NCBI RefSeq assembly: GCF_021278025.1
Contig: NZ_JAIBHJ010000001.1
Coordinates: forward strand, 217,508-281,507
DNA: 64,000 nucleotides
Origin: Motilimonas sp. E26
Lineage (GTDB): Bacteria > Pseudomonadota > Gammaproteobacteria > Enterobacterales > CBDFNC01
Direction of reading: 5' to 3'
Below the pieces are notes generated by a model. It had not been told where the DNA came from, did not search any database, and saw only the letters and a program-made list of their open reading frames with translations. A program made the translations under genes and the position numbers. Position 1 is the stretch's first letter. Each line of letters opens with the position of its first letter. This document shows positions 1 through 64,000 of the stretch, one piece after another.

Positions 1-87
1 CCTAACTTGGAGACAGACTATAACATGACAGGCAATAGGCAATTAATAGATTTAGCAGAATTTTTATTGATAGGAAATCGCCACCGT

Positions 88-813
88 ATGGCCGAGAATA
101 ATATTGAGTTAAAAGGCACCAATTTTACACTTTTTGTTTTAAATATCAGCGATAGCAACTTGTCAGATATCCAACATGCATTAGAAAAAAAAGTGCAACA
201 GGCTCCCGCCTTCTTTAGTGGCGCACCTGTCGTAATCAATATTGAAAAGTGTGAAGACGAAATTGATTTTATGGGGCTCAGCGAAGTAATCAAGGGCCAA
301 CAATTTGTCTTGGTTGGTATTACGGGAGCTCAAAATGATGCAGTCAAGCAAGCAGCCCGCGAAGCAGGGTTAGCGGTGTTAAAATCCGGCCAAGCCAGTC
401 AGGCTGAAACACCCGCGCCTGTGGCTGAAGCAAAAGTTGAAACGCGTATCGAAACGCAAATAGAAGTTCAGCATCAAGACTCGCCCGCTACCTTATTTCA
501 TCAGGGGCAACTTAGATCTGGCCAGCAATTATACGCAAAAGATAAAAATTTGGTCATTATCGGCTCCGTCAGTGCTGGAGCTGAGGTCATTGCAGATGGT
601 AGTATTCATGTTTACGGCCATTTACGGGGCCGTGCAATTGCAGGTGCCAAAGGCGATATAAACTCACGCATATTTTGTCGAAACTTGGAAGCTGAACTAA
701 TTTCTATTTGCGGCAATTATAAATTAAGTGAAACGTTACAAGAAGAATGTTGGCAACAAGCTGCCACTGTTTCCCTTGAAAACGATCAATTGAAAATTTC
801 AAATCTAGATTAA
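88..813 (+). CDS. minC: Septum site-determining protein MinC
   Basis: MinC blocks FtsZ polymerisation away from midcell and is carried to the membrane by MinD. The protein shows the N-terminal FtsZ-inhibitor domain (begins IELKGTNFTLFVLNI), a Pro/Ala/Glu-rich linker around residues 105-135, and the C-terminal beta-helix (SGQQLYAKDKNLVIIGSVSAGAEVIADGSIHVYG region, here given only as landmarks SAGAEV and HVYGHLRGRA) that binds MinD. The frame is open upstream to a TTG at 7 and an ATG at 25, but family MinC proteins begin a few residues before ELKG. ATG 88 with AGGA at 72-75 gives 241 aa, close to the 231 aa of E. coli. The extra N-terminus from 7 or 25 cannot be excluded. First gene of minCDE, 19 bases before minD. 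Confidence 0.93.
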   Translation: MAENNIELKGTNFTLFVLNISDSNLSDIQHALEKKVQQAPAFFSGAPVVINIEKCEDEIDFMGLSEVIKGQQFVLVGITGAQNDAVKQAAREAGLAVLKSGQASQAETPAPVAEAKVETRIETQIEVQHQDSPATLFHQGQLRSGQQLYAKDKNLVIIGSVSAGAEVIADGSIHVYGHLRGRAIAGAKGDINSRIFCRNLEAELISICGNYKLSETLQEECWQQAATVSLENDQLKISNLD

Positions 814-832
814 TCATAAAGGAACATCGGGA

Positions 833-1642
833 ATGGCAAGAATTATTGTCGTCACATCAGGTAAAGGCGGCGTTGGTAAAACGACCACCAGCGCAGCAAT
901 TGGTACAGGCCTAGCGCAAGCTGGTAAGAAAACAGTGATCGTAGATTTTGATATTGGATTACGTAACCTTGACTTAATAATGGGCTGTGAGCGCCGTGTT
1001 GTATATGACTTTGTGAATGTAATCAATGATGAAGCGAACTTGAACCAAGCGCTTATCAAAGACAAACGCATTGAGAATTTATACATTTTACCTGCGTCTC
1101 AAACTCGAGATAAAGATGCGTTAACCAAAGAAGGTGTTGAAAAGGTACTAAACGATTTAGCTGAGCGCTTTGATTATATTGTTTGTGATTCACCGGCTGG
1201 TATCGAAAAAGGTGCCATGATGGCCCTGTACTTTGCCGACGAGGCAATCATTACCTCTAACCCTGAAGTCTCATCGGTTCGCGATTCGGATCGTATTATT
1301 GGCATGCTTTCAAGTAAGTCTCGCCGTGCTGAACAAGGCTTAGAGCCAATTGTTGAACACTTGTTGATCACGCGTTATTCACCGAAACGTGTTAACTCTG
1401 GCGACATGCTGAGCGTTGAAGACATTAATGATATTTTAGCGGTCAAGCTACTTGGCGTTATCCCTGAATCGCAGGCTGTACTTAAAGCATCAAACTCAGG
1501 CGAACCCGTTATACTTGATAGTGAAAGTGATGCAGGTATGGCTTACCAAGACGCAGTTGATCGCCTTCTGGGTGAAAGCCGCGAATTCCGTTTTATACAA
1601 GAAGAAAAGAAAGGCCTACTGAGTCGCATATTTGGAGGATAA
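833..1642 (+). CDS. minD: Septum site-determining protein MinD (ATPase)
   Basis: Membrane-associated ATPase that recruits MinC and, with MinE, oscillates between the poles. The deviant Walker A motif GKGGVGKTT lies at residues 10-18, with both the signature Lys11 and the P-loop Lys16 present. The last residues ([11 protein letters not shown]) form the amphipathic membrane-targeting helix typical of the family. Length 269 aa versus 270 in E. coli. RBS AAGGAA lies just upstream. It is followed by minE after one base, and the minE RBS GGAGG is formed by the last minD codons, so the two are probably translationally coupled. Confidence 0.98.
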
Positions 1643-1643
1643 G

Positions 1644-1904
1644 ATGTCGTTGCTTGATTACTTTAGATCAAATAAGAATAATACTGCACAGCTCGCAAAG
1701 GAACGCCTACAAATTATCGTTGCTCATGAGCGCGGTCAGCGCGCGGGTCCGGATTACTTACCTGAGCTACGCAATGACATTTTGCAAGTGATCCGTAAAT
1801 ACGTAGAAATTTCACCTGAGCAGGTTACCGTGCAACTTGAGCAAAAAGGCTCAAACTTATCGGTGCTTGAGCTCAACGTGATGTTACCTGAAGACAACAA
1901 GTAA
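1644..1904 (+). CDS. minE: Cell division topological specificity factor MinE
   Basis: MinE stimulates the MinD ATPase and drives the Min oscillation. The 86-aa product (E. coli 88 aa) has the N-terminal membrane/MinD-binding helix (residues ~13-30, ending in the AHERG motif) and the C-terminal dimerisation domain. The ATG at 1644 is chosen because GGAGG at 1634-1638 is correctly spaced. A TTG at 1632 in the same frame lies inside minD and would add four residues. Last gene of minCDE, followed by a symmetrical terminator. Confidence 0.97.
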
Positions 1905-1933
1905 CAATTCTTCAGTTGTTAGTGTTTCGGTAT

Positions 1934-1961
1934 AAAAAACCACACAATTGTGTGGTTTTTT
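1934..1961. terminator. Bidirectional intrinsic terminator between minE and rnd
   Basis: A perfect palindrome (AACCACACAATTGTGTGGTT core) flanked by an A-run on the left and a T-run on the right. It sits between convergent minE (+) and rnd (-), so it can terminate both. Confidence 0.9.
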
Positions 1962-1993
1962 CGTTTACATGGCTGGTATAGGGTTTAAAGTGA

Positions 1994-3103
1994 TTATTCA
2001 GCTAAATGCTTTGCCATCAGTTCAAAGCGCCAGCTAGACAATAACATGGGCTTTTCAGCTGTCTCTTTTTGTGCATCTGATAGTTTCCATAACCAAGATA
2101 AATATTGGTGAATCGTCTTCTTTGACGCGATCAGCTCAACGGGCAGATCATAAGTGGTTGCGGTTAAGCTAACCGCATCTTTGATCCGTTTGAATTCTTT
2201 TTTATAAGCTGGATATTCTATAATAGGTTTGATTTTGTCTGGACAATCATCATTCGCCACAGCCAAGCCTTGTTTCACCAGCTGTAACAAAGTATTACCA
2301 TGAATCCGAATTTCTTGGTCAGTCACGCCAATGGATGATAGTTGTGCTTTGGTGGTGGGGGCATGTTTAGCGATTTCCCATAAATGGGCTTCTTTAACCA
2401 CAAAGTTTAACGCATAGTTGCGTGATTGCGCCGTTTGATAACGCCAACTGGCCAGTAGTTTAAAAATAGCTAAACTGCGACGCGAAAGCTTAGACGCATT
2501 TTTTAAATCAAGATAGATTTCATCAGGTTGTACTTTTTGCAGACGTTTTTGTACCAAGTTTTGGCATTCTTGCTTGAAAAAATCAGTCATGCCTTTAGTG
2601 ACCAACTTTTCCGCTAGCTGGTCATAGCATTGTTCAAGGTACACGACATCTTTAATCGCGTAGTCAAGCTGGGCAGGTTGCAGTGGACGCGCTAGCCAAT
2701 CGGTTCTTGATTCACCTTTGTCTAATACGACACCGGTGAGCTGTGTCACCATGGCGGCGTAACCTAACGAATGGCCCATATTCAAAAAAGCACAAGCCAC
2801 TTGTGTATCTAAATACTCACCCTCTAGGTTACCCTTGTGGTTGAGAACAATTTCTAAATCCTCACCGAACGAGTGCCACAGGCTGGTTTTTACTGATAGC
2901 TGCTGCCAAAACGGCGTTAAATCCCCTACCGCTAACGGATCAATTAAATAAAACTGGCCATCTTGAGCTAATTGTAACAAGCCCAAATTAGCATAAAAGG
3001 TACGGGTTCTAACAAACTCGGTATCCAATGCCATTAGGCTTGGTGTTAAGTCAGCACATAATTGCTGTAGCTGACTTTGACTATCAATAAAATTAAATTC
3101 CAA
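1994..3103 (-). CDS. rnd: Ribonuclease D
   Basis: 3'-5' exoribonuclease of tRNA and small-RNA maturation. The DEDDy exonuclease fold is visible: ALDTEF with D27 and E29, LDTQ near residue 100, and YAIKDVVYL near 148-156 supplying the Tyr and last Asp. Two HRDC-type domains follow (residues ~205-285 and the C-terminal part). 369 aa versus 375 in E. coli. The start is TTG, with GAGA upstream at suitable spacing. E. coli rnd is also known to use UUG. It lies 11 bases after fadD on the minus strand, so it is probably cotranscribed. Confidence 0.96.
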   Translation of the reverse strand: MEFNFIDSQSQLQQLCADLTPSLMALDTEFVRTRTFYANLGLLQLAQDGQFYLIDPLAVGDLTPFWQQLSVKTSLWHSFGEDLEIVLNHKGNLEGEYLDTQVACAFLNMGHSLGYAAMVTQLTGVVLDKGESRTDWLARPLQPAQLDYAIKDVVYLEQCYDQLAEKLVTKGMTDFFKQECQNLVQKRLQKVQPDEIYLDLKNASKLSRRSLAIFKLLASWRYQTAQSRNYALNFVVKEAHLWEIAKHAPTTKAQLSSIGVTDQEIRIHGNTLLQLVKQGLAVANDDCPDKIKPIIEYPAYKKEFKRIKDAVSLTATTYDLPVELIASKKTIHQYLSWLWKLSDAQKETAEKPMLLSSWRFELMAKHLAE

Positions 3104-3114
3104 CTGCTTATCTC

Positions 3115-4800
3115 TTAACTATCGACCTTTGCCAATTTGGCTAATTCTTCTTCCCTTAAGACACGGCGTAATATTTTTCCGACATTGGTTTTGGGAAGCT
3201 CATCGCGAAATTCTACCAGTTTTGGCACCTTATAGGCAGTTAACTCTTTACGACAGTATTGGATTAATTCTTCTTTTGTTAAGGAGCTGTCTTTTTTAAC
3301 CACAAAAACTTTTACCGCTTCACCCGAGACGGCATCAGGAATACCAATGGCAGCCACTTCCAGCACCTTGGCATTACTGGAAACCACGTCTTCAAGTTCA
3401 TTCGGAAACACGTTAAAGCCAGAAACCAAGATCATGTCTTTTTTTCTGTCAACAATGTAAATAAACCCTTGTTCATCAATGCGTGCGATATCACCGGTGT
3501 TAAGCCATTTATCCTCGGTAATTTCAGGCGTATGTTTTTTACCCCAATAACCAGACATCACCTGAGGACCACGCACTTGCATTTCACCGGGCTCACCTAG
3601 GGGGACTTCTTGGCCCGATTCATCAACAAAGCGCACCTCGGTTGAGGGCATGGGCAAGCCAATACTGTGATTATAGCCGTCGAGATCATAAGGGTTTACT
3701 GTCACTAACGGCGCGCACTCAGTTAAACCATACCCTTCTAGTAAACGACAACCCGTTAATTGCTGCCACTGCTCTGCGACCGCTTTTTGCACCGCCATGC
3801 CGCCGCCAATAGTCAATCTCAATTTACTGAAGTCCAATTGTTTAAAATCCTCACTGTTTATCAGTGCATTAAACAAGGTATTGACGCCAGTAATGGCTGT
3901 GTAGGGTACGCTGGCTAAGTCTTTAACAAACGCAGGGATATCTCTTGGATTTGTAATAAGCAGGTTTGTTGCCCCTAAGCGCATGAACAATAGACAATTT
4001 ACTGTTAAAGCAAAGATATGATAAAGGGGCAATGCGGTAACAATAACCTCTTTGCCTTCCTTTAACACTGGGCCATAAGCGCCAAGGGCCTGCAACAAAT
4101 TAGCAATAATATTCTTATGGCTAAGCATCGCGCCTTTTGATAACCCTGTGGTGCCACCGGTATATTGTAAAAATGCTAAGTCTTCAGGGCACAATTTAGG
4201 TTTTACGTATTGTAAATATTCACCTTTTTTCAAGGCATGACGAAAGGTACTGGCATTAGGTAAATGGTATTTAGGGACCATTTTTTTGATGTACTTCACG
4301 ACAAAGTTAACCAGCGTGCCTTTTATTGGATTTAGCTGGTCACCTAAACGGGTCAAAATAACGTGCTCAATGGGCGTGTCTTTTACCACTTTTTCTAAGG
4401 TATGGGCAAAGTTAGACACGATTACAATGGCCTTAGCACCGGAATCATTTAACTGATGCTTTAACTCACGTGGGGTGTATAACGGATTAACATTAACCAC
4501 CACCATGCCTGCTCGTAATACACCAAACATCGCTATCGGATATTGTAATAAATTGGGCATCATCAGTGCGACGCGATCGCCCTTTTGCAACTTAAGCTCT
4601 TCTTGTAAATAGGCGGCAAAGTGGCGTGAAAGAACTTCTAAACGGCGATAAGTCATCGCCTGCCCCATGTTTATATAGGCCGCTTGGTCTGCATATTTAT
4701 TAACGCTTTCATCGAGTAAGTCCACCAGCGAATCATATTGCTCAGCGTCAATTTCAGATGGTACATCACTCGGGTAACGCTCTAGCCAAATTTTGTCCAT
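3115..4800 (-). CDS. fadD: Long-chain-fatty-acid--CoA ligase
   Basis: Activates long-chain fatty acids to acyl-CoA at the inner membrane for beta-oxidation or lipid use. 561 aa, the same length as E. coli FadD. The AMP-binding P-loop [12 protein letters not shown] starts at residue 213, then GYGLTECAP, and the fatty-acyl-CoA-synthetase signature ([22 protein letters not shown]) in the C-terminal third. ATG start preceded by AGGATGAAG. Followed closely by rnd. The hydrolase gene upstream (4901-5785) is separated by 100 bases that probably hold the fadD promoter. Confidence 0.97.
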
Positions 4801-4900
4801 AACTTACTTCATCCTATATCTGGGTGCTTTAATTGTTATCGTTATGTTAATCAGTATATGAATGACTTGCTTAATAACCAAGGTTATTAGCGCTAACAAA

Positions 4901-5785
4901 CTAACATTTAACTAAATATTCTTTTATGGTTTGGGCCACGCCCAGATGGTTTTCCATGTGTACATGGTGGTTGCCTGGTAATTCAACCTTGGTCAGTTGC
5001 GTAAATAAGTGCTGGCGTTCTAATAAATGCGTGCTTATTTCAGCATAACCATCGTTGCCGAGAATACACATTGTCGGGCATTTAATGTCTTTTATTAATT
5101 GCTGCGCTTGTGACTCAGCCAAACGAAAGGGTGACAAATATGTCAATCTGGGATCATGGCGCCAAACATAGCCTTTCGTCACTGACATTGCGCCACGAGT
5201 GGCTAATAACGTTGCATTTTTGGTACTTATCCCTAATGCGCGTTGTTTCGCTTGCACTAATGAACTTAGCAGTCTTGGTTTTGGTAACGAAGAGGCCTGG
5301 CGCGACAAAATAGCCTGACGCAAATGCGCAGTGGTGGATGTCACTGATTGAACCAACGGGCCAGCCCCTTCAATCATAATCAAGTGGCTCACTTTTTCCG
5401 GAAAAGCCGCTGCCACACAGCTCGCCACTAACGCGCCAAGAGAATGCCCAATCAAAATAACGGGCCGTTTGCCTAGAGCGGTGATCACTTGATAAACATC
5501 ATCAACCCAATCAGCAAAGTGGTATGCACTATTTCTGTGCTGTGAGTGACCGTGGCCAGGTAAATCGATGCATACAAAACGAAACTGAGTGGTGAGTTGT
5601 TGCTGCTCAAACGCCTGCAAAAGTGGAACAAATGACGCGGCATTGTCAAGCCAACCATGCAGACATAGCACGACAGGTAACGCTGGCTCACCAATAGCAA
5701 GCGCTGCCAAGGCGCCTTCACGCAATGTAACAAATTGGGTTTCAAGCTTAGGTTGAATCGGAAATAAAACAGCAGTGTCGAGCAT
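4901..5785 (-). CDS. Alpha/beta-hydrolase fold protein
   Basis: Serine hydrolase of unknown substrate, probably an esterase or lipase-like enzyme. The oxyanion-hole region CLHGWLDNAASF is at about residues 41-52, the nucleophile elbow GHSLGA is near 112, and the C-terminal catalytic His is in GNHHVHMEN near 272. There is no signal peptide, so it is likely cytoplasmic. Its ATG overlaps the stop of the small upstream gene (TAATG), which implies translational coupling. The neighbourhood (tsaB, this gene, fadD) suggests a lipid or ester substrate, but that is inference only. Confidence 0.85.
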   Translation of the reverse strand: MLDTAVLFPIQPKLETQFVTLREGALAALAIGEPALPVVLCLHGWLDNAASFVPLLQAFEQQQLTTQFRFVCIDLPGHGHSQHRNSAYHFADWVDDVYQVITALGKRPVILIGHSLGALVASCVAAAFPEKVSHLIMIEGAGPLVQSVTSTTAHLRQAILSRQASSLPKPRLLSSLVQAKQRALGISTKNATLLATRGAMSVTKGYVWRHDPRLTYLSPFRLAESQAQQLIKDIKCPTMCILGNDGYAEISTHLLERQHLFTQLTKVELPGNHHVHMENHLGVAQTIKEYLVKC

Positions 5786-6066
5786 TACGCGTAGAGGTCA
5801 ATACCAAAAGTGCTGGATATTTCTTCTCGCATTTGGGCTTTTTCGATATCTTGATAGGACGCTAATGCCTTTTGGTTTCGCCCATCTGGTTGATCATAAG
5901 CCAGTTTGACGGTTTCTATCTCTTGCTCGTTTAATTGAGTTTGCCGAATGGGGACTGGTGACTTAGCGACTTGCTCTGGAGCAGCAGGCACAGCCGGCTG
6001 CTTGGGCTTTTGATACCCCGATGAAATACTATCAATATTGTTTGAAATTTGATTAATCATCGTCAT
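5785..6066 (-). CDS. Small conserved-looking protein of unknown function
   Basis: 93 aa, not recognised. The N-terminal half is Pro/Ala/Gln-rich and probably disordered. The C-terminal half (TQLNEQEIETVKLAYDQPDG to the end, FGIDLYA) is charged and helical. No signal peptide or membrane segment. Three in-frame starts lie close together: TTG 6069, ATG 6066 and ATG 6060. ATG 6066 is chosen, although the RBS is weak. The one-base stop/start overlap with the hydrolase argues that it is a real gene in an operon. Confidence 0.7.
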   Translation of the reverse strand: MTMINQISNNIDSISSGYQKPKQPAVPAAPEQVAKSPVPIRQTQLNEQEIETVKLAYDQPDGRNQKALASYQDIEKAQMREEISSTFGIDLYA

Positions 6067-6151
6067 CAATCCAACACATCAACTCAATTAATTACTGATA
6101 TAAAATTTGTTTTGCGTGCTTACAATTATAGCGCGCGAATAAATAAAGTAA

Positions 6152-6865
6152 CTATTCTCTGCCCGGAAGTTTCTTCCACGTCACTTTATCTCGTAAATAT
6201 ACCGGTGTGGCTTGATCCGCCATCACTGTTTGACCATTCAAAAACTGATCCAACGCCGCAGGCAACATAAATTCACTGTGTGGGAATGACACGACCACGG
6301 CTTGTTGTAGATCAAATGCCTCCGAAAGCTCAGGATAGGCTTGCCAACCAGTGCCCACTGGCGTCATTGGCAGGTCAAATTTGTCTGCGTATAAGCCAAG
6401 TACCGCTGATGGCGGTAATACTTGCTCTTCACCCACTAAGGTCATTAATTGCTGTTCATTAAGCTGATATTCACCCCAATAAACTTCACCCATACGGGCA
6501 TCTATCGCAGCTAAAACACGGCTAGCACCTTGTTGCTCAAAAGCTTGTTGCGCCATTGCTTGCAAGGTTGAAACGCCAATCATCGGCAAATCAGCGCCAA
6601 ATGCTAAGCCTTGAGCAATGCCGATACCAATGCGCACACCTGTAAAGCTACCAGGACCTCGGCCATATACCAAAGCGCTCACCTGATGGAGTGAAACCCT
6701 CGCTTCTTTTAGCACAGCATCGACCATAGGCAGTATGCGTTGGGTATGCTCTCTTGGGCTCAACATAAAGTTAGCATGAACTTGATCAGATCCTGATAAA
6801 GCAACCGAGCATCCCTCTGTAGAGGTGTCCATTGCGAGTAAAATTGTTGGTTTTGTGCTGGCCAT
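6152..6865 (-). CDS. tsaB: tRNA threonylcarbamoyladenosine biosynthesis protein TsaB
   Basis: Partner of TsaD and TsaE in making t6A at position 37 of ANN-decoding tRNAs. ASKHA-fold protein of 237 aa (E. coli 231). The opening ILLAMDTSTEGCSVAL and the family stretch YGRGPGSFTGVRIGIGIAQGLAFG at ~67-90 (landmark GPGSFTGVR) are clear. The catalytic metal-site residues of TsaD are absent, as expected for TsaB. It starts two bases after the yoaA stop and is therefore in the same transcript. Confidence 0.96.
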   Translation of the reverse strand: MASTKPTILLAMDTSTEGCSVALSGSDQVHANFMLSPREHTQRILPMVDAVLKEARVSLHQVSALVYGRGPGSFTGVRIGIGIAQGLAFGADLPMIGVSTLQAMAQQAFEQQGASRVLAAIDARMGEVYWGEYQLNEQQLMTLVGEEQVLPPSAVLGLYADKFDLPMTPVGTGWQAYPELSEAFDLQQAVVVSFPHSEFMLPAALDQFLNGQTVMADQATPVYLRDKVTWKKLPGRE

Positions 6866-6867
6866 AA

Positions 6868-8778
6868 TTAATCCAAGTGTTGCAGAAATTCAGTCACTTT
6901 AGTGAGATCCCGAGTACGGGGCATGCAAGGTAAACTATTCAAAAAGATATTGCCATAGTTTCGACTGACTAATCTTGGGTCACAGATAATGACAGCCCCT
7001 TTATCTTCCACGTCACGGATTAATCGCCCTACTCCTTGTTTTAACGTGATCACCGCTTGTGGTAACTGTACATGTTGAAACGGCTCTAGCCCTTTAAGCT
7101 GGGCATCTTCCATTCGTGCTTTCAATAAAGGATCGTCTGGTGACGCAAAAGGAATCTTGTCGATGATCACTAAAGACAAGCCCTGTCCCCTCACATCGAT
7201 GCCTTCCCAAAATGCCCCTGTTGCCACTAATAATGCATTGCCTGAGTCAATAAACTCATTCAACAGCGCCTGTTTGCTGCCCTCGCCTTGTACTAAAACA
7301 GGCAAATCCAGTAACTCGCGAAAACAATTCGCTAGCTCGTTCATCATGTAATGGCTGGTGCATAAAAAGAAACAACGTCCTTTGTTTTGGGCAATGATGG
7401 GCGCTAACAATTTAGCCAGCACCGGCGCGAGGTTTTTTCCGCCAGGCTCAGGTAAAAAGCGCGGCACCGCCAGTAAGCTTTGCTGGGCATAATCAAACGG
7501 ACTTTTAAGTAATAAGGCTTGTGCATCCGCCAAACCAAGTAATTGCGCAAAATGATCGAACTTTTGATCAACCGCTAACGTCGCACTGGTAAACACCCAA
7601 GCGGCGGGTCGCTTAGCCATTTCAGAGGCAAAACGAGTAGCCACACTAAGCGGGGTGATATTAAGGCTAAATTGCATCCGGTTACAGTCAAACCAATAAC
7701 TAAAGCCTGCCTTGTCAACCGACAGTAATTTCTCAAACTGACTTTTAAATAACACAAGTCGTTCAAAACAATGATCCAACACTTCACTGCGATTTAGGCC
7801 TAATTTAGCCACCTCATACACCAGTTGCATCGCTTCCATGAACCTAGCTACTGCTTGCTTCATTTGTTCGTCGCGCAGTTTATCGCGCCAACTGCCACTA
7901 CCTTTATCAACATTGAAAGCAATGCGTAACTCTTGGATCGACGATTTAAATCGATCACAAGCTTTGCCAAGTTGCGCCATATCGCGTAACTCAGCTCGAT
8001 AGACATAATCCATGTCTTTACACAGTTCAAATAGCTGGCGACTGGATAATGATTCGCCAAAATATTGGCTAGCGATGTCAGGTAATTGATGGGCTTCATC
8101 AAATATATACACGTCGGCGTCTGGGATCAGCTCACCAAAACCGGTGTCTTTTACCGCTAAGTCGGCAAAAAACAAATGATGGTTAACCACCAATACATCG
8201 GCTTCGAGAGCACGTTTTCGTGCTTTAATTAGATAGCAATCGTCATAACTGGGGCAATCACGGCCAAGGCAATTATCATTGGTGCTGGTAACCAGTGGAA
8301 TAATGTCAGCATCTTCTGCCAATTCAGCCAGCTCACCTATATCGCCTTGCTCACTACTGGCTGACCAGGTTTTCACCTTGACCAAATCGGCTAGTAAATT
8401 GGTGTCTTGCTGATGACTTTGCAACATAAAGCGGTTCATTCGCTCTAAACACAAATAGTTATTTCGCCCTTTAAGTAATGCAATCACGCCGGTAAAGCCA
8501 CTGGCATTTAGCAATAAAGGTAAATCGCGCAGATACAGTTGTTCTTGTAGATTCTTGCTGCCGGTTGAGATAACCGTACGCTTACCATGCACCAAAGCTG
8601 GTGCTAAATAAGCAAAGGTTTTGCCGGTACCCGTTTCTGCTTCCACCAACAAGGCGCTTGTGTCCTTAATACTCTGGCTCACGGCTTGTGCCATCTCCAG
8701 CTGCGGCTGACGCGGCTGGTAACCCTTAATTAATTCAGATAATGGCCCTGAAGCAGAAAAAAATTGAGCAACTGACAT
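6868..8778 (-). CDS. yoaA: ATP-dependent DNA helicase of the DinG/XPD family (YoaA)
   Basis: Superfamily-2 iron-sulfur helicase, 636 aa, the length of E. coli YoaA, which works with the HolC clamp-loader subunit in repair of stalled forks. Walker A ETGTGKTFAY lies near residue 47 and the DEAH box near 226. Cysteines for the 4Fe-4S cluster are visible in CLGRDCPSYDDC (~169-180), with one further upstream in NNYLCLERM. Motif VI GVGRLIR is near the C-terminus. YoaA versus DinG rests on length and on the tsaB neighbour. Confidence 0.93.
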   Translation of the reverse strand: MSVAQFFSASGPLSELIKGYQPRQPQLEMAQAVSQSIKDTSALLVEAETGTGKTFAYLAPALVHGKRTVISTGSKNLQEQLYLRDLPLLLNASGFTGVIALLKGRNNYLCLERMNRFMLQSHQQDTNLLADLVKVKTWSASSEQGDIGELAELAEDADIIPLVTSTNDNCLGRDCPSYDDCYLIKARKRALEADVLVVNHHLFFADLAVKDTGFGELIPDADVYIFDEAHQLPDIASQYFGESLSSRQLFELCKDMDYVYRAELRDMAQLGKACDRFKSSIQELRIAFNVDKGSGSWRDKLRDEQMKQAVARFMEAMQLVYEVAKLGLNRSEVLDHCFERLVLFKSQFEKLLSVDKAGFSYWFDCNRMQFSLNITPLSVATRFASEMAKRPAAWVFTSATLAVDQKFDHFAQLLGLADAQALLLKSPFDYAQQSLLAVPRFLPEPGGKNLAPVLAKLLAPIIAQNKGRCFFLCTSHYMMNELANCFRELLDLPVLVQGEGSKQALLNEFIDSGNALLVATGAFWEGIDVRGQGLSLVIIDKIPFASPDDPLLKARMEDAQLKGLEPFQHVQLPQAVITLKQGVGRLIRDVEDKGAVIICDPRLVSRNYGNIFLNSLPCMPRTRDLTKVTEFLQHLD

Positions 8779-8834
8779 AATGTTCCAGCATCAAACAAAA
8801 CAAGCATTATGCCAGAATAATTATTTGTTGCAGC

Positions 8835-8858
8835 TACTAGGGTCTGCAGACCCTAGTA
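8835..8858. repeat. Perfect 24-base palindrome
   Basis: Every base from 8835 to 8858 pairs with its mirror (centre CTGCAG at 8844-8849; outer ends TACTAG and CTAGTA). It lies between the yoaA start and the stop of the 73-aa gene. No T-run follows on either strand, so it is not a classical terminator. It could be an operator or a cruciform. Confidence 0.75.
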
Positions 8859-8861
8859 AAG

Positions 8862-9083
8862 CTAAACAAATACATCAATATCCCCTTCGTGGGGTTTTTC
8901 AGTCGTTGATTCAACTTTATCCGGATGTTTAGGCAGTTTTTGCTGCGTTTTCAAATGCTTTTTATTTTTTCTCGATGCTTTTCCTGTTTGTTGCGTTTTA
9001 TGAATATCAATGGTACTGTCTTTATCCGTTACCCGAGGTAAAGGTTTGCTGACCACATCATTGACTAAGCTTTGACCTGACAT
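8862..9083 (-). CDS. Small Lys-rich hypothetical protein
   Basis: 73 aa, not recognised. Strongly basic centre (KASRKNKKHLKTQQKLPKH) with an acidic tail ending GDIDVFV, probably largely disordered. Supported as a gene by a near-perfect Shine-Dalgarno (AAGGGGGTGA on the minus strand at about 9087-9096) just before the ATG. It is transcribed away from the his leader and toward yoaA. Confidence 0.6.
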   Translation of the reverse strand: MSGQSLVNDVVSKPLPRVTDKDSTIDIHKTQQTGKASRKNKKHLKTQQKLPKHPDKVESTTEKPHEGDIDVFV

Positions 9084-9233
9084 AAATCACCCCCTTATAC
9101 TCACTATATCGGCAGGATATTCTATAATTTTAGCTCGTATCGCAGATGATTCACTATTTACAAAAAAACCATTTGCAATTTGAGCCTGCGTTGGTAATGT
9201 GTGCTTGTTTTGTTTTTCAATATAAGAATTTAA

Positions 9234-9290
9234 ATGAACCGTAAGCTGACTACACAAGTTGTAATTCATCACCATCATCATCCGAAGTAA
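9234..9290 (+). CDS. hisL: Histidine operon leader peptide
   Basis: 18-codon ORF encoding MNRKLTTQVVIHHHHHPK, with five consecutive His codons (9267-9281) and stop TAA at 9288-9290. Known his leaders (E. coli HisL) likewise carry a His run just before the stop. It lies 135 bases before hisG and directly ahead of an array of competing hairpins. The RBS is weak (AAGA). Ribosome stalling at the His codons under low His-tRNA would release the operon from termination. Possible promoter: TTGCAA 9173-9178 and TAATGT 9195-9200. Confidence 0.93.
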   Translation: MNRKLTTQVVIHHHHHPK

Positions 9291-9291
9291 T

Positions 9292-9392
9292 CTTCCGGAG
9301 GAATGGTTCTGGAAGGCTAATTTTGAGGTACTTCCAGCAGCGGTTTAACAAGAATTTTAAAACCCTCGGAAGGAAACTTCAGAGGGTTTTTT
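9292..9392 (+). promoter_or_regulatory. His operon attenuator with terminator
   Basis: Five complementary blocks follow the leader: A CTTCC 9292-9296, B CTGGAAG 9309-9315, C CTTCCAG 9331-9337, D GGAAG 9368-9372, E CTTC 9377-9380. A:B is the pause hairpin, B:C (7 bp) is an alternative pairing, and D:E forms the top of the terminator. The terminator itself runs 9359-9392: AAAACCCTC pairs with GAGGGTTTT, the inner GAAG/CTTC closes a GAAA tetraloop, and a T-run follows. Stalling on the His codons should shift A:B to B:C, then C:D pairing is lost and readthrough decided. This is the standard proteobacterial attenuation design. Confidence 0.88.
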
Positions 9393-9425
9393 CGTTTTAG
9401 CGGGTATAAGGAAAGAGTAATTAAT

Positions 9426-10325
9426 ATGTTAGATAAAAATAGACTACGTATCGCGATACAAAAATCAGGTCGTTTAAGCAAAGACTCACAGCAGATGCTT
9501 AAAGCTTGTGGCTTAAAAATAAACATGCGCGAGCAACGCCTCATTGCACATTGTGAAAACATGCCTGTTGATCTACTGCGCGTGCGCGATGACGATATTC
9601 CAGGTCTAGTCATGGATGGCGTGGTTGATTTAGGTATTATCGGTGAAAACGTATTAGAAGAAGAAAGCTTACTGCGCGCTCAAACCGAAGATCCTGCACA
9701 ATTTGAATTATTAAAGCGCCTTGATTTTGGTGGTTGTCGCTTGTCACTGGCCGTGCCAGAAGACTTTGATTACCAAGGCCCTGAATCATTACGTGACTTA
9801 CGCATTGCCACTTCTTACCCTGGCATCTTAAAAGCATTTATGGATAAAGCTGGCGTACCTTTTAGCTCTTGTATGCTAAACGGCTCTGTAGAAGTAGCGC
9901 CGCGTGCTGGCTTAGCTGATGCGATTTGTGATTTAGTATCAACCGGTGCAACTCTAGAAGCGAACGGCTTAAAAGAAACCGAAGTTATCTACAAATCTAA
10001 GGCGGTATTGATCAAAGCAGCGGGTAAATTTGATGATGAAAAACAAGCCCTAATCAACAAAATTCTCACCCGTGTACAAGGTGTACAACAAGCACGTGAA
10101 AGTAAGTATATCATGCTGCATGCGCCTAAATCGCAGCTTGATAAAGTCATTGATTTAATGCCAGGCTCAGAACAGCCAACCGTATTGCCACTGGCGGGAA
10201 CAACCGATACTGTTGCCATTCATGTTGTAAGCACAGAAAACCTATTCTGGGAAACCATGGAAGAGCTAAAAGAGCTGGGCGCAAGCTCAATTCTTGTATT
10301 ACCTATTGAAAAAATGTTGGAGTAG
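9426..10325 (+). CDS. hisG: ATP phosphoribosyltransferase (long form)
   Basis: First step of histidine synthesis, ATP + PRPP to phosphoribosyl-ATP; feedback-inhibited by histidine. 299 aa, identical in length to E. coli HisG. This is the long form, with the catalytic periplasmic-binding-protein-like fold followed by a C-terminal ACT-like regulatory domain (after residue ~225), so no HisZ partner is needed. Landmarks: [10 protein letters not shown] near 73 and the PRPP-binding [19 protein letters not shown] around 158-176. RBS AGGAAAG upstream. First structural gene after the attenuator. Confidence 0.98.
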
Positions 10326-10327
10326 TC

Positions 10328-11635
10328 ATGCTTACGGTCAACTGGCAAACGTTAAGTGATAAACAGCAAACTCAGCTGTTATCACGCCCAGCTATAAATT
10401 CATCGGCCGATATCACGGCGATTGTCACTGACATTATCGCCAATATTCGCAGCCGTGGTGATGAAGCTTTGTTTGAATACACTAAAAAATTTGACAAAGT
10501 AGATTCGAATCAGATTCGTGTTTCTGCGGTGCAAATTGATGCCGCAGAGCAGCGTTTAGGCAGTGATATAAAACAAGCCATTGATGTGGCTTATCAGCAA
10601 ATTCGTCGCTTTCACCAAGCACAAGTGCAAGACGTTATTCGCGTTGAGACAATGCCGGGTGTGGTGTGCGAAATGCACACCCAAGCGATTGAAGCAGTTG
10701 GCCTGTATATTCCAGGTGGCAGCGCGCCATTACCGTCAACGGTGTTAATGGTCGGTGCCCCAGCACAATTGGCAGGTTGTAATCGTTTAGTATTATGTTC
10801 ACCACCACCACTGGCTGACGAAATTTTGTATGCCGCTAAAATTTGTGGTGTTGATGAAATATACACCGTTGGCGGGGCACAAGCTGTTGCTGCGATGGCT
10901 TATGGCACGCAAAGCATTGCTAAGGTAAACAAAATATTTGGCCCTGGTAATGCCTTTGTCACGGAAGCAAAACGTCAGGTCAGCATGGATTTCGCTGGCG
11001 CCGCCATTGATATGCCAGCTGGCCCATCGGAGGTATTAGTGATTGCTGATGACAGCGCTGACGCACAATTTATTGCATCCGATCTGTTATCACAAGCCGA
11101 GCACGGACACGACTCACAATCGGTTCTTGTGACCACCTGTCCAATTGTCGCAGAAAAAACAGCGCAGGCGGTATTAGAGCAATTAGAACTACTCAGTCGC
11201 AAAGATATCGCAGCACAAGCTCTTGGCCATAGCATGATTATTATTGCTAAAGATCTTGAGCAAGCCATCGAAATCTCAAACACTTATGCGCCGGAACACT
11301 TAATTGTGCAAACCCGTGATGCACGCAGCCTAGTTGGCCAATTAAAAAATGCTGGCTCTATCTTTTTAGGCCCTTGGACACCGGAGTCTGTAGGCGATTA
11401 TGCCAGTGGCACTAACCACGTACTGCCCACATACGGTTACACCAAAACCTATTCAAGTTTAGGCATGGCCGACTTTGTGAAGCGTTATACCGTGCAAGAG
11501 CTTAGCCAAGATGGCTTACGTAATCTAGCACCAACGGTTACCCGCTTGGCGGACGCCGAAGGCTTAACGGCGCACAAACGTGCGGTTACCATTCGCATGG
11601 ACCAACTCGCTAAATGCGATCAGGCTGGTGAATAA
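10328..11635 (+). CDS. hisD: Histidinol dehydrogenase
   Basis: Zinc enzyme performing the last two oxidations, L-histidinol to L-histidine with 2 NAD+. 435 aa versus 434 in E. coli. Family landmarks are present: [17 protein letters not shown] (~127), [14 protein letters not shown] (~208), [11 protein letters not shown] (~236), and the zinc and catalytic His residues in [10 protein letters not shown] (~260) and APEHL (~324). The stop overlaps the hisC start by one base (TAATG). Confidence 0.98.
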
Positions 11636-12690
11636 TGAGTATTGAAAAATTAGCAAGACAAACAGTGCAAGAGCTGGTGCCCTATGAAAGCGCCCGTCGC
11701 ATTGGTGGTAAAGGTGAAGTTTGGATCAACGCTAACGAAGCACCTGATTGCAGTGAATATCAGTTGAACTGCGACCGGATGAATCGTTATCCGGAGTTTC
11801 AGCCACCAGAAGTGATCAACGCCTACGCCTCATACACAGGCTTAAATACTGACCAAGTATTAGCAACGCGTGGCGCAGATGAGAGTATTGAACTGCTTAT
11901 TCGCACCTTTTGTGAGCCAGGTAAAGACAGCATTTTAATCTGTCCTCCTACTTATGGCATGTACAGCGTAAGTGCGAATACTTGTGGTGTGGACATTAAA
12001 ACCGTGCCACTGCAAGCCAACTTTGATGTGGATTACCAAGCCGTCGCTGACAACCTAGATAGCGTTAAAGTGGTGTTTTTATGCGCCCCTAACAACCCAA
12101 CCGGTAACATGCTTGATACTAAGCAACTGAAGCAACTATTGGAAAGCGCTAAAGATCGTGCATTGATAGTGGTGGATGAAGCATACATTGAGTTTTGTAT
12201 CGACCAAAGTCAGGTTGAGTTAATTGAACACTACGAAAACCTAGTGGTTACTCGCACCCTGTCTAAAGCTTTTGCACTGGCTTCTATACGCTGTGGTTTT
12301 ACCTTAGCGCAGCCTAGCGTGATTGAAATGATGAAAAAAGTCATTCCGCCCTATCCGGTACCCGGTCCAGTGGCACAAATTGCCAGCCAAGCGTTATCAA
12401 CCGGCGGTCTGCACATTATGGAGCAGCGCGTCACTACCCTAAACGCTTTGCGTCGCGAAGCATTGGCGCAATTAGACAGTTTGGAATGTGTGACTGAATT
12501 GTTCCCTGCCACAGGTAACTTTATCTTGGCTCGTTTTGTCGATTCTAAGTTGGCGTTTGCAACCTTGGCCAAGGCTGGCATTATCGCCCGTGACTTTGCC
12601 AACAAGCCGCGTCTAGAAAACTGCATCCGTATTACCATAGGTAATAAAGCGGAAATGAGAGCTACCATCAAGGCACTCGCAGCATTATAA
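11635..12690 (+). CDS. hisC: Histidinol-phosphate aminotransferase
   Basis: PLP enzyme converting imidazole-acetol phosphate and glutamate to histidinol phosphate. 351 aa (E. coli 356). The PLP lysine is in RTLSKAFALA near residue 208. APNNPTGN (~151) and DEAYIEF (~180) are the other aminotransferase class I/II landmarks. Coupled to hisD by a one-base overlap. A terminator-like hairpin follows before hisB. Confidence 0.97.
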   Translation: MSIEKLARQTVQELVPYESARRIGGKGEVWINANEAPDCSEYQLNCDRMNRYPEFQPPEVINAYASYTGLNTDQVLATRGADESIELLIRTFCEPGKDSILICPPTYGMYSVSANTCGVDIKTVPLQANFDVDYQAVADNLDSVKVVFLCAPNNPTGNMLDTKQLKQLLESAKDRALIVVDEAYIEFCIDQSQVELIEHYENLVVTRTLSKAFALASIRCGFTLAQPSVIEMMKKVIPPYPVPGPVAQIASQALSTGGLHIMEQRVTTLNALRREALAQLDSLECVTELFPATGNFILARFVDSKLAFATLAKAGIIARDFANKPRLENCIRITIGNKAEMRATIKALAAL

Positions 12691-12698
12691 AAATTATT

Positions 12699-12737
12699 GG
12701 CCGCCTCTGTGCGGCCTTTTTGCTCTGCCATGCAGAG
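12699..12737 (+). terminator. Intra-operon terminator and RBS-adjacent hairpin between hisC and hisB
   Basis: GGCCGC (12699-12704) pairs with GCGGCC (12711-12716), followed by five Ts (12717-12721): a short intrinsic terminator. Immediately after, CTCTGC (12723-12728) pairs with GCAGAG (12732-12737), ending at the hisB RBS (GGGAG 12737-12741). A third pairing, CCTCTG (12704-12709) with CAGAGG (12733-12738), excludes both. This could lower hisB-and-later expression or stabilise the upstream mRNA. Function is inferred. Confidence 0.65.
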
Positions 12738-12750
12738 GGAGAAGTAGTAA

Positions 12751-13824
12751 ATGAGCAAACAAAAATTCCTGTTTATTGATCGTGACGGCACGCTAATTGA
12801 CGAACCAATCACCGATAAACAGGTTGATACCTTAGAAAAATTAAAGTTAGAGCCAATGGTGATCCCTAACTTATTAAAGCTACAGGATGCAGGCTATGTG
12901 CTGGTTATCGTTAGTAATCAAGACGGCTTAGGTACTGACAGCTACCCACAACAAGACTTTGATATTCCACAAAATGCCATGATGGAAATGTTTGCCAGCC
13001 AAGGTGTGAAATTTGAGTCGGTTTTACTTTGCCCACATTTCCCTCATGAAAACTGCAGCTGTCGTAAACCACACTTAGGCATGGTGAAAGAATACCTAGC
13101 TTCAGGCCGCATTGATTTCTCTGACTCTTACGTCATCGGCGATCGTATTACCGATGTACAACTAGCAGAAAACATGGGCCTTGAAGGCATTCTATACAAC
13201 AAAGAGACCCTTGGCTGGAATGACATAGCTGCAAAGTTACTGAACAAAGGCAACCGTGTTGGCAGTGTAACCCGAGTAACCAAAGAAACGTCGATAGAAG
13301 TTGCGGTTGACTTAGACCAAAGCGGCGGTAATGAAATCAGCACAGGCATCGACTTTTTTGATCACATGCTTGATCAAATCGCGACTCATGGTGGCATCCA
13401 GCTAAAAATGAAGGTAAAAGGCGATTTACACATTGACGATCACCACAGCGTAGAAGACACCGCCCTCGCCCTTGGCCAAGCACTACGTGATGCCATTGGT
13501 GATAAACGTGGTATTGGCCGTTTTGGTTTCGTTCTGCCAATGGACGAAAGTGAAGCCAGCTGTTCAATGGACTTATCGGGTCGCCCATACCTTACCTTTA
13601 AAGCACAGTTTCCGCGCGACATGGTTGGCGCGATGGCCACTGAGATGGTTGAACATTTCTTCTATTCACTGAGCCAAACCTTAGGTGCAACGTTGAACCT
13701 TAAAGTAGAAGGTGAGAATACCCACCACATGGTTGAAGGCCTATTTAAAGCGTTCGGTCGTACTCTGCGCCAATGTGTGAAAAAAGAAGGTAATGAATTA
13801 CCGTCGAGTAAAGGGGTACTTTAA
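12751..13824 (+). CDS. hisB: Bifunctional histidinol-phosphatase / imidazoleglycerol-phosphate dehydratase
   Basis: Fusion of a HAD phosphatase and IGP dehydratase, catalysing steps 7 and 9 of the pathway, as in enterics. 357 aa (E. coli 355). The N-terminal HAD motif DRDGT is at residues 10-14, with a zinc-binding Cys/His loop ([15 protein letters not shown], ~93-107). The C-terminal dehydratase carries the metal-binding motifs [14 protein letters not shown] and [13 protein letters not shown] preceded by GGGAG. Stop overlaps hisH start (TAATG). Confidence 0.98.
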
Positions 13825-14420
13825 TGTCGGATCTTAACGTCGTTATTATTGACACTGGCTGCGCCAACTTATCCTCGGTGCGCTTTGCTATTGAGCGCTT
13901 AGGTTACCAAGTCACCGTGTCAAAAGACCCAGCTGTATTACAACGCGCTGACAAGCTGTTTTTACCCGGCGTTGGCACTGCTAAAGAAGCCATGAACAAC
14001 TTTGTTGAGCGCGACCTTGTTGAGCAAGTGCGCGGCCTCAAGCAACCTGTATTAGGTATTTGCTTAGGCATGCAGCTAATGGCTGAATATTCCCAAGAGG
14101 GCGATTTAGCCACCTTAGGCTTGGTCCCTGGCAATGTTGATAAGATGCAAGTAGGGAACTTACGTTTGCCACACATGGGCTGGAACCAAATAACCCCAGT
14201 TGATGGCCATCCGCTGTTTAAAGACATTCCTGCGGGCAGCTATTTTTACTTTGTTCATTCTTACGCACTTGCGGTGAACGCTTACACCATTGCCAGTTGT
14301 GAATATGGTAATCCATTTACCGCAGCAGTAGGTAAAGACAATTTTTACGGGGTGCAATTTCATCCTGAGCGCAGCGGTAAAGCTGGTGCACAACTGATTA
14401 AAAACTTTTTGGAGCTATAA
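13824..14420 (+). CDS. hisH: Imidazole glycerol phosphate synthase, glutaminase subunit
   Basis: Class I glutamine amidotransferase subunit that feeds ammonia to HisF. 198 aa (E. coli 196). Nucleophile Cys80 in GICLGMQ, with catalytic His/Glu in QFHPERS near 178-183 (the usual HPE triad). Its partner hisF is not next in line after hisA as usual but lies 3.3 kb downstream, past an insertion. Confidence 0.98.
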
Positions 14421-15170
<750 letters not shown>

Positions 15171-15186
15171 CCCATAGCTAATTTAT

Positions 15187-15222
15187 TTGATAACAATCGT
15201 TTATCTAAACGATTGTTATCAA
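15187..15222. repeat. 17-base perfect inverted repeat after hisA
   Basis: Arms 15187-15203 and 15206-15222 are perfectly complementary, with a two-base centre. It starts 16 bases after the hisA stop, exactly where the his operon is interrupted. The following bases (TTTCACG) give no strong T-run, so it may be a weak terminator, an mRNA-stabilising hairpin or a target-site remnant. Confidence 0.75.
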
Positions 15223-15484
15223 TTTCACGAATATTATCCCCTTCCTTTAAACAGCCTTCCTGCTTACCTACTCTGCTTATAATTGTTGCTAGGATCTCGG
15301 TAACGGCTCAACAAGTGAGCTCCACCTACAACCACTTAATGCTGTTGACATTTTTGTAGACGATGACGGTGAGCCGTGATAGTTTTTGATGACAACGTTA
15401 TTCAACGAATTTCTCTCGACATTAACAACTCAGTCCACGTATTCAAAGTATGGCAATAAATAAACTGGCCCTAAGGATTCAGTA
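15223..15484. other. Intergenic stretch between hisA and the CPBP gene
   Basis: No gene is seen. It contains an imperfect inverted repeat: GGCTCA and CTACAA near 15306-15340 face TTGTAG and TGAGCC near 15354-15375. A similar class of element (TGTAG plus GCTCAG blocks) lies after tpiA at 47673-47742. The promoter of the downstream cassette is expected here, but no convincing -35/-10 pair stands out. Confidence 0.4.
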
Positions 15485-16264
15485 ATGATGCACAATACTA
15501 ATGACCAGCCCTTAAACCCATTGAAGGCTCAGCCTAAACGCGCGGATGATTTTCCATACTATGCAGGTAATCCTGTGGCATTTAATGGCTTCCAGTGGCT
15601 GCTAATCATCCTTAGTCTCGCTCTTGCCTCTTATTGTCTTATGATGCCTTGGCAATGGGCTCAAAATGGCATTGGCGTCTTTGTTTCCGCGTTTTTATTT
15701 GCCGGTATCCCTCTATTCGCCTTGGTGATGCTCAATGGACAACCTTGGCGTGCACTTTTTCGCCCCCTGAGATGGCGTGATGGTGCATGGATGATTGGCA
15801 CGGCTATTGTCAATCTAATCGTTACCATTCTTATCGGCATGCTTTTAAGCCACCTTACTTCCGTCAGTAGCAACCCCGCGATGGAGCAGATACAAAATCA
15901 ATCAACGCAACAACTCGAAGTGTTTTTTCTGCGTACCATTATTCAACTTTTTGGTGAAGAGTTAATATCTATTGTGCCGTTTCTGGGCTTGATGACGTTA
16001 TTTAGCTACTGGGGGCTTAAGCGTTCACAATCTTTGGCATTAGCAATATTAGGCACGGCCGTATGGTTTGCTGTGTTACACCTCCCAACCTATGAATGGC
16101 GCATATTTCAATGCCTATTGGTGATTGGCAGTGCTCGGATCATTTTGTTGATCCCCTACTTAGTCACTAAGAACATTTTAGTTTGTGCAGGCGCCCATAT
16201 TATTAATGATTGGCTACTGTTTACGATTTTTCTCATTGGTACAAAATACGCCGCTGTAGGCTAG
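15485..16264 (+). CDS. CPBP-family intramembrane glutamic endopeptidase-like protein
   Basis: 259 aa with about six to eight hydrophobic segments (first near residues 36-56). Three CPBP/Abi motifs are recognisable: FGEELISIVPF (~156) for EExxxR, FAVLHLP (~197) for FxxxH, and AHIIND (~237) for HxxxD/N. The Arg usually found after the Glu pair is missing (EELIS), so proteolytic activity is uncertain. CPBP proteins process prenylated peptides or act in bacteriocin self-immunity. It lies inside the his operon between hisA and hisF, and a small ORF follows after 13 bases. Confidence 0.8.
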   Translation: MMHNTNDQPLNPLKAQPKRADDFPYYAGNPVAFNGFQWLLIILSLALASYCLMMPWQWAQNGIGVFVSAFLFAGIPLFALVMLNGQPWRALFRPLRWRDGAWMIGTAIVNLIVTILIGMLLSHLTSVSSNPAMEQIQNQSTQQLEVFFLRTIIQLFGEELISIVPFLGLMTLFSYWGLKRSQSLALAILGTAVWFAVLHLPTYEWRIFQCLLVIGSARIILLIPYLVTKNILVCAGAHIINDWLLFTIFLIGTKYAAVG

Positions 16265-16277
16265 CAAGGAGAACACC

Positions 16278-16439
16278 GTGAAGCCAAGTTTTAGGAAAAT
16301 GGTTAGTCATTTGTTTCGATACCTCACTCCTATTCGTAAATTTAAATACAAGTTTGATAAAGCCGCGAAAAGTGAATGTTTTTCGTCGTCATTTATTCAC
16401 AGGGATTTCTCCCCTCAACACAATGGAAGCCGCTTATGA
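16278..16439 (+). CDS. Small basic ORF coupled to the lysozyme-inhibitor gene
   Basis: 53-codon ORF starting with GTG at 16278, preceded by a full AAGGAG (16266-16271) at six-base spacing. Its TGA (16437-16439) overlaps the ATG of the next gene at 16436 (ATGA). The product begins MKPSFRKMVSHLFRYLTPIR and is rich in Lys, Arg and aromatic residues, without a clear membrane segment. Not recognised. The perfect RBS and coupling argue for translation. It may be a functional small protein or only a device to deliver ribosomes to the downstream start. Confidence 0.55.
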   Translation: MKPSFRKMVSHLFRYLTPIRKFKYKFDKAAKSECFSSSFIHRDFSPQHNGSRL

Positions 16440-17212
16440 ACCGCGAAACCAGCTATATCATCCCGTTACTTTTTAGCGCTCTTTGCCTAGGACCACTTGG
16501 CAGCGTACACGCTAGCCCTAACCAAGCTACTGTCGAAAAATCGCAAACAAAAATGCACCCCAGCTGGGACAGTGACCACGACGGCATTAATGACTGCGAG
16601 AATGACGGTAGTTGTGATCACACCATTGACTATTCTCAACCAAGAGACAATGCCAACAGTGCACATTCTTCAATAGCAGTACAACCAACCTTCGATTGCC
16701 AGCAAGAAAAGCTCAGTAGTGCCGAAAAACTAATATGCAGTGACAGCACACTTGCCCAATATGACCAAGCAATGGCGACAACGTTTAAGGCTGCACTAGC
16801 CAAAATAGATACCACGGCCGATAGGAAACGTTTTCAAGCAACACAGCGCGGGTGGATAAAAGGCCGTAACGAGTGCTGGAAAGAACCCGACCTTAAACAA
16901 TGCATTGAGTACAACTATAAGCACCGCCAAGCCGAGATTGAAGCCCAATATAACCTAGTAGGCAGTAGCGTTCCTGTTCATTACACCTGTGAAGAGGGTT
17001 CGTCCAACGATTTTGTGGTGACTTATTTTGCAACCACACCGCCCACCGCTAAGGTAGAGCACGGTGAGACCACTCAGTTGCTATTTCGCCGAGAAACGCC
17101 CACAGGCCTTGTTTATGATGCTGGTGATTACAAACTGAAGGAACACAACGGCAACGCCAATATTCAGTGGGGCTACAATACCGAAAGTTTAAATTGTGCG
17201 GTTAAGCAGTAA
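16436..17212 (+). CDS. Secreted LprI-like / MliC-like fusion, putative lysozyme inhibitor
   Basis: 258 aa. ATG 16436 with GGAAG at 16423-16427 gives a signal peptide (MNRETSYIIPLLFSALCLG..., cleavage around VHA-SP). Next is a calcium-loop-like segment DSDHDGINDCENDG (~44-57). Then an LprI-type domain (FDCQQEKLSSAEKLIC to ECW...CIEYNYKHR, ~90-168) with paired cysteines, and a C-terminal MliC-like domain (VHYTCEEG...LNCAVK, ~180-256) of the kind that inhibits c-type lysozyme. Both domain types are linked to lysozyme inhibition in other bacteria, so a periplasmic inhibitor is inferred. An upstream ATG at 16376 lacks an RBS. Confidence 0.75.
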   Translation: MNRETSYIIPLLFSALCLGPLGSVHASPNQATVEKSQTKMHPSWDSDHDGINDCENDGSCDHTIDYSQPRDNANSAHSSIAVQPTFDCQQEKLSSAEKLICSDSTLAQYDQAMATTFKAALAKIDTTADRKRFQATQRGWIKGRNECWKEPDLKQCIEYNYKHRQAEIEAQYNLVGSSVPVHYTCEEGSSNDFVVTYFATTPPTAKVEHGETTQLLFRRETPTGLVYDAGDYKLKEHNGNANIQWGYNTESLNCAVKQ

Positions 17213-17715
17213 AGTACATTAAACACCCAAAGCGGCATTGTCATCTCAATGAGAGCCCATATCTAAAGTCTCAGCTTTACAATCAAATTGCATCAAGGCT
17301 GCTCTCTTTTAGCAGGGCAGCCGCCGTTCACGGGTGTTCAGCGTTGAGTTAAAATTTCGACGTTGCTTGAATATCGACTCAATTCACAAGAATGAATTTG
17401 CCCTCTTTATTCGCGGCGCAGCCTACGCCTATGACATCAAGCGAGAGTGTCGTAATAGCGAGATAATCAGCTTTGAGTTTAATTGACTTCAATCCAACAG
17501 GGCATGAAGTCAATTTCAAGACCCTCGGCGTGTATCCCGTCAATGTATTTTGTTATATATTACCTCGATAAAATGGACGCATAAGTATTAAAAGATGAAT
17601 ATTTATGCAAAATATAAGTCCAAAAATTTACCTGTATGTGAATATGAAGGTGAAGGGAAGTGAAAGAATTGAATATAAAAGAAAAAAATCAAACACTTAG
17701 AAAAGAGGGCATGGA
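17213..17715. other. 503-base intergenic region before hisF
   Basis: No convincing gene. A hairpin-forming inverted repeat, AATTGACTTCA (17481-17491) with TGAAGTCAATT (17505-17515), 13-base loop, is present without a T-run. The last 130 bases are A/T-rich and may carry a promoter for hisF. RBS GAGG for hisF is near 17705. An open stretch around 17360-17480 in one frame has no start and looks like chance or a remnant. Confidence 0.4.
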
Positions 17716-18489
17716 ATGCTAGCAAAACGTATTATACCCTGCCTAGACGTTAAAGACGGCAAAGTAGTTAAAGGGGTTAAGTTTCGTAACCATGAAATTG
17801 TTGGCGACATTGTACCTTTAGCTAAGCGCTATGCTGAAGAAGGCGCAGATGAACTCGTGTTTTATGATATTACGGCCAGCTCTGACGCGCGCGTGGTAGA
17901 TAAATCTTGGGTAAGTCGCGTTGCTGAAGTGATCGATATTCCGTTTTGTGTCGCTGGCGGTATTAAAACCGAAGACGATGCTAAGCGCGTACTTGAGTTT
18001 GGTGCCGATAAAGTATCGATTAACTCCCCTGCTCTTGCCGACCCAAGCTTAATAAATCGTTTAGCTGAAAAATTTGGCGTGCAATGTATCGTTGTCGGCA
18101 TCGACTCTTACTATTGCGATGAAACCAAAACCTATCAAGTAAAGCAGTTCACCGGTGATGAGTCGCGCACCGTGACCACACGTTGGAACACCTTTGATTG
18201 GGTTAAAGAAGTGCAAAGCCGCGGCGCGGGTGAAATTGTATTAAACGTGATGAACCAAGACGGCGTGCGCTGTGGTTACGATTTAGAGCAATTATCTCGC
18301 GTACGTGAAATTTGTCAGGTGCCATTAATCGCCTCTGGCGGCGCAGGAGAAATGGTCCACTTTGCGGATGTATTCAACAAAGCTGATGTCGATGGCGCAC
18401 TCGCTGCCAGTGTATTCCATAAAGCCATCATTAATATCGGCGAACTTAAAGCCTACCTAATATCTCAAGGTGTTGACATAAGATTATGA
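17716..18489 (+). CDS. hisF: Imidazole glycerol phosphate synthase, cyclase subunit
   Basis: (beta-alpha)8 barrel that uses HisH-derived ammonia to form IGP and AICAR. 257 aa (E. coli 258). Catalytic Asp11 in [16 protein letters not shown] and Asp ~130 in VGIDSYY. Phosphate-binding loops AGGIK and ASGGAGE are present. Separated from hisA by 2.5 kb, unlike the usual hisAF adjacency, so it probably has its own promoter. hisI overlaps by four bases (ATGA). Confidence 0.98.
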
Positions 18490-19118
18490 TAAACGAAGAA
18501 AAATTAAATGCCCTAGATTGGGAAAAAGTAGATGGCTTAATGCCAGTAATAGTACAAGATGCGGTTTCAGCACAAGTGCTCATGCTAGGCTATGTCAACC
18601 AAGAAGCCCTAAGCGTCACTATCGAATCCGGTAATGTAACCTTCTTTAGCCGCACTAAATCGCGCCTTTGGTGTAAAGGTGAAACCTCTGGTCACTTTTT
18701 AAAAGTGGTGGAAATCACCCCTGATTGTGACAACGATACCCTATTGATCACAGCTAACCCGATTGGCCCAACTTGTCATTTAGGTAACGTGAGCTGTTTT
18801 GAAAATGAACAGCAGCCTGCCATGACCTTTATTGCCCACTTAGAGCAATTTTTGGCCGAGCGTAAAGCCGCTGATCCAAGCGAAAGCTACACAGCAGCGC
18901 TTTTTGCTAAAGGCACTAAACGCATCAGCCAAAAAGTCGGTGAAGAAGGCGTCGAAGTCGCCCTAGCTGCCATGGCCAAAGATCGCGAAGAGCTGATTTG
19001 TGAAAGCGCTGACTTGCTATACCACCTAACGGTATTACTGCAAAACGAAGGTGTAGCGTTAGAAGAAGTGGTTAACCAACTTAAATCACGCCACGGTAAA
19101 AAAGCTGTGCGTTTTTAA
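18486..19118 (+). CDS. hisI: Bifunctional phosphoribosyl-AMP cyclohydrolase / phosphoribosyl-ATP pyrophosphatase
   Basis: HisIE fusion for steps 2 and 3. 210 aa (E. coli 203). The N-terminal cyclohydrolase has the zinc residues in [17 protein letters not shown] and [12 protein letters not shown]. The C-terminal pyrophosphohydrolase begins around residue 120 with the MazG-like acidic motif [13 protein letters not shown] and ESADLLYHL. Coupled to hisF by ATGA. Last gene of the operon, followed by a terminator. Confidence 0.98.
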
Positions 19119-19145
19119 TAATTTGAAATAAAACCTGCTATTTTT

Positions 19146-19172
19146 AAAAAACCGCCGTCGGCGGTTTTTTTT
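19146..19172 (+). terminator. Intrinsic terminator of the his operon
   Basis: ACCGCCG (19151-19157) pairs with CGGCGGT (19159-19165), preceded by A5 and followed by T8. It lies about 30 bases after the hisI stop. Confidence 0.9.
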
Positions 19173-19249
19173 AAAACATATTTTAGCATTACCGTCCTTA
19201 TCTACCATTGAAAAGTAGGCCATCTGCCAAAGGTTGGTTTACGCTATTA

Positions 19250-19345
19250 CCTCTCGAGGTAAAGTCACTGCTACATCCTGCTCAATAAGTGGTTATTAAA
19301 CTATGGCTCAGGATGTGAGTTATCGAAAAAAGGGGGGATATCCTG
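19250..19345. repeat. Degenerate copy of the transposase upstream end
   Basis: This stretch matches, with mismatches, the block found before the intact transposase (22093-22209) and again at 23451-23530 and 23742-23821: CTCGAGGTAAAGTCA, then ACATCCTGCTC, ATAAGTGG, CTATGGCTCAGGATGTGAG, and a decayed GGTGG.TGTCC end (GGGGGGATATCCTG). No transposase frame remains beside it. It marks the left boundary of the accessory island. The rest of the 19173-19432 gap shows nothing else. Confidence 0.7.
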
Positions 19346-19432
19346 TTATATGTAAAACAATAAGTGATTTCATACTCCATTTTGATACAATAGAAACCAG
19401 TAAAATCCAACTAAGACAGTGAGATAGCTATA

Positions 19433-19702
19433 GTGGAAAGCGAGAAACAAGCCTTTAGCGGGCTAGACCCAAACGAGATGTTCGAGTCGATAGATTTAAA
19501 CAGCTTTGATGAAGCCTTCAGTGATTTCTCGAACTCCCTAAATTCTTTCTATCACCGCTATAGCTCAGATACCCCCCCCAGACAAATGCGCCACTTTGAT
19601 AGTTTCGATGCCGAGTCGCTAGATGAAAGCGACCGCCTTTTTGTCGAAAAAGCACTAGCTTCAGCCAACTTTAATGAACACTCATTAAGAGATGAGTGGT
19701 AG
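19433..19702 (+). CDS. Small acidic hypothetical protein
   Basis: 89 aa, not recognised. Rich in Asp, Glu, Ser and Phe (FESIDLNSFDEAFSDFSNSL), probably soluble. Start GTG at 19433 with only a weak GAGA upstream; ATG 19478 is an alternative. It lies between two repeat copies in the island, so it may be cargo or a chance frame. Confidence 0.4.
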   Translation: MESEKQAFSGLDPNEMFESIDLNSFDEAFSDFSNSLNSFYHRYSSDTPPRQMRHFDSFDAESLDESDRLFVEKALASANFNEHSLRDEW

Positions 19703-19705
19703 TAA

Positions 19706-19845
19706 CTGGACACCCACCTAAATAATTAGGCCAGAAGCAGGCAGGATATCAAGTAGTGCAATAAAGTGGTGGCTGTCCCGTTATCCCCCTGTCCCGTTAT
19801 CCCCCTCCGTTATCCCCCCTTATCCCTTATCCCGACAGAGGTTAA
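19706..19845. repeat. REP-like motifs and GTTATCCCC tandem repeats
   Basis: CTGGACACCCACC (19706-19718) is a left-type copy of the island motif GGGACA.CCACC. GGTGGCTGTCCC (19768-19779) is the opposite orientation. The second is followed by slippage-like repeats of (GTCCC)GTTATCCCCC up to about 19845 (TATCCC occurs five or more times). This is a solo, transposase-less element. Confidence 0.75.
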
Positions 19846-19997
19846 ATAAGCACAAACAGATAGTTCGCGTGCGTAGCGATTACAGTTTCCATCTAGGGTG
19901 GTAGGCCATGCCATTAATAATTCAGGTATTATCTGATCCACATCTGTCAAAATGCTATCTATACTTACGCCATATGCTATTTGTAAAAAGTGGTGTT

Positions 19998-20843
19998 ATG
20001 CCCTTACTACGCTTTGGTCTCTTGTATTTATTCTTAATTAGCAGTGCTGCTTCAGCTTGCGACTTAACCATGGGATACCGAACGACCAGCCGCCTTCCTA
20101 ATATACAGGCTGCGCCCAATAACAATGGTTTATATCTAGATTTGTACAGTGAGGCAGCCAAACGGATTAATTGCACATTAAAAGTTGTTCGAGCCCCTAA
20201 AAATAGAATTATTCGCGGAATAAAAATGGGCAACATTGATTTCTATCCTGGCTACACCTTTGAAGAACAACGTACTGAGTACGCATATTTTATTCCAAAT
20301 GGATTGCCCGCTAAGCCGATTGGCCTCAGCCGGATTGAAATGCCTGAAGTACACAGCTATGAAGATTTACAGGGTAAGACTTTATTGGTCGCATTAGGGG
20401 GAGTGATGGCTGATGCCAAGAAGTATGGTATCAGCTTAAGAACGCCCGCTGAGTTGAGCTTTCCTAAAGCCATTCAATTCATTCTTGACAAAAATGCAGA
20501 TTTTTTCAAAGACGAAGTTGGCCTAGCTTACTATGTCAAAGATCATCCTAGAAAAAACGAACTAAGACTACATACAGATTGCTGTGGCCCTTTAACAGAG
20601 TTTACCCTAGGCTTCTCAAAAACATCACCATATTACAAGGAGATAAAAAACCCTGCTTACAATGAGAATGAAGCGCTATCCCCTCATAACTTTCCTGTGA
20701 CGCTACATCCCCACTCCATTGCTTATCAATTTCAACAAGCTCTACAGCAACTACAAGCAGAAGATTTCACCGGCAAGTTATACAAACAATACTATGGTAT
20801 TCATCCTTCTACACTCGGCATGCGACTTGATAATAGAAAATAA
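19998..20843 (+). CDS. Periplasmic solute-binding protein, family 3-like
   Basis: 281 aa from ATG 19998, giving a clean signal peptide (LLRFGLLYLFLISSAASA) and a mature protein starting with CDLTMGYRT. The pattern (YLDLYSEAAKRINC near 50, GNIDFYPGYTFEEQRTEYAYF near 85, QGKTLLVALGG near 130) is that of extracytoplasmic substrate-binding proteins related to amino-acid binding proteins. No permease or ATPase gene is adjacent, so it may be a sensory or orphan binding protein. Upstream ATGs (19908, 19974) would bury the signal peptide. It sits inside the repeat island. Confidence 0.7.
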   Translation: MPLLRFGLLYLFLISSAASACDLTMGYRTTSRLPNIQAAPNNNGLYLDLYSEAAKRINCTLKVVRAPKNRIIRGIKMGNIDFYPGYTFEEQRTEYAYFIPNGLPAKPIGLSRIEMPEVHSYEDLQGKTLLVALGGVMADAKKYGISLRTPAELSFPKAIQFILDKNADFFKDEVGLAYYVKDHPRKNELRLHTDCCGPLTEFTLGFSKTSPYYKEIKNPAYNENEALSPHNFPVTLHPHSIAYQFQQALQQLQAEDFTGKLYKQYYGIHPSTLGMRLDNRK

Positions 20844-20890
20844 GCTGCGTTTATCCGCTTGAGTAAGCTAGGAAATAAGCTGGGGAAATA

Positions 20891-21100
20891 AGCTGGGACA
20901 TCCACCTAAATTAATAGGCAATTTTATACCAAGCCACCACAACAATTGCCAAATCTTGTTTGCTGATTTGCGAAAAGCATGGTTCGTTTATAACTGGAAA
21001 TTGAACTGAAATGCTAAATTCTGAGCAGATTGATAAAATCAGGCATGACTGCAGCAGCTCATGGAAGCTGGCTAGATAATTTTTTTATGCGGCAGGTTAG
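20891..21100. repeat. Downstream flank of the transposase element (copy A)
   Basis: Begins with GGGACATCCACC (20895-20906) and runs through CCAAGCCACCACAACAATTG, TTGATAAAATCA and CTGGCTAGATA to the transposase stop. A second, diverged copy without a transposase lies at 24822-25053 in the same orientation. This is one end of the element. Confidence 0.85.
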
Positions 21101-21102
21101 AA

Positions 21103-22095
21103 TTATCCAGGCCCACTCAGTTGGTTACATGCTGCTTGCCCACGAGTCCAGCAGTGGCCTGTTCGAATGCTATAGCTAGTGAGGCGTTCCCAACTGCCTG
21201 CGGCACTGCCAAAGCTTCGGCTAAAGTGACTGACTAGTTGAAGCCAGCTATCTTGTTCAATTCCAAGCTCATGCAATAACCTTGGCTCGTCAACAGGAAT
21301 GTAGCCGCGCTTGTCATCGCGAATCGCGCGTCCTGTCCAGTCAACCAGTTGCAGGTATTCTTCAAAGTAGAAAGGTATTTCATGGGGCTTGCGTGTATCA
21401 AATTGCCGTTCAAAGGGTAGCAATTCGGATTTCACTATCCCGCCATTCTGTTGCGCTTGATATTGTTGTATACGCTCGTAAATCGAGGTGTATTCTTGCT
21501 CGTCAACACGCTGGCACATATCGGCGCGGATGGGGTTTAAATCAACGTAAGTCATGCAAGTAAGCAGGGCTTTTTCATCGAGCAAAGCTTGGCTTTTAAA
21601 GCGCCCCTCCCAAAAATGCCCTTTGCAGCTGTCTTCTTGATTGGCCTTGCGCGCAATATCTTCATTTAAACAACGCATAAACCAGCTAATGTCTTTAAGC
21701 CGATTGCGCCATTTTTCAATTAGCTCAACCACGACCGCTTGCTCTGCACGACTTTGCTCTTTTCCGCTTAACCAATCAACCACCAACATGGGCATGGCAA
21801 ACAGCTGCTGCCAACGAGCAGCAACTTCACTATCTGATAGGTCATTGTTTTCGTACAAATTAATATGCAATATCAGATGGTAATGATTGCTCATAATCGC
21901 GTAAGCACAGATATCTACGGTGAAAATACTGGCCAGTTGCTTAAGCTTCTCAAGCACCCAAGGCTTGCGGTGCTCGTAACTTTGTTTGGTGTAGTGATCG
22001 ATACCGCATAGAAAAGCGCGACGTACGCAGCGACTGGTAACATGATAGTATGGCGTTGATTCAGGGCAGATCAACTTCCCGCGAGGTAAAGTCAT
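21103..22095 (-). CDS. REP-associated tyrosine transposase (Y1_Tnp / HUH family)
   Basis: 330 aa. Single-strand DNA transposase related to IS200/IS605 TnpA. The HUH motif is seen in MSNHYHLILHINL (~70), and the RAYT-typical stretch CMTYVDLNPIRADM near 198, downstream of GHFWEGRFKSQ. A long C-terminal extension of about 110 residues follows. ATG 22095 is preferred, with AGGA on the minus strand seven bases upstream. GTG 22101 would add two residues. The RBS lies in the 3' arm of a hairpin in the element end (see 22093-22172). Two decayed relatives lie at 23160-23453 and 23541-23744. Confidence 0.9.
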   Translation of the reverse strand: MTLPRGKLICPESTPYYHVTSRCVRRAFLCGIDHYTKQSYEHRKPWVLEKLKQLASIFTVDICAYAIMSNHYHLILHINLYENNDLSDSEVAARWQQLFAMPMLVVDWLSGKEQSRAEQAVVVELIEKWRNRLKDISWFMRCLNEDIARKANQEDSCKGHFWEGRFKSQALLDEKALLTCMTYVDLNPIRADMCQRVDEQEYTSIYERIQQYQAQQNGGIVKSELLPFERQFDTRKPHEIPFYFEEYLQLVDWTGRAIRDDKRGYIPVDEPRLLHELGIEQDSWLQLVSHFSRSFGSAAGSWERLTSYSIRTGHCWTRGQAACNQLSGPG

Positions 22096-22209
22096 GGCCA
22101 CATCCTGCTCAATTAGTGGTCTGTTAACTATGGCTCAGGATATGAAGTAGTGCAAAAAGTGGTGGCGGTCCCGTTATCCCCAGTTAGCGCAAAAAGAGGT
22201 GGATGTCCT
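22093..22209. repeat. Upstream end of the transposase element with RBS-hiding hairpin
   Basis: ACATCCTG near 22099-22106 faces CAGGATAT near 22135-22142, with further pairing inside. On the minus strand the 3' arm carries AGCAGGAT, which is the transposase RBS. Two REP-like motifs follow (22161-22172 and 22198-22209). Copies: 23451-23530, 23742-23821, 23832-23866 (partial) and 19250-19345 (degenerate). Confidence 0.75.
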
Positions 22210-22259
22210 GCTATTCTCCGTTATTCCCGTGGTAAACTTACGGGCACCACGATTTTTGG

Positions 22260-22541
22260 ATGCTTCCCATGGAATTTGTACAAAGACTAATAACACTGCG
22301 TAAAGAGCGTGGTTTGACTCAACAATCGCTAGCTAATGCTATTGATTTACACGTGAATCAGATTAAGAGGTACGAGGCAGGTACAGCACAACCTACCCTG
22401 GACACACTGGTCAGACTGGCTAAAAAACTCAGCCAATTCGATGAATCCGAGATCATGGTGGCTAAAGAGCTGTTAGAGGGTTTGATTCTTAAGCACAACG
22501 CCAAGCGAGCTTTTGCTAATCAGATTCAGGAGGCGAAGTAG
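22260..22541 (+). CDS. XRE-family helix-turn-helix regulator, shortened
   Basis: 93 aa from ATG 22260 (90 from ATG 22269). The HTH is clear: RLITLRKERGLTQQSLANAIDLHVNQIKRYEAGTAQPTLDTLVRLAKKL, residues ~9-57 (landmarks GLTQQSLA, IKRYEAG). From memory of relatives, about 25-30 residues normally separate the HTH from the C-terminal SQFDE...AKELLEGLILKH helix; here LAKKLSQFDE joins them directly, suggesting an internal in-frame deletion. The stop overlaps the kptA GTG (TAGTG), so the pair is coupled. It may control its own operon. Confidence 0.85.
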   Translation: MLPMEFVQRLITLRKERGLTQQSLANAIDLHVNQIKRYEAGTAQPTLDTLVRLAKKLSQFDESEIMVAKELLEGLILKHNAKRAFANQIQEAK

Positions 22542-23095
22542 TGACCTCTTCCAAGCAGCTAAATAAAATCAGTAAATTTCTCAGCTTTGTATTACGCCAT
22601 AAACCGGAAGCTATTGGTCTTACACTTGATGATAATGGCTGGGTCAATATTGACAACCTAATCAACAAAAGCAATAAATCTGGCGAAGTAAGCAGTATAA
22701 ACAGAGAGCTTATTCAAGAAGTTGTTGATACCAGCGATAAGAAACGATTTATTTTTTCCGACGATGGGCAGAATATACGCGCTAACCAAGGGCATTCTAT
22801 ACAAGTGGACTTGCAACTAAAGCCAGTAACTCCACCTGAGTTTCTATACCACGGCACAGCGACTCGTTTTCTAGAAAGCATTGTGGAAGAAGGATTAAAA
22901 CCACAAGAGCGTCAGCATGTTCATTTATCAACGAACATTGAAACAGCTACCGCTGTCGGGCAACGCTATGGGAAACCAGTTATTCTAACGATTAAAGCCC
23001 TACTCATGCATAAACAGGGCCTTGTGTTTTATCGGTCTGAGAATGGGGTTTGGCTTACTGATAACGTGCCAGTACCTTTTTTACAAACTCCTTGA
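22541..23095 (+). CDS. kptA: RNA 2'-phosphotransferase, Tpt1/KptA family
   Basis: 184 aa. Transfers a 2'-phosphate from RNA to NAD+, giving ADP-ribose 1'',2''-cyclic phosphate. In fungi this finishes tRNA splicing; the bacterial role is unclear. Motifs match the family: LSFVLRHKPE (Arg-His at ~18-19), RANQGHS (~85-91), LYHGT (~105), VHLST (~127). GTG start overlaps the regulator stop. It is framed by transposase-element ends on both sides (22209 and 23129) and looks like cargo. No RNA ligase gene is next to it. Confidence 0.92.
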   Translation: MTSSKQLNKISKFLSFVLRHKPEAIGLTLDDNGWVNIDNLINKSNKSGEVSSINRELIQEVVDTSDKKRFIFSDDGQNIRANQGHSIQVDLQLKPVTPPEFLYHGTATRFLESIVEEGLKPQERQHVHLSTNIETATAVGQRYGKPVILTIKALLMHKQGLVFYRSENGVWLTDNVPVPFLQTP

Positions 23096-23128
23096 ATTGT
23101 TTTCTACTTTCAAACATTCACAAAAAGT

Positions 23129-23140
23129 GGTGGCTGTCCC
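23129..23140 (+). repeat. REP-like motif GGTGGCTGTCCC
   Basis: Same 12-base motif as at 19768 and 22161, preceded by CAAAAAGT and followed by GTTATCC. It abuts the truncated end of the transposase remnant starting at 23160. Confidence 0.8.
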
Positions 23141-23159
23141 GTTATCCGGTCCCGTTATC

Positions 23160-23453
23160 CGCTGCTGCCAACGCGCTGCAACTTCACTATCAGATAGATT
23201 GCGGTTTTCAAGCAAATTAATGTGCAATATCAAATGGTAATGATTGCTCATAATGGCGTAAGCACAGATATCTATGGTAAAAATGCTGGCGAGTTGTTTG
23301 ATTTTATCCAACACCCAAGGCTTGCGATGCTCGTAACTCTGCTGAGTATAGTGGTCAATACCACATAAAAAAGGCACGGCGCGCACAGCGGCTGGTGAGA
23401 TGGTAATACGGAGTTGATTCAGGGCAGATCAACTGCCCGCGAGGTAAAGTCAT
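23160..23453 (-). pseudogene. Truncated, frameshifted transposase copy
   Basis: Matches the first ~98 residues of the intact transposase ([51 protein letters not shown]), starting from ATG 23453. One extra T in the T-run at about 23367-23372 shifts the frame right after RRAF. The sequence then stops at a REP-like motif after AARWQQ, so the catalytic Tyr region is lost. Confidence 0.88.
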
Positions 23454-23530
23454 GGCCACATCCTGCTCCATAAGTGGTTTTTAAACTATGGCTCAGGATG
23501 TGAGTTAGCGCAAAAAGAGGTGGATGTCCT
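23451..23530. repeat. Transposase upstream-end repeat (copy)
   Basis: Nearly identical to 23742-23821. Hairpin: ACATCCTG (23458-23465) and CCATA (23468-23472) pair with TATGG (23487-23491) and CAGGATGT (23494-23501). Ends with GGTGGATGTCCT (23519-23530). Confidence 0.88.
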
Positions 23531-23540
23531 ATTATTTCTG

Positions 23541-23744
23541 TAATGATTGCTCATAATGGCGTAAGCACAGATATCTATTGTAAAAATGCTCGCCAGTTGC
23601 ATTAGCTTATCCAACACCCAAGGCTTGCGGTGCTCGTAACTTTTCTGGGTGTAGTGATCGATAGGCACGGCGCACACAGCGACTGGTGACATGGTAGTAC
23701 GGCGTAGATTCAGGGCAGATCAACTGCCCGCGAGGCAAAGTCAT
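23541..23744 (-). pseudogene. Second truncated transposase copy
   Basis: Starts at ATG 23744 and retains [12 protein letters not shown], then [20 protein letters not shown] to AYAIMSNHY. An 11-base deletion after RRA (around 23663) breaks the frame, and the copy ends inside the HUH motif. Shorter than the 23160-23453 copy and independently damaged. Confidence 0.87.
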
Positions 23745-23866
23745 GGCCACATCCTGCTCCATAAGTGGTTTTTAAACTATGGCTCAGAATGTGAGTTAGC
23801 GCAAAAAGAGGTGGATGTCCTGCTATTCTCCGGATGTGAGTTAGCGCAAAAAGAGGTGGATGTCCC
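23742..23866. repeat. Transposase upstream-end repeat with extra partial copy
   Basis: 23742-23821 repeats the hairpin block and ends in GGTGGATGTCC. The last ~35 bases are repeated again at 23832-23866, closing with GGTGGATGTCCC (23855-23866). The following 23867-24010 holds no gene; GATGGCTGTCCGG at about 23970 is a decayed motif. Confidence 0.85.
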
Positions 23867-24010
23867 GTTATTTAGTTACCGGTCCATTAATGAACCAGCG
23901 GCAAATCTTTACAGCAGATCTAGCCTTTTGCGCTGGCTTTTTGCGCCATCAAATAGCTTGGTTATTTAGATGGCTGTCCGGTATTTCCGTATTTTTTTCG
24001 GTTTCCGATG

Positions 24011-24454
24011 CTAAGCTTTCTTTATCGTTTGATAGAGCTGTGTTATTACCAAATACCTCTCCATATAATTCCCAAAAGAGTATGACCCTGTTTCAAATCG
24101 CTCTTGATTGTTAGCAACAAATTTAATAGTTGGGAGCAACTCTTCCATAATTGGTTCAATATCTTGAGGCTTTTTTTCCAACTTCCGTTCTATGGTTTTA
24201 AGAAACCTAGCCGTTGAACTGTACGCCTCACCATCTTCAAACTTACAATCTTCTATGTAGCCCTTAAATGCTAGCATGTAGTAGCGAAATGGAACCTCAG
24301 GCATAAATGATAAGTCATTAATCGAGGTAAACGGATCTATTCGAAAAAGAGCCTTTGCTTCATCAATACTGATTCCATTAAAGTGCTCAAAGGCATCTTT
24401 CATATCATAGTCGTTCTCGTAATCACCCCAGTCTTTTACATTCGGTATGTTCAA
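24011..24454 (-). CDS. Hypothetical protein, possible immunity protein
   Basis: 147 aa, not recognised. Acidic, Phe/Tyr/Asp-rich, soluble (NVKDWGDYENDYDMKDAFEHF, SYSFGNYMERYL). Start is TTG 24454, with AGAGG nine bases upstream. It begins 15 bases after a truncated toxin-like tail (24470-24825) on the same strand, the arrangement seen for toxin C-terminus plus immunity pairs. Immunity function is inferred from position and composition only. Confidence 0.6.
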   Translation of the reverse strand: MNIPNVKDWGDYENDYDMKDAFEHFNGISIDEAKALFRIDPFTSINDLSFMPEVPFRYYMLAFKGYIEDCKFEDGEAYSSTARFLKTIERKLEKKPQDIEPIMEELLPTIKFVANNQERFETGSYSFGNYMERYLVITQLYQTIKKA

Positions 24455-24469
24455 TATTTAGTGCCTCTG

Positions 24470-24825
24470 TTAACTACAACTTGGATTCTGCTGACATTTA
24501 ACATCATATTCAAACATTACATCTCTGATTTCTCCTCCCAAGTCATCGATTATGTCCTGATGACGCCCTGGGCTCCACATTTCATCGTACTGGGACTGTA
24601 AATTTTGACAATTTCGTTTCCAGTCTATTTTTGCTTTGAGATCGGTACAGTAATCCCCCGTTTTTGGCGGAAGAGCATGACGAGAGCACTGGTATTTATA
24701 CCAGTCGTGCTCCATCTGAGACCACTTTTCTTCTGCTTCAGTTCTTTCACCCCTCAACTTTGGCCACTCATCACGCTCTTCACTCTCCTCTTCTCCCTCA
24801 GCCCTATATATGGCCTCTAAAAGCT
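24470..24825 (-). pseudogene. Truncated C-terminal fragment of a larger protein, toxin-tail-like
   Basis: About 118 codons with coding character: acidic/Lys-rich coiled start (EEESEERDEWPKLRGERTEAEE) and a Cys-rich end (YKYQCSRHALPPKTG, CTDLKAKIDWKRNCQNLQSQYDE, CQQNPSCS). Upstream the frame runs into the repeat at 24826, so the true N-terminus has been replaced by repeat sequence. Layout resembles displaced polymorphic-toxin (Rhs-type) C-termini. Family not identified. Confidence 0.5.
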
Positions 24826-25053
24826 GGGACACCCACCTAAATATTCCAACTGCATTGCCAGCTTCAAACACCAAGCCACCACAACAATTGCCAAATCTTG
24901 TGTGCTGGTTTGCGACAAGCAAGTCTACTGTCAGTTCGTTATTAACTGAAAATTGGAATGAGATGCTAATGCTGAGCGGATTGATAAAAATCAAACATGA
25001 CTGCACCAGCTCATAGAAACTGGCTAGATAGTATGGTTATGCGGCGGGTGGCG
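24822..25053. repeat. Downstream flank of the transposase element (copy B, solo)
   Basis: Diverged direct repeat of 20891-21100: GGGACACCCACC (24826-24837), CCAAGCCACCACAACAATTGCCAAATCTTG, TGATAAAAATCA, CTGGCTAGATAG, ATGCGGCGGG. No transposase follows. It forms the right edge of the island. Confidence 0.85.
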
Positions 25054-25102
25054 TTTTTTCAAAATAGTTGTACCACTGCACTGTCATTGCCGAACAACCT
25101 TA

Positions 25103-25768
25103 TTATTCCACCAACAACACCTCTTGCTGGTTCACCTGCCAAAGCTCATGTTTGGCCATTACTTTACTGAACATTTTGCTTTGTAAATACAAGTTTAGCC
25201 ACTGGCGTAGTTTCGGATACGGAGACTGCAAATACCATTGGCGCTCTACCCGCGCAAATTGGCGAATAAACGGTAATATGGCAAGGTCGGCAAGGCTTTC
25301 ACGCTCACTCATTAAATAGCGATGCTGCGATAAACGCACCTCTAACTGTGCGATGTAGCTTTCACAACCGCTACGACACTTGTCTAAGGTTGGCTCATGA
25401 TAACGCTTGGCCGCTCGGTATTGCTCAAGACACGGCTTAAATTCACTGTCAAACTGATAAATTAAAGTGCGCATTTCATCTAAGTGCGCGGCGTCACCAC
25501 TCATTAATAAATCTGCTGGGTCTTGTTCGCTTAGCGCCCACAACATCACTTCCAGGCTTTCTTCTATCACCATGCCATCACGGGTAACTAATACCGGCAC
25601 CGTGCCCTTAGGCGAAGCAGCTAACATTTCAGCAGGTTTATCCTTTAATACAATATCACGCAGCAGTACCGGCAATTGTGCTTGATATATGGCCATTCTG
25701 GCGCGCATGGCAAAGGGGCAATTGCGCAGTGAGTAGATCACGGGCAATGGTTTGTTTTTATTAGTCAT
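25103..25768 (-). CDS. Glutathione S-transferase-like protein
   Basis: 221 aa from ATG 25768. N-terminal thioredoxin-like domain with IYSLRNCPFAMRARMAI (active-site region near residues 9-25) and the cis-Pro stretch KGTVPVLV plus EESLEVM for glutathione binding. C-terminal all-helical domain from ~90. ATG 25783 (five residues more) is an alternative. Further upstream TTG/ATG starts have no RBS. Substrate unknown. First chromosomal-type gene to the right of the island. Confidence 0.85.
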   Translation of the reverse strand: MTNKNKPLPVIYSLRNCPFAMRARMAIYQAQLPVLLRDIVLKDKPAEMLAASPKGTVPVLVTRDGMVIEESLEVMLWALSEQDPADLLMSGDAAHLDEMRTLIYQFDSEFKPCLEQYRAAKRYHEPTLDKCRSGCESYIAQLEVRLSQHRYLMSERESLADLAILPFIRQFARVERQWYLQSPYPKLRQWLNLYLQSKMFSKVMAKHELWQVNQQEVLLVE

Positions 25769-25901
25769 ATTTTCATTTTCCATGGCTATTAACATCGCCT
25801 TTACATGAAGACAACAAGGATAAATGCCCCGCAAAGATATTCATTGGCACCAGATACGGGTAACATTCGCCCTTTAATGTTAACCGAGACCTTGTGAAGT
25901 G

Positions 25902-28196
25902 ATGAAGCCAAAGATTGAATTATTAGCCCCCGGCGGTGATATTGACGCCATTAAAGCCGCAATTATTGCGGGTGCTGACGCCGTTTATTGCGGCTTAGAC
26001 AGTTTTAATGCGCGTAATCGCGCGGCCAATATTTCGTTCGATGAACTCGTTGGCGCCATCAGACTTGCCCATCAATATGATTGCCAGATCTTCTTAACTC
26101 TCAACATCGTGATTTTAGAGCACGAATTTAAAAGCTTGGTTAAATTGCTCAACCGCTTAGTGAATACGACCCTTGACGGCGTGATAGTGCAAGACATCGG
26201 CTTATTGTATGTACTTCGTGAATACTTCCCGACGCTGGATATTCACGCATCTACCCAGCTGACCACCCATAATGCCGGGCAAATTCCCTTTCTGAAACAG
26301 CTTGGCGCCAGCCGCGTTAACTTATCACGCGAGCTAAACTTACGTGAAATCACCGCACTGGCTAAAGTCGGCCAGCAGCACGATACCCTACTAGAAGTGT
26401 TTGTCCATGGCTCGCTGTGTATCGCGTTTTCTGGCCTGTGTTATTCCACCTCGGCCAGTGCCGGTAACTCGGGTAACCGCGGGCGTTGTAGCCAAGCCTG
26501 TCGCGAGGAATATGAAACCACCGAGTCAGGCAACAACTTCCCACTCAACATCAAAGACAACTCGGCATTTTTTGATTTACCCGCGTTGATCAATGCTGGC
26601 GTGTATTCGTTTAAAGTGGAAGGACGCATTAAAGGGGCTAACTACGTTCACACGGTGATCGACAGCTTTCGTAAACAAATTGATGGTTATATTGAAACGG
26701 GCGAGCTCACCCAAGATGGCGAACGGCTATATAAAGTATTTAATCGTGATTTTACCAATGCCTTTTTACGGGGTGATTTAAATCAGTCAATGTTTATTGA
26801 TAACCCACGGGATCATTCAAAACAGCATGCGGTGGAAAAATTCAAAGCCAGCCAAGGCGACGCCATTTCAGTGGTGCAGATTTTTGATGCCAAGCAGCAA
26901 CTCCATGCCGACAAACAACAAATAAATGCCAGCGTTGATGAAAAAATCGCCCACTTGAGCATCGATAAAATCAAGCTCACCCTGCAGTTTGCCAGCGAAC
27001 AAGGCCAGCCGTTAACCTTAACCGTGACCACAGCGCAAAATGACCATTTAATCAATGCCGACAATGCAACTAAAACCACTGTATTGACTTCACAAAGCCC
27101 TATGCAGCCCAGTGAAAAGTTAAGCGTCGATCAAGAAGCAATCGAAAAGCGTTTTAAAAACATTGCCAACGCAAACTATGAATTAGTGGCTCTTGATACG
27201 GCTGCGTTAACCGACGGCTTAAGCATTCCATATCGCGAGGTTACCCAGCTTAAGAACGACCTGTTGGCTTACTTAAATGAAGGCATTGCAACAGTACCCG
27301 AAGTAACCCTGCCGAAACTTGAGCATCACCCTAAGCCCAGCGGGCAAGCGCCGTCACTTTCGATGCTGATTTGCGACCCAGCCGATGCCGCGCTGGCAAA
27401 TGTGACCGATGGCGATATTTACTTTAAGCTGCCCGATGCGTACAAGCGTGGCTGCACTAAATATGTCGATTTCTTACTAGAGAATCCAAGGCTGATCCCG
27501 TGGTTTCCCGCGGTGTTAATTGGCAAAGACTTTGACGTAGCGTTGAATATTTTAGAACAAATTAAGCCGCCGTTAATTGTCACCAACAACACCGGCATTG
27601 CTTATCACGCCCAGCGCCTTGGCATTAATTGGATCGCAGGGCCGCTGCTCAATACCACCAACTCGTATGTATTGTTGTCACTGCAACAAAATTTCGATTG
27701 TCGCGGCGCGTTTATTTCTAACGAAATCAGCAAGCAGCAAATTCGTCACATTGCAAGACCGAAGAATTTCAAAATGCTCTACAGTATTTATCACCCGATT
27801 TTGCTAATGGCGAGCCGTCAGTGCTTTTTCCAGCAAAGTGTGGGCTGTGAAAAGCCGCGCATTGATAATGGCTGTATGCTGTCATGTGATAAATCCACCA
27901 GCATTAAAAACCTGAAAGGGGATTCATTTGCTATCGATAAGCAAAAAGCGGGATACCCAAGTATTTATAACCAAGATCAGTTTTTAAATACCGAGATTAT
28001 TGATGATCTTAGTGATTTGTTTGATGGCTTTATGATTGATCTAACGGATATTGGTGCAGGTGATAGGCAGTCGCCGGACAAAATTACATTGATCAAACAA
28101 TTTGAAGCCTTGCTTAGTGGTCAATCTGAGGCCAGTCAGGTTTTAGCGAGCCTAGTGCCTGAGTCGACTTACCAGCAATATCAAAACGGCTTGTAA
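25902..28196 (+). CDS. U32-family protein, RlhA/TrhP-like RNA hydroxylation factor
   Basis: 764 aa. Peptidase-U32 fold; the better-studied members (RlhA, TrhP) hydroxylate cytidine or uridine in rRNA or tRNA and carry an Fe-S cluster. N-terminal barrel LLAPGGDIDAIKAAIIAGADAVYCG; Cys-rich HGSLCIAFSGLCYS and GRCSQACREE (~168-206); FKVEGRIKGANYVH near 236. The central DUF3656-like region and a Cys-containing C-terminus (QSVGCEKPRIDNGCMLSC) make it longer than RlhA (653 aa). GTG 25899 is directly upstream in frame. Specific RNA target not determined. Confidence 0.8.
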   Translation: MKPKIELLAPGGDIDAIKAAIIAGADAVYCGLDSFNARNRAANISFDELVGAIRLAHQYDCQIFLTLNIVILEHEFKSLVKLLNRLVNTTLDGVIVQDIGLLYVLREYFPTLDIHASTQLTTHNAGQIPFLKQLGASRVNLSRELNLREITALAKVGQQHDTLLEVFVHGSLCIAFSGLCYSTSASAGNSGNRGRCSQACREEYETTESGNNFPLNIKDNSAFFDLPALINAGVYSFKVEGRIKGANYVHTVIDSFRKQIDGYIETGELTQDGERLYKVFNRDFTNAFLRGDLNQSMFIDNPRDHSKQHAVEKFKASQGDAISVVQIFDAKQQLHADKQQINASVDEKIAHLSIDKIKLTLQFASEQGQPLTLTVTTAQNDHLINADNATKTTVLTSQSPMQPSEKLSVDQEAIEKRFKNIANANYELVALDTAALTDGLSIPYREVTQLKNDLLAYLNEGIATVPEVTLPKLEHHPKPSGQAPSLSMLICDPADAALANVTDGDIYFKLPDAYKRGCTKYVDFLLENPRLIPWFPAVLIGKDFDVALNILEQIKPPLIVTNNTGIAYHAQRLGINWIAGPLLNTTNSYVLLSLQQNFDCRGAFISNEISKQQIRHIARPKNFKMLYSIYHPILLMASRQCFFQQSVGCEKPRIDNGCMLSCDKSTSIKNLKGDSFAIDKQKAGYPSIYNQDQFLNTEIIDDLSDLFDGFMIDLTDIGAGDRQSPDKITLIKQFEALLSGQSEASQVLASLVPESTYQQYQNGL

Positions 28197-28209
28197 ATGA
28201 ACCATGAAT

Positions 28210-28232
28210 AAGAAGTGCGTCACGCACTTCTT
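28210..28232. terminator. Hairpin between the U32 gene and miaE
   Basis: AAGAAGTGCGT (28210-28220) and ACGCACTTCTT (28222-28232) are perfectly complementary. It separates convergent genes. The T-richness after it is modest (TTGTTCAAGTTTTT). Confidence 0.75.
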
Positions 28233-28253
28233 GTTCAAGTTTTTAATACAGCC

Positions 28254-28826
28254 CTAATGCAATGCCGCTCTAAACGCGAGCTTGCTGCAAATTTCACCTT
28301 CAGCAACCAGTATTTGCTCTAAGCGTTCGTCCACTTCAGCCTTATCAAAATATTCATACGCCAGTTCAATAAATAAGTTTTTGTGCTTTTCTTCTGATTT
28401 GGCAATGGTGACATAAAAATCTTTTTCTTTACCCTCAGGTAAGGCTTGAGCCACTAAGTCAAAACGTTCGTGACCGCGCGCCTCTATTACCCCCGCCACA
28501 ATCAAACGATCCATGAAAAATTCATTACTGCCGTTACGAAATAACGATCTCACTTGTTTGATGTAGGGGTCTTTTTCGTCTTTGGCTAAGTTCACGCCGC
28601 GCGCTTGTAATAACTTAACCACTTGCTTGAAATGGATCATTTCTTCAATCGCCAAATCCGCCATGGCGCGTACTAATGTTTGGCGGTCGGGATAATGAGA
28701 TAACATCGCCATCGCCATGCCTGCAGCCTTTTTTTCCGCCCCAGCGTGATCTTGTAAAAACGCGTCAAAATCAGCTAACACGGCTTCGGTCCATGCAAAG
28801 GGGGTATGGTATTTTAATTCAAACAT
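28254..28826 (-). CDS. miaE: tRNA-(ms2io6A37) hydroxylase MiaE
   Basis: Non-heme diiron monooxygenase that hydroxylates ms2i6A at position 37 of tRNAs reading UNN codons. 190 aa. Ferritin-like four-helix bundle with diiron ligands visible: Glu in HAGAEKKAAG (~30), Glu/His in AIEEMIHF (~61), Glu in EARGHERF (~115) and Glu/His in SEEKHKNLF (~147). Short form, as in Pseudomonas relatives. Monocistronic on the minus strand. Confidence 0.94.
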   Translation of the reverse strand: MFELKYHTPFAWTEAVLADFDAFLQDHAGAEKKAAGMAMAMLSHYPDRQTLVRAMADLAIEEMIHFKQVVKLLQARGVNLAKDEKDPYIKQVRSLFRNGSNEFFMDRLIVAGVIEARGHERFDLVAQALPEGKEKDFYVTIAKSEEKHKNLFIELAYEYFDKAEVDERLEQILVAEGEICSKLAFRAALH

Positions 28827-28861
28827 AATGTTGGCTCTGCAAAATGGGGGGATTCTACCTG

Positions 28862-29500
28862 CTAGTAGTGCAACGTTTCAACCTTCCCTCCTTGGGTTGA
28901 TTCAACTTTCAACGGGTGCTTTATTTGCTTCCATGCCGTTACTTTGCCCGCCATATTGATACGCTCAAATCCATCGTTAACATCAAGGGCTCTCGGCGGC
29001 GCTAAAAAATCATATAAAGATCGGTAACTTTGCGGCTCGGCAACATTAATAATCAGTAAAGCTTCGGCTCGATTACTAAAGTGGGCTTTCACTTGCGCGA
29101 GATGACGCGCATAGCAAAGAGCCAAAAAGTTATCGTCATGGATGTTTTCTAAGGTCAACGGTGAAAATACCCTTTTATAACAGCGTTTTAAAATAGGGTT
29201 AAACCCGCCATCTTCACGCATTAAATTAGTAAACATGCGTAATAATAATTGTCGTATTGAAGGGATCCAATCTTTTAGCTCCCGTGTTAAATAAACAAAT
29301 TTAGCATCAGGATAAAGTATATCTAGCTCTGCATAATCGGCAAATATCGGCGTGTCGGCTAACACTTGGGCATGCTCAAAGGCGCTGCGAGTATAAGCTG
29401 TGTGAGCAGTTGTAAATCCCATTTTTAATGTTGCCAAACAAACACTGGTTGTCGCGGTGCGCGGTAACCCAATTATGAAAACCTTTTTCGATTTAAGCAT
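28862..29500 (-). CDS. Sulfotransferase-like P-loop protein
   Basis: 212 aa. The N-terminal KVFIIGLPRTATTSV (~6-20) is the 5'-phosphosulfate-binding loop of sulfotransferases. FVYLTRELKDWIPS near 94 matches the 3'-phosphate-binding segment. ATG 29500 is chosen because AAGGA sits just upstream; the frame is open for 36 more codons without an RBS. Acceptor unknown. Divergent from the diguanylate cyclase gene at 29648. Confidence 0.8.
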   Translation of the reverse strand: MLKSKKVFIIGLPRTATTSVCLATLKMGFTTAHTAYTRSAFEHAQVLADTPIFADYAELDILYPDAKFVYLTRELKDWIPSIRQLLLRMFTNLMREDGGFNPILKRCYKRVFSPLTLENIHDDNFLALCYARHLAQVKAHFSNRAEALLIINVAEPQSYRSLYDFLAPPRALDVNDGFERINMAGKVTAWKQIKHPLKVESTQGGKVETLHY

Positions 29501-29647
29501 TTTTCCTTCCAGTAAAACCCTGTAACATAACGCCAAAATATTGCATCCGGTATAATAACAATTATGCATATTGGTTATATAAATTGCATAATGGATAATA
29601 CTCGCCATCCCCAGTTTTAGTATTTAAAGAAGAATTGAGATCAACGG

Positions 29648-31858
29648 ATGATTACGTTCAATAAATTATATCGTCAGCTTACCTTATTATTCGTCATCTG
29701 TTGCTTTTCAAAATTAAGTTATGGTCATGAAGTTACCCATTCAACAGTTGAGCTTAGTGCCCAAGAGCAAGCTTTTATTCAAAGCAACCCTACTATCACC
29801 TTAGCAAGTGGTGACTCGTTTGAACCTTTCACCATATTGAATGCCGATGGCAGTGTAAGTGGTTTTGACGCCGATTTGCTTGAACTCATTAGCGAGCGAA
29901 CGGGATTAAAAATCAATCTTGCATTAGGCAACTGGGAAGAGATGCAAATACGCGCAAAACGCCGAGAGTTTGACGGCATTAGTACCGCAAGCCCAGGCGA
30001 TGAGCGCAAAACCTATTTGAACTTCTCTCAACCTTATACCAAGTTATATTCAGTTGTGCTGGTGCAAAAACATAATCCTCTTAATATCCGCAATATTGAT
30101 GACCTCGACAATAAACGCATTGCTCTGCAAAAAGGTAACCTCACCTTTGAACGTATGGCAAAGGAAACTGGCATGAAGATGACCCCTGTTTATGTTGATA
30201 GTATTCATGACATGATTAAAGCGGTCGTCTCTGGTCAAGCTGATTTCACTGTGTTAGATGAGTCATATGCATATGTGGCACAACTAGTTGGTTTAGAAAA
30301 ATTAATAGAGCTTGGCTTTGTGCTTGGCAAGAAGCCCTTTGAACTCGCCTTCGGCCTACGCAATGATAAACCTGAGCTAGTCAGCATTATCAATAAAGGC
30401 TTAGCCAGTGTTACCGCTAATGAAATGCTAGTGCTGCGTAATCGCTGGTTAGGCGGATTTGGCAGCGACCGCTACGGCGATATAAATACCATCCCATTTA
30501 GCCCCAAAGAAGCACAATTTTTAAAACAGCAACAACGCATTACTGTCTGTGTCACACCAAATACAATGCCCTTCGAATCAATGGATAAAGGCAAACATGG
30601 CGGAATGAGTAAAGACTATTTAGCCATACTTACTCATCGTCTAGGCTTGAAAACAAACATCTACTCTACCCGCTCTTGGCAAGAAACTATCCAGGGTTTA
30701 ACCAAGGGTCAATGTGATATAGCAGCCCTTGCGATGCAACCTAGTCGTAATCACCATGCTATTGACTACACAGCTCCCATTATAACCAGTCCAATCAATA
30801 TCATCACACAACAAGAAAATCAGAGCATCGACGACATTAATTCTTTAGCAAATAAAAAAGTCGCCATGGTTCACGGTACCCAGTTGGTTGAGTTCATCCG
30901 TAAGCATTACCCTTACATACAAGTTATTGGTACAGACAATTCGCAGCAAGCTTTGGAATCCGTCAATACAAAGCAGGCGGACGCTTACATTGGCTCTGCC
31001 GTTATTGCCCGACATATAATGCTTACTCAACCAAATTTCAATTTAAAGGAGGTGGATGTCATTCCATATGAAATGAAACTGAGTGTGGCAGTTCGAGCTG
31101 GTTTACCCGAACTGACAAGCCTATTTCAAAAAGCCATTAATTTAATGGATAAAAAAGAAAACCAACAAATTTATAATAAATGGGTCACGACTCAATACGA
31201 GATAAAAAACCATTACCAAGGCGTCATAAAAATAAGTTTAGGCTTATTAAGTATCATTATTGCCGTGCTGCTGTGGAATTATTCTTTACGCAAAGAAAAG
31301 CATAAAACTGCCCTTGCTCTAGAGCAGGTAAACCAAATGAACCAATTACTGGCGAAAAAAAATGATGAGCTTGCCTTGCTCGCCAATACCGATGAGCTTA
31401 CCGGTCTCTGGAATAGGAAAAAAATTAATGAAACCTTAAGTCATGAATTTTCATTGGCGCAACGTAATCAATATGATTTTGGGGTGATCTTAATTGACAT
31501 AGATTTATTTAAAAGTATCAATGACAGCCATGGCCATCAAATTGGTGATGAGATCCTTATCGAGTTTGCCAAACAATTACGCTACCTTGCTCGCGGGTCT
31601 GATTTAGTGGCTCGCTGGGGCGGTGAAGAATTTTTAATTATCTGTCCCCTCACGATAGAGTCTGAATTGTTGCAAATAGCAGAGCGCCTGCGCAAGAAAA
31701 TCTCGATACTGAAGTTTGAACACATTGAATCGTTAACCGTTAGCATGGGCGTAGCAGGTTACCGTAATGAAAAAAGTTACCAAGCACTGCTAAAGCGAGC
31801 GGACCATGCCCTATATCAGGCCAAGCATGAAGGCCGAAATCGTGTCGTACTCGCTTAA
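29648..31858 (+). CDS. Diguanylate cyclase with two periplasmic solute-binding domains
   Basis: 736 aa. Signal peptide/anchor at 1-26. Two family-3 solute-binding domains in tandem (~40-270 and ~290-515, BvgS-like Venus flytraps; PYTKLYSVVLV and YTAPIITSPINII mark equivalent strands). One membrane segment near 525-545 (ISLGLLSIIIAVLLWNYSL), a short coiled coil, then a GGDEF domain. The active-site GGEEF is at ~658-662, and an RGSD inhibitory I-site lies five residues earlier, so active and product-inhibited c-di-GMP synthesis is expected. Ligand unknown, probably amino-acid-like. Confidence 0.92.
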   Translation: MITFNKLYRQLTLLFVICCFSKLSYGHEVTHSTVELSAQEQAFIQSNPTITLASGDSFEPFTILNADGSVSGFDADLLELISERTGLKINLALGNWEEMQIRAKRREFDGISTASPGDERKTYLNFSQPYTKLYSVVLVQKHNPLNIRNIDDLDNKRIALQKGNLTFERMAKETGMKMTPVYVDSIHDMIKAVVSGQADFTVLDESYAYVAQLVGLEKLIELGFVLGKKPFELAFGLRNDKPELVSIINKGLASVTANEMLVLRNRWLGGFGSDRYGDINTIPFSPKEAQFLKQQQRITVCVTPNTMPFESMDKGKHGGMSKDYLAILTHRLGLKTNIYSTRSWQETIQGLTKGQCDIAALAMQPSRNHHAIDYTAPIITSPINIITQQENQSIDDINSLANKKVAMVHGTQLVEFIRKHYPYIQVIGTDNSQQALESVNTKQADAYIGSAVIARHIMLTQPNFNLKEVDVIPYEMKLSVAVRAGLPELTSLFQKAINLMDKKENQQIYNKWVTTQYEIKNHYQGVIKISLGLLSIIIAVLLWNYSLRKEKHKTALALEQVNQMNQLLAKKNDELALLANTDELTGLWNRKKINETLSHEFSLAQRNQYDFGVILIDIDLFKSINDSHGHQIGDEILIEFAKQLRYLARGSDLVARWGGEEFLIICPLTIESELLQIAERLRKKISILKFEHIESLTVSMGVAGYRNEKSYQALLKRADHALYQAKHEGRNRVVLA

Positions 31859-31954
31859 CTATGTTAGATAAACACTCATACAGTGAAATACAACAGATCA
31901 TCATATAGCCTCAGTTTTGCTGAAGACTATCAGGGGAAAATAAACATATTTTAC

Positions 31955-32764
31955 CTATCCAGTGCGCGCGTTACCTAATCCCTGAGTGATTTGGTTTTGA
32001 TTACTCGTCAGGTAGTCAATATCCTCTAGATATGCCAAATGATGGCCTGCTGCGATATGCTGTTGAAAGTCGAGATTGCCTTGCTCGGCTTGCACTTGCA
32101 TAAAGTTCACTAACACTGTCAAACGCTCAATCATATTATCGACCAGCGTTATACGCTGCTGATGCGCTAAGCCATAAGCCTGGCAAAATAATCGCGCTCG
32201 GCTGATTTGTTCATTAAGCGTTCCTATTGCATCATCAGGGTGGGTTTTAAAAGGCGCCCAACAATAGATGGCATAAGCTAAGTCCCAGATTCTCGGCCCG
32301 GGGTGAGCGGTGTCAAAATCGAATAAACCGACCACTTGCTCACCTTCGAAAGCCACATTGTAAGGAGCATAATCACCATGACAAATCACTTCAACAGGCT
32401 CTCGCACCGGCAACATCCAGCCTGTGTGACTTTCTTTTACTGGCCAATTTGCACTGCAATCATGAAGTTGGCGTAAAAACTTGGCTGCACTGCGCAAGGT
32501 ATCACAAGAAGCAAACGGCCCAGCTAGGTGCCCATCACATATCTCTCCAGCCACTAAAGTCAAAATCTCACGACCATCAGGTGTCATGCCTAAACATTCA
32601 GGTACGCCAGTAAATTGTTGCTCAGCTAAATAGGCTAAAAACTGATGGACCGCAGGTGTCCAGCTGCCCGTTTCCCGGTACACACGGCTGTGTTGTAAGA
32701 TAACTTTGTTGTTACCGCCGTGTTTATTGGGTAATTGTTCATCCGTTGGTTTTAATGGTGTCAT
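31955..32764 (-). CDS. Aminoglycoside phosphotransferase-family kinase
   Basis: 269 aa from ATG 32764, which overlaps the acetyltransferase stop by four bases (ATGA). Kinase motifs: CHGDYAPYNVAF (Brenner motif, catalytic Asp, ~132) and LFDFDTAHPGPRIWDLA (metal-binding Asp, ~150). A 5' extension to 32818 is possible but lies inside the upstream gene. Relatives phosphorylate small molecules such as choline, homoserine or antibiotics; the substrate here is unknown. Pairing with a GNAT gene hints at a modification function. Confidence 0.82.
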   Translation of the reverse strand: MTPLKPTDEQLPNKHGGNNKVILQHSRVYRETGSWTPAVHQFLAYLAEQQFTGVPECLGMTPDGREILTLVAGEICDGHLAGPFASCDTLRSAAKFLRQLHDCSANWPVKESHTGWMLPVREPVEVICHGDYAPYNVAFEGEQVVGLFDFDTAHPGPRIWDLAYAIYCWAPFKTHPDDAIGTLNEQISRARLFCQAYGLAHQQRITLVDNMIERLTVLVNFMQVQAEQGNLDFQQHIAAGHHLAYLEDIDYLTSNQNQITQGLGNARTG

Positions 32765-33327
32765 ACGGCCTGTGATTGCTGCTTGTTGAATTGTTGTTTG
32801 GTGATGCGATAGAGACAATGTGGCGCTAATGGATGCTCAGGTGCTAATTTTGGGTGCAAAAAATTTTGCTCTATATTAATCATTCCCAATTTAGTCATTA
32901 CCCGCTGTGAGGGTAAATTTGTTAAGGTTGTAAAAGCATAAATAGCGGGTTGGTCAAGCTGTTCAAACGCAAATGCTAACGCGGCTTGCGCACCTTCTGG
33001 CGCATACCCTTTACCCCAGTGTTGCTTTGCTAAGCGCCAACCCACTTCAATAAAGGGCGTATTGGGAATGGCATCCTCTTGACAATGTAAGCCAATAAAA
33101 CCAATGAATTCGCCCGTTTCTTTTAATTCAACAGCCCAAAACCCCCAACCGTTATCGGCAATGAGTCCTTTCGCTTTATCCGCCAAGGCGTCACTGTCAG
33201 CACGTGTTAGGATATTGGGAAAATAGCGCATTACATTTTCATCAGCACTCATTTGCGCAAAAGGCGCATAATCTTCATCTTGCCACTGCCTTAATATCAG
33301 CCTCTGGGTGCCTAGACTTGTTATCAT
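32761..33327 (-). CDS. GNAT acetyltransferase, RimJ/RimL-like
   Basis: 188 aa. Begins TQRLILRQWQDEDYAPFAQM, typical of the RimJ/RimL branch. The acetyl-CoA loop region is EVGWRLAKQHWGKGYAPEGAQAAL (~92-115), then FTTLTNLPSQRVMTKLGM. RBS AGGTAAG before ATG 33327. Translationally coupled to the kinase downstream. Substrate not identifiable. Confidence 0.88.
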   Translation of the reverse strand: MITSLGTQRLILRQWQDEDYAPFAQMSADENVMRYFPNILTRADSDALADKAKGLIADNGWGFWAVELKETGEFIGFIGLHCQEDAIPNTPFIEVGWRLAKQHWGKGYAPEGAQAALAFAFEQLDQPAIYAFTTLTNLPSQRVMTKLGMINIEQNFLHPKLAPEHPLAPHCLYRITKQQFNKQQSQAV

Positions 33328-33401
33328 ATTATTTCTTACCTATTGAACCCTATGAATAATATCTAATAAATTCAAACAATTGACAAGACAGTATTGAGAA
33401 T

Positions 33402-33431
33402 AAAAAAGGTGAAGCACAGCTTCACCTTTTT
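33402..33431 (-). terminator. Intrinsic terminator after ushA
   Basis: GGTGAAGC (33408-33415) pairs with GCTTCACC (33419-33426) around a three-base loop, flanked by A6 and T5. It serves ushA on the minus strand and could act in both directions. Confidence 0.92.
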
Positions 33432-33462
33432 CGTTGTTAATTTGAACTAATTTGCTCAAATA

Positions 33463-35226
33463 TTATTGCGTCACTTCACAGCCCAGCGGACTGTTTGAGT
33501 TAAGATAAACAATATCGCCCGTTGGTGCATAATCAGAAGCAACCACTGAGCCTTTGTTTTTGAAGTAAGAATAAAGTACTTCAGCATCTACATAACCACT
33601 TTGTACTGGATTTAATGTTGGGTAGCCATCGCCACCCGCTGCGTTGTAACTTGGTACACTAAAACTATAAGTATCAGCAGCACTGAATGCTTTACCATTA
33701 ATCTCACTAATATCGACCGTCTTTGCCGTACAGTCTACAGCCATTTTCACGCCTACAACTTGCGCATAGGCACCCGAGCCACGCTGTAAAGACATTACCG
33801 TACCGAGGTAATCGCTAATTTCAGCCCCCGTCATGCTACTGTAAGTGACGGTGTTGCCAAACGGTTGCACGGTAAGTACATCACGGTAGGTAACATTACC
33901 TTCAGCAATTGAAGCACGAACACCACCTGAGTTCATCACACCAAAATCAGCATTCACTTTTTCGGCCTGAGCTTTAGCAATTAAGCGGCCTAAATTAGTT
34001 TGTTGGTAACGTACGTTCGCACGCTCTCCGTCCAACAATGCATCTGTTGTTGCAATTACCTCACTTAGTTTACCTTGGCCTTTATCTTGGTATGCCTGCA
34101 GCGTCTGCTTTAGCTCGGCATCAGGCACAATTTCTTCACCAATATAAACTTTGATTTTATCGCCATTTTCATCGCGCTGATCTTCACCGTTAGCATCAGT
34201 CAGGGTTTTCTTAAGGTTAACTGGGATCAGTTCATAACTTGCAAGCTTTAACTTACCAGCAATGTATTCAAAGTCAGCACGGCCCACATACTTACCCCAT
34301 TCGTGGGCTTGCATGATATAAGCGCCTTTTTGTTGATCAGGGGCGCAAGCACCGCCAGGTTTATAATCCGCGTAGTCATCTGAGCCAGGCTCCATGCAAA
34401 CAGGGTTTTGCGAGTGACCACCAATAATACCGTTTAATAAACCTTCATCTAACGAGCGCGCCAACGCCACATCACCTGGCGCATTACTGCCATACTGAGC
34501 ATTTGCGTAGTGACCCATGTGCGTTGCTGCAAAGATAAGATCTGCTGCCTTGGCCGCTTTAATTTCAGCAATCACTTTTGCTATTTCTGTTTGTGGATCA
34601 GTAAAAGTTAATTCACTGATAAATTCAGGGTTACCAATTTTAGCAGTATCTTTCGTGGTCAGGCCAATCACCGCCACTTTTAATCCGTTCACTGCAAATA
34701 CTTGGTATGGTTCAAAATAGCGTGTACCGTCGGCTTTATAAATATTAGCCGCTAACATAGGAAAGTTAGCTAATGCGCGCTGTGTGTCTAAGACACTTAA
34801 TGGATTGTCAAACTCGTGGTTACCTACCGCCATGGCATCATAACCAATCGCATTCATACCGACAAAATCTGGTTCCGCGTCTTGTAAATCTGACTCAGGT
34901 ACACCTGTATTGATGTCACCACCCGAGAGTAATAGTGCTTTACTGCCGTTGGCTTCAATTTCGCTGCGTAAACGATCAACCAGCGCCTTTCTTGCGGCCA
35001 TACCGTATTCACCGTCAGAGTTATGCCAAAAACGTCCATGATTATCATTGGTATGAAGAATAGTAAATTTGGTACACGGCACACCATCACACGTATTGGG
35101 TGCGACCACTACCGGCACTTCTGCCTCAGGTGTTTTTACTGCTGTCTTATCATCACTACTGTTACAACCAGTTAACGCAAGCATTAATGCACTGGCAACA
35201 AGCCCATGTTTAAAATTAAACGACAT
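33463..35226 (-). CDS. ushA: 5'-nucleotidase / UDP-sugar hydrolase, lipoprotein form
   Basis: 587 aa. Periplasmic nucleotide scavenging enzyme: metallophosphatase domain plus 5'-nucleotidase C-terminal domain. Metal ligands in ILHTNDNHGRFW (~56), SGGDINTG (~100), GNHEFD (~135), THMGHY and GGHSQNP; substrate domain NSGGVRASI near 420 and YNAAGGDGYP near 535. High similarity to E. coli UshA is evident, but this protein has a lipobox (LALTGC, Cys21) and a linker, so it is probably membrane-anchored. Confidence 0.93.
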   Translation of the reverse strand: MSFNFKHGLVASALMLALTGCNSSDDKTAVKTPEAEVPVVVAPNTCDGVPCTKFTILHTNDNHGRFWHNSDGEYGMAARKALVDRLRSEIEANGSKALLLSGGDINTGVPESDLQDAEPDFVGMNAIGYDAMAVGNHEFDNPLSVLDTQRALANFPMLAANIYKADGTRYFEPYQVFAVNGLKVAVIGLTTKDTAKIGNPEFISELTFTDPQTEIAKVIAEIKAAKAADLIFAATHMGHYANAQYGSNAPGDVALARSLDEGLLNGIIGGHSQNPVCMEPGSDDYADYKPGGACAPDQQKGAYIMQAHEWGKYVGRADFEYIAGKLKLASYELIPVNLKKTLTDANGEDQRDENGDKIKVYIGEEIVPDAELKQTLQAYQDKGQGKLSEVIATTDALLDGERANVRYQQTNLGRLIAKAQAEKVNADFGVMNSGGVRASIAEGNVTYRDVLTVQPFGNTVTYSSMTGAEISDYLGTVMSLQRGSGAYAQVVGVKMAVDCTAKTVDISEINGKAFSAADTYSFSVPSYNAAGGDGYPTLNPVQSGYVDAEVLYSYFKNKGSVVASDYAPTGDIVYLNSNSPLGCEVTQ

Positions 35227-35516
35227 ACTTTTTTAGTCCTTTATATAGTAAAAATAATTACTCTCCCAACAATAAACACCTGCTTATATAACGCTAAACT
35301 AGCAGCGTTGTGCAGTTTGTTTCACCGAGGTTGAAGTAAAATCACAGTTACTATGCCGCCTGAATATGAACTTTTTTAGACACTCGTTCACAATTATTTA
35401 AAATAAACAGGGGGAATTTTTTAATATTAACCAGTACTGTTGATTGGTGATATTTTTGTAATTTAAAGGGGTATTTTAAGCTGCGATGGGGAAAATAGAT
35501 TGGTAAAAAAATATAG
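35227..35516. other. ushA upstream region
   Basis: A/T-rich, no gene seen. Expected to hold the ushA promoter (minus strand); no specific operator recognised. Confidence 0.4.
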
Positions 35517-35550
35517 AATAAATCAATGGGTAAAAACCCATTGATTTATT
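35517..35550 (-). terminator. Strong hairpin terminator
   Basis: 15-base perfect arms (35517-35531 and 35536-35550) around an AAAA loop. On the minus strand it follows the 78-aa gene by eight bases, and a T-run (CTATATTTTTTT) comes soon after. Confidence 0.85.
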
Positions 35551-35557
35551 TAAAGAG

Positions 35558-35794
35558 TTAAGCCTTTTGCCAAATAACTTCTACGCCATCAGTTCCTGCT
35601 ATAGCCGTTTCTAATAAAACCAAAAGCGCATGGTCTGCGCCTTCGTCTTTAAATAGTTCTAATTGCGCAGGACTGATCCAATAATCTTGATCGGCACTGT
35701 CCTCTTCTTCTAATTGATCAATTAAAAATTGTAGTTGTGACTCTGTCAGTTCGCCTAGTAACACATTCGTTTCTTTATTTAATAGTTTGATCAT
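35558..35794 (-). CDS. Small conserved-type protein of unknown function
   Basis: 78 aa. Pattern: short beta start (MIKLLNKETNVLLGELTESQLQFL), acidic stretch QLEEEDSADQDYWI, and a C-terminal VEVIWQKA. I recall similar small proteins in other Proteobacteria, without known function. Strong RBS AAGGAAG. It lies 17 bases after the flavin-protein gene, in the same transcript. Confidence 0.75.
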   Translation of the reverse strand: MIKLLNKETNVLLGELTESQLQFLIDQLEEEDSADQDYWISPAQLELFKDEGADHALLVLLETAIAGTDGVEVIWQKA

Positions 35795-35811
35795 AATACT
35801 TCCTTAAATCG

Positions 35812-36378
35812 TTATTGTTTGTGGGCTAATCCAGCCAAGTTAGCAATATTGGTGTCAAAGCCATCAATACTTTGCTGATTCTTCTTCAACCAGTACGCCT
35901 CGATACCTTGTTCTCCTTGTTTCTCAGACCAGTCGGCTAACGCCGTTCGCTGTTGCTTAAAATCAAACAAAGGTACCGACATGCCGCAAGATGATTGCAC
36001 TAAATCGATATCTAACAAATACAATTGGCGCGCAGCAATACTGGCGGGGAACAATGATATATAAGACTGCCATAATGGGTCATTTCGATGTAGCACCTGA
36101 GCCTGACCATAAAGGCGTAAAATAATTGGTGCGCCTGCAAAAGCACAAAACATGATTGTCATTCTTGGGTTAATTTGCACATGAGCCGACGTTTCATTAC
36201 CACTGCCAGTCAGGTTAAGCCAAATAACTTGATTTTTATTCACCACCCGAAATGAGTCAGCGCCTTTTGGTGAAACATTAACCCGACCTTGCTCGGCAGC
36301 GGTGCCGACAAAAAACATCTGCTGTTGGGCAATAAAGTCACTATGTTTGTCTTGTAGCTCAGTAAACTGCTGTCCCAT
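35812..36378 (-). CDS. Pyridoxamine 5'-phosphate oxidase-family flavin-binding protein
   Basis: 188 aa from ATG 36378 (GGGAG five bases upstream; a longer start at 36411 lacks one). Split-barrel FMN-binding fold: MFFVGTAAEQGRVNVSPKG, VIWLNLTGSGNETSAHVQINPRMTIMF, ILRLYGQAQVL. Likely a flavin-dependent reductase or oxidase; substrate unknown. Not PdxH itself, since the length and C-terminus differ. Confidence 0.85.
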   Translation of the reverse strand: MGQQFTELQDKHSDFIAQQQMFFVGTAAEQGRVNVSPKGADSFRVVNKNQVIWLNLTGSGNETSAHVQINPRMTIMFCAFAGAPIILRLYGQAQVLHRNDPLWQSYISLFPASIAARQLYLLDIDLVQSSCGMSVPLFDFKQQRTALADWSEKQGEQGIEAYWLKKNQQSIDGFDTNIANLAGLAHKQ

Positions 36379-36565
36379 AAACACTCCCAATCTACCATTG
36401 TTTGCCACCAATACGTTGGCAACAGCTCAGTTGTCATATTTATATCAAAATAATTCAACAAGCTAAACAAGTTTAAACTTGAAGTACAGCATATTACGCT
36501 TTCATTTACTGGCCTTAACTGCAAGAATTCATCTGCGTAAGGATTACAGAAATGATGAGAATATA

Positions 36566-38926
36566 ATGTTTAAACACATGGCAATACTTAGCCTTTTCGC
36601 GTTACTAACTGGCTGTTCAAGTTTTTCAAATACCCATTTTGCAGATCTCTATGGCCCAGCATTGGTGCGCGATCGTATGGTCAACCAACAAAGTAGCGAC
36701 GCAATATTTTATCACCAAACAGTGCGACCAATTTTGGATCAGCGCTGCGTGGTTTGCCATGGTTGCTACGATGCGCCCTGCCAGTTAAAGCTCACCTCGC
36801 CGGAAGCCATTGAACGAGGCAGCTCTAAAGATAAAGTATTTAGTGGCACGCGTTTATTTGCCGCTACGCCGACACGCTTGTATGAGGACGCTGCCACCAC
36901 CGAGCAATGGCGTAAAAAAGGCTTTTCTCCGGTATTAAATGAAAGGGAACAAACCGAGCAAGCCAATGTGGCCGCCAGTTTGATTTATCAGGCTCTGCTA
37001 CTAAAACAAAAACACCCTTTAGTTGATACTCGCGCTCATGCTGACGCGTTTGATTTTTCATTAGATCGCAACCAACAGTGCAGCACCATCGAAACCTACC
37101 AAGACTTTGCTAGCAATAACCCACTGGCAGGAATGCCTTATGGTTTACCAGCCATTGCTGTCGATGAACAGCACCAACTAACAACTTGGATTAAAAATGG
37201 CGCCAAAATGGCTGCAAAACCGCCCTTAGCCAACCCTATACTACAAGAGATAGATCTATGGGAGCGCTGGCTTAACCGCCCTTCCCTTAAATCACAACTT
37301 GTTGCACGTTATATATTTGAACACCTTTATCTTTCTCACCTCTACTTTTCAGCATTAGCCAATACCGCAAATAGTCCTGAATTTTTTACTCTAGTGCGCT
37401 CAAAAACACCACCCGGTCAGCCAATTGAACGGATTATTACTCTACGGCCTTATGATGACCCCAAGGTCGAGCGGGTCTATTACCGTTTTCAACGCGAGCG
37501 CGAGACCATATTAGCTAAAACCCATATGCCTTACGCTCTTAATGAACAGCGTATGGATCAGCTAAATCAATTGTTTTATCGCGTCGACTATCAAGTCACG
37601 GCTCTTCCAAGTTATGAACCAAGTGTTGCTGCCAACCCATTTATAGCTTTTGAAGCTCTACCAGTAGCAGCGCGTTATCGCTTTATGCTCTTGGAAGCAC
37701 AGAACACCATAATGGCATTTATTAAAGGCCCTGTTTGCCGAGGTCAAATGGCGTTAAATGTCATCAACGACCATTTTTGGGTGTTTTTCTCTGAAGGGAG
37801 CTGGGAAAACAGCGAAGGGTTAGCCCAGTTTTTAGCGCAACAAAAAGACCATTTGCGGATCCCTGCTGAGTCGGCCAGTAATTCAACGGTGCTCAGTAGC
37901 TGGTTCACCTATTCAAAAGCGCAAAAACGCTACCTTAAAGCGAAACAAGGTGCTCTTGCACAAGCCTTTGAGAATGGCGAAAAACTCGATTTAGATTTGG
38001 TTTGGGACGGAGAAGAAACAAACACTAACGCTGCCCTAACTGTATTCAGACATTTTGACAATGCATCTGTTGTGAAAGGCTTAGTCGGGCAAGCGCCAAA
38101 AACAGCTTGGTTAATCGACTACCCGATACTGGAGCGTATTCATTATTTACTTGTCGCTGGGTTTGATGTCTACGGTAATGTTGGTCATCAACTGAATACT
38201 CGCCTTTATATGGATTTCTTACGCATGGAAAGCGAGTTCAACTTTCTCGCTTTATTGCCACCGGACTCACGTATATCAGAGCGCGATCACTGGTACCGCA
38301 ATACCAGTGATAATATTCAAAAATACCTTAAGGCCGAGCAAAGTCAGTTTCATTACCCAAGTGATGTTACCTACCAAACTAACCAGCATAAACTTGAGTT
38401 GTTTAGCATGCTAAAAGCAAAGCTCGGCCCTGTGTTAAAAAATAACTACGACTTACAGCAAGTGGATGTTAGCGCCAGTGAATGGGCAAACCTTGCCACA
38501 CTATTTGAACTGCCAAGCACTGCTGTCAATCAGTTAGCCGAGGTATCGGTGTTATTGGTACAAGATGGCAAGCAACAGCGACTCTATACCCTGATTAAAA
38601 ATGCAGCTTACAGCAACATGTCCAGCTTGCTTAGAGATAGCAATAATCGCTTACCTGGCGAAGATAACCTGACGGTTGTTCGAGGGCTTATAGGTGACTA
38701 CCCAAATGTGTTTTTGCATATTCAAGCAAGCCAAATCCCACAGTTTGTCAGGACATTACAAGAAATAAAGTCAGACCAAGATTACAGCCAACTGCTTGAC
38801 CAATACGGCGTGCGGCGCTCCAGCCCAGTATTTTGGGCTATAAGTGATCGGGTATTAAATCAAGTAATGAAAGAGCAACCCATTTCAGGCGGACTTCTCG
38901 ATTATAATCGCTTAGAAAATCGTTAA
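36566..38926 (+). CDS. cti: Fatty acid cis/trans isomerase, periplasmic lipoprotein-like cytochrome
   Basis: 786 aa from ATG 36566. Converts cis- to trans-unsaturated fatty acids in membrane phospholipids under solvent or heat stress. Signal with lipobox LLTGC (Cys17), then a single heme-c motif CVVCH (61-65), the hallmark of Cti. The large remainder (FAVLPSY.., ALPVAARYRFMLLEAQNTIMAFIKGPVC, HFWVFF) fits the family length of about 760-780 aa. A 5' extension to 36479 would add a non-signal N-terminus. Single gene, convergent with mukB. Confidence 0.9.
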   Translation: MFKHMAILSLFALLTGCSSFSNTHFADLYGPALVRDRMVNQQSSDAIFYHQTVRPILDQRCVVCHGCYDAPCQLKLTSPEAIERGSSKDKVFSGTRLFAATPTRLYEDAATTEQWRKKGFSPVLNEREQTEQANVAASLIYQALLLKQKHPLVDTRAHADAFDFSLDRNQQCSTIETYQDFASNNPLAGMPYGLPAIAVDEQHQLTTWIKNGAKMAAKPPLANPILQEIDLWERWLNRPSLKSQLVARYIFEHLYLSHLYFSALANTANSPEFFTLVRSKTPPGQPIERIITLRPYDDPKVERVYYRFQRERETILAKTHMPYALNEQRMDQLNQLFYRVDYQVTALPSYEPSVAANPFIAFEALPVAARYRFMLLEAQNTIMAFIKGPVCRGQMALNVINDHFWVFFSEGSWENSEGLAQFLAQQKDHLRIPAESASNSTVLSSWFTYSKAQKRYLKAKQGALAQAFENGEKLDLDLVWDGEETNTNAALTVFRHFDNASVVKGLVGQAPKTAWLIDYPILERIHYLLVAGFDVYGNVGHQLNTRLYMDFLRMESEFNFLALLPPDSRISERDHWYRNTSDNIQKYLKAEQSQFHYPSDVTYQTNQHKLELFSMLKAKLGPVLKNNYDLQQVDVSASEWANLATLFELPSTAVNQLAEVSVLLVQDGKQQRLYTLIKNAAYSNMSSLLRDSNNRLPGEDNLTVVRGLIGDYPNVFLHIQASQIPQFVRTLQEIKSDQDYSQLLDQYGVRRSSPVFWAISDRVLNQVMKEQPISGGLLDYNRLENR

Positions 38927-39003
38927 TTTTTTTTGCAAACCCATTGTGGGATTTGACTAATCTATAAGTTAACAAGCATCATGGCTTTGTAGTGGGTAAA
39001 TGT

Positions 39004-39029
39004 AAAAAAGGCCTGTCTTGTAACAGGCC
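39004..39029 (-). terminator. Intrinsic terminator after mukB
   Basis: GGCCTGT (39010-39016) pairs with ACAGGCC (39023-39029). On the minus strand it is followed by T6 (39004-39009 complement). Confidence 0.92.
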
Positions 39030-39060
39030 GTTCAATATAATATTGGTTCCAGTATTTAGC

Positions 39061-42000
39061 TTAAATCAGCTCTGGAATACTGCTTTCTAAGTTGGATTCC
39101 GTTTCCGTTTTGCCATAACCAAAACCACGTAAGCCAACCACATGTACGTGCTCATTGTTACCGTGGGTTTTACGAATAAGCTTATAGGTGGTGCCATTTT
39201 CGGGGCTGATATTCTCCGGCGCGGCGATAATCAACTGCATGTTTTGACGCTCACAGAGCTCAAATAAGGTAGAGATAGAGCGAGCATCCAAGCGCGCAGC
39301 TTCATCTAAGAACAATAAGCGACAAGGTAGCACATCACGGGCGCGGAAACGGCGTGACTCTTCTTCCCACGAATGCAGCACCATCAACAAGATGGCTTGG
39401 CCAGTACCTATCGCTTCACCCGTTGATAATGCACCACTTTCTGCGCGAAGCCAGCCTTCAGTGCCGCGGCAAACTTCAATTTGCATTTCAAGGTAGTTGC
39501 GGTAATCCAATAAAGCTTCACCTAATACCTGATGGCTGCGCTCACCTTGATCTATGTGCGGATTTAAGCGTTGGAACAGTTTCGCCATCGCTTCCGAGAA
39601 GCTCAATTCATTGTTACCAAACAAATCTTGGTGCTGCGCGCCCTGCTCGGCTAACGCGTTAAGTAGCGTTGAGTAGGCCTCTCGTAACGATACATTTAAA
39701 CGTACGCCCGCTACCTGACCAAATGCCACACTTTGCAACCCTTGGTTTAGGGCGCGAATGCGGTTTTGCTCACGGCGAATGGTGTTGTTGATCTTACTGG
39801 CCACTTCATGAGCCGAAATCGACAAGTGAGATTCACGTTGCTTGAGCTCATCGGTTAAGCGCGCTAGCTCAATTTCCATTTCTTCAATCGCTTCAACGGG
39901 GTCGTCACTGCGAATAATGTCATGACGAATACGCTGTTTCAGGTGCTGATAGACCGACACATAAAACATTACCTTACGCTCAGGCTGGCGACTATCTTCT
40001 GAGTAACGCAGTGCGTCGCGTAGCTCTTCATCATGAGCCACCGACATTCTCAACGTCCCTAATGCCTTATCCGACATGGATTTCAGTTCATCGCTATCTA
40101 GGTATTTCAGCTCAGCGCGATCAAGACGGCGTGCCACGTCATTTTGCTGCGCTAAGGTTTTAACTAGGCTCCAGCCGGATTTTTGCTTAACTAAGGCGGC
40201 GCGAGCTTGGTGATAACCTTTCTTCACCGACTTTTCGCTAGCGGTTAAGGTCGACACTTCTTTTTCAGTAACTTTTAAATGCGCGCCGCTGCTGTTGCGT
40301 TTATTGCGAGTTTCAATTAAGTCTTGTTGTACTTGCTCTTTATTGGCTTTTGCTTTGGCTTCACTGTCGTGACTCAGCACCACGCCTAAGGCCGCTAATT
40401 CGCTATGATTTTCTTGCAAGGTTTGTTGTTTAGCTTTCAGGCTTGCAGACAACGCCACCTGCGTTTGTTGCTCTTGATTTAAACGCTCGCGACATTGTTT
40501 TTCTTGCGCTTGGGCTTGCTGGCGCGTTTTCTCTGCCAACACGAGTTTGGCTTTTAGCTCATCGTTAATTTGACTGGTTTGATCCAATAATGCTTGCGCA
40601 TCGTGATACGAGAAATGAGCCAAACGGGCATGTAATTGCTCTAAGTGATAACACTGGCGTTTTTTCGCCGCTAACTGTGCATCCACTTGTTCCAGTGTGG
40701 CTTTTAGCACTTCAATGTCTTGTGGATCGTATTGCAGGTAGTCCACATGAGCGGCTAAGCCAGCCAACGCACTCTTATGCTGAGTTAAAAATTGCACGGC
40801 CTGACGCAGTTGCTCGGCCATCTCTTGCGCATTTTCCAATCGAGCCGTTACGGTATCATCACCAATCAAATAAGCCAGTGGCTGGATTTTATCCAACAGT
40901 TGCAGCTGAGCTTTAATGTTCTTGAGGGTTTGCAGTAATTGTGTTTGTTGCTGCTGCGCACTTTGGTTTTGCTGCTCTAACGCGCGAATTTCTTGCTTAT
41001 TCGCTTCTAATTGCGCTTGCGGATCTGCTTCAAATACGACGGCCAGATGCGTTGCGATAAAGTCATTAAATTGATTGTATAAACGCAGTTTCTTTTGCTG
41101 CTCAAACGACACGCTGCCAAATTCTTCAATCAAGCTATCACGGGCTTTTTCAAGCTCTGCAATCCGCGCTTCACGCGCTGCGCGGCCAAACAGTGGCGTT
41201 TTTGGATGAGGTGAATAACGAAGCTGCCTAGCACCTTCACGTACCAATACCGCTTCACCTAAATCAGTGGCGTTAAATAACTCTTCATCAAACGCATCGG
41301 GATCGCCTTGGATCAGGTATAAGTCTTCTGGGCAGTTTGCGACATTTTTCAGCTTTTCAATTGCCGCTTCTAAATCACGTACCACCACACCATAACGCGC
41401 GGGGCCGTATAGCGCAGAGTAATAAGGCGCATCTTCCAGCGGGATATCATCATAAACATCACTGAGTAATACGCCGCCCAAATCAAGGGCAATACTGCCT
41501 AAGGTTTCGTCTGTTTCCCCGCCAGCATTTTGCAAACGACGAATTTGCTGTTCAAGCTCGCTCTTTTGCTGTTGTAACTGCTCTTTACGCTGTTTCAGTG
41601 TTTGTTCTTGCTGCAAAGTATGCTGCATCACAGCGCTGACGCTGCCGGCATCTTCAAGGCTTTGCTCTGAAGATTGCTCCAGTTTTTGTTTTTCCGCCTG
41701 AGCCACCAGCCATTTTGGCGCAAACTGCGTTAGGCGCTGATTACTTGCCGTTAACGAGGCTAATTTTTCTTTGTTGGTGGACAGCATATCGGCTAATTCA
41801 GCTTGCTGTGCTTGCTGGGTTTCTTGCTCTAACAACCAATGGGCTTGTTGCTCGGCCACTTGCTGTTCTTGCTCAAGGTTTACCGATGTTTGACTGGCAT
41901 AATCGGCTACCCATTGCGTAACTTGATCTTGCTGTTTTCGCTGGCGCAAGGCATCTTGTAAGCTGCGCTCAATTTCAGTTTTACGATTAGTCACGCCGAC

Positions 42001-43524
42001 ATATTCTTGCTGGCGTTGCAGCTGCAATTTGGCTTGGGTGAAGGCTTGTTTACGATCGACACTTGGCTCTATTTGCGTTAAATAGCCCAAGGCTTGTTCA
42101 AATTTTTCCAGCGCCGCATTAGCCATTTCTAGGCGGTGCTTAGCCTCTAAGACTTGATGAGTTAACTCTTCTTCTTGCCCTTTAAACAAAGCCAGTTTGT
42201 CTGCTGCTAATTCCGGCACTAAATCAGGCGTATCGCAGCTTAATTTCGCTTGCTCTAGCGCCGCCACCGCTTGCTTGTATTGAATGGCACGGGTTTGCTG
42301 AATATCCAGCGCTTGTTGATAGTCACTTAATTGGGTTTTCAGTGAGTCAACCTCTGCTTCCGCCGCTTGTTTACTGGCTTCAGTTTCAATAAACAGAATA
42401 TTGGCTTGTTCGAGTTTTTCCTGTTGTTCTTCAAGCTGCGCTAGGGTGATATCGATTTCAGCTTGGTATTGGCTAATTTTGCTTTGTAGCGCCACCGCTT
42501 GGATGACTTTTTGTAACATGTCGCTGGCATGCTCTAGTTCTTTTTCTAACATGCTTTCGCGGTTAGTCAGGTTTTCCAGCTCGTGTTGCAAATAAATAAT
42601 GCGGCCTTGCTCTTCTTTGAGCAAACGCTGCGTGTCTTGTAATTTGGCGCGATGGCTGAGCGCTTCATCAGAGAATGCTTGGCGCTGACTGCCTAAACGA
42701 ACATATTCCGCCGCCACGTAATGGGTGGTTTCGGTGATCAGGTTCTTAAATAAATCGCGATCACTTTGAGTTTGTTTAATGCGCTCTAAGGTGTGACGGT
42801 TTTCTTTGATCGCCGCTTCCATGTCTTGGAAGGCTTTGCGAATGCCGCTGTTTTCAGGCAATAAATAATCGCGTAACGAACGGGTAATGGTGCTGGAAAT
42901 ACCGCCGTATAATGAGGCTTCAATTAAACGATAAAACTTACTGCGATCTTTTTGGTCACGCATTTTTTTCGGAATAACGCCCATATCAAACAAAAAGTTA
43001 TGATATTCGTTAATCGAATTATATTTAGTAACACGAGCACCGCCAATCTCAGCAGCGGCGGCGCGCAGCTCGCTAAATTGCCTCACCCGAGCTTGGCCAG
43101 TGGCTAAGGTTTCGAGTAATAATTCGGTCGGTTTAATCTCTTCAGGTAAGTCCATTAACGCAAACGGCGTAATGTTCACTTTTTTATCACGCCCTGCGAT
43201 TTGTTCTAAATGCACGCCGAGCCAAATCACTTGGTCGTGAGAGTTACGCACCTGTAGCATGCTGTAACAAGGGCCTGATTTTAACTTACCGTATAAGCCT
43301 TTATCCCGTGAGGCATTAGAGCTGCCTGCTTCGGTGGTGTTACGAAAATGCAGTAAGGTTTGGTCTGGGATCATCGCCGTAATAAACGCCGCCATGGTGG
43401 TGGATTTACCTGCGCCGTTACCGCCTGATAACGTCGTCACCAGCTGATCTAACTCAAAGGTTCTGGCAAAAAAGCCGTTCCAATTAACCATGGTTAATGA
43501 TAAAAACTTGCCGCGATTTGCCAT
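39061..43524 (-). CDS. mukB: Chromosome condensin MukB (SMC-like ATPase)
   Basis: 1487 aa (E. coli 1486). DNA-organising SMC-like protein: N-terminal head with Walker A GGNGAGKST at 34-42, long Gln/Glu/Ala-rich coiled coils, a hinge in the middle (~residues 650-780), and a C-terminal head with the signature and Walker B (LLFLDEAARLDA). ATG start two bases after mukE. Works with MukE/MukF; interacts with topoisomerase IV in enterics. Confidence 0.98.
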   Translation of the reverse strand: MANRGKFLSLTMVNWNGFFARTFELDQLVTTLSGGNGAGKSTTMAAFITAMIPDQTLLHFRNTTEAGSSNASRDKGLYGKLKSGPCYSMLQVRNSHDQVIWLGVHLEQIAGRDKKVNITPFALMDLPEEIKPTELLLETLATGQARVRQFSELRAAAAEIGGARVTKYNSINEYHNFLFDMGVIPKKMRDQKDRSKFYRLIEASLYGGISSTITRSLRDYLLPENSGIRKAFQDMEAAIKENRHTLERIKQTQSDRDLFKNLITETTHYVAAEYVRLGSQRQAFSDEALSHRAKLQDTQRLLKEEQGRIIYLQHELENLTNRESMLEKELEHASDMLQKVIQAVALQSKISQYQAEIDITLAQLEEQQEKLEQANILFIETEASKQAAEAEVDSLKTQLSDYQQALDIQQTRAIQYKQAVAALEQAKLSCDTPDLVPELAADKLALFKGQEEELTHQVLEAKHRLEMANAALEKFEQALGYLTQIEPSVDRKQAFTQAKLQLQRQQEYVGVTNRKTEIERSLQDALRQRKQQDQVTQWVADYASQTSVNLEQEQQVAEQQAHWLLEQETQQAQQAELADMLSTNKEKLASLTASNQRLTQFAPKWLVAQAEKQKLEQSSEQSLEDAGSVSAVMQHTLQQEQTLKQRKEQLQQQKSELEQQIRRLQNAGGETDETLGSIALDLGGVLLSDVYDDIPLEDAPYYSALYGPARYGVVVRDLEAAIEKLKNVANCPEDLYLIQGDPDAFDEELFNATDLGEAVLVREGARQLRYSPHPKTPLFGRAAREARIAELEKARDSLIEEFGSVSFEQQKKLRLYNQFNDFIATHLAVVFEADPQAQLEANKQEIRALEQQNQSAQQQQTQLLQTLKNIKAQLQLLDKIQPLAYLIGDDTVTARLENAQEMAEQLRQAVQFLTQHKSALAGLAAHVDYLQYDPQDIEVLKATLEQVDAQLAAKKRQCYHLEQLHARLAHFSYHDAQALLDQTSQINDELKAKLVLAEKTRQQAQAQEKQCRERLNQEQQTQVALSASLKAKQQTLQENHSELAALGVVLSHDSEAKAKANKEQVQQDLIETRNKRNSSGAHLKVTEKEVSTLTASEKSVKKGYHQARAALVKQKSGWSLVKTLAQQNDVARRLDRAELKYLDSDELKSMSDKALGTLRMSVAHDEELRDALRYSEDSRQPERKVMFYVSVYQHLKQRIRHDIIRSDDPVEAIEEMEIELARLTDELKQRESHLSISAHEVASKINNTIRREQNRIRALNQGLQSVAFGQVAGVRLNVSLREAYSTLLNALAEQGAQHQDLFGNNELSFSEAMAKLFQRLNPHIDQGERSHQVLGEALLDYRNYLEMQIEVCRGTEGWLRAESGALSTGEAIGTGQAILLMVLHSWEEESRRFRARDVLPCRLLFLDEAARLDARSISTLFELCERQNMQLIIAAPENISPENGTTYKLIRKTHGNNEHVHVVGLRGFGYGKTETESNLESSIPELI

Positions 43525-43526
43525 GA

Positions 43527-44261
43527 TTATACCTCTAACCCTAATTGTTCTTCGTTATCACTGTCTGCATCATCGGATTGTTGCAGTTTTTCATCCGTTG
43601 GCATGTCGTCGTCATGCACTATCGCTTCTCCTTCACGAATTAAGCGCATTTGCACTTCACGTGGGTCTTCGTCGGTGCGCACATCGGCGCCAAAACGAAA
43701 GATTGCTTCGTTTAGGGTGAATTTATCCACTCCGCCAATTAACGTAACCATGCCTAAACGGCGAAAACGGCGCAGACAACCTTTTACTTTCTCTTTTAAC
43801 TTTTGCTTATCTAAATCTGAGCCGCCACTGCGCTGGTTCACCATGCGTAATAACTGCGTTTCATCTGCGAGGTTAGCTAGCTCTTCTAATAATTCCGTTA
43901 AGGTAAATACCCCTTCATTGGCTAAACGCTCTGGGCTTAAATACAAATAGCACAGCACTTTGCCAACTAACATATCAAGCTCAGACAATACGCTGCGACC
44001 TAACAAGGCGTTAGATTTGGGCCTTAAATAGAAAAACCCTTCAGGGGCTTTAATTAATTCCACTTGATAACGGCGATAGAAGAACTCTAACGCTTCATAA
44101 GCATCGGCTAGGTATGAATGGGCCTGAAAATCATCACTACAGATATGCCGGCCACTGCGCAACTGCGCATCAATTTGCGGAAATAAAGGATTGGCCACCG
44201 CGCGGGCCAGATCCTGGGAAATATATTGTTCTGTGCTGTCGTTTAGATCGGTTATTTGCAT
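43527..44261 (-). CDS. mukE: Condensin subunit MukE
   Basis: 244 aa (E. coli 234). Tandem winged-helix protein that bridges MukF. Recognised by [20 protein letters not shown] near the start and [29 protein letters not shown]. Acidic C-terminal tail ([10 protein letters not shown]). AGGAG upstream of ATG. Followed by mukB after two bases. Confidence 0.97.
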
Positions 44262-44330
44262 CTGTCACTAACTCCTGCCTTTACTGGCAAAAAGCAAAAA
44301 ATAAAAAAGTTGTTAAGTAAAAACTCAATG

Positions 44331-45689
44331 CTATTGGCCATCAGTGTCATAGGTATCAATATGATGCGCCTGAATTTTAGCCCCAGTGGTATTAATCGGA
44401 CGCCATGGCGCCTGTGCCCCGGTAAATTTCACTTCCGCACTCGATAAGCCCAGTTTACAGGCCTCATCAATCACTAAACGGGCAATATCAAAATGCTGCA
44501 CACTGGGGTAATCGGCCAAGAAATCCCGTAACACCATGGCTAATTCAAGGGGCTGTTGATTGTCTTTAAACTGCGCCAAGTAGGCTTCTACTCGCCCAGC
44601 CACTTCATTTTGAATATCAACCAACTCTTGGTATTCCATTTCTTGTGGAACTTCACCGGTGATGGTTTCATCGCGGAAACTCAAGGTTTCATCGCGCAGC
44701 TCAAGAATACGGTCTTCTTCGGCTATCACTAAATGCCAGTTATGTTGACTGAAATTTTGTACCGACTCGCGTAAACGTTGACTAAAGGCGCGGTTTTTGT
44801 CCATGTCGATGGCGGTGCGAATAAACTTATGCACATGGCGATCGTAGCGGGTCCATAAATCGATAGACTGTTGACCCCAAGCAATGATGCCATCTAAGCG
44901 GGCTTGTAAGTTAAACACTAACACTTCAATGTGTTCGTAGTCTTCATTGCCGTGCACGGTTTCTTGAATATTAAGCAAACCCGACTGCAGCTTATCGCCC
45001 GCTGAGGTGAGTGTATCTTGCAATTCACGTAAATGACTGCTGGTTTCGGCTAATAGCTGCTCACAGGCGCTAATAGCTTGGCTCCAGTTTTGGTGCAGTA
45101 ACTGGGCAATGTTATCTTTCGCTGCTTGTTGTTGGCTGTCCATGGCGCGCTGGGTTAAATCGATGCGCTCAAAAATATCTTCCACTGAGTATTTCAGTAC
45201 ACTGTAAACCGACTCATCCCAATATTGTTCATCACCGCCCTGCTTAGCCGCGTCATATACTTTGGTAATTTCAGCCGCAACTTGGGTGAGTAGAATAGAC
45301 AATTTGACATTGGAATAAGTTTTTTGCTGGGCATAAAAGTTAACAATGCCCAGCGCTAAGGGCGTTAATCGATACAGGCTTGCGGTGTCCATGGTATCTG
45401 CGCCAAAGCGATTAAATAATTGTTGGCGACAAAATTCATTCACCGCGTTGTTAGCACGCTCGGTCTGAGTTTCATCCACTTGGCCAAAAATGTCGCTCAC
45501 CAAACGAAACGCATCATGAAGCTGTGCTTCCGTTAATTCAGCCCCTAACTCTTGCTCTGCTACCACAGATACGGCAATCAAAAAGGCTAGTCGGTCAGAA
45601 GACAGATTTAAGCAAAACGCCTCTTGCTTTACCCAACCAACGAGCTCAGGTAAGTTCTTTTGTGCTGCTAGCGTGTATTTTTTGGTCAT
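44331..45689 (-). CDS. mukF: Condensin kleisin subunit MukF
   Basis: 452 aa from ATG 45689 (GGGAA upstream; the frame is open to a TTG at 45719). E. coli 440 aa. N-terminal winged helix LPELVGWVKQEAFCLNLSSDRLAFLIAV, central helical dimerisation region, and C-terminal winged helix. First gene of mukFEB; a 69-base spacer precedes mukE. The smtA (cmoM) gene found upstream in enterics is absent. Confidence 0.97.
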   Translation of the reverse strand: MTKKYTLAAQKNLPELVGWVKQEAFCLNLSSDRLAFLIAVSVVAEQELGAELTEAQLHDAFRLVSDIFGQVDETQTERANNAVNEFCRQQLFNRFGADTMDTASLYRLTPLALGIVNFYAQQKTYSNVKLSILLTQVAAEITKVYDAAKQGGDEQYWDESVYSVLKYSVEDIFERIDLTQRAMDSQQQAAKDNIAQLLHQNWSQAISACEQLLAETSSHLRELQDTLTSAGDKLQSGLLNIQETVHGNEDYEHIEVLVFNLQARLDGIIAWGQQSIDLWTRYDRHVHKFIRTAIDMDKNRAFSQRLRESVQNFSQHNWHLVIAEEDRILELRDETLSFRDETITGEVPQEMEYQELVDIQNEVAGRVEAYLAQFKDNQQPLELAMVLRDFLADYPSVQHFDIARLVIDEACKLGLSSAEVKFTGAQAPWRPINTTGAKIQAHHIDTYDTDGQ

Positions 45690-45946
45690 CGTGTTCCCAA
45701 ATTTACCAAACGAGTTCAATCTATACCGCGCGACTCAAGTAAACTTGGGGAACGCAGTAATATCTGTATAATTGCTAAGAATCAAAAAGATAAAGTCGAA
45801 AGCCTGCTATAAATAAGGCCTTTGTTACCTTTTAACCGCGAAATAAAGCTATATTAAGCAGATTAAATAAGGCCGCTATTTTGGCACAAGCCGGCGCTGC
45901 ATAAAACTGGTAATATTTGCGCAATTTCGCAAACGGAGATATTGCT

Positions 45947-46708
45947 GTGTTTTTACTCAAAAAGTGGTTAGGCGGATTGCTTAAACCCCTGCCATTTTCA
46001 CTTATTCTGCTTACCTTTGGTTTATTACTGTTGATAATGACCAGCAAACAACGCTTTGGTAAATTTGTCCTCTGCTTGGGTTTGATAACGTTATTAGCAT
46101 TTTCATCTGAGCCTGTCAGTGGCTATCTTATTGCCAGCCTAGAACGCCAATATCCAGCCTTTAACATTGAGCAAAAAGTTGACACCATTTTAGTGTTAGG
46201 CCACGGTGGCCTTGCCGATCCTGATTTAGCCATTACTGGCCAGCTGTCTGGCACTGCCATCTCGCGCTTTGCCGAAGCGTTTCGCATTTGGCAGGCTAAC
46301 CCACAAGCAACCATTGTTGTCTCCGGCTCGAATTTTGGCGATAGCAAAACCCATGCTGAGTTAATGGCAACCTTAGCACTCAGTTTTGGCGTACCCGAGG
46401 CGCAGATTAAGCGTTTAGACTACACTCGCGACACTCCCGATGAAGCCAAAGAAATGGCGCGATTAATCAAAGATAAACAAGCGGCACTGGTCACGTCAGC
46501 AAGCCACATGCCCCGCGCCATGAAACTGTTTGCCCAGCAAAACTCACAGCCTATTGCCGCACCCGCCTATTACAAGCAGCGCAACTCAACATTACCCGAG
46601 CCAAGCAATAGGATGATCCCAAGTGCCTACTATTTAGAGCGCTCCGAGATGGCTGTGCATGAGTATTTAGGCATTTGGTGGTCAGAATTACGACAAAACA
46701 TCAAATAA
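45947..46708 (+). CDS. elyC: ElyC/SanA/YdcF-family membrane protein (DUF218)
   Basis: 253 aa from GTG 45947, with GGAG at 45935-45938. Two N-terminal membrane segments (~10-30 and 35-55), then a DUF218 domain: VDTILVLGHGG, VVSGSNFGDSKTHAELM, DTPDEAKEM, LVTSASHMPRAM. Closest by length and layout to E. coli ElyC (YcbC), which affects peptidoglycan assembly through the lipid carrier. In E. coli this gene also neighbours the muk operon, which supports the call. Confidence 0.85.
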   Translation: MFLLKKWLGGLLKPLPFSLILLTFGLLLLIMTSKQRFGKFVLCLGLITLLAFSSEPVSGYLIASLERQYPAFNIEQKVDTILVLGHGGLADPDLAITGQLSGTAISRFAEAFRIWQANPQATIVVSGSNFGDSKTHAELMATLALSFGVPEAQIKRLDYTRDTPDEAKEMARLIKDKQAALVTSASHMPRAMKLFAQQNSQPIAAPAYYKQRNSTLPEPSNRMIPSAYYLERSEMAVHEYLGIWWSELRQNIK

Positions 46709-46710
46709 AG

Positions 46711-46726
46711 AGTGATTTGGGTCACA
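46711..46726. promoter_or_regulatory. Candidate CRP site upstream of tpiA
   Basis: AGTGATTTGGGTCACA matches the CRP consensus TGTGA-N6-TCACA with one mismatch. It lies 136 bases before tpiA and two bases after elyC. Confidence 0.4.
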
Positions 46727-46861
46727 TTTATTGTATTTATGAAAATTAATTACACATTTATTTGTTCAAATCACTACTTATAAGCCAACGGCCTTTTTAT
46801 AATCGGCGGCAGATTTGGAAAATAATTTACTATTCATTTGATAATCATTGGAGAAATGGAC

Positions 46862-47617
46862 ATGAGAACACCTCTAGTTATGGGTAACTGGAAACTAAAC
46901 GGCACTAAAGAATCAGTTGCTGAGTTACTAAACGGTCTAGCTGGCCCTGCTGCTAAAGCAACAGGCGTAGAAGTAGCAGTATGTCCTCCTGCCATTTTCT
47001 TAGGCCAAACTGAAGCGCTTACTAAAGACGGCGCAATTGAATTTGGCGCACAAAACTGTGACCTAAACGTAGCGGGCGCATTCACTGGTGAAACATCAGC
47101 GGTAATGGTTAAATCATTCGGCGCGAAATACAGCCTTGTTGGCCACAGTGAGCGTCGTACGCTACACGCTGAAACTGACGAAGTAGTTGCTGCTAAATTC
47201 AAAGTGATCCAAGACAACGGCCTAGTACCTGTACTTTGTATTGGTGAAACCCTTGAAGAGCGTGAAGCTGATAAAACTAACTCAGTAGTTGAAACGCAAC
47301 TAGCAGCAGTTATCGCAGCGCACGGCGTGGCTGCACTTGAAAACTCGGTAATCGCGTACGAGCCAGTATGGGCTATCGGTACAGGTAAAGTAGCTTCTAA
47401 AGAGCAAGCTCAAGAAGTTCACGCGCACATCCGTCAATGGCTAACAGCGCAAGATGCTAACGTAGCGGCTAAAGTACAAATTCTTTACGGCGGCTCTGTT
47501 GGCCCAGCGACTGCAGCTGAGCTATTTGCACAACCAGACATCGATGGTGGCCTAGTAGGCGGCGCTTCTTTAAAAGTGGCTGATTTCACCGCTATCATCG
47601 AAGCTGCTCAAGCTTAA
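46862..47617 (+). CDS. tpiA: Triosephosphate isomerase
   Basis: Interconverts dihydroxyacetone phosphate and glyceraldehyde-3-phosphate. 251 aa (E. coli 255). Catalytic Lys11 in GNWKLNG, His in VGHSERR (~94) and Glu in AYEPVWAIGTG (~166); phosphate loop YGGSVG. ATG 46862 with GGAG at 46850-46853. The ATG-like frame opens at 46838, but the family N-terminus MRTPLVMGNWK fits 46862. The codon use (regular CTA, GTA, GCA/GCT) is typical of a highly expressed gene. Confidence 0.98.
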   Translation: MRTPLVMGNWKLNGTKESVAELLNGLAGPAAKATGVEVAVCPPAIFLGQTEALTKDGAIEFGAQNCDLNVAGAFTGETSAVMVKSFGAKYSLVGHSERRTLHAETDEVVAAKFKVIQDNGLVPVLCIGETLEEREADKTNSVVETQLAAVIAAHGVAALENSVIAYEPVWAIGTGKVASKEQAQEVHAHIRQWLTAQDANVAAKVQILYGGSVGPATAAELFAQPDIDGGLVGGASLKVADFTAIIEAAQA

Positions 47618-47637
47618 TATTAGATTTTAAATCTGAT

Positions 47638-47677
47638 TAAAAAGCGCCTAGCGAGTTAACTCGTTAGGCGCTTTTTT
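47638..47677 (+). terminator. Intrinsic terminator of tpiA
   Basis: AAGCGCCTA.CGAGTT pairs with AACTCG.TAGGCGCTT, flanked by an A-run and followed by T6. Confidence 0.93.
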
Positions 47678-47742
47678 GTAGGGGCTGAGCTTGCTCAGCG
47701 AACATCACAAGTTCTCTGAGCAAGCTCAAGTCCTACAAAAAA
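47673..47742. repeat. Imperfect inverted repeat after tpiA
   Basis: Arms about 47674-47698 and 47715-47740 (TTTTGTAGG...CTGAG.TTGCTCAG against CTGAGCAAGCTCA..CCTACAAAA), 25 bases with three mismatches. Overlaps the tpiA T-run. May be a small dispersed intergenic element; a weaker look-alike lies at 15306-15375. Confidence 0.65.
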
Positions 47743-47787
47743 GCCAATCAACTTGCTCAACATACAAGGAGAAATATACTCGTTTGC

Positions 47788-48777
47788 TTATCCAGAGCTC
47801 AGGTTAAGTAGCTTTTCTACCGCATCATTCACCAACTGCTCTCGCCTATTCCAGTCATTGCCATCAATCACGACAAATCGCAAGCCTAAACATTCTAGTT
47901 GCGTTTTTAAAAACTCAAACATATCAACGCGAAATGATTCGCCATAACGAGTACCATCGTCAATCCAAGGTACATCAGGCGATAATAATAAGTATAAATC
48001 AGCGAAATCCTGTAACGGGTAGTCCTGACTATCCACCTCTCCCATTAACAATCGCTGCCAAGCCATGGTTTGGATCAGATCGGTGTCTTCTATCAGATAA
48101 GGCCCAGCGTGCTTAGCAAGCGCATTACGCATTGCAATGTGAGTGCGTGTTAAGCTACGAAAATCTTGCCGCGTCCAGTTCTGTCCTTGCTTGAGGGAAG
48201 CATCATAAATACGACCATATTCCGTCATCAGATTGCTCAATTGACCACTAGGATCAAGCCGTTGTGCCAACCGCGCTGACAAAGTCGACTTGCCCGTGCT
48301 CTCAGGCCCTAAAAACGTAACACGACGCTGAAAATGAGCCCGTACGGCGGTGGGTATATAACGCCAATGTTCATGGGGGGCATTTCTGATCATAGTAGCT
48401 GAAATGTTAACGCTACTGCGGCCAAGTGGCACCGCAACAGCGCCAATTTCGTAAGCAAGTTGTACCACGTAATCTTCCCCACCAAAAACATAGTCAAAAG
48501 GGCCAAATGGGCTAAGCGCATCACGCCATTTTGGCCAAAAGTCGGGGTCGTCCTCCGGCTGTTGAGGTAATGAATCATCAAAAAGTTCACGCACCTGAAT
48601 GTTCTCGCTAACACTGCTTCTCACCCAGTGGCTACGTAAACGGCCATCAATTGGCTCTTGGCTAACTGCGCATACTAATACGGTGAGCTCATCCACAAGT
48701 TGAGCTGCGGTGTCAATCACCCACAGATGACCATGATGAATAGGCATGAACTTGCCAAGATATAAGCCTCTAGTCAC
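47788..48777 (-). CDS. nadR: NadR-type NMN adenylyltransferase / nicotinamide riboside kinase
   Basis: 329 aa. N-terminal nucleotidyltransferase with KFMPIHHGHLW (H14xGH17) and SSVNISATMIR; C-terminal kinase with GPESTGKSTLSA (~157-168) and DTDLIQT. The N-terminal HTH repressor domain of E. coli NadR (410 aa) is absent, so this is likely a pure enzyme making NAD from imported nicotinamide riboside. GTG start overlaps the pnuC stop by eight bases. Confidence 0.94.
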   Translation of the reverse strand: MTRGLYLGKFMPIHHGHLWVIDTAAQLVDELTVLVCAVSQEPIDGRLRSHWVRSSVSENIQVRELFDDSLPQQPEDDPDFWPKWRDALSPFGPFDYVFGGEDYVVQLAYEIGAVAVPLGRSSVNISATMIRNAPHEHWRYIPTAVRAHFQRRVTFLGPESTGKSTLSARLAQRLDPSGQLSNLMTEYGRIYDASLKQGQNWTRQDFRSLTRTHIAMRNALAKHAGPYLIEDTDLIQTMAWQRLLMGEVDSQDYPLQDFADLYLLLSPDVPWIDDGTRYGESFRVDMFEFLKTQLECLGLRFVVIDGNDWNRREQLVNDAVEKLLNLSSG

Positions 48778-49354
48778 GTGATGCTCTCTGCCATTGTAAT
48801 AAACCTAAGATAGCAAGTATCAAAAACACGCCATACAGCGCAGCTGTGGGTAGTAAACCTTTCACTATAAACAGTCCAATGGCTAACACGTCAACGGCAA
48901 TCCACAGATACCATGATTGCAAATGTCGGCGCATCAATAATATTTGCGCAGTGACACTCAACGCCGCAATTGCACCATCCCAAAATGGATGTGTTGCATC
49001 AGTATATTGTTGCATCACCACGGCTAAAATAAGCCACAATGCACTTGTAGCCAACAATCCCTGACTAAAATGACGATAATTTAGATAGGCCACTTGAACC
49101 TTGCCATCAGGGGCTTTATGTTTCAGCCAATAAAACACGCCATAACATTGCGTGATAAAGAAAAATACTTGTAATAATGAATCACTATAAAGTTGATAAT
49201 CAAAGAAAATTTTGGCGTAAAGCACCACCATAATGAAACCAAACAGGTAGTTCCACAGCGACCGTTTAATGATCAAATAAACATTAAGAAACCCACAAGT
49301 CACGGCAATATACTCAATGGCGCTACTGCCTATCATTTGTTGTATAAAATCCAC
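48770..49354 (-). CDS. pnuC: PnuC-family nicotinamide riboside transporter
   Basis: 194 aa with about seven membrane helices (EYIAVTCGFLNVYLIIK, WNYLFGFIMVVLYAKIFF, ALYGVFLILAILGLLQW). PnuC proteins import nicotinamide riboside by facilitated diffusion, trapped by the NadR kinase encoded next. Overlap with nadR links both in one salvage operon. Specificity (NR versus thiamine, as for PnuT) is inferred from nadR. Confidence 0.92.
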   Translation of the reverse strand: MDFIQQMIGSSAIEYIAVTCGFLNVYLIIKRSLWNYLFGFIMVVLYAKIFFDYQLYSDSLLQVFFFITQCYGVFYWLKHKAPDGKVQVAYLNYRHFSQGLLATSALWLILAVVMQQYTDATHPFWDGAIAALSVTAQILLMRRHLQSWYLWIAVDVLAIGLFIVKGLLPTAALYGVFLILAILGLLQWQRASRD

Positions 49355-49597
49355 TTATCAACTCCATTTGTGATGGCTATCTAGCCACATATCAATTTAT
49401 ATAAACGCGGCTAAGGTTATGTATTTTATCACTGAAATCACTTTTTCTAGGCAATAAAAATAGCTAAGGGGATTTTATATAATTTAAAATGAAAAAGAAG
49501 GGAAAGAAGGGAACGGTTGATACCGGCAGATTTCTTAAACGAAAAAACAAATTAGCGATCAACCGCGCCTAAGTAAGACGCGATTTTATTGGAAAAG

Positions 49598-49846
49598 TTA
49601 AGAATAATAAGCTTCAACAGTGCCTTTTAGGGTGATCAAAAGCGGTTGACCACGGCGATCTAGCGCCTTCGGCGAAGGAATTTTAACCCAACCTTCACTG
49701 ATGCAATATTCTTCAACATCAAAACGCTCTTTGCCGTTAAGTCGAATGCCAATATCGTGCTCAAAAATCTCTTCTACATAATTTGGACTACGTGGGTTAC
49801 AAGATAGGCGATCAGGTAAATCTGGTTTCGATAGCGTGTCGTTCAT
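49598..49846 (-). CDS. DUF3297 family protein
   Basis: 82 aa. The family pattern is clear: LPDRLSCNPRSPNYVEEIF, GIRLNGKERFDVEEYCISEGW, DRRGQPLLITLKGTVEAYY. Function unknown. ATG 49846 is preferred, since AGG is eight bases upstream; ATG 49852 adds two residues. Confidence 0.9.
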   Translation of the reverse strand: MNDTLSKPDLPDRLSCNPRSPNYVEEIFEHDIGIRLNGKERFDVEEYCISEGWVKIPSPKALDRRGQPLLITLKGTVEAYYS

Positions 49847-49981
49847 GTTCATGACCTAAAAATATAAAGTGCGTTATTGTAGACAATGTCAGCGTGGCGC
49901 TCAAGCAGATGTCATCGTCAAATAACTGCTACGGTTAACTTAAACTTCAGCCTTAAATTATTTAACCCTTGAGGTTTCAAA

Positions 49982-50005
49982 AATTCCTTGATAAGTTCAA
50001 GGAAT
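49982..50005 (+). promoter_or_regulatory. Hairpin over the trpS leader start
   Basis: ATTCCTTGA (49983-49991) pairs with TCAAGGAAT (49997-50005), loop TAAGT. The 3' arm holds AAGGA and the first two bases of the leader ATG. No other gene is seen in 49853-50003. Confidence 0.6.
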
Positions 50006-50057
50006 GAAAACATTTAATTCACCTACCATTTCCTTTTTCTGGTGGCGCTCTTTTTAG
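50004..50057 (+). CDS. Tandem-Trp leader peptide upstream of trpS
   Basis: 17-codon ORF MKTFNSPTISFFWWRSF with adjacent Trp codons TGG TGG at 50040-50045, stop TAG 50055-50057. It lies 98 bases before trpS and just ahead of competing hairpins, like trpL of the E. coli trp operon. Weak point: the purine-rich AAGGA abuts the ATG with no spacer; a weaker AAG lies at 49993-49995. It is too short for most gene finders. Translation is inferred. Confidence 0.7.
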   Translation: MKTFNSPTISFFWWRSF

Positions 50058-50121
50058 AGCGGCGCGGAATTTTCACATTCTTAAGCTGCTGGTAGGTAGC
50101 TAAGAATGTCAGATCTTTTTT
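50046..50121 (+). promoter_or_regulatory. Putative Trp-responsive transcription attenuator
   Basis: Pause hairpin: CGCTCT (50046-50051) with AGAGCG (50056-50061), TTTT loop, overlapping the leader stop. Terminator-like hairpin: ACATTCTTA..GCT (50075-50087, one bulged A) with AGCTAAGAATGT (50098-50109), then T6 at 50116-50121 after a six-base gap. Competing pairings: AGCGGC (50058-50063) with GCTGCT (50085-50090), and ACCTACCA (50021-50028) with TGGTAGGT (50090-50097). Ribosomes stalled at the Trp codons would break the pause hairpin and could favour the antiterminating pair. Confidence 0.65.
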
Positions 50122-50152
50122 ATCTCCAGTAGCATTTTTTCACTTGGAGATA
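50121..50152 (+). promoter_or_regulatory. Hairpin hiding the trpS ribosome-binding site
   Basis: TATCTCCA (50121-50128) and TGGAGATA (50145-50152) are perfectly complementary (8 bp, 16-base loop). GGAG at 50146-50149 is the trpS RBS, so this structure would lower translation and adds a second control layer. Confidence 0.6.
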
Positions 50153-50155
50153 TTC

Positions 50156-51169
50156 ATGAACATAGCAACTAAACCTGAGATTATTTTAACCGGCGATAGA
50201 GCAACTGGGCCGCTGCATTTAGGCCATTATGTTGGCTCTCTTCAACAGAGAGTATTACTGCAGTCGCAACACCAACAAACAATACTGGTGGCCGACATGC
50301 AAGGCCTAACTGATAACGCGCATAATCCCGCGAAGGTATCATCCAATATCCTTAATGTGGTTGCTGACTACTTAGCGGTTGGCATCGACCCAGACCAAAC
50401 CACCATTTGTCTACAATCCCAATTACCTGCCCTTGCCGAGCTAACCATGTACTACAGTAATTTGGTGTCTATTGCTCGCCTAGAGAGAAACCCCACTGTC
50501 AAAACAGAAATTCAAAGTAAAGGCTTTGACCGTTCAATCCCCGCCGGTTTTTTAACTTACCCAATTTCTCAAGCGGCTGATATCACTGCATTTAACGCAA
50601 CTCTGATACCAGTCGGCGACGATCAACTTCCGATGATCGAACAAACTAACGAAATAGTAAGAAAAATTAATCACCTAGCAAACAAAAAAGTCCTGACAGA
50701 ATGTCGACCACTGCTCAGTAACGCGCCGAGATTACCCAGCACAGATGGTAAAAATAAAATGTCTAAAACCATGGGCAATACTATTAACCTTGGCGCGTCT
50801 GAACAAGAAATCAGTGCCGCGGTAAAAGCCATGTATACAGATCCAAATCACCTAAGGGTACAAGACCCAGGTCAAGTTGAAGGCAATGTCGTGTTTACTT
50901 ACTTGGATGCTTTCCATCAGGATAAAAACACTGTTGAACAGCTTAAAAGCCAATATCGCCATGGTGGATTGGGTGATGGCACAACAAAAAAGATATTAGA
51001 AGAATGCCTACAAGAGCTGCTTCGTCCAATACGCCATAAGCGGGCAGAATATTTAAACGATAAGGCGCAATTATTGGCCATTTTAAAACGTGGCAGTCAA
51101 ACCTCAAAAGAGCAGACCGAGCAAACACTGCTTGATGTTAAGGCGGTATTTGGACTAAATATTTTTTGA
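50156..51169 (+). CDS. trpS: Tryptophanyl-tRNA synthetase, auxiliary (Firmicute-like) type
   Basis: 337 aa from ATG 50156 (GGAG six bases upstream; TTG 50144 rejected). Class I synthetase with HLGH at 21-24 and KMSKT at 201-205. Patterns such as ILTGDRATGPLHLGHYVGSL, NPTVKTEIQSKGF, QAADITAFNATLIPVGDDQLP and YTDPNHLRVQDPGQVEG match the ~340-aa TrpRS of streptococci and clostridia rather than the usual proteobacterial enzyme. The position equivalent to His43 of Bacillus TrpRS, by hand alignment, is Gln49. A second, housekeeping trpS is expected elsewhere. Preceded by a Trp-leader attenuator. Confidence 0.93.
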   Translation: MNIATKPEIILTGDRATGPLHLGHYVGSLQQRVLLQSQHQQTILVADMQGLTDNAHNPAKVSSNILNVVADYLAVGIDPDQTTICLQSQLPALAELTMYYSNLVSIARLERNPTVKTEIQSKGFDRSIPAGFLTYPISQAADITAFNATLIPVGDDQLPMIEQTNEIVRKINHLANKKVLTECRPLLSNAPRLPSTDGKNKMSKTMGNTINLGASEQEISAAVKAMYTDPNHLRVQDPGQVEGNVVFTYLDAFHQDKNTVEQLKSQYRHGGLGDGTTKKILEECLQELLRPIRHKRAEYLNDKAQLLAILKRGSQTSKEQTEQTLLDVKAVFGLNIF

Positions 51170-51197
51170 ACTAAGGGCCGCCATCCAACCTTAGGCT

Positions 51198-51226
51198 GTT
51201 GCACCACAAACTACTGGTGGTGCAAC
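51198..51226 (+). terminator. Hairpin after trpS
   Basis: GTTGCACCAC (51198-51207) pairs with GTGGTGCAAC (51217-51226). There is no clear T-run, so it is a weak or Rho-assisted terminator candidate. The remainder of 51170-51390 shows no gene. Confidence 0.5.
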
Positions 51227-51390
51227 TCTATCTAGCCACTTTACTTAGTGGCATAGTGAAAGACGCGAAAAGGCGCTAACACACTAGAAATGACCAACAA
51301 AGATCAACAGGCCGTAGGAAGCTGTTAATTATCAGTACAGGATCGCCACGCTAGAATAACCTTGCAATCGCCATACTGCTTAGCTGTAGC

Positions 51391-53388
51391 TTAGCCCAGG
51401 GCTAGCAACTGCTGCTGCAAACTTGCTACTTCGTCGCGCATTGCCGCCGCTTGTTCAAATTCCAAGTTTTTGGCATGTTCAAACATCTTGCTTTCACATT
51501 CAGCGATTTGTTTTAGCAAGGTTTGCGGGTCAACTATCTTATACTCACCCTTCTTCTCTGCGACTTTATTGAGTTTACTATTCCCTGTGCCCATCGCCAT
51601 AATATCCAAAATGGCTTTATTCACCCCTTTTGGTGTAATGCCATTATCAAGGTTGAATTGATGCTGAACTTTGCGGCGACGCTCAGTTTCATCAATGGCC
51701 TTACGCATTGATTTAGTCATACTGTCTGCGTATAAAATGGCTTTACCTTTAACGTTTCGAGCCGCGCGACCAATGGTTTGGATTAACGAACGTTCCGAGC
51801 GTAAAAAACCCTCTTTATCAGCATCTAGGATCGCCACTAACGATACCTCAGGCATATCTAAACCTTCACGCAGTAAGTTAATGCCGACAATCACATCAAA
51901 CACCCCCAAACGTAAATCACGAATAATCTCCACCCGCTCAACGGTGTCGATATCAGAGTGTAAATAACGCACTTTTACGCCATGGTCGGCTAAGTATTCG
52001 GATAAATCTTCCGCCATCTTTTTAGTCAAAGTGGTGGCGAGCACGCGCTCTTTTTGCGCAACCCGTACACGAATTTCCGACAATAGATCATCCACTTGAG
52101 TCGCCACTGGCCGGACTTCAATTTCAGGATCAAGTAAACCGGTTGGGCGAATTATCTGCTCGGCAAACTCGCCATTGGTTTGCGCTAACTCATAATTGCC
52201 CGGAGTCGCTGACACATATAAGGTTTGCGGCGCGATGCGTTCAAACTCATCAAACTTTAATGGTCGGTTATCCAGCGCAGAGGGTAAACGAAAGCCATAT
52301 TCAACAAGGGTTTCTTTACGAGATCGGTCACCTTTATACATCGCGCCAATTTGCGGCACCGTGACATGACTTTCATCAATGATCATCAAGCCATCGGCAG
52401 GTAAATAATCAATCAATGTCGGCGGCGCATCACCTGGCGAGCGGCCAGATAAATAACGGGAGTAGTTTTCTATACCAGAGCAGTAACCCAACTCTTGCAT
52501 CATCTCAATATCGTATTGCACCCGCTGGGTAATACGCTGCTCTTCAATTAACTTGTTATTGTCGAGTAACTGCTTTTTACGCTCACCCAGCTCAACTTTA
52601 ATATTCTCAATCGCATCTAATATAGTTTGCCGTGGCGTCACATAGTGAGTTTTAGGATAAACCGTGATCCGAGGTACATCTGTTAAACTCTGGCCCGTTA
52701 GCGGATCGAACAAGCTTAGGCGCTCAACCTCGCCATCAAACAACTCAATACGCACCGCATGTTTATCCGATTCAGCCGGAAAAACATCTATCACTTCGCC
52801 ACGCACGCGAAAGGTACCACGACTAAACGCCATATCATTGCGGGTATATTGAATTTCCGCCAAGCGACGTAAAATATCACGCTGATCAATTATATCACCC
52901 GTGGTTAAGTGCAACATCATCGACAAGTAGGATTGCGGATCACCAAGGCCATAGATGGCGGAGACAGACGCCACGATGATGACATCACGGCGCTCCATTA
53001 GCGCCTTAGTCGCCGAGAGCCGCATCTGTTCAATGTGATCATTGACTGATGCATCTTTATCAATAAAAGTATCAGTGCTGGGAACATACGCTTCAGGTTG
53101 GTAATAATCGTAATAAGAAACAAAATACTCGACAGCATTGTTCGGAAAAAACTCTTTCATTTCACCATAAAGCTGCGCTGCCAAGGTCTTGTTTGGCGCC
53201 ATAACTATAGTTGGCCGGTCTAACGTTTTGATCAAATTCGCCACCGTGAACGTTTTACCCGAGCCCGTGACCCCAAGTAGCACTTGATGCGCTAAACCGT
53301 CATTAAAACCTTCAACTAAAGTGCTGATGGCCTCTGGTTGATCACCACTGGGTTTAAATGCAGATTCGAGTTGAAATGATTTTTTCAC
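51391..53388 (-). CDS. uvrB: Excinuclease ABC subunit B
   Basis: Damage-verification helicase of nucleotide excision repair. 665 aa (E. coli 673). Walker A GVTGSGKT at 39-46, beta-hairpin [12 protein letters not shown] (~90-105), DESH box, helicase motif QTIGRAARN, and the C-terminal UVR domain ([11 protein letters not shown]) that binds UvrC. GTG start with AAAGGAG eight bases upstream. No LexA box was recognised. Confidence 0.98.
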
Positions 53389-54914
53389 TGATAGGCTCCT
53401 TTGGATAAGTATGCACCGTAGCTCAACTGACTATATTTTACCAACCGAAAAATCGCGCTATTTTAACTGATAAAACTAGCGTTATCAGGCTTTGCTCTGC
53501 CTAGGCGCAGTAAAATTACGATAAGAGCGAGCCTGAATAGCAATATTTAGCTTTAGCAGCCCCTTAAACCTTAAATCTCGTCAAACTCACCGCGAAATCT
53601 AACGTCATTAGTAATGAGCCACTAACCTGCTCCATAAGGCTATTTTTTAAAAACCGAAAAATGGCGAATTAGCAATAAAAACACCGATAAAAAAATTAAT
53701 TTTAAGGTTGACTATCGCTAATTTTTCTTAACGAAAAAAGAAATAACCCACAGATGAAGAATTGTACAACCAAGAAATTAAATTTTTCATCGCCACCTTA
53801 AACATGACACTATTGACATAATTAAGTCATTGTTATTAAAGAAAAAGAGGGTGAGCAATATAAAATATAGTAATACGCTCGAACCCTGATGGCACAAGGC
53901 TCAGGAGCACTTAACAGACCTTAACCCACACACTTATCCACAAAAATAGTGGATAAGTCTACACAAGCCTTACACAGCAAGGTTGCCAGCTTGATGTGTA
54001 TAACTCTTATTTACTCATGACAAAAAAAACATCGAAAAAAAATGTGAACCAACATTCAATTTTCACTTTATTTTGATGTAGCGCGTCGGCAATTTTGGAA
54101 ACAAAATCCGGTTAGAATGAAAAATCATCGCCAAAGCCCTATTTTACTAAGTTTACTTGTTAACCACCTGTTACTAGCTATATAACCATTTGTACCTGTA
54201 AATTAAGTCCATTAACCGACAATACTATTCATGCTCTCAGATAAGTCTATGTAACTTCATCCATGTCTCATCTTTACAGAAAGCTGTATATAAACACAGT
54301 AAATATGAATTATCAAAGAGTTTCGTGTGTTTTTACCAAGCCTATTGTTACACCCTCCATCTAGGCAAACACAGCGACTAACAATCCATAGTTTGCAGGG
54401 ATATGGCTAAGGAAGACCACCTTTTCGGCATAACAGGTTTTGGTTAAGTGCGTAACGCGCTGCTTACATCAAATCAGATTCACCGAATTAGTGGGACGCG
54501 CAAAGCTGTAGCCGTCTGACGCGCTGCAGCAAAGATAATGAGATCGATTTTGTTATCAAGTTTCACCGCTAGGGTCATCTTGGTCATTCACATAACTGCT
54601 TTTAATATGGCTAAGCTGAAGTTGATTACGGTAAGGCTCGCTTTGTTATGATTTTAATACCCGTTGCAGCTTTGATACTTACCATCCAATCGACAAATTA
54701 CTGAGCCTTGAAGGCACAATGGCTAGGTTAGGCTATTTTTACCTTACTTGTTGGCGCGGTGCTATTGGACCTAAGAAGATTTTAAATACGGAAAGAGCAT
54801 TAAGCGTATGTACAATACAAAGTAGTCATCTGCTAGGAAGATTGAGCGAGTACATTTAATCAAAACATAAAAAGAGGTAACTCAGCCAACGGCAGCTCCC
54901 AGAGCCTAAGCAAG
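53389..54914. other. 1.5 kb gene-free stretch
   Basis: No ORF with gene-like features. One stop-to-stop frame of about 75 codons (~54633-54858, +) lacks an RBS and a recognisable family. The left part is A/T-rich with DnaA-box-like sites (53932-54003). The right part (54350-54880) is more balanced in composition and may be decayed coding sequence. Confidence 0.5.
53932..54003. promoter_or_regulatory. DnaA-box-like cluster
   Basis: TTATCCACA on + (53934-53942), TTATCCACT on - (53948-53956), TTATACACA on - (53995-54003). The first two form an inverted repeat with 10-base arms (53932-53941, 53949-53958). Two sites match the DnaA consensus TTATNCACA exactly. There are no replication genes nearby. 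Confidence 0.45.
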
Positions 54915-55655
54915 TTATTTTTCAGACTCATATTTCACTTCAGCATTGATTCCAAGTTGGCTACCTAAGTTACCGACAAAACGAAATACATTTAGGTTAT
55001 GACCAAATAGACTTGTTGTCTCGTTGGTTTCTCTGGAGACTTCAATCAATTCACGCATATCAATCATGTCACCGAAGTTGTCCTTATTAACATCATATTT
55101 CCCCCAATATTGACTGGTACCATCAGGCCCGCCCCGCTCCATCTCGGTGTACTTTAAAAAATTCTCTTTTATGCCCTGCGCTAACCAAACAAAGCTGGTG
55201 TCTTCATTCAATATGTTTTCTAAATAGCTTTTTTCAGTGTCAGCGAGTTTTCCTGTCACCTCAATTGCCCCTTCGGTATTAACCGAGAACCCCCATTTTT
55301 TATCTGCTAGTTTTGGGTTTTCCGCTTCGATTTTTGACATAAATTCATCATAATAGTCAGCCATTTGGTCTGCTGCATGAAACATGTCACCTCCGAGATA
55401 GAGCTGGCCTATTGCGATGACCCTCATCCTCTGACGCTCTTCTATTTCAGCAATAGTATATTTAGATTCAGTGATCACCATCGGACGACTGTATACAGGA
55501 TCAGGCTCTTGATCCTTTCCCTTATGATAGGTATCGGCACTCAAAGTAGGCAGCGTATCTTGGCTTAGGGGCGTAGAGCTTTCTTGTACTTTGTTATGAT
55601 TAGTATTGCTTAATATTGTTGCCATTAAATTATTTGGGAATAGGCCAAGTTTCAT
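54915..55655 (-). CDS. Hypothetical protein
   Basis: 246 aa, not recognised. First ~55 residues low-complexity (Ser/Thr/Pro/Asp), then a helical region EIEERQRMRVIAIGQLYLGGDMFHAADQMADYYDEFM, a short strand pair GFSVNTEGAIEVTGKL, and a charged C-terminus. No signal peptide or membrane segment. GAGG five bases before ATG 55655. Cytoplasmic and probably real. Confidence 0.65.
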   Translation of the reverse strand: MKLGLFPNNLMATILSNTNHNKVQESSTPLSQDTLPTLSADTYHKGKDQEPDPVYSRPMVITESKYTIAEIEERQRMRVIAIGQLYLGGDMFHAADQMADYYDEFMSKIEAENPKLADKKWGFSVNTEGAIEVTGKLADTEKSYLENILNEDTSFVWLAQGIKENFLKYTEMERGGPDGTSQYWGKYDVNKDNFGDMIDMRELIEVSRETNETTSLFGHNLNVFRFVGNLGSQLGINAEVKYESEK

Positions 55656-55903
55656 CTCATCCTCGCATAAGTCACGTTGACATCACAAAATATGAATTAA
55701 ATGTCATATCGGCTGCTTTTTTTGAACCTTTAGTAACTAATTTCTTAGTTTCGGTTGCGCTATCGAACATGTTTTATACGCTAATGGCTAGTATTTCAGC
55801 AGCCAGTCGCTAAATGACACTTTTTATCTGTTCAAGTGTTGACAGCCCTACGCCCGAGTTTTAATATGCGCCCCGTTGTTGTGAGACACATTGTGTAAAT
55901 GAT

Positions 55904-55979
55904 TCCTCCTTAGCTCAGCTGGTAGAGCGACGGACTGTTAATCCGCAGGTCGCTGGTTCAATCCCAGCAGGAGGAGCCA
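55904..55979 (+). tRNA. tRNA-Asn (GTT), copy 1
   Basis: 76 bases with encoded CCA. Acceptor TCCTCCT pairs with AGGAGGA, D-arm AGCTCAGCTGGTAGAGC, anticodon loop CTGTTAA with GTT, T-arm GCTGGTTCAATCCCAGC. Confidence 0.98.
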
Positions 55980-56006
55980 CACAACAAACAAATATTAAAG
56001 AATCAT

Positions 56007-56082
56007 TCCTCCTTAGCTCAGCTGGTAGAGCGACGGACTGTTAATCCGCAGGTCGCTGGTTCAATCCCAGCAGGAGGAGCCA
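56007..56082 (+). tRNA. tRNA-Asn (GTT), copy 2
   Basis: Identical 76-base sequence to copy 1, after a 27-base spacer. Same transcript likely. Confidence 0.98.
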
Positions 56083-56160
56083 AATTCTGGTTGAGGCAAG
56101 AAGCTTGAACCTCAAGTGCAGTGCACTTAGTAGTCAATAAGATTACAAAGTAAAAATTGT

Positions 56161-56236
56161 TCCTCCTTAGCTCAGCTGGTAGAGCGACGGACTGTTAATC
56201 CGCAGGTCGCTGGTTCAATCCCAGCAGGAGGAGCCA
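56161..56236 (+). tRNA. tRNA-Asn (GTT), copy 3
   Basis: Identical to copies 1 and 2; spacer of 78 bases. No terminator with a clear T-run follows. Confidence 0.98.
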
Positions 56237-56404
56237 CATTCTTTTCTTTCACACCTCTCTCAAGTTTTAATAAATGTCTGACGCAATTATATTTATGTCT
56301 CAATATTTAGATATGCTATTTTTGTAGTTGAACATACCATGTTAGACTCCATTAACATAACTAGGCCTATAATTGAATCAGCCTTAACTTAGCTTGGATG
56401 CGAT

Positions 56405-58264
56405 ATGAAAGAGTACAAACATAGCCTTATTATTACCAATGCCATTATTTTGGTTGCTGCGATAGCAGTATTATTGGCAATTAAGCTTCATTTCACACCA
56501 CTAATTACAGTTGTTAATGAAGACGTCACCAGTGATATTACTCAAACGATTGAGATAAAAGGGGCAACTCAAAACACTGCAGACCAACTTGCCGCTAAGC
56601 ATCATCTAAGCCATTTACAAATCACCGATAAATCAGGTGACTTCTCTTTTATGGCCAATACATCGGAAGGCGTTTCGCTACTCTTTAAACTTCTATTTCC
56701 AAGCGCTACCGAAAAAGTCGATATTCAGACCGCTACATTAAGTATTAATTACATCAATAGCTTTCAAGCAACAGCCAGCATAGCCACCACGCTTTTCTAT
56801 CAATTATTAGTTTTATTCATAGCAACCGCGGTATTGGTAAACTGGGCGTATTTCCGTTTAATTAAGAACTTAGAAAAAAGCTTAGTGCAGGAAGTCAGCT
56901 CAGAAGACGCACAACTCAGCACTTTTTCTCAAGTAACAGAACAGTTATTGGAACAAAGACAACGCTTTCATCAAGTGATGCAAGAGCAGCAACAAAAAAT
57001 TCAGTTACTTGCTAAGCAAGTTAACATGGATAATTTGACAGGTCTAAATAACCGCCACGCCTTTCGTAAAGAACTAACGCAAATATTAAGCTCTGAAGGT
57101 GACAGCAACGCCGCCATCCTTGCTCTTGTTCGCGCATCGGAATTAAACAACATCAACCAACAGCGTGGTTATCAACAAGGTGATATTTACCTGTCAGATA
57201 TCGGCCGCATGCTAGTGCAATTAATTAAACGCTTTCCTGAATGCCAGTGTTACCGTATTTCAGGCTCAGATTTTGCCCTACTCGCCCCCAACATGACCAT
57301 TAGCGCGGCGCAAAAACTAGCTAAAACATTAAAACATCATTTTGATGAATACCAAGCACTGCATAACTTAGAAAGTGTGGCTTACACAGGTTTGTCCGCT
57401 ATTTCTTCAGGCCAATTACCTGAGCAAGTATTGGCTCGTGCCGATATTGCCTTAGCAAAATCACAAACCGAAGGCGTTAATGCTTGGGCATTTGAGCAGA
57501 ATGACTCTAATGAAACCAATTTAGGTCAACTGCACTGGAAGAAGGTGATTGAAGAAATCATTGAAACCCGCGCAGTCATGTTGCTGCATCAACCTATCCA
57601 AGCCATTCATCGCAACATGAAAGGGTACCAAGAAATATTTACGCGTTTCGTTGGTCAAAACAACGCGATGATCCCAACGGAAACTGTGTTTGCTATGGCC
57701 CAGCGTATGGACCTAATTGTAAAACTAGAACAAGTTATTCTCGAAACCATGGTTAGCCAATGCCGACATAAAACCGATGGCTCAGCCCGTTGGGGGGTTA
57801 ATATTTCCGCCACTTCATTACAAAACAGTGCTTTTATTGTCTGGCTTGAGCGTTTATTACTACGTGAACCAAACATTGCAGCATCGATGATTTTTGAATT
57901 TGATGAAGAAGTGTTAGATCGTAACTTAGTTGCCAGTAAACGTGTGTTTGATATGTTAAAACGCACTGGCAGTCGCAGTGCCATTAGTAAATTTGGTAAA
58001 GGTATTGGTTCATTTCGCTTGTTTAAAGAGCTAAAACCAGATTTTGTAAAAGTGGATGCGGGACTGATCAGTAATATTGAACGCGACAGTGCCAACCAAC
58101 AATTTTTACGTATGATTGTCGATGTGGCCCACCGTATGGGCTGTCAGGTGATTGCGGAAGGGGTTGAACACCTAGAGCAGAAACAATTACTTGAAAATAT
58201 GTACGTTGACGGTCTACAAGGCTTTTTAATTTCTCGCCCCACTCCTCTATCAAAAGTTAAATAA
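56405..58264 (+). CDS. Degenerate GGDEF/EAL membrane protein
   Basis: 619 aa. Two membrane segments (~9-27 and ~138-158) enclose a periplasmic domain of about 110 residues. GGDEF-like domain with DNLTGLNNRHAFRKEL (~215), but the active site is SGSDF (~286-290). EAL-like domain: EIF replaces EAL (~409), DDFG is SKFG (~528), while AEGVEHLE is kept. Both activities are probably lost, as in LapD or CsrD/MshH-type receptors that bind c-di-GMP or recruit partners. Which of these it resembles most cannot be settled by eye. Precedes the rnf operon. Confidence 0.85.
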   Translation: MKEYKHSLIITNAIILVAAIAVLLAIKLHFTPLITVVNEDVTSDITQTIEIKGATQNTADQLAAKHHLSHLQITDKSGDFSFMANTSEGVSLLFKLLFPSATEKVDIQTATLSINYINSFQATASIATTLFYQLLVLFIATAVLVNWAYFRLIKNLEKSLVQEVSSEDAQLSTFSQVTEQLLEQRQRFHQVMQEQQQKIQLLAKQVNMDNLTGLNNRHAFRKELTQILSSEGDSNAAILALVRASELNNINQQRGYQQGDIYLSDIGRMLVQLIKRFPECQCYRISGSDFALLAPNMTISAAQKLAKTLKHHFDEYQALHNLESVAYTGLSAISSGQLPEQVLARADIALAKSQTEGVNAWAFEQNDSNETNLGQLHWKKVIEEIIETRAVMLLHQPIQAIHRNMKGYQEIFTRFVGQNNAMIPTETVFAMAQRMDLIVKLEQVILETMVSQCRHKTDGSARWGVNISATSLQNSAFIVWLERLLLREPNIAASMIFEFDEEVLDRNLVASKRVFDMLKRTGSRSAISKFGKGIGSFRLFKELKPDFVKVDAGLISNIERDSANQQFLRMIVDVAHRMGCQVIAEGVEHLEQKQLLENMYVDGLQGFLISRPTPLSKVK

Positions 58265-58296
58265 TTTCACTCGCGGTTTAATAACCCCGCTATTTT

Positions 58297-58322
58297 AGGC
58301 CTTACTCACTGTAAGGCCTTTT
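58297..58322 (+). terminator. Intrinsic terminator before rnfA
   Basis: AGGCCTTAC (58297-58305) pairs with GTAAGGCCT (58311-58319), T4 tail. It separates the GGDEF/EAL gene from rnf. Confidence 0.85.
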
Positions 58323-58433
58323 GCCAAAAGCGATTAACCCTTCAGCAGTTGCACCAAATTAGCCATGATTTAGCTTATTTCATCGCGTAAAACTTGTTAA
58401 TATAGCCATTCGGCAATCAAGTGAATGACCAAA

Positions 58434-59015
58434 ATGAGCGAATATCTTCTGCTATTAATCGGTACGGTATTAGTCAATAACTTTGTACTGGTAAAATTTC
58501 TCGGCTTATGCCCATTCATGGGAGTATCAAGTAAGATCAGCACAGCTGTTGGCATGTCGTTTGCGACGACTTTTGTACTGACCTTAACCGCAGCCGTCTC
58601 TTATTTAGTCAATCAATACCTGCTACTGCCTTTAGACATGATTTACCTGCGCACACTGAGCTTTATTTTGGTAATCGCTGTGGTGGTTCAATTTACCGAG
58701 ATGGTGGTGCATAAAACCAGCCCAAGCTTGTATCGATTATTGGGTATCTTCTTACCATTGATCACCACTAACTGTGCGGTATTAGGGTTAGCGCTATTAA
58801 ACGTCAATGAAGGGCATAACTTTGTTGAATCACTCATTTATGGTTTTGGCGCCGCGGTGGGTTTCTCATTGGTTCTCATTTTATTTTCTGCCATGCGTGA
58901 GCGTTTGGCTGCTGCTGATGTGCCATTACCATTCAAAGGCGCATCTATTGCAATGATCACCGCCGGCCTAATGTCATTGGGCTTTATGGGCTTTACCGGC
59001 CTAGTTAAGTTTTAA
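58434..59015 (+). CDS. rnfA: Rnf/Rsx complex subunit A
   Basis: Six-helix membrane subunit of the ion-translocating ferredoxin:NAD oxidoreductase (Rsx in E. coli, which keeps SoxR reduced). 193 aa from ATG 58434, the E. coli length; ATG 58425 would add three residues. Nearly the E. coli sequence in [23 protein letters not shown] and [17 protein letters not shown], including the conserved Cys residues of the intramembrane Fe-S centre. Confidence 0.97.
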
Positions 59016-59032
59016 CGGAGCAGTACGAACAG

Positions 59033-59578
59033 ATGGGTATTGGAGTTGCAATCATCAGCCTAGGGCTATTAGCGCTAGTATCTGGTTTGATCTTAGGCTA
59101 CGCCGCGATACGTTTTAAAGTTAAGTCAGATCCGATTGTGGAGCAAATTGACGCGATTTTGCCGCAAACCCAGTGTGGTCAGTGTGGCTACCCCGGCTGT
59201 AAACCTTATGCCAATGCAATAGCTAACGGCGATGAGATTAATAAGTGTCCGCCAGGTGGCGAAGCTGTAATTTTAAAATTGGCTGATTTAATGGGCGTTG
59301 AGCCCACCAAGTTAGAAGGCGAAGAAAAGCCAAAAGCCGTCGCATTTGTCCACGAAGACGAATGTATTGGTTGTACTAAATGTATCCAGGCTTGTCCGGT
59401 TGATGCCATTTTGGGCGCAACGCGTCAAATGCACACGGTGATCACCGATGAATGCACGGGTTGTGAGCTTTGCGTCGCCCCATGCCCTACAGATTGTATT
59501 GAAATGATCCCAGTAGGCGAAACAACTAAAACTTGGCAATGGGATCTTAACTCTATTTCAATCAAAGAGGTTCAGTAG
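59033..59578 (+). CDS. rnfB: Rnf/Rsx complex subunit B (ferredoxin-like)
   Basis: 181 aa (E. coli 192). N-terminal membrane anchor, a 4Fe-4S domain [13 protein letters not shown] (~47), then two 4Fe-4S ferredoxin motifs [12 protein letters not shown] and [12 protein letters not shown] (~111-155). Electron entry subunit. rnfC starts one base after the stop. Confidence 0.98.
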
Positions 59579-59579
59579 T

Positions 59580-62153
59580 TTGATTCAGTCTATATTGGCC
59601 CAAATTAAAAGAGGCAAACTCTGGCAATATGCTGGCGGTGTTTTTCCTGCAGAGCGTAAATCTCTTTCAAATCAACAGCCCATTGCACCCGCCCAAATAC
59701 CCAATGAGCTTATTATCCCCCTTAATCAACACATTGGTGAAGTGGCGGACTTATTGGTGAATGTTGGCGATAAGGTTCTTAAAGGCCAAGCCTTAACCAA
59801 CCATAATAACTTTAGAGCGCTCCCCGTACATGCAAGTAGTTCAGGCACAGTAAAAGCCATTGAGCCTCGCCCTAGCTGTCATGCTTCGGGCTTAGCTGAA
59901 CTAAGTATCGTGATAGCAACAGATGGTAAAGATGCGTGGCGAGAGCGTATCCCTACACCTGACTTCACAGTATTAGACCGCCATGCCATCATCGACAAAA
60001 TCCACCTTTCTGGCATTGCTGGTAAAGGCGGTGCCGGTTTCCCAGCGCACATAAAATTGTCTGTTAAAGCCGATATTGAGCTATTAATCATCAATGGTAT
60101 CGAGTGTGAACCTTATATTACCTCTGATGATATGCTAATGCGCGAGTATGCCGATGAACTTATCAAAGGCATTGAAATCTTAGAGTTTGTTACGCAATGT
60201 AAACAAACAGTTATTGCAATTGAAAGTAATAAACCCGAAGCAATTGCCGCATTATCAGCATTTGATACCGACACCCGCCGCGTGACCAGTGTACCGACAA
60301 AATACCCCAGTGGTGGCGAGAAGCAACTCATCGAACTGCTCACTGGCAAACAAGTACCCAGCAGTGGATACCCTATCGATATGGGTATTTTAATGCACAA
60401 CGTCGGCACCGCATTTGCAATCAAACGTGCTGTAATAGACGATGAGCCACTGATCTCTCGTATCGTTACCATCACGGGTGAAGCTTTCAAAGAAAAAGGT
60501 AATGCTCAGGTGCTATTGGGCACCCCGATCCAGTCTTTACTGCAACAATTTGAGCTTGAACCACAGCCTAATGGCCAAACACGTTTGATCATTGGCGGTC
60601 CAATGATGGGATTTACCCTGCCAGATGCAATGGCTCCAGTGATTAAGACCACTAACTGTTTATTAGCGCCAACTGTAAAAGAGTTACCACCTCCGGGCCA
60701 AGAAATGGCTTGCATTCGCTGCGGTGAATGCGCCGATGCTTGTCCTGTTTCACTATTACCACAACAGCTTTACTGGTATGCCAAGGATAACGACCACGAA
60801 AAACTCAATGACTACAACCTGTTTGACTGTATTGAATGTGGCAGTTGTGCGTACGTATGTCCCAGTGAAATTCCCTTAGTTCAATACTATCGCATTGCTA
60901 AAGCCGATATTCGCAAACAAGAAACGGAGAAGAAAAAAGCTGAAATAGCTCGGATCCGTCATGAAGCAAGGCAAGAGCGACTCGATCGTGAAAAAGCGGC
61001 ACGCGAAGCGAAACACAAAGAAGCCGCTGCGAAACGTAAAGCGCAATTAAATGCGGCGGCGAAGTCAGAGTCTGAAACGGCAACCGCGCCAGCTAAAGAT
61101 AAAGCGCAAGATGCTGTGGCACAAGCCCTTGCTCGCGCTAAAGCCAAACGTCAACCGCCCAACACTAACGCAGATACTGATGTAGCAGCAGCGCGCGCCG
61201 CCCGTAAAGAGCAAGCTCGTTTAGCAAAAGCGGCAAAAGCCGCACAAGAACAAGCTGACGATAGCGCAACAACAGCTCAAGAGCAGCAAACAGAAGCAAA
61301 ACCAAAAGCCACGAATCCAGCTGTAGCCGCCGCCATCGCGCGCGCTAAGGCGAAAAAAGAAACGCAGCAAGCTGAAAATGAGGCACAAGCATCTGAAGAG
61401 AACTCTGCGCCAAGTAAAAATCCAGCCGTTGCCGCTGCTATTGCTCGCGCGAAAGCTAAAAAAGAGGCACAGCAAGACGATAACGAAACGTCTGCGCCGC
61501 AAGAAAAACCAGCGCCAAGTAAAAACCCAGCCGTTGCTGCAGCCATTGCTCGCGCCAAAGCTAAAAAAGAGGCTCTGCAAGACGATAACGAAACGCCAGC
61601 GCCGCAAGAAAAAACTGCGCCAAGTAAAAACCCTGCCGTTGCTGCAGCCATTGCTCGCGCCAAAGCTAAAAAGGCTGCGCAGCAAGCTGAAACAGGAGAG
61701 CCGCAGCCTCAGTCAGCAACAGCTGAGCAAGACGATAACGAAACGCCAGCGCCGCAAGAAAAACCAGCGCCAAGTAAAAACCCAGCCGTTGCTGCAGCCA
61801 TTGCTCGCGCTAAAGCGAAAAAAGAGGCGCAGCAAGCTGAAAAAGAAGAGCCGCAGCCTCAGTCAGCAACTGCTGAGCAAGAAGATAACAAAGCGCCTGC
61901 GCCGCAAGAAAAACCAGCGCCAAGTAAAAACCCAGCCGTTGCCGCTGCCATTGCTCGCGCTAAAGCTAAAAAGGCTGCGCAGCAAGCTGAAAAAGAAGAG
62001 CCGCAGCCTCAGTCAGCAACTGCTGAGCAAGAAGATAACAAAGCGCCTGCGCCGCAAGAAAAATCAGCGCCAAGTAAAAACCCAGCCGTTGCTGCAGCCA
62101 TTGCTCGCGCCAAAGCGAAAAAGGCTCAACAAAAGGACAGTACTGAATCATGA
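59580..62153 (+). CDS. rnfC: Rnf/Rsx complex subunit C with long repetitive tail
   Basis: 857 aa (E. coli RsxC 740). N-terminal RnfC barrel, NADH/FMN-binding fold (GIAGKGGAGFPAH, GIECEPYITSDD), SLBB segment, and two 4Fe-4S motifs CIRCGECADACP (~379) and CIECGSCAYVCP (~418). From ~577 to the end come seven units of NPAVAAAIARAKAKK separated by acidic Gln/Pro linkers. TTG start with GAGG nine bases upstream. Stop overlaps rnfD (ATGA). Confidence 0.97.
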   Translation: MIQSILAQIKRGKLWQYAGGVFPAERKSLSNQQPIAPAQIPNELIIPLNQHIGEVADLLVNVGDKVLKGQALTNHNNFRALPVHASSSGTVKAIEPRPSCHASGLAELSIVIATDGKDAWRERIPTPDFTVLDRHAIIDKIHLSGIAGKGGAGFPAHIKLSVKADIELLIINGIECEPYITSDDMLMREYADELIKGIEILEFVTQCKQTVIAIESNKPEAIAALSAFDTDTRRVTSVPTKYPSGGEKQLIELLTGKQVPSSGYPIDMGILMHNVGTAFAIKRAVIDDEPLISRIVTITGEAFKEKGNAQVLLGTPIQSLLQQFELEPQPNGQTRLIIGGPMMGFTLPDAMAPVIKTTNCLLAPTVKELPPPGQEMACIRCGECADACPVSLLPQQLYWYAKDNDHEKLNDYNLFDCIECGSCAYVCPSEIPLVQYYRIAKADIRKQETEKKKAEIARIRHEARQERLDREKAAREAKHKEAAAKRKAQLNAAAKSESETATAPAKDKAQDAVAQALARAKAKRQPPNTNADTDVAAARAARKEQARLAKAAKAAQEQADDSATTAQEQQTEAKPKATNPAVAAAIARAKAKKETQQAENEAQASEENSAPSKNPAVAAAIARAKAKKEAQQDDNETSAPQEKPAPSKNPAVAAAIARAKAKKEALQDDNETPAPQEKTAPSKNPAVAAAIARAKAKKAAQQAETGEPQPQSATAEQDDNETPAPQEKPAPSKNPAVAAAIARAKAKKEAQQAEKEEPQPQSATAEQEDNKAPAPQEKPAPSKNPAVAAAIARAKAKKAAQQAEKEEPQPQSATAEQEDNKAPAPQEKSAPSKNPAVAAAIARAKAKKAQQKDSTES
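61310..62125 (+). repeat. In-frame tandem repeats in rnfC
   Basis: Seven repeats of a ~45-base core coding NPAVAAAIARAKAKK, with linkers of variable length. The last full units are ~150 bases each (61640-62090) and nearly identical at DNA level, so recent duplication and variable copy number are likely. Confidence 0.93.
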
Positions 62154-63205
62154 AATTTGCATTAGCTTCATCGCCCTTTGGCCGCAAAATGTTCAAAACG
62201 CCAGATCTAATGCGTTTAGTGATCTTATGTTTGCTGCCGGGCATTTTTGTACAATGGTATGTATTTGGTTGGGGTAACCTAATCCAAATCGCGATTGCAG
62301 GTTTGTTCGCCGTTATAACCGAAGCGGTGATCGTTGCCATACGACAGCGCCCTGTGCTGCCAACCCTACGCGATAACAGTGCCTTATTAACAGGAGTGTT
62401 ACTAGGGATCAGCTTACCGCCCTATACGCCTTGGTGGATGACCGCCATTGGCATCGTCTTTGCCATTTTAGTGGCAAAACATTTGTACGGCGGCCTAGGA
62501 CAAAACCTATTTAATCCCGCGATGGTCGCTTATGTTTTACTGCTCATCTCATTTCCAGTCCATATGACCAGCTGGGCACCACCAGAAGCCTTAATGCAAA
62601 ATAACGTGACCTTAGCTGATGCTTGGTCAATGATTACGACAGGCTTTTCTATTGATGGCTACAGTTTGCATCAAATCAAAATAGCCGTAGATGGTACCAC
62701 CATGGCCACTCCGCTAGACACTTTAAAAACAGATTTAGGCCACGGTTTAACCACCTCAGAAAGTATGGCGAAACCGATTTTTGGCACCTTCGCTGGCTAT
62801 GGCACAGAATGGGTTAGCTTTGCTTTTCTGATTGGTGGATTAGTATTACTCAAACAAAAAGCCATCGGCTGGCAAATTCCTGTGAGCTTTATCGCTGGGC
62901 TGTTCTTGTTTGCATTAATTGGCTACTTAGGCGATCCCGATGCCAGCGCCTCCCCCTTGCTACATCTGTTTTCCGGGGCAACTATGTTCGCTGCCTTCTT
63001 TATTTTGACCGATCCAGTCACCGCATCGACAACGGTGCGAGGCCGCATTATTTTTGGCCTACTCATCGCGTTACTAACATATGTGATACGCACTTGGGGC
63101 GGCTATCCTGACGCCGTTGCCTTCGCCGTTATTTTAGCCAATATGTGCGTCCCCTTAATTGACTATTACACCCAACCTGTTGTTTATGGGAGTAAAAAAG
63201 CATGA
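62150..63205 (+). CDS. rnfD: Rnf/Rsx complex subunit D
   Basis: 351 aa (E. coli 352). Membrane subunit with covalently bound FMN; the attachment Thr lies in the SGATMFAAFFI region (~277). Multiple membrane helices (ILCLLPGIFVQWYVFGWGN onward), GGLGQNLFNPAM near 118. ATG overlaps the rnfC stop. Confidence 0.97.
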   Translation: MKFALASSPFGRKMFKTPDLMRLVILCLLPGIFVQWYVFGWGNLIQIAIAGLFAVITEAVIVAIRQRPVLPTLRDNSALLTGVLLGISLPPYTPWWMTAIGIVFAILVAKHLYGGLGQNLFNPAMVAYVLLLISFPVHMTSWAPPEALMQNNVTLADAWSMITTGFSIDGYSLHQIKIAVDGTTMATPLDTLKTDLGHGLTTSESMAKPIFGTFAGYGTEWVSFAFLIGGLVLLKQKAIGWQIPVSFIAGLFLFALIGYLGDPDASASPLLHLFSGATMFAAFFILTDPVTASTTVRGRIIFGLLIALLTYVIRTWGGYPDAVAFAVILANMCVPLIDYYTQPVVYGSKKA

Positions 63206-63834
63206 TGAAGTCTATTTCTAAAAATGGCTTAACCTTAGGAGTCTTCGCTGTAGTTTCAACAGCGTTAGTTGCCGTTACTTCAGCGCTAACTAAGCCAATG
63301 ATTGACCAACAAATAGAGCGTCAGTTAATCAGTAACATCAGTGAGCTGATCCCCGCTGAAGAATATAATAACGATTTATTCGCCAGTTGTTTTTACAGCC
63401 AAGACCCACATTTAGGCACCACTGAGCCACAGCAAACTTGGCTTGCCCTTAAAGATCAACAACCCGTTGGCCTCGCAATCGAAGCCATCGCACCTAATGG
63501 CTACAACGGTAACATCCGCTTGTTGGTGGGCATTTGGTATGACGGTAGCGTAGCTGGGGTGCGCGTGCTCGAGCATAAAGAAACACCTGGACTAGGCGAT
63601 AAAATTGATCTAGGAAAATCAAATTGGATCACTCATTTCAGTGGCTTAACTGTTGAATCTGAAGCGGACAAACGCTGGGCCGTAAAAAAAGACGGGGGGC
63701 AGTTTGATGCGTTCACAGGTGCAACAATCACCCCGAGAGCCGTGGTGCAAGCGGTAAGAAACACAGTACTTTTTTACCAGCTCAATAAAGACAACTTATA
63801 TCAACAATCCGCTAACTGTGGAGTGAAGTCATGA
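63202..63834 (+). CDS. rnfG: Rnf/Rsx complex subunit G
   Basis: 210 aa (E. coli 206). One N-terminal membrane helix and a periplasmic domain with FMN attached at Thr in the motif [12 protein letters not shown] (~172, S(T)GAT type). ETPGLGDKI near 130 is the other family landmark. ATG 63202 overlaps the rnfD stop; a second ATG follows at 63205. Confidence 0.97.
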
Positions 63835-64000
63835 GCCAATTAGATGATGTAACTAGCAATGATGCTGAGCCAATGGATGGCTCTAAAGAAGCCAAAACTG
63901 GGCTTATCTCAAGCGAAAGTAAGGAAATTATTTTACAAGGTCTGTGGAAAAACAACCCGGGCTTAGTGCAACTCTTGGGCCTATGTCCCCTGCTTGCGGT
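63831..64000 (+). CDS. rnfE: Rnf/Rsx complex subunit E (partial, cut by window end)
   Basis: ATG 63831 overlaps the rnfG stop (ATGA). The first 56 codons are in the window: a 30-residue acidic N-terminal extension, then [21 protein letters not shown], which is the RnfE first membrane helix. E. coli RsxE begins much closer to this helix, so a later start could be used; no better RBS is seen. Confidence 0.92.

Follow-up and report, generated by a model that had tools for sequence, protein, structure and literature searches.

Competing leader RNA helices and a probably leaderless Trp-Trp ORF ahead of an auxiliary tryptophanyl-tRNA synthetase gene in Motilimonas sp. E26

Introduction

The 64,000-nucleotide stretch of the Motilimonas sp. 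E26 genome analyzed here (contig NZ_JAIBHJ010000001.1, positions 217,508 to 281,507; in the following "the window") contains a gene for a tryptophanyl-tRNA synthetase (TrpRS) that is preceded by a short open reading frame with two adjacent Trp codons. This arrangement raises the question whether a ribosome on the leader senses the charging of Trp-tRNA, and whether it acts on the synthetase gene by termination of transcription or by access of ribosomes to the trpS Shine-Dalgarno sequence. A sequence-only reading had described the TGG TGG pair, a pause-type hairpin, a terminator-like hairpin with a T6 run, alternative pairings and a hairpin over the trpS ribosome binding site, all of which sit where it had placed them. 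The present analysis favors, at a probability of roughly two in three (0.68), a ribosome-sensing leader by which the expression of a spare TrpRS is increased as Trp-tRNA becomes less charged; the spare enzyme would probably be translated only when charged Trp-tRNA is low or a Trp-mimic antibiotic blocks its supply.

The downstream gene encodes an auxiliary TrpRS

50156..51169, + strand: auxiliary tryptophanyl-tRNA synthetase gene, TrpRS-II-like, 337 aa (TIGR00233 trpS, 234.8 bits; cut-off 176.75)

Among solved structures, 1yi8 and 2a4m match the full-length enzyme best (E about 1e-108); both are presumably enzymes of D. radiodurans, and 2a4m is named tryptophanyl-tRNA synthetase II. TrpRS II is described as inducible by radiation damage and as capable of nitrating Trp together with NOS (available part of PMC9437257). 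The genome harbors three PF00579 genes, of which a trpS-like gene on C78 (334 aa) is read as the housekeeping TrpRS; its product and the window enzyme have 91 of 322 aligned residues in common. Given this second trpS and TrpRS II as the best solved relative, the window gene is therefore regarded as an auxiliary trpS. Its nearest named relative among those compared is the trpS of Motilimonas cestriensis (91% identity).

A second TrpRS is present beside the housekeeping one, and an indolmycin-contacting histidine is lost from the auxiliary enzymes: the position of the C78 enzyme's histidine, which we equate with H43 of the Bacillus stearothermophilus TrpRS, is occupied by Gln in all 81 auxiliary enzymes and by His in the C78 enzyme, and a second indolmycin-contact position, which we take to be Q9, is Arg in 81 of 81. 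In the B. stearothermophilus enzyme, Asn in place of H43 gives indolmycin resistance, according to the accessible portion of PMC4899734. A relative in Pseudoalteromonas luteoviolacea HI1 (70% identity) adjoins methyltransferase, aminotransferase and LuxR genes; a Trp-Trp leader was not found at this trpS locus. The HI1 locus resembles the indolmycin cluster of other P. luteoviolacea strains, which contains a Trp-tRNA ligase as far as the available excerpt of PMC5069768 describes it. Taken together, Gln at the H43-like site and the HI1 gene context make indolmycin tolerance a reasonable supposition, and the window enzyme would probably tolerate a Trp-mimic such as indolmycin.

Conservation of the Trp-Trp leader

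50004..50057, + strand: leader ORF MKTFNSPTISFFWWRSF followed by its stop codon, 17 codons, probably leaderless; Trp-Trp leader in 76/80 relatives
50040-50045, + strand: adjacent Trp codons TGG TGG inside the leader ORF

The 17-codon Trp-Trp ORF was compared with the upstream regions of the best 80 of 580 confirmed trpS loci. An in-frame leader with adjacent Trp codons precedes trpS in 76 of these 80; its stop codon lies about 98-193 nt ahead of the matched part of trpS, and the leader peptides often end in WWRS(x). Leader and helices are retained with compensatory changes, as an alignment of orthologous upstream regions had been expected to reveal. A leader of Desulfogranum (L061) carries Trp-Arg-Arg in place of Trp-Trp, and no Trp leader was found at three of the 80 related loci (L011, L074, L076); a TGGTGG at L076 was discarded as not belonging to a leader. 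These three loci were removed ahead of the counts, L010 and L065 duplicate L009 and L041 of the alignment, and L061 was retained both in the alignment and among the 78 leaders of the promoter comparison. The resulting alignment A1 comprises 76 distinct leaders and extends from three bases before the Trp codons to the trpS start. The RNA of the window from 49982 to 50160 folds at −56.1 kcal/mol (z = −5.6), a stability that was equaled by none of 200 shuffled sequences.

Predicted promoter and probable start of the leader transcript

49969..49974, + strand: predicted −35 element TTGAGG, 17 nt upstream of the −10 element
49989..49997, + strand: predicted extended −10 element TG-A-TAAGTT, at a gap of 6 nt from the leader ATG

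In the window, TTGAGG is separated by 17 nt from TAAGTT (49992-49997), which is followed at a gap of 6 nt by the leader ATG at 50004. The same spacing recurs in the relatives: 59 of 78 leaders, including 20 of 32 representatives, have an extended −10 element TGNTANNNT whose distance to the ATG is 6 nt (48 leaders) or 7 nt (11 leaders), while 19 of the 78 are devoid of the strict motif. At positions −35 to −32 before the ATG the commonest bases are T (0.88), T (0.71), G (0.62) and A (0.56; 78 leaders). Starting from the motif instead of the start codon, 64 leaders have an extended −10 element 30-75 nt before the Trp codons; 59 of them show an ATG 6-7 nt downstream, and every one of these 59 ATGs is in frame with the Trp codons. 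Among the 8,215 ATGs of the same loci, a gap of 6 nt occurred 51 times (48 being leaders) and a gap of 7 nt 18 times (11 leaders), corresponding to a background of 10 among approximately 8,150 other ATGs (0.12%) for both gaps; none of the trpS starts of these loci carries a −10 element at a gap of 6-7 nt. The predicted −35/−10 elements of the window were not flagged by a generic consensus promoter scan; its TAAGTT matches TATAAT at only three of six positions. An inverted repeat at 49983-50005 is not supported as a further element; it overlaps the predicted promoter and is missing, by eye, in the nearest relative L004.

The usual distance from the −10 element to the transcription start has a mean of 6.3 nt in S. 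lividans (available text of PMC8079986). As a start about 6-7 nt past the −10 element is usual, the transcript would begin at the AUG, and the A of the leader ATG (50004) is the predicted transcription start. Judged from the promoter position, the leader ORF is thus probably leaderless, with ribosomes loading on the 5' end. The poor ribosome binding site of the leader, named as a weak point in the sequence-only reading, is probably accounted for by such a leaderless transcript. Leaderless leader ORFs are described for the trpS and trpE leaders of Streptomyces (same part of PMC8079986); the trpL of Sinorhizobium meliloti is likewise a leaderless small ORF of a Trp attenuator but differs in controlling trpE(G) via a transcription terminator (excerpt of PMC7298713).

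Segments of the leader RNA and covariation of the helices

50042..50051, + strand: segment 1, pairing with segment 2 (94.6% of cells paired over 76 leaders)
50056..50070, + strand: segment 2 (AGAGCGGCGCGGAAT), partner of 1 or of 3
50077..50092, + strand: segment 3 (ATTCTTAAGCTGCTGG), partner of 2, 4 and 5
50094..50109, + strand: segment 4 (AGGTAGCTAAGAATGT), closing the terminator-like hairpin 50075-50109
50116..50121, + strand: T6 run, separated from the 3:4 hairpin and partly inside segment 5
50120..50133, + strand: segment 5 (TTATCTCCAGTAGC), anti-Shine-Dalgarno, partner of 6 or, alternatively, of 3 plus the first part of 4
50142..50152, + strand: segment 6, holding the trpS Shine-Dalgarno GGAG (50146-50149)

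The conserved leader RNA has six segments that form five competing helices. The pause-type hairpin (50046-50061), the pairing of 50058-50063 with 50085-50090 and the hairpin over the trpS ribosome binding site (50121-50152), all described before, correspond to the helices 1:2, 2:3 and 5:6. The 3:5 helix, in which 50085-50092 and 50094-50099 (i.e. also the start of segment 4) pair with 50120-50133, and the sixth segment are absent from the earlier description. Another pairing proposed there, 50021-50028 with 50090-50097, is a perfect 8-bp match in the window but was dismissed as chance, the longest complement being distributed over the 76 leaders as in shuffled sequences.

Unguided prediction by RNAalifold on A1 yielded a 3:5 helix of ten pairs and a 1:2 contact of four pairs, the latter in a register two columns off from the 1:2 helix named here, with two-sided changes in 7 of 14 pairs; neither 3:4 nor 5:6 appears in this structure because both exclude 3:5. 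Scored on the same alignment, the OFF structure (1:2, 3:4, 5:6) is paired in 89.3% of cells and shows two-sided changes in 15 of 23 pairs (controls slid along the alignment: 27.8-53.2% paired). The combination of 1:2 with 3:5 reaches 90.6% and 13 of 22 pairs (slid controls: 28.2-61.8%), its further pair types being equaled in 88 of 500 shuffles; the 8-bp core of 3:5 is paired in 91.3% of cells with two-sided changes in 6 of 8 pairs. For 2:3 with 4':5 the values are 88.7% (slid controls: 30.5-57.0%) and 8 of 13 pairs, a number equaled by 9 of 500 shuffles, and its further pair types are no higher than in many shuffles (206 of 500 reach the count). The 5:6 helix exhibits two-sided changes at 7 of 8 pairs, and at least five of its eight pairs are kept in 70 of 76 leaders.

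Since these shuffle-based counts ignore the kinship among the leaders, partner segments were exchanged between 32 representatives of less than 80% identity. Native partners paired better than exchanged ones for 1:2, 3:4, 3:5 and 5:6 (z −7.5 to −8.3; 3:4, −8.3; 3:5, −7.7) and less markedly for 2:3 (z −3.1). Nine segment combinations outside the proposed set, of the same relatedness, gave z values of −1.8 to 1.6; the test with finer segments agreed (six controls: −1.3 to 2.2). The 4:5 helix as first defined (columns 92-118) gave no signal in this test (z −1.6); with 4' redefined as columns 88-101, a choice made after the alignment and the RNAalifold result, z was −6.3. Thus, 1:2, 3:4, 3:5 and 5:6 covary strongly and 2:3 more weakly. 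Within the mutually exclusive set of 1:2, 2:3 and 3:4, the 2:3 helix is also the least variable: five of its six core pairs are intact in all 76 leaders and the sixth in 38. In three Photobacterium leaders (L070, L072, L075) segment 5 seems, by eye, to pair with segment 4.

Proposed switch, energies and folding models

According to the proposed mechanism, the leader ATG would lie at or beside the transcription start, and ribosomes would load straight onto the 5' end. With ample charged Trp-tRNA, the ribosome would reach the stop codon and cover segment 2, so that 3 pairs with 4 and segment 5 hides the Shine-Dalgarno sequence in segment 6 (OFF). Stalling at the pair of Trp codons would place the ribosome over segment 1 and leave 2 to pair with 3, by which 4 is locked out of 3; the free stretch past segment 3 (GGnAG) could then serve as a foothold for segment 5, which would capture segment 3, and the 3:5 helix would hold segment 5 away from the Shine-Dalgarno sequence (ON). 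If the ribosome edge is placed 12 nt beyond the first nucleotide in the A-site codon, the Trp stall masks segment 1 and the ribosome at the stop codon masks much of segment 2.

The median helix energies (1:2, −15.2; 2:3, −11.2; 3:4, −14.4; 3:5, −16.6; 5:6, −10.2 kcal/mol) are consistent with a kinetic switch. The 3:5 helix is more stable than 5:6 in 72 and than 3:4 in 52 of 76 leaders, but 3:4 and 5:6 combined outweigh it in 75 of 76, as such a switch requires; in consequence, the first partner of segment 3 should decide the outcome. Mean accessibility of the Shine-Dalgarno sequence over the 76 leaders was 0.26 with 2:3 fixed versus 0.20 with 3:4 fixed, increasing by more than 0.1 in 14 leaders and decreasing to this extent in none (Wilcoxon p 1.5e-6; 32 representatives: 9 up, 0 down, p 7e-4). 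In the window it hardly moved (0.17 versus 0.15) because 5:6 survives when 2:3 is fixed.

Equilibrium folding with a masked ribosome, compared between the first Trp codon and the stop codon, revealed no consistent switch (Shine-Dalgarno more open in 16 and less open in 11 of 76 leaders). In a home-made, crude stepwise folding model, the window RNA formed 3:5 (14 bp, one bulge) under stall and 3:4 with 5:6 with the ribosome at the stop or with no ribosome; only four of nine bases of the Shine-Dalgarno region were unpaired in this ON state, and the near-identical relative L004 remained closed under stall. Over the 76 leaders the stepwise model formed 2:3 in 41 (stall at the first Trp codon) or 47 (second), compared with 10 with no ribosome and 8 at the stop, and 3:5 in 22 or 21 under stall, 27 with no ribosome and 15 at the stop. 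The Shine-Dalgarno sequence opened in 22 and closed in 19 leaders for stall versus stop, and opened in 21 and closed in 24 for stall versus no ribosome; its release on stalling is thus seen in the model of the window and inconsistent over the 76 leaders. The folding models back the direction of the switch only partly, and given these mixed results that direction is inferred.

Termination versus translational control

The strongest competing explanation is classical transcription attenuation only, with 3:4 as intrinsic terminator, 2:3 as antiterminator and the Shine-Dalgarno hairpin as a secondary feature. The covariation of 2:3 and 3:4 is in line with it, and so are the stepwise models, in which 3:4 formed in 53 of 76 leaders at the stop and in 40 with no ribosome, compared with 34 or 30 under stall. 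Moreover, a U-tail score of at least 4.0 (own scoring) is reached by 20 of the 76 leaders, including eight of Vibrio and two of Klebsiella, and in the diverged leaders L149-L151 and L159 inspection by eye shows five T behind a GC-rich 3:4 hairpin. Against it, a good U-tail is absent from 56 of 76 leaders by the same score (window: 2.5), and a terminator scan found no terminator-like site in 49500-51500. The terminator-like hairpin (50075-50109) and the T6 run of the sequence-only reading are present as elements, but a GC-rich hairpin with an immediate U-run, as in a classical transcription attenuator, is not found. The trp operon of the same genome, in contrast, has a separate leader, MHNLTHSSLIWWWHNPE, and a run of six T after a clear GC-rich hairpin (by eye; AGCCCGC..GCGGGCTTTTTT). 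Termination only would, furthermore, leave the covariation of 5:6 and 3:5 unexplained, and we consider it unlikely.

The sequestration of the trpS Shine-Dalgarno sequence by the conserved 5:6 helix was found in 70 of 76 leaders as opposed to the U-tail in 20 of 76; Shine-Dalgarno control is therefore taken as the conserved output, and translation is the likelier main output rather than termination. Termination at the 3:4 hairpin is probably an additional output in some lineages.

According to another explanation, translation of the leader is incidental, the hairpins being governed by TrpRS or by some RNA-binding protein. In its favor, the helices on the trpS side are stable, and E. coli thrS, which is controlled by its own enzyme, provides a precedent. 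However, neither the conservation of the in-frame Trp-Trp codons, the ORF and the promoter-ATG spacing nor the coincidence of the assumed ribosome footprint with segment 1 (Trp stall) and much of segment 2 (stop codon) would be expected from it, which renders protein control improbable. Chance hairpins next to a chance short ORF, common as both are and despite the chance pairing of 50021-50028 with 50090-50097, deserve hardly any credence, being already contradicted by the 76 of 80 relatives, the covariation with its negative controls and the fold z of −5.6.

Distribution of leader and enzyme

Among the hosts of the 80 related trpS loci are Vibrio, Photobacterium, Alteromonas, Colwellia, Moritella, Shewanella, Marinomonas, Klebsiella, Lelliottia and, in another phylum, Desulfoluna. 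A covariance model built from the leaders (R1) finds one site in the window's own genome. Out of 394 genomes from the order it matches 36; trpS follows immediately after the match in 35 of these, the remaining one (G647) being cut at a contig end. In a class sample of 369 genomes R1 matched two, the window's own and a rejected hit; the filters used for large genome samples lose weak R1 matches. The weak match L089 was rejected: no trpS is present there, and the neighboring frames look, by eye, like nadA and nadB.

The auxiliary TrpRS protein occurs in 65 of the 394 genomes at E 1e-70 or better. Thirty genomes have the protein and no R1 match, and R1 misses diverged leaders: 10 of 16 such loci that were read have a Trp-Trp leader, as do the two R1-positive loci read as checks (L165, L166). 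In the remaining six (G649, G671, G550, G415, G527, G728) no Trp-Trp leader was found; the first three have one Trp at the leader site, and the proteins of the last three show 41-54% identity.

It is conceivable, if tentative, that leader and Trp-mimic-tolerant TrpRS form a mobile cassette that is passed on as a unit among Thermodesulfobacteriota and the Gammaproteobacteria of marine and enteric habitats. The cassette would respond when the housekeeping TrpRS is inhibited and would turn on translation by strand exchange, segment 3 passing from 2 to 5 past 4; joint transfer of leader and enzyme is suggested by the host range only.

Comparison with known systems

The E. coli trp leader, represented by RF00513 (Trp_leader), shares with the window leader the logic of 1:2, 2:3 and 3:4 and a Trp-Trp-Arg near the end of the leader peptide (TrpL in E. 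coli). In contrast to it, the window leader is devoid of a strong terminator, has two extra segments and is probably leaderless. RF00513 scored 18.6 bits at the window leader versus a gathering score of 41, and no Rfam family (RF00513 included) reached its threshold either at the window leader or in the leader regions of 20 related loci. In ermC and in Bacillus subtilis rtpLA, stalling of a ribosome on the leader exposes a sequestered Shine-Dalgarno sequence, and rtpL also senses Trp-tRNA; compared with both, the window leader has an extra switching step (segment 3 with 2, 4 or 5) and a synthetase as target.

Ribosome-mediated attenuation of an auxiliary TrpRS has reportedly been studied for trpRS1 of Streptomyces coelicolor, and Streptomyces trpS leaders also place Trp codons ahead of trpS. 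An attenuator is predicted before trpS2 of S. avermitilis (available part of PMC1262725). The trpS leader trpL2 of S. lividans is likewise leaderless and has no U-rich stretch, but contains one Trp, whereas the window leader has two adjacent Trp codons (accessible text of PMC8079986). A Shine-Dalgarno hairpin combined with a covarying 3:5 anti-sequestering helix, as in the window, is not described for Streptomyces in the available portions of PMC8079986 and PMC1262725. A Trp leader of a gammaproteobacterial trpS was not recognized among the matches listed in the literature search, most subscription journals lying outside its scope, and by word search trpS is unmentioned in the available main texts of PMC2965389, PMC2659441 and PMC4833913. 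While trpS attenuation is thus known in Streptomyces, the novelty here would be a Trp attenuator that is leaderless, composed of six segments and mainly translational.

Implications

The proposed leader would extend Trp-codon attenuation of synthetase genes to many Gammaproteobacteria. Its design would be uncommon in that a leaderless sensor ORF is combined with one RNA strand whose three rival partners gate the access to the ribosome binding site; it thereby offers a test of toehold-like strand exchange in natural attenuators, as well as of termination as output in some lineages and translation in others. Trp-mimic antibiotics may represent a common selective pressure. If the mobile cassette proved true, leader and enzyme would constitute a widespread inducible response to marine antibiotics of the indolmycin type and, at the same time, a ready biosensor for such compounds.

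Other RNA elements of the window and the trp operon leader

Besides the Trp-Trp leader of the auxiliary trpS, the following RNA features were recorded in the window:

9266-9395, a match to Rfam RF00514, the leader of the histidine operon (score 64.9 bits, exceeding the gathering score of the family)
55904-56233, three consecutive tRNA genes with equal scores

The RF00514 element is an ordinary attenuator that shares the window with the trpS leader. Separate from the latter, the trp operon of the same genome (locus L084, minus strand) possesses its own leader, MHNLTHSSLIWWWHNPE, which is followed by a GC-rich hairpin and six T upstream of trpE.

Variation of the leader among related trpS loci

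The leader was absent from the trpS copy on the Enterovibrio plasmid pMJ1 (L074) and from the Vibrio copy (L011/L155, G671; the two loci probably represent the same genome), in which other DNA abuts the coding region; leader loss in this Vibrio is perhaps the result of an insertion. In the Desulfogranum locus L061, which additionally carries a TPP riboswitch (locus coordinates 5742-5843), the leader peptide contains Trp-Arg-Arg-Ser (TGG CGG) in place of the Trp-Trp-Arg-Ser of the others; the RNA structure was retained. In three Photobacterium leaders (L070, L072, L075), segment 5, the strand predicted to hide the trpS Shine-Dalgarno sequence, seemingly pairs with segment 4 instead of segment 3 (9-11 bp, by eye); this appears to be a different topology with unchanged outcome. 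The leaders of genus g303 (L149-L151, L159-L161, L163, L164) have diverged and end in WWCCS and similar residues. As the terminator-like 3:4 hairpins of several of them are GC-rich and accompanied by T-runs (by eye), their sequences suggest a dual control of termination and translation in these leaders.
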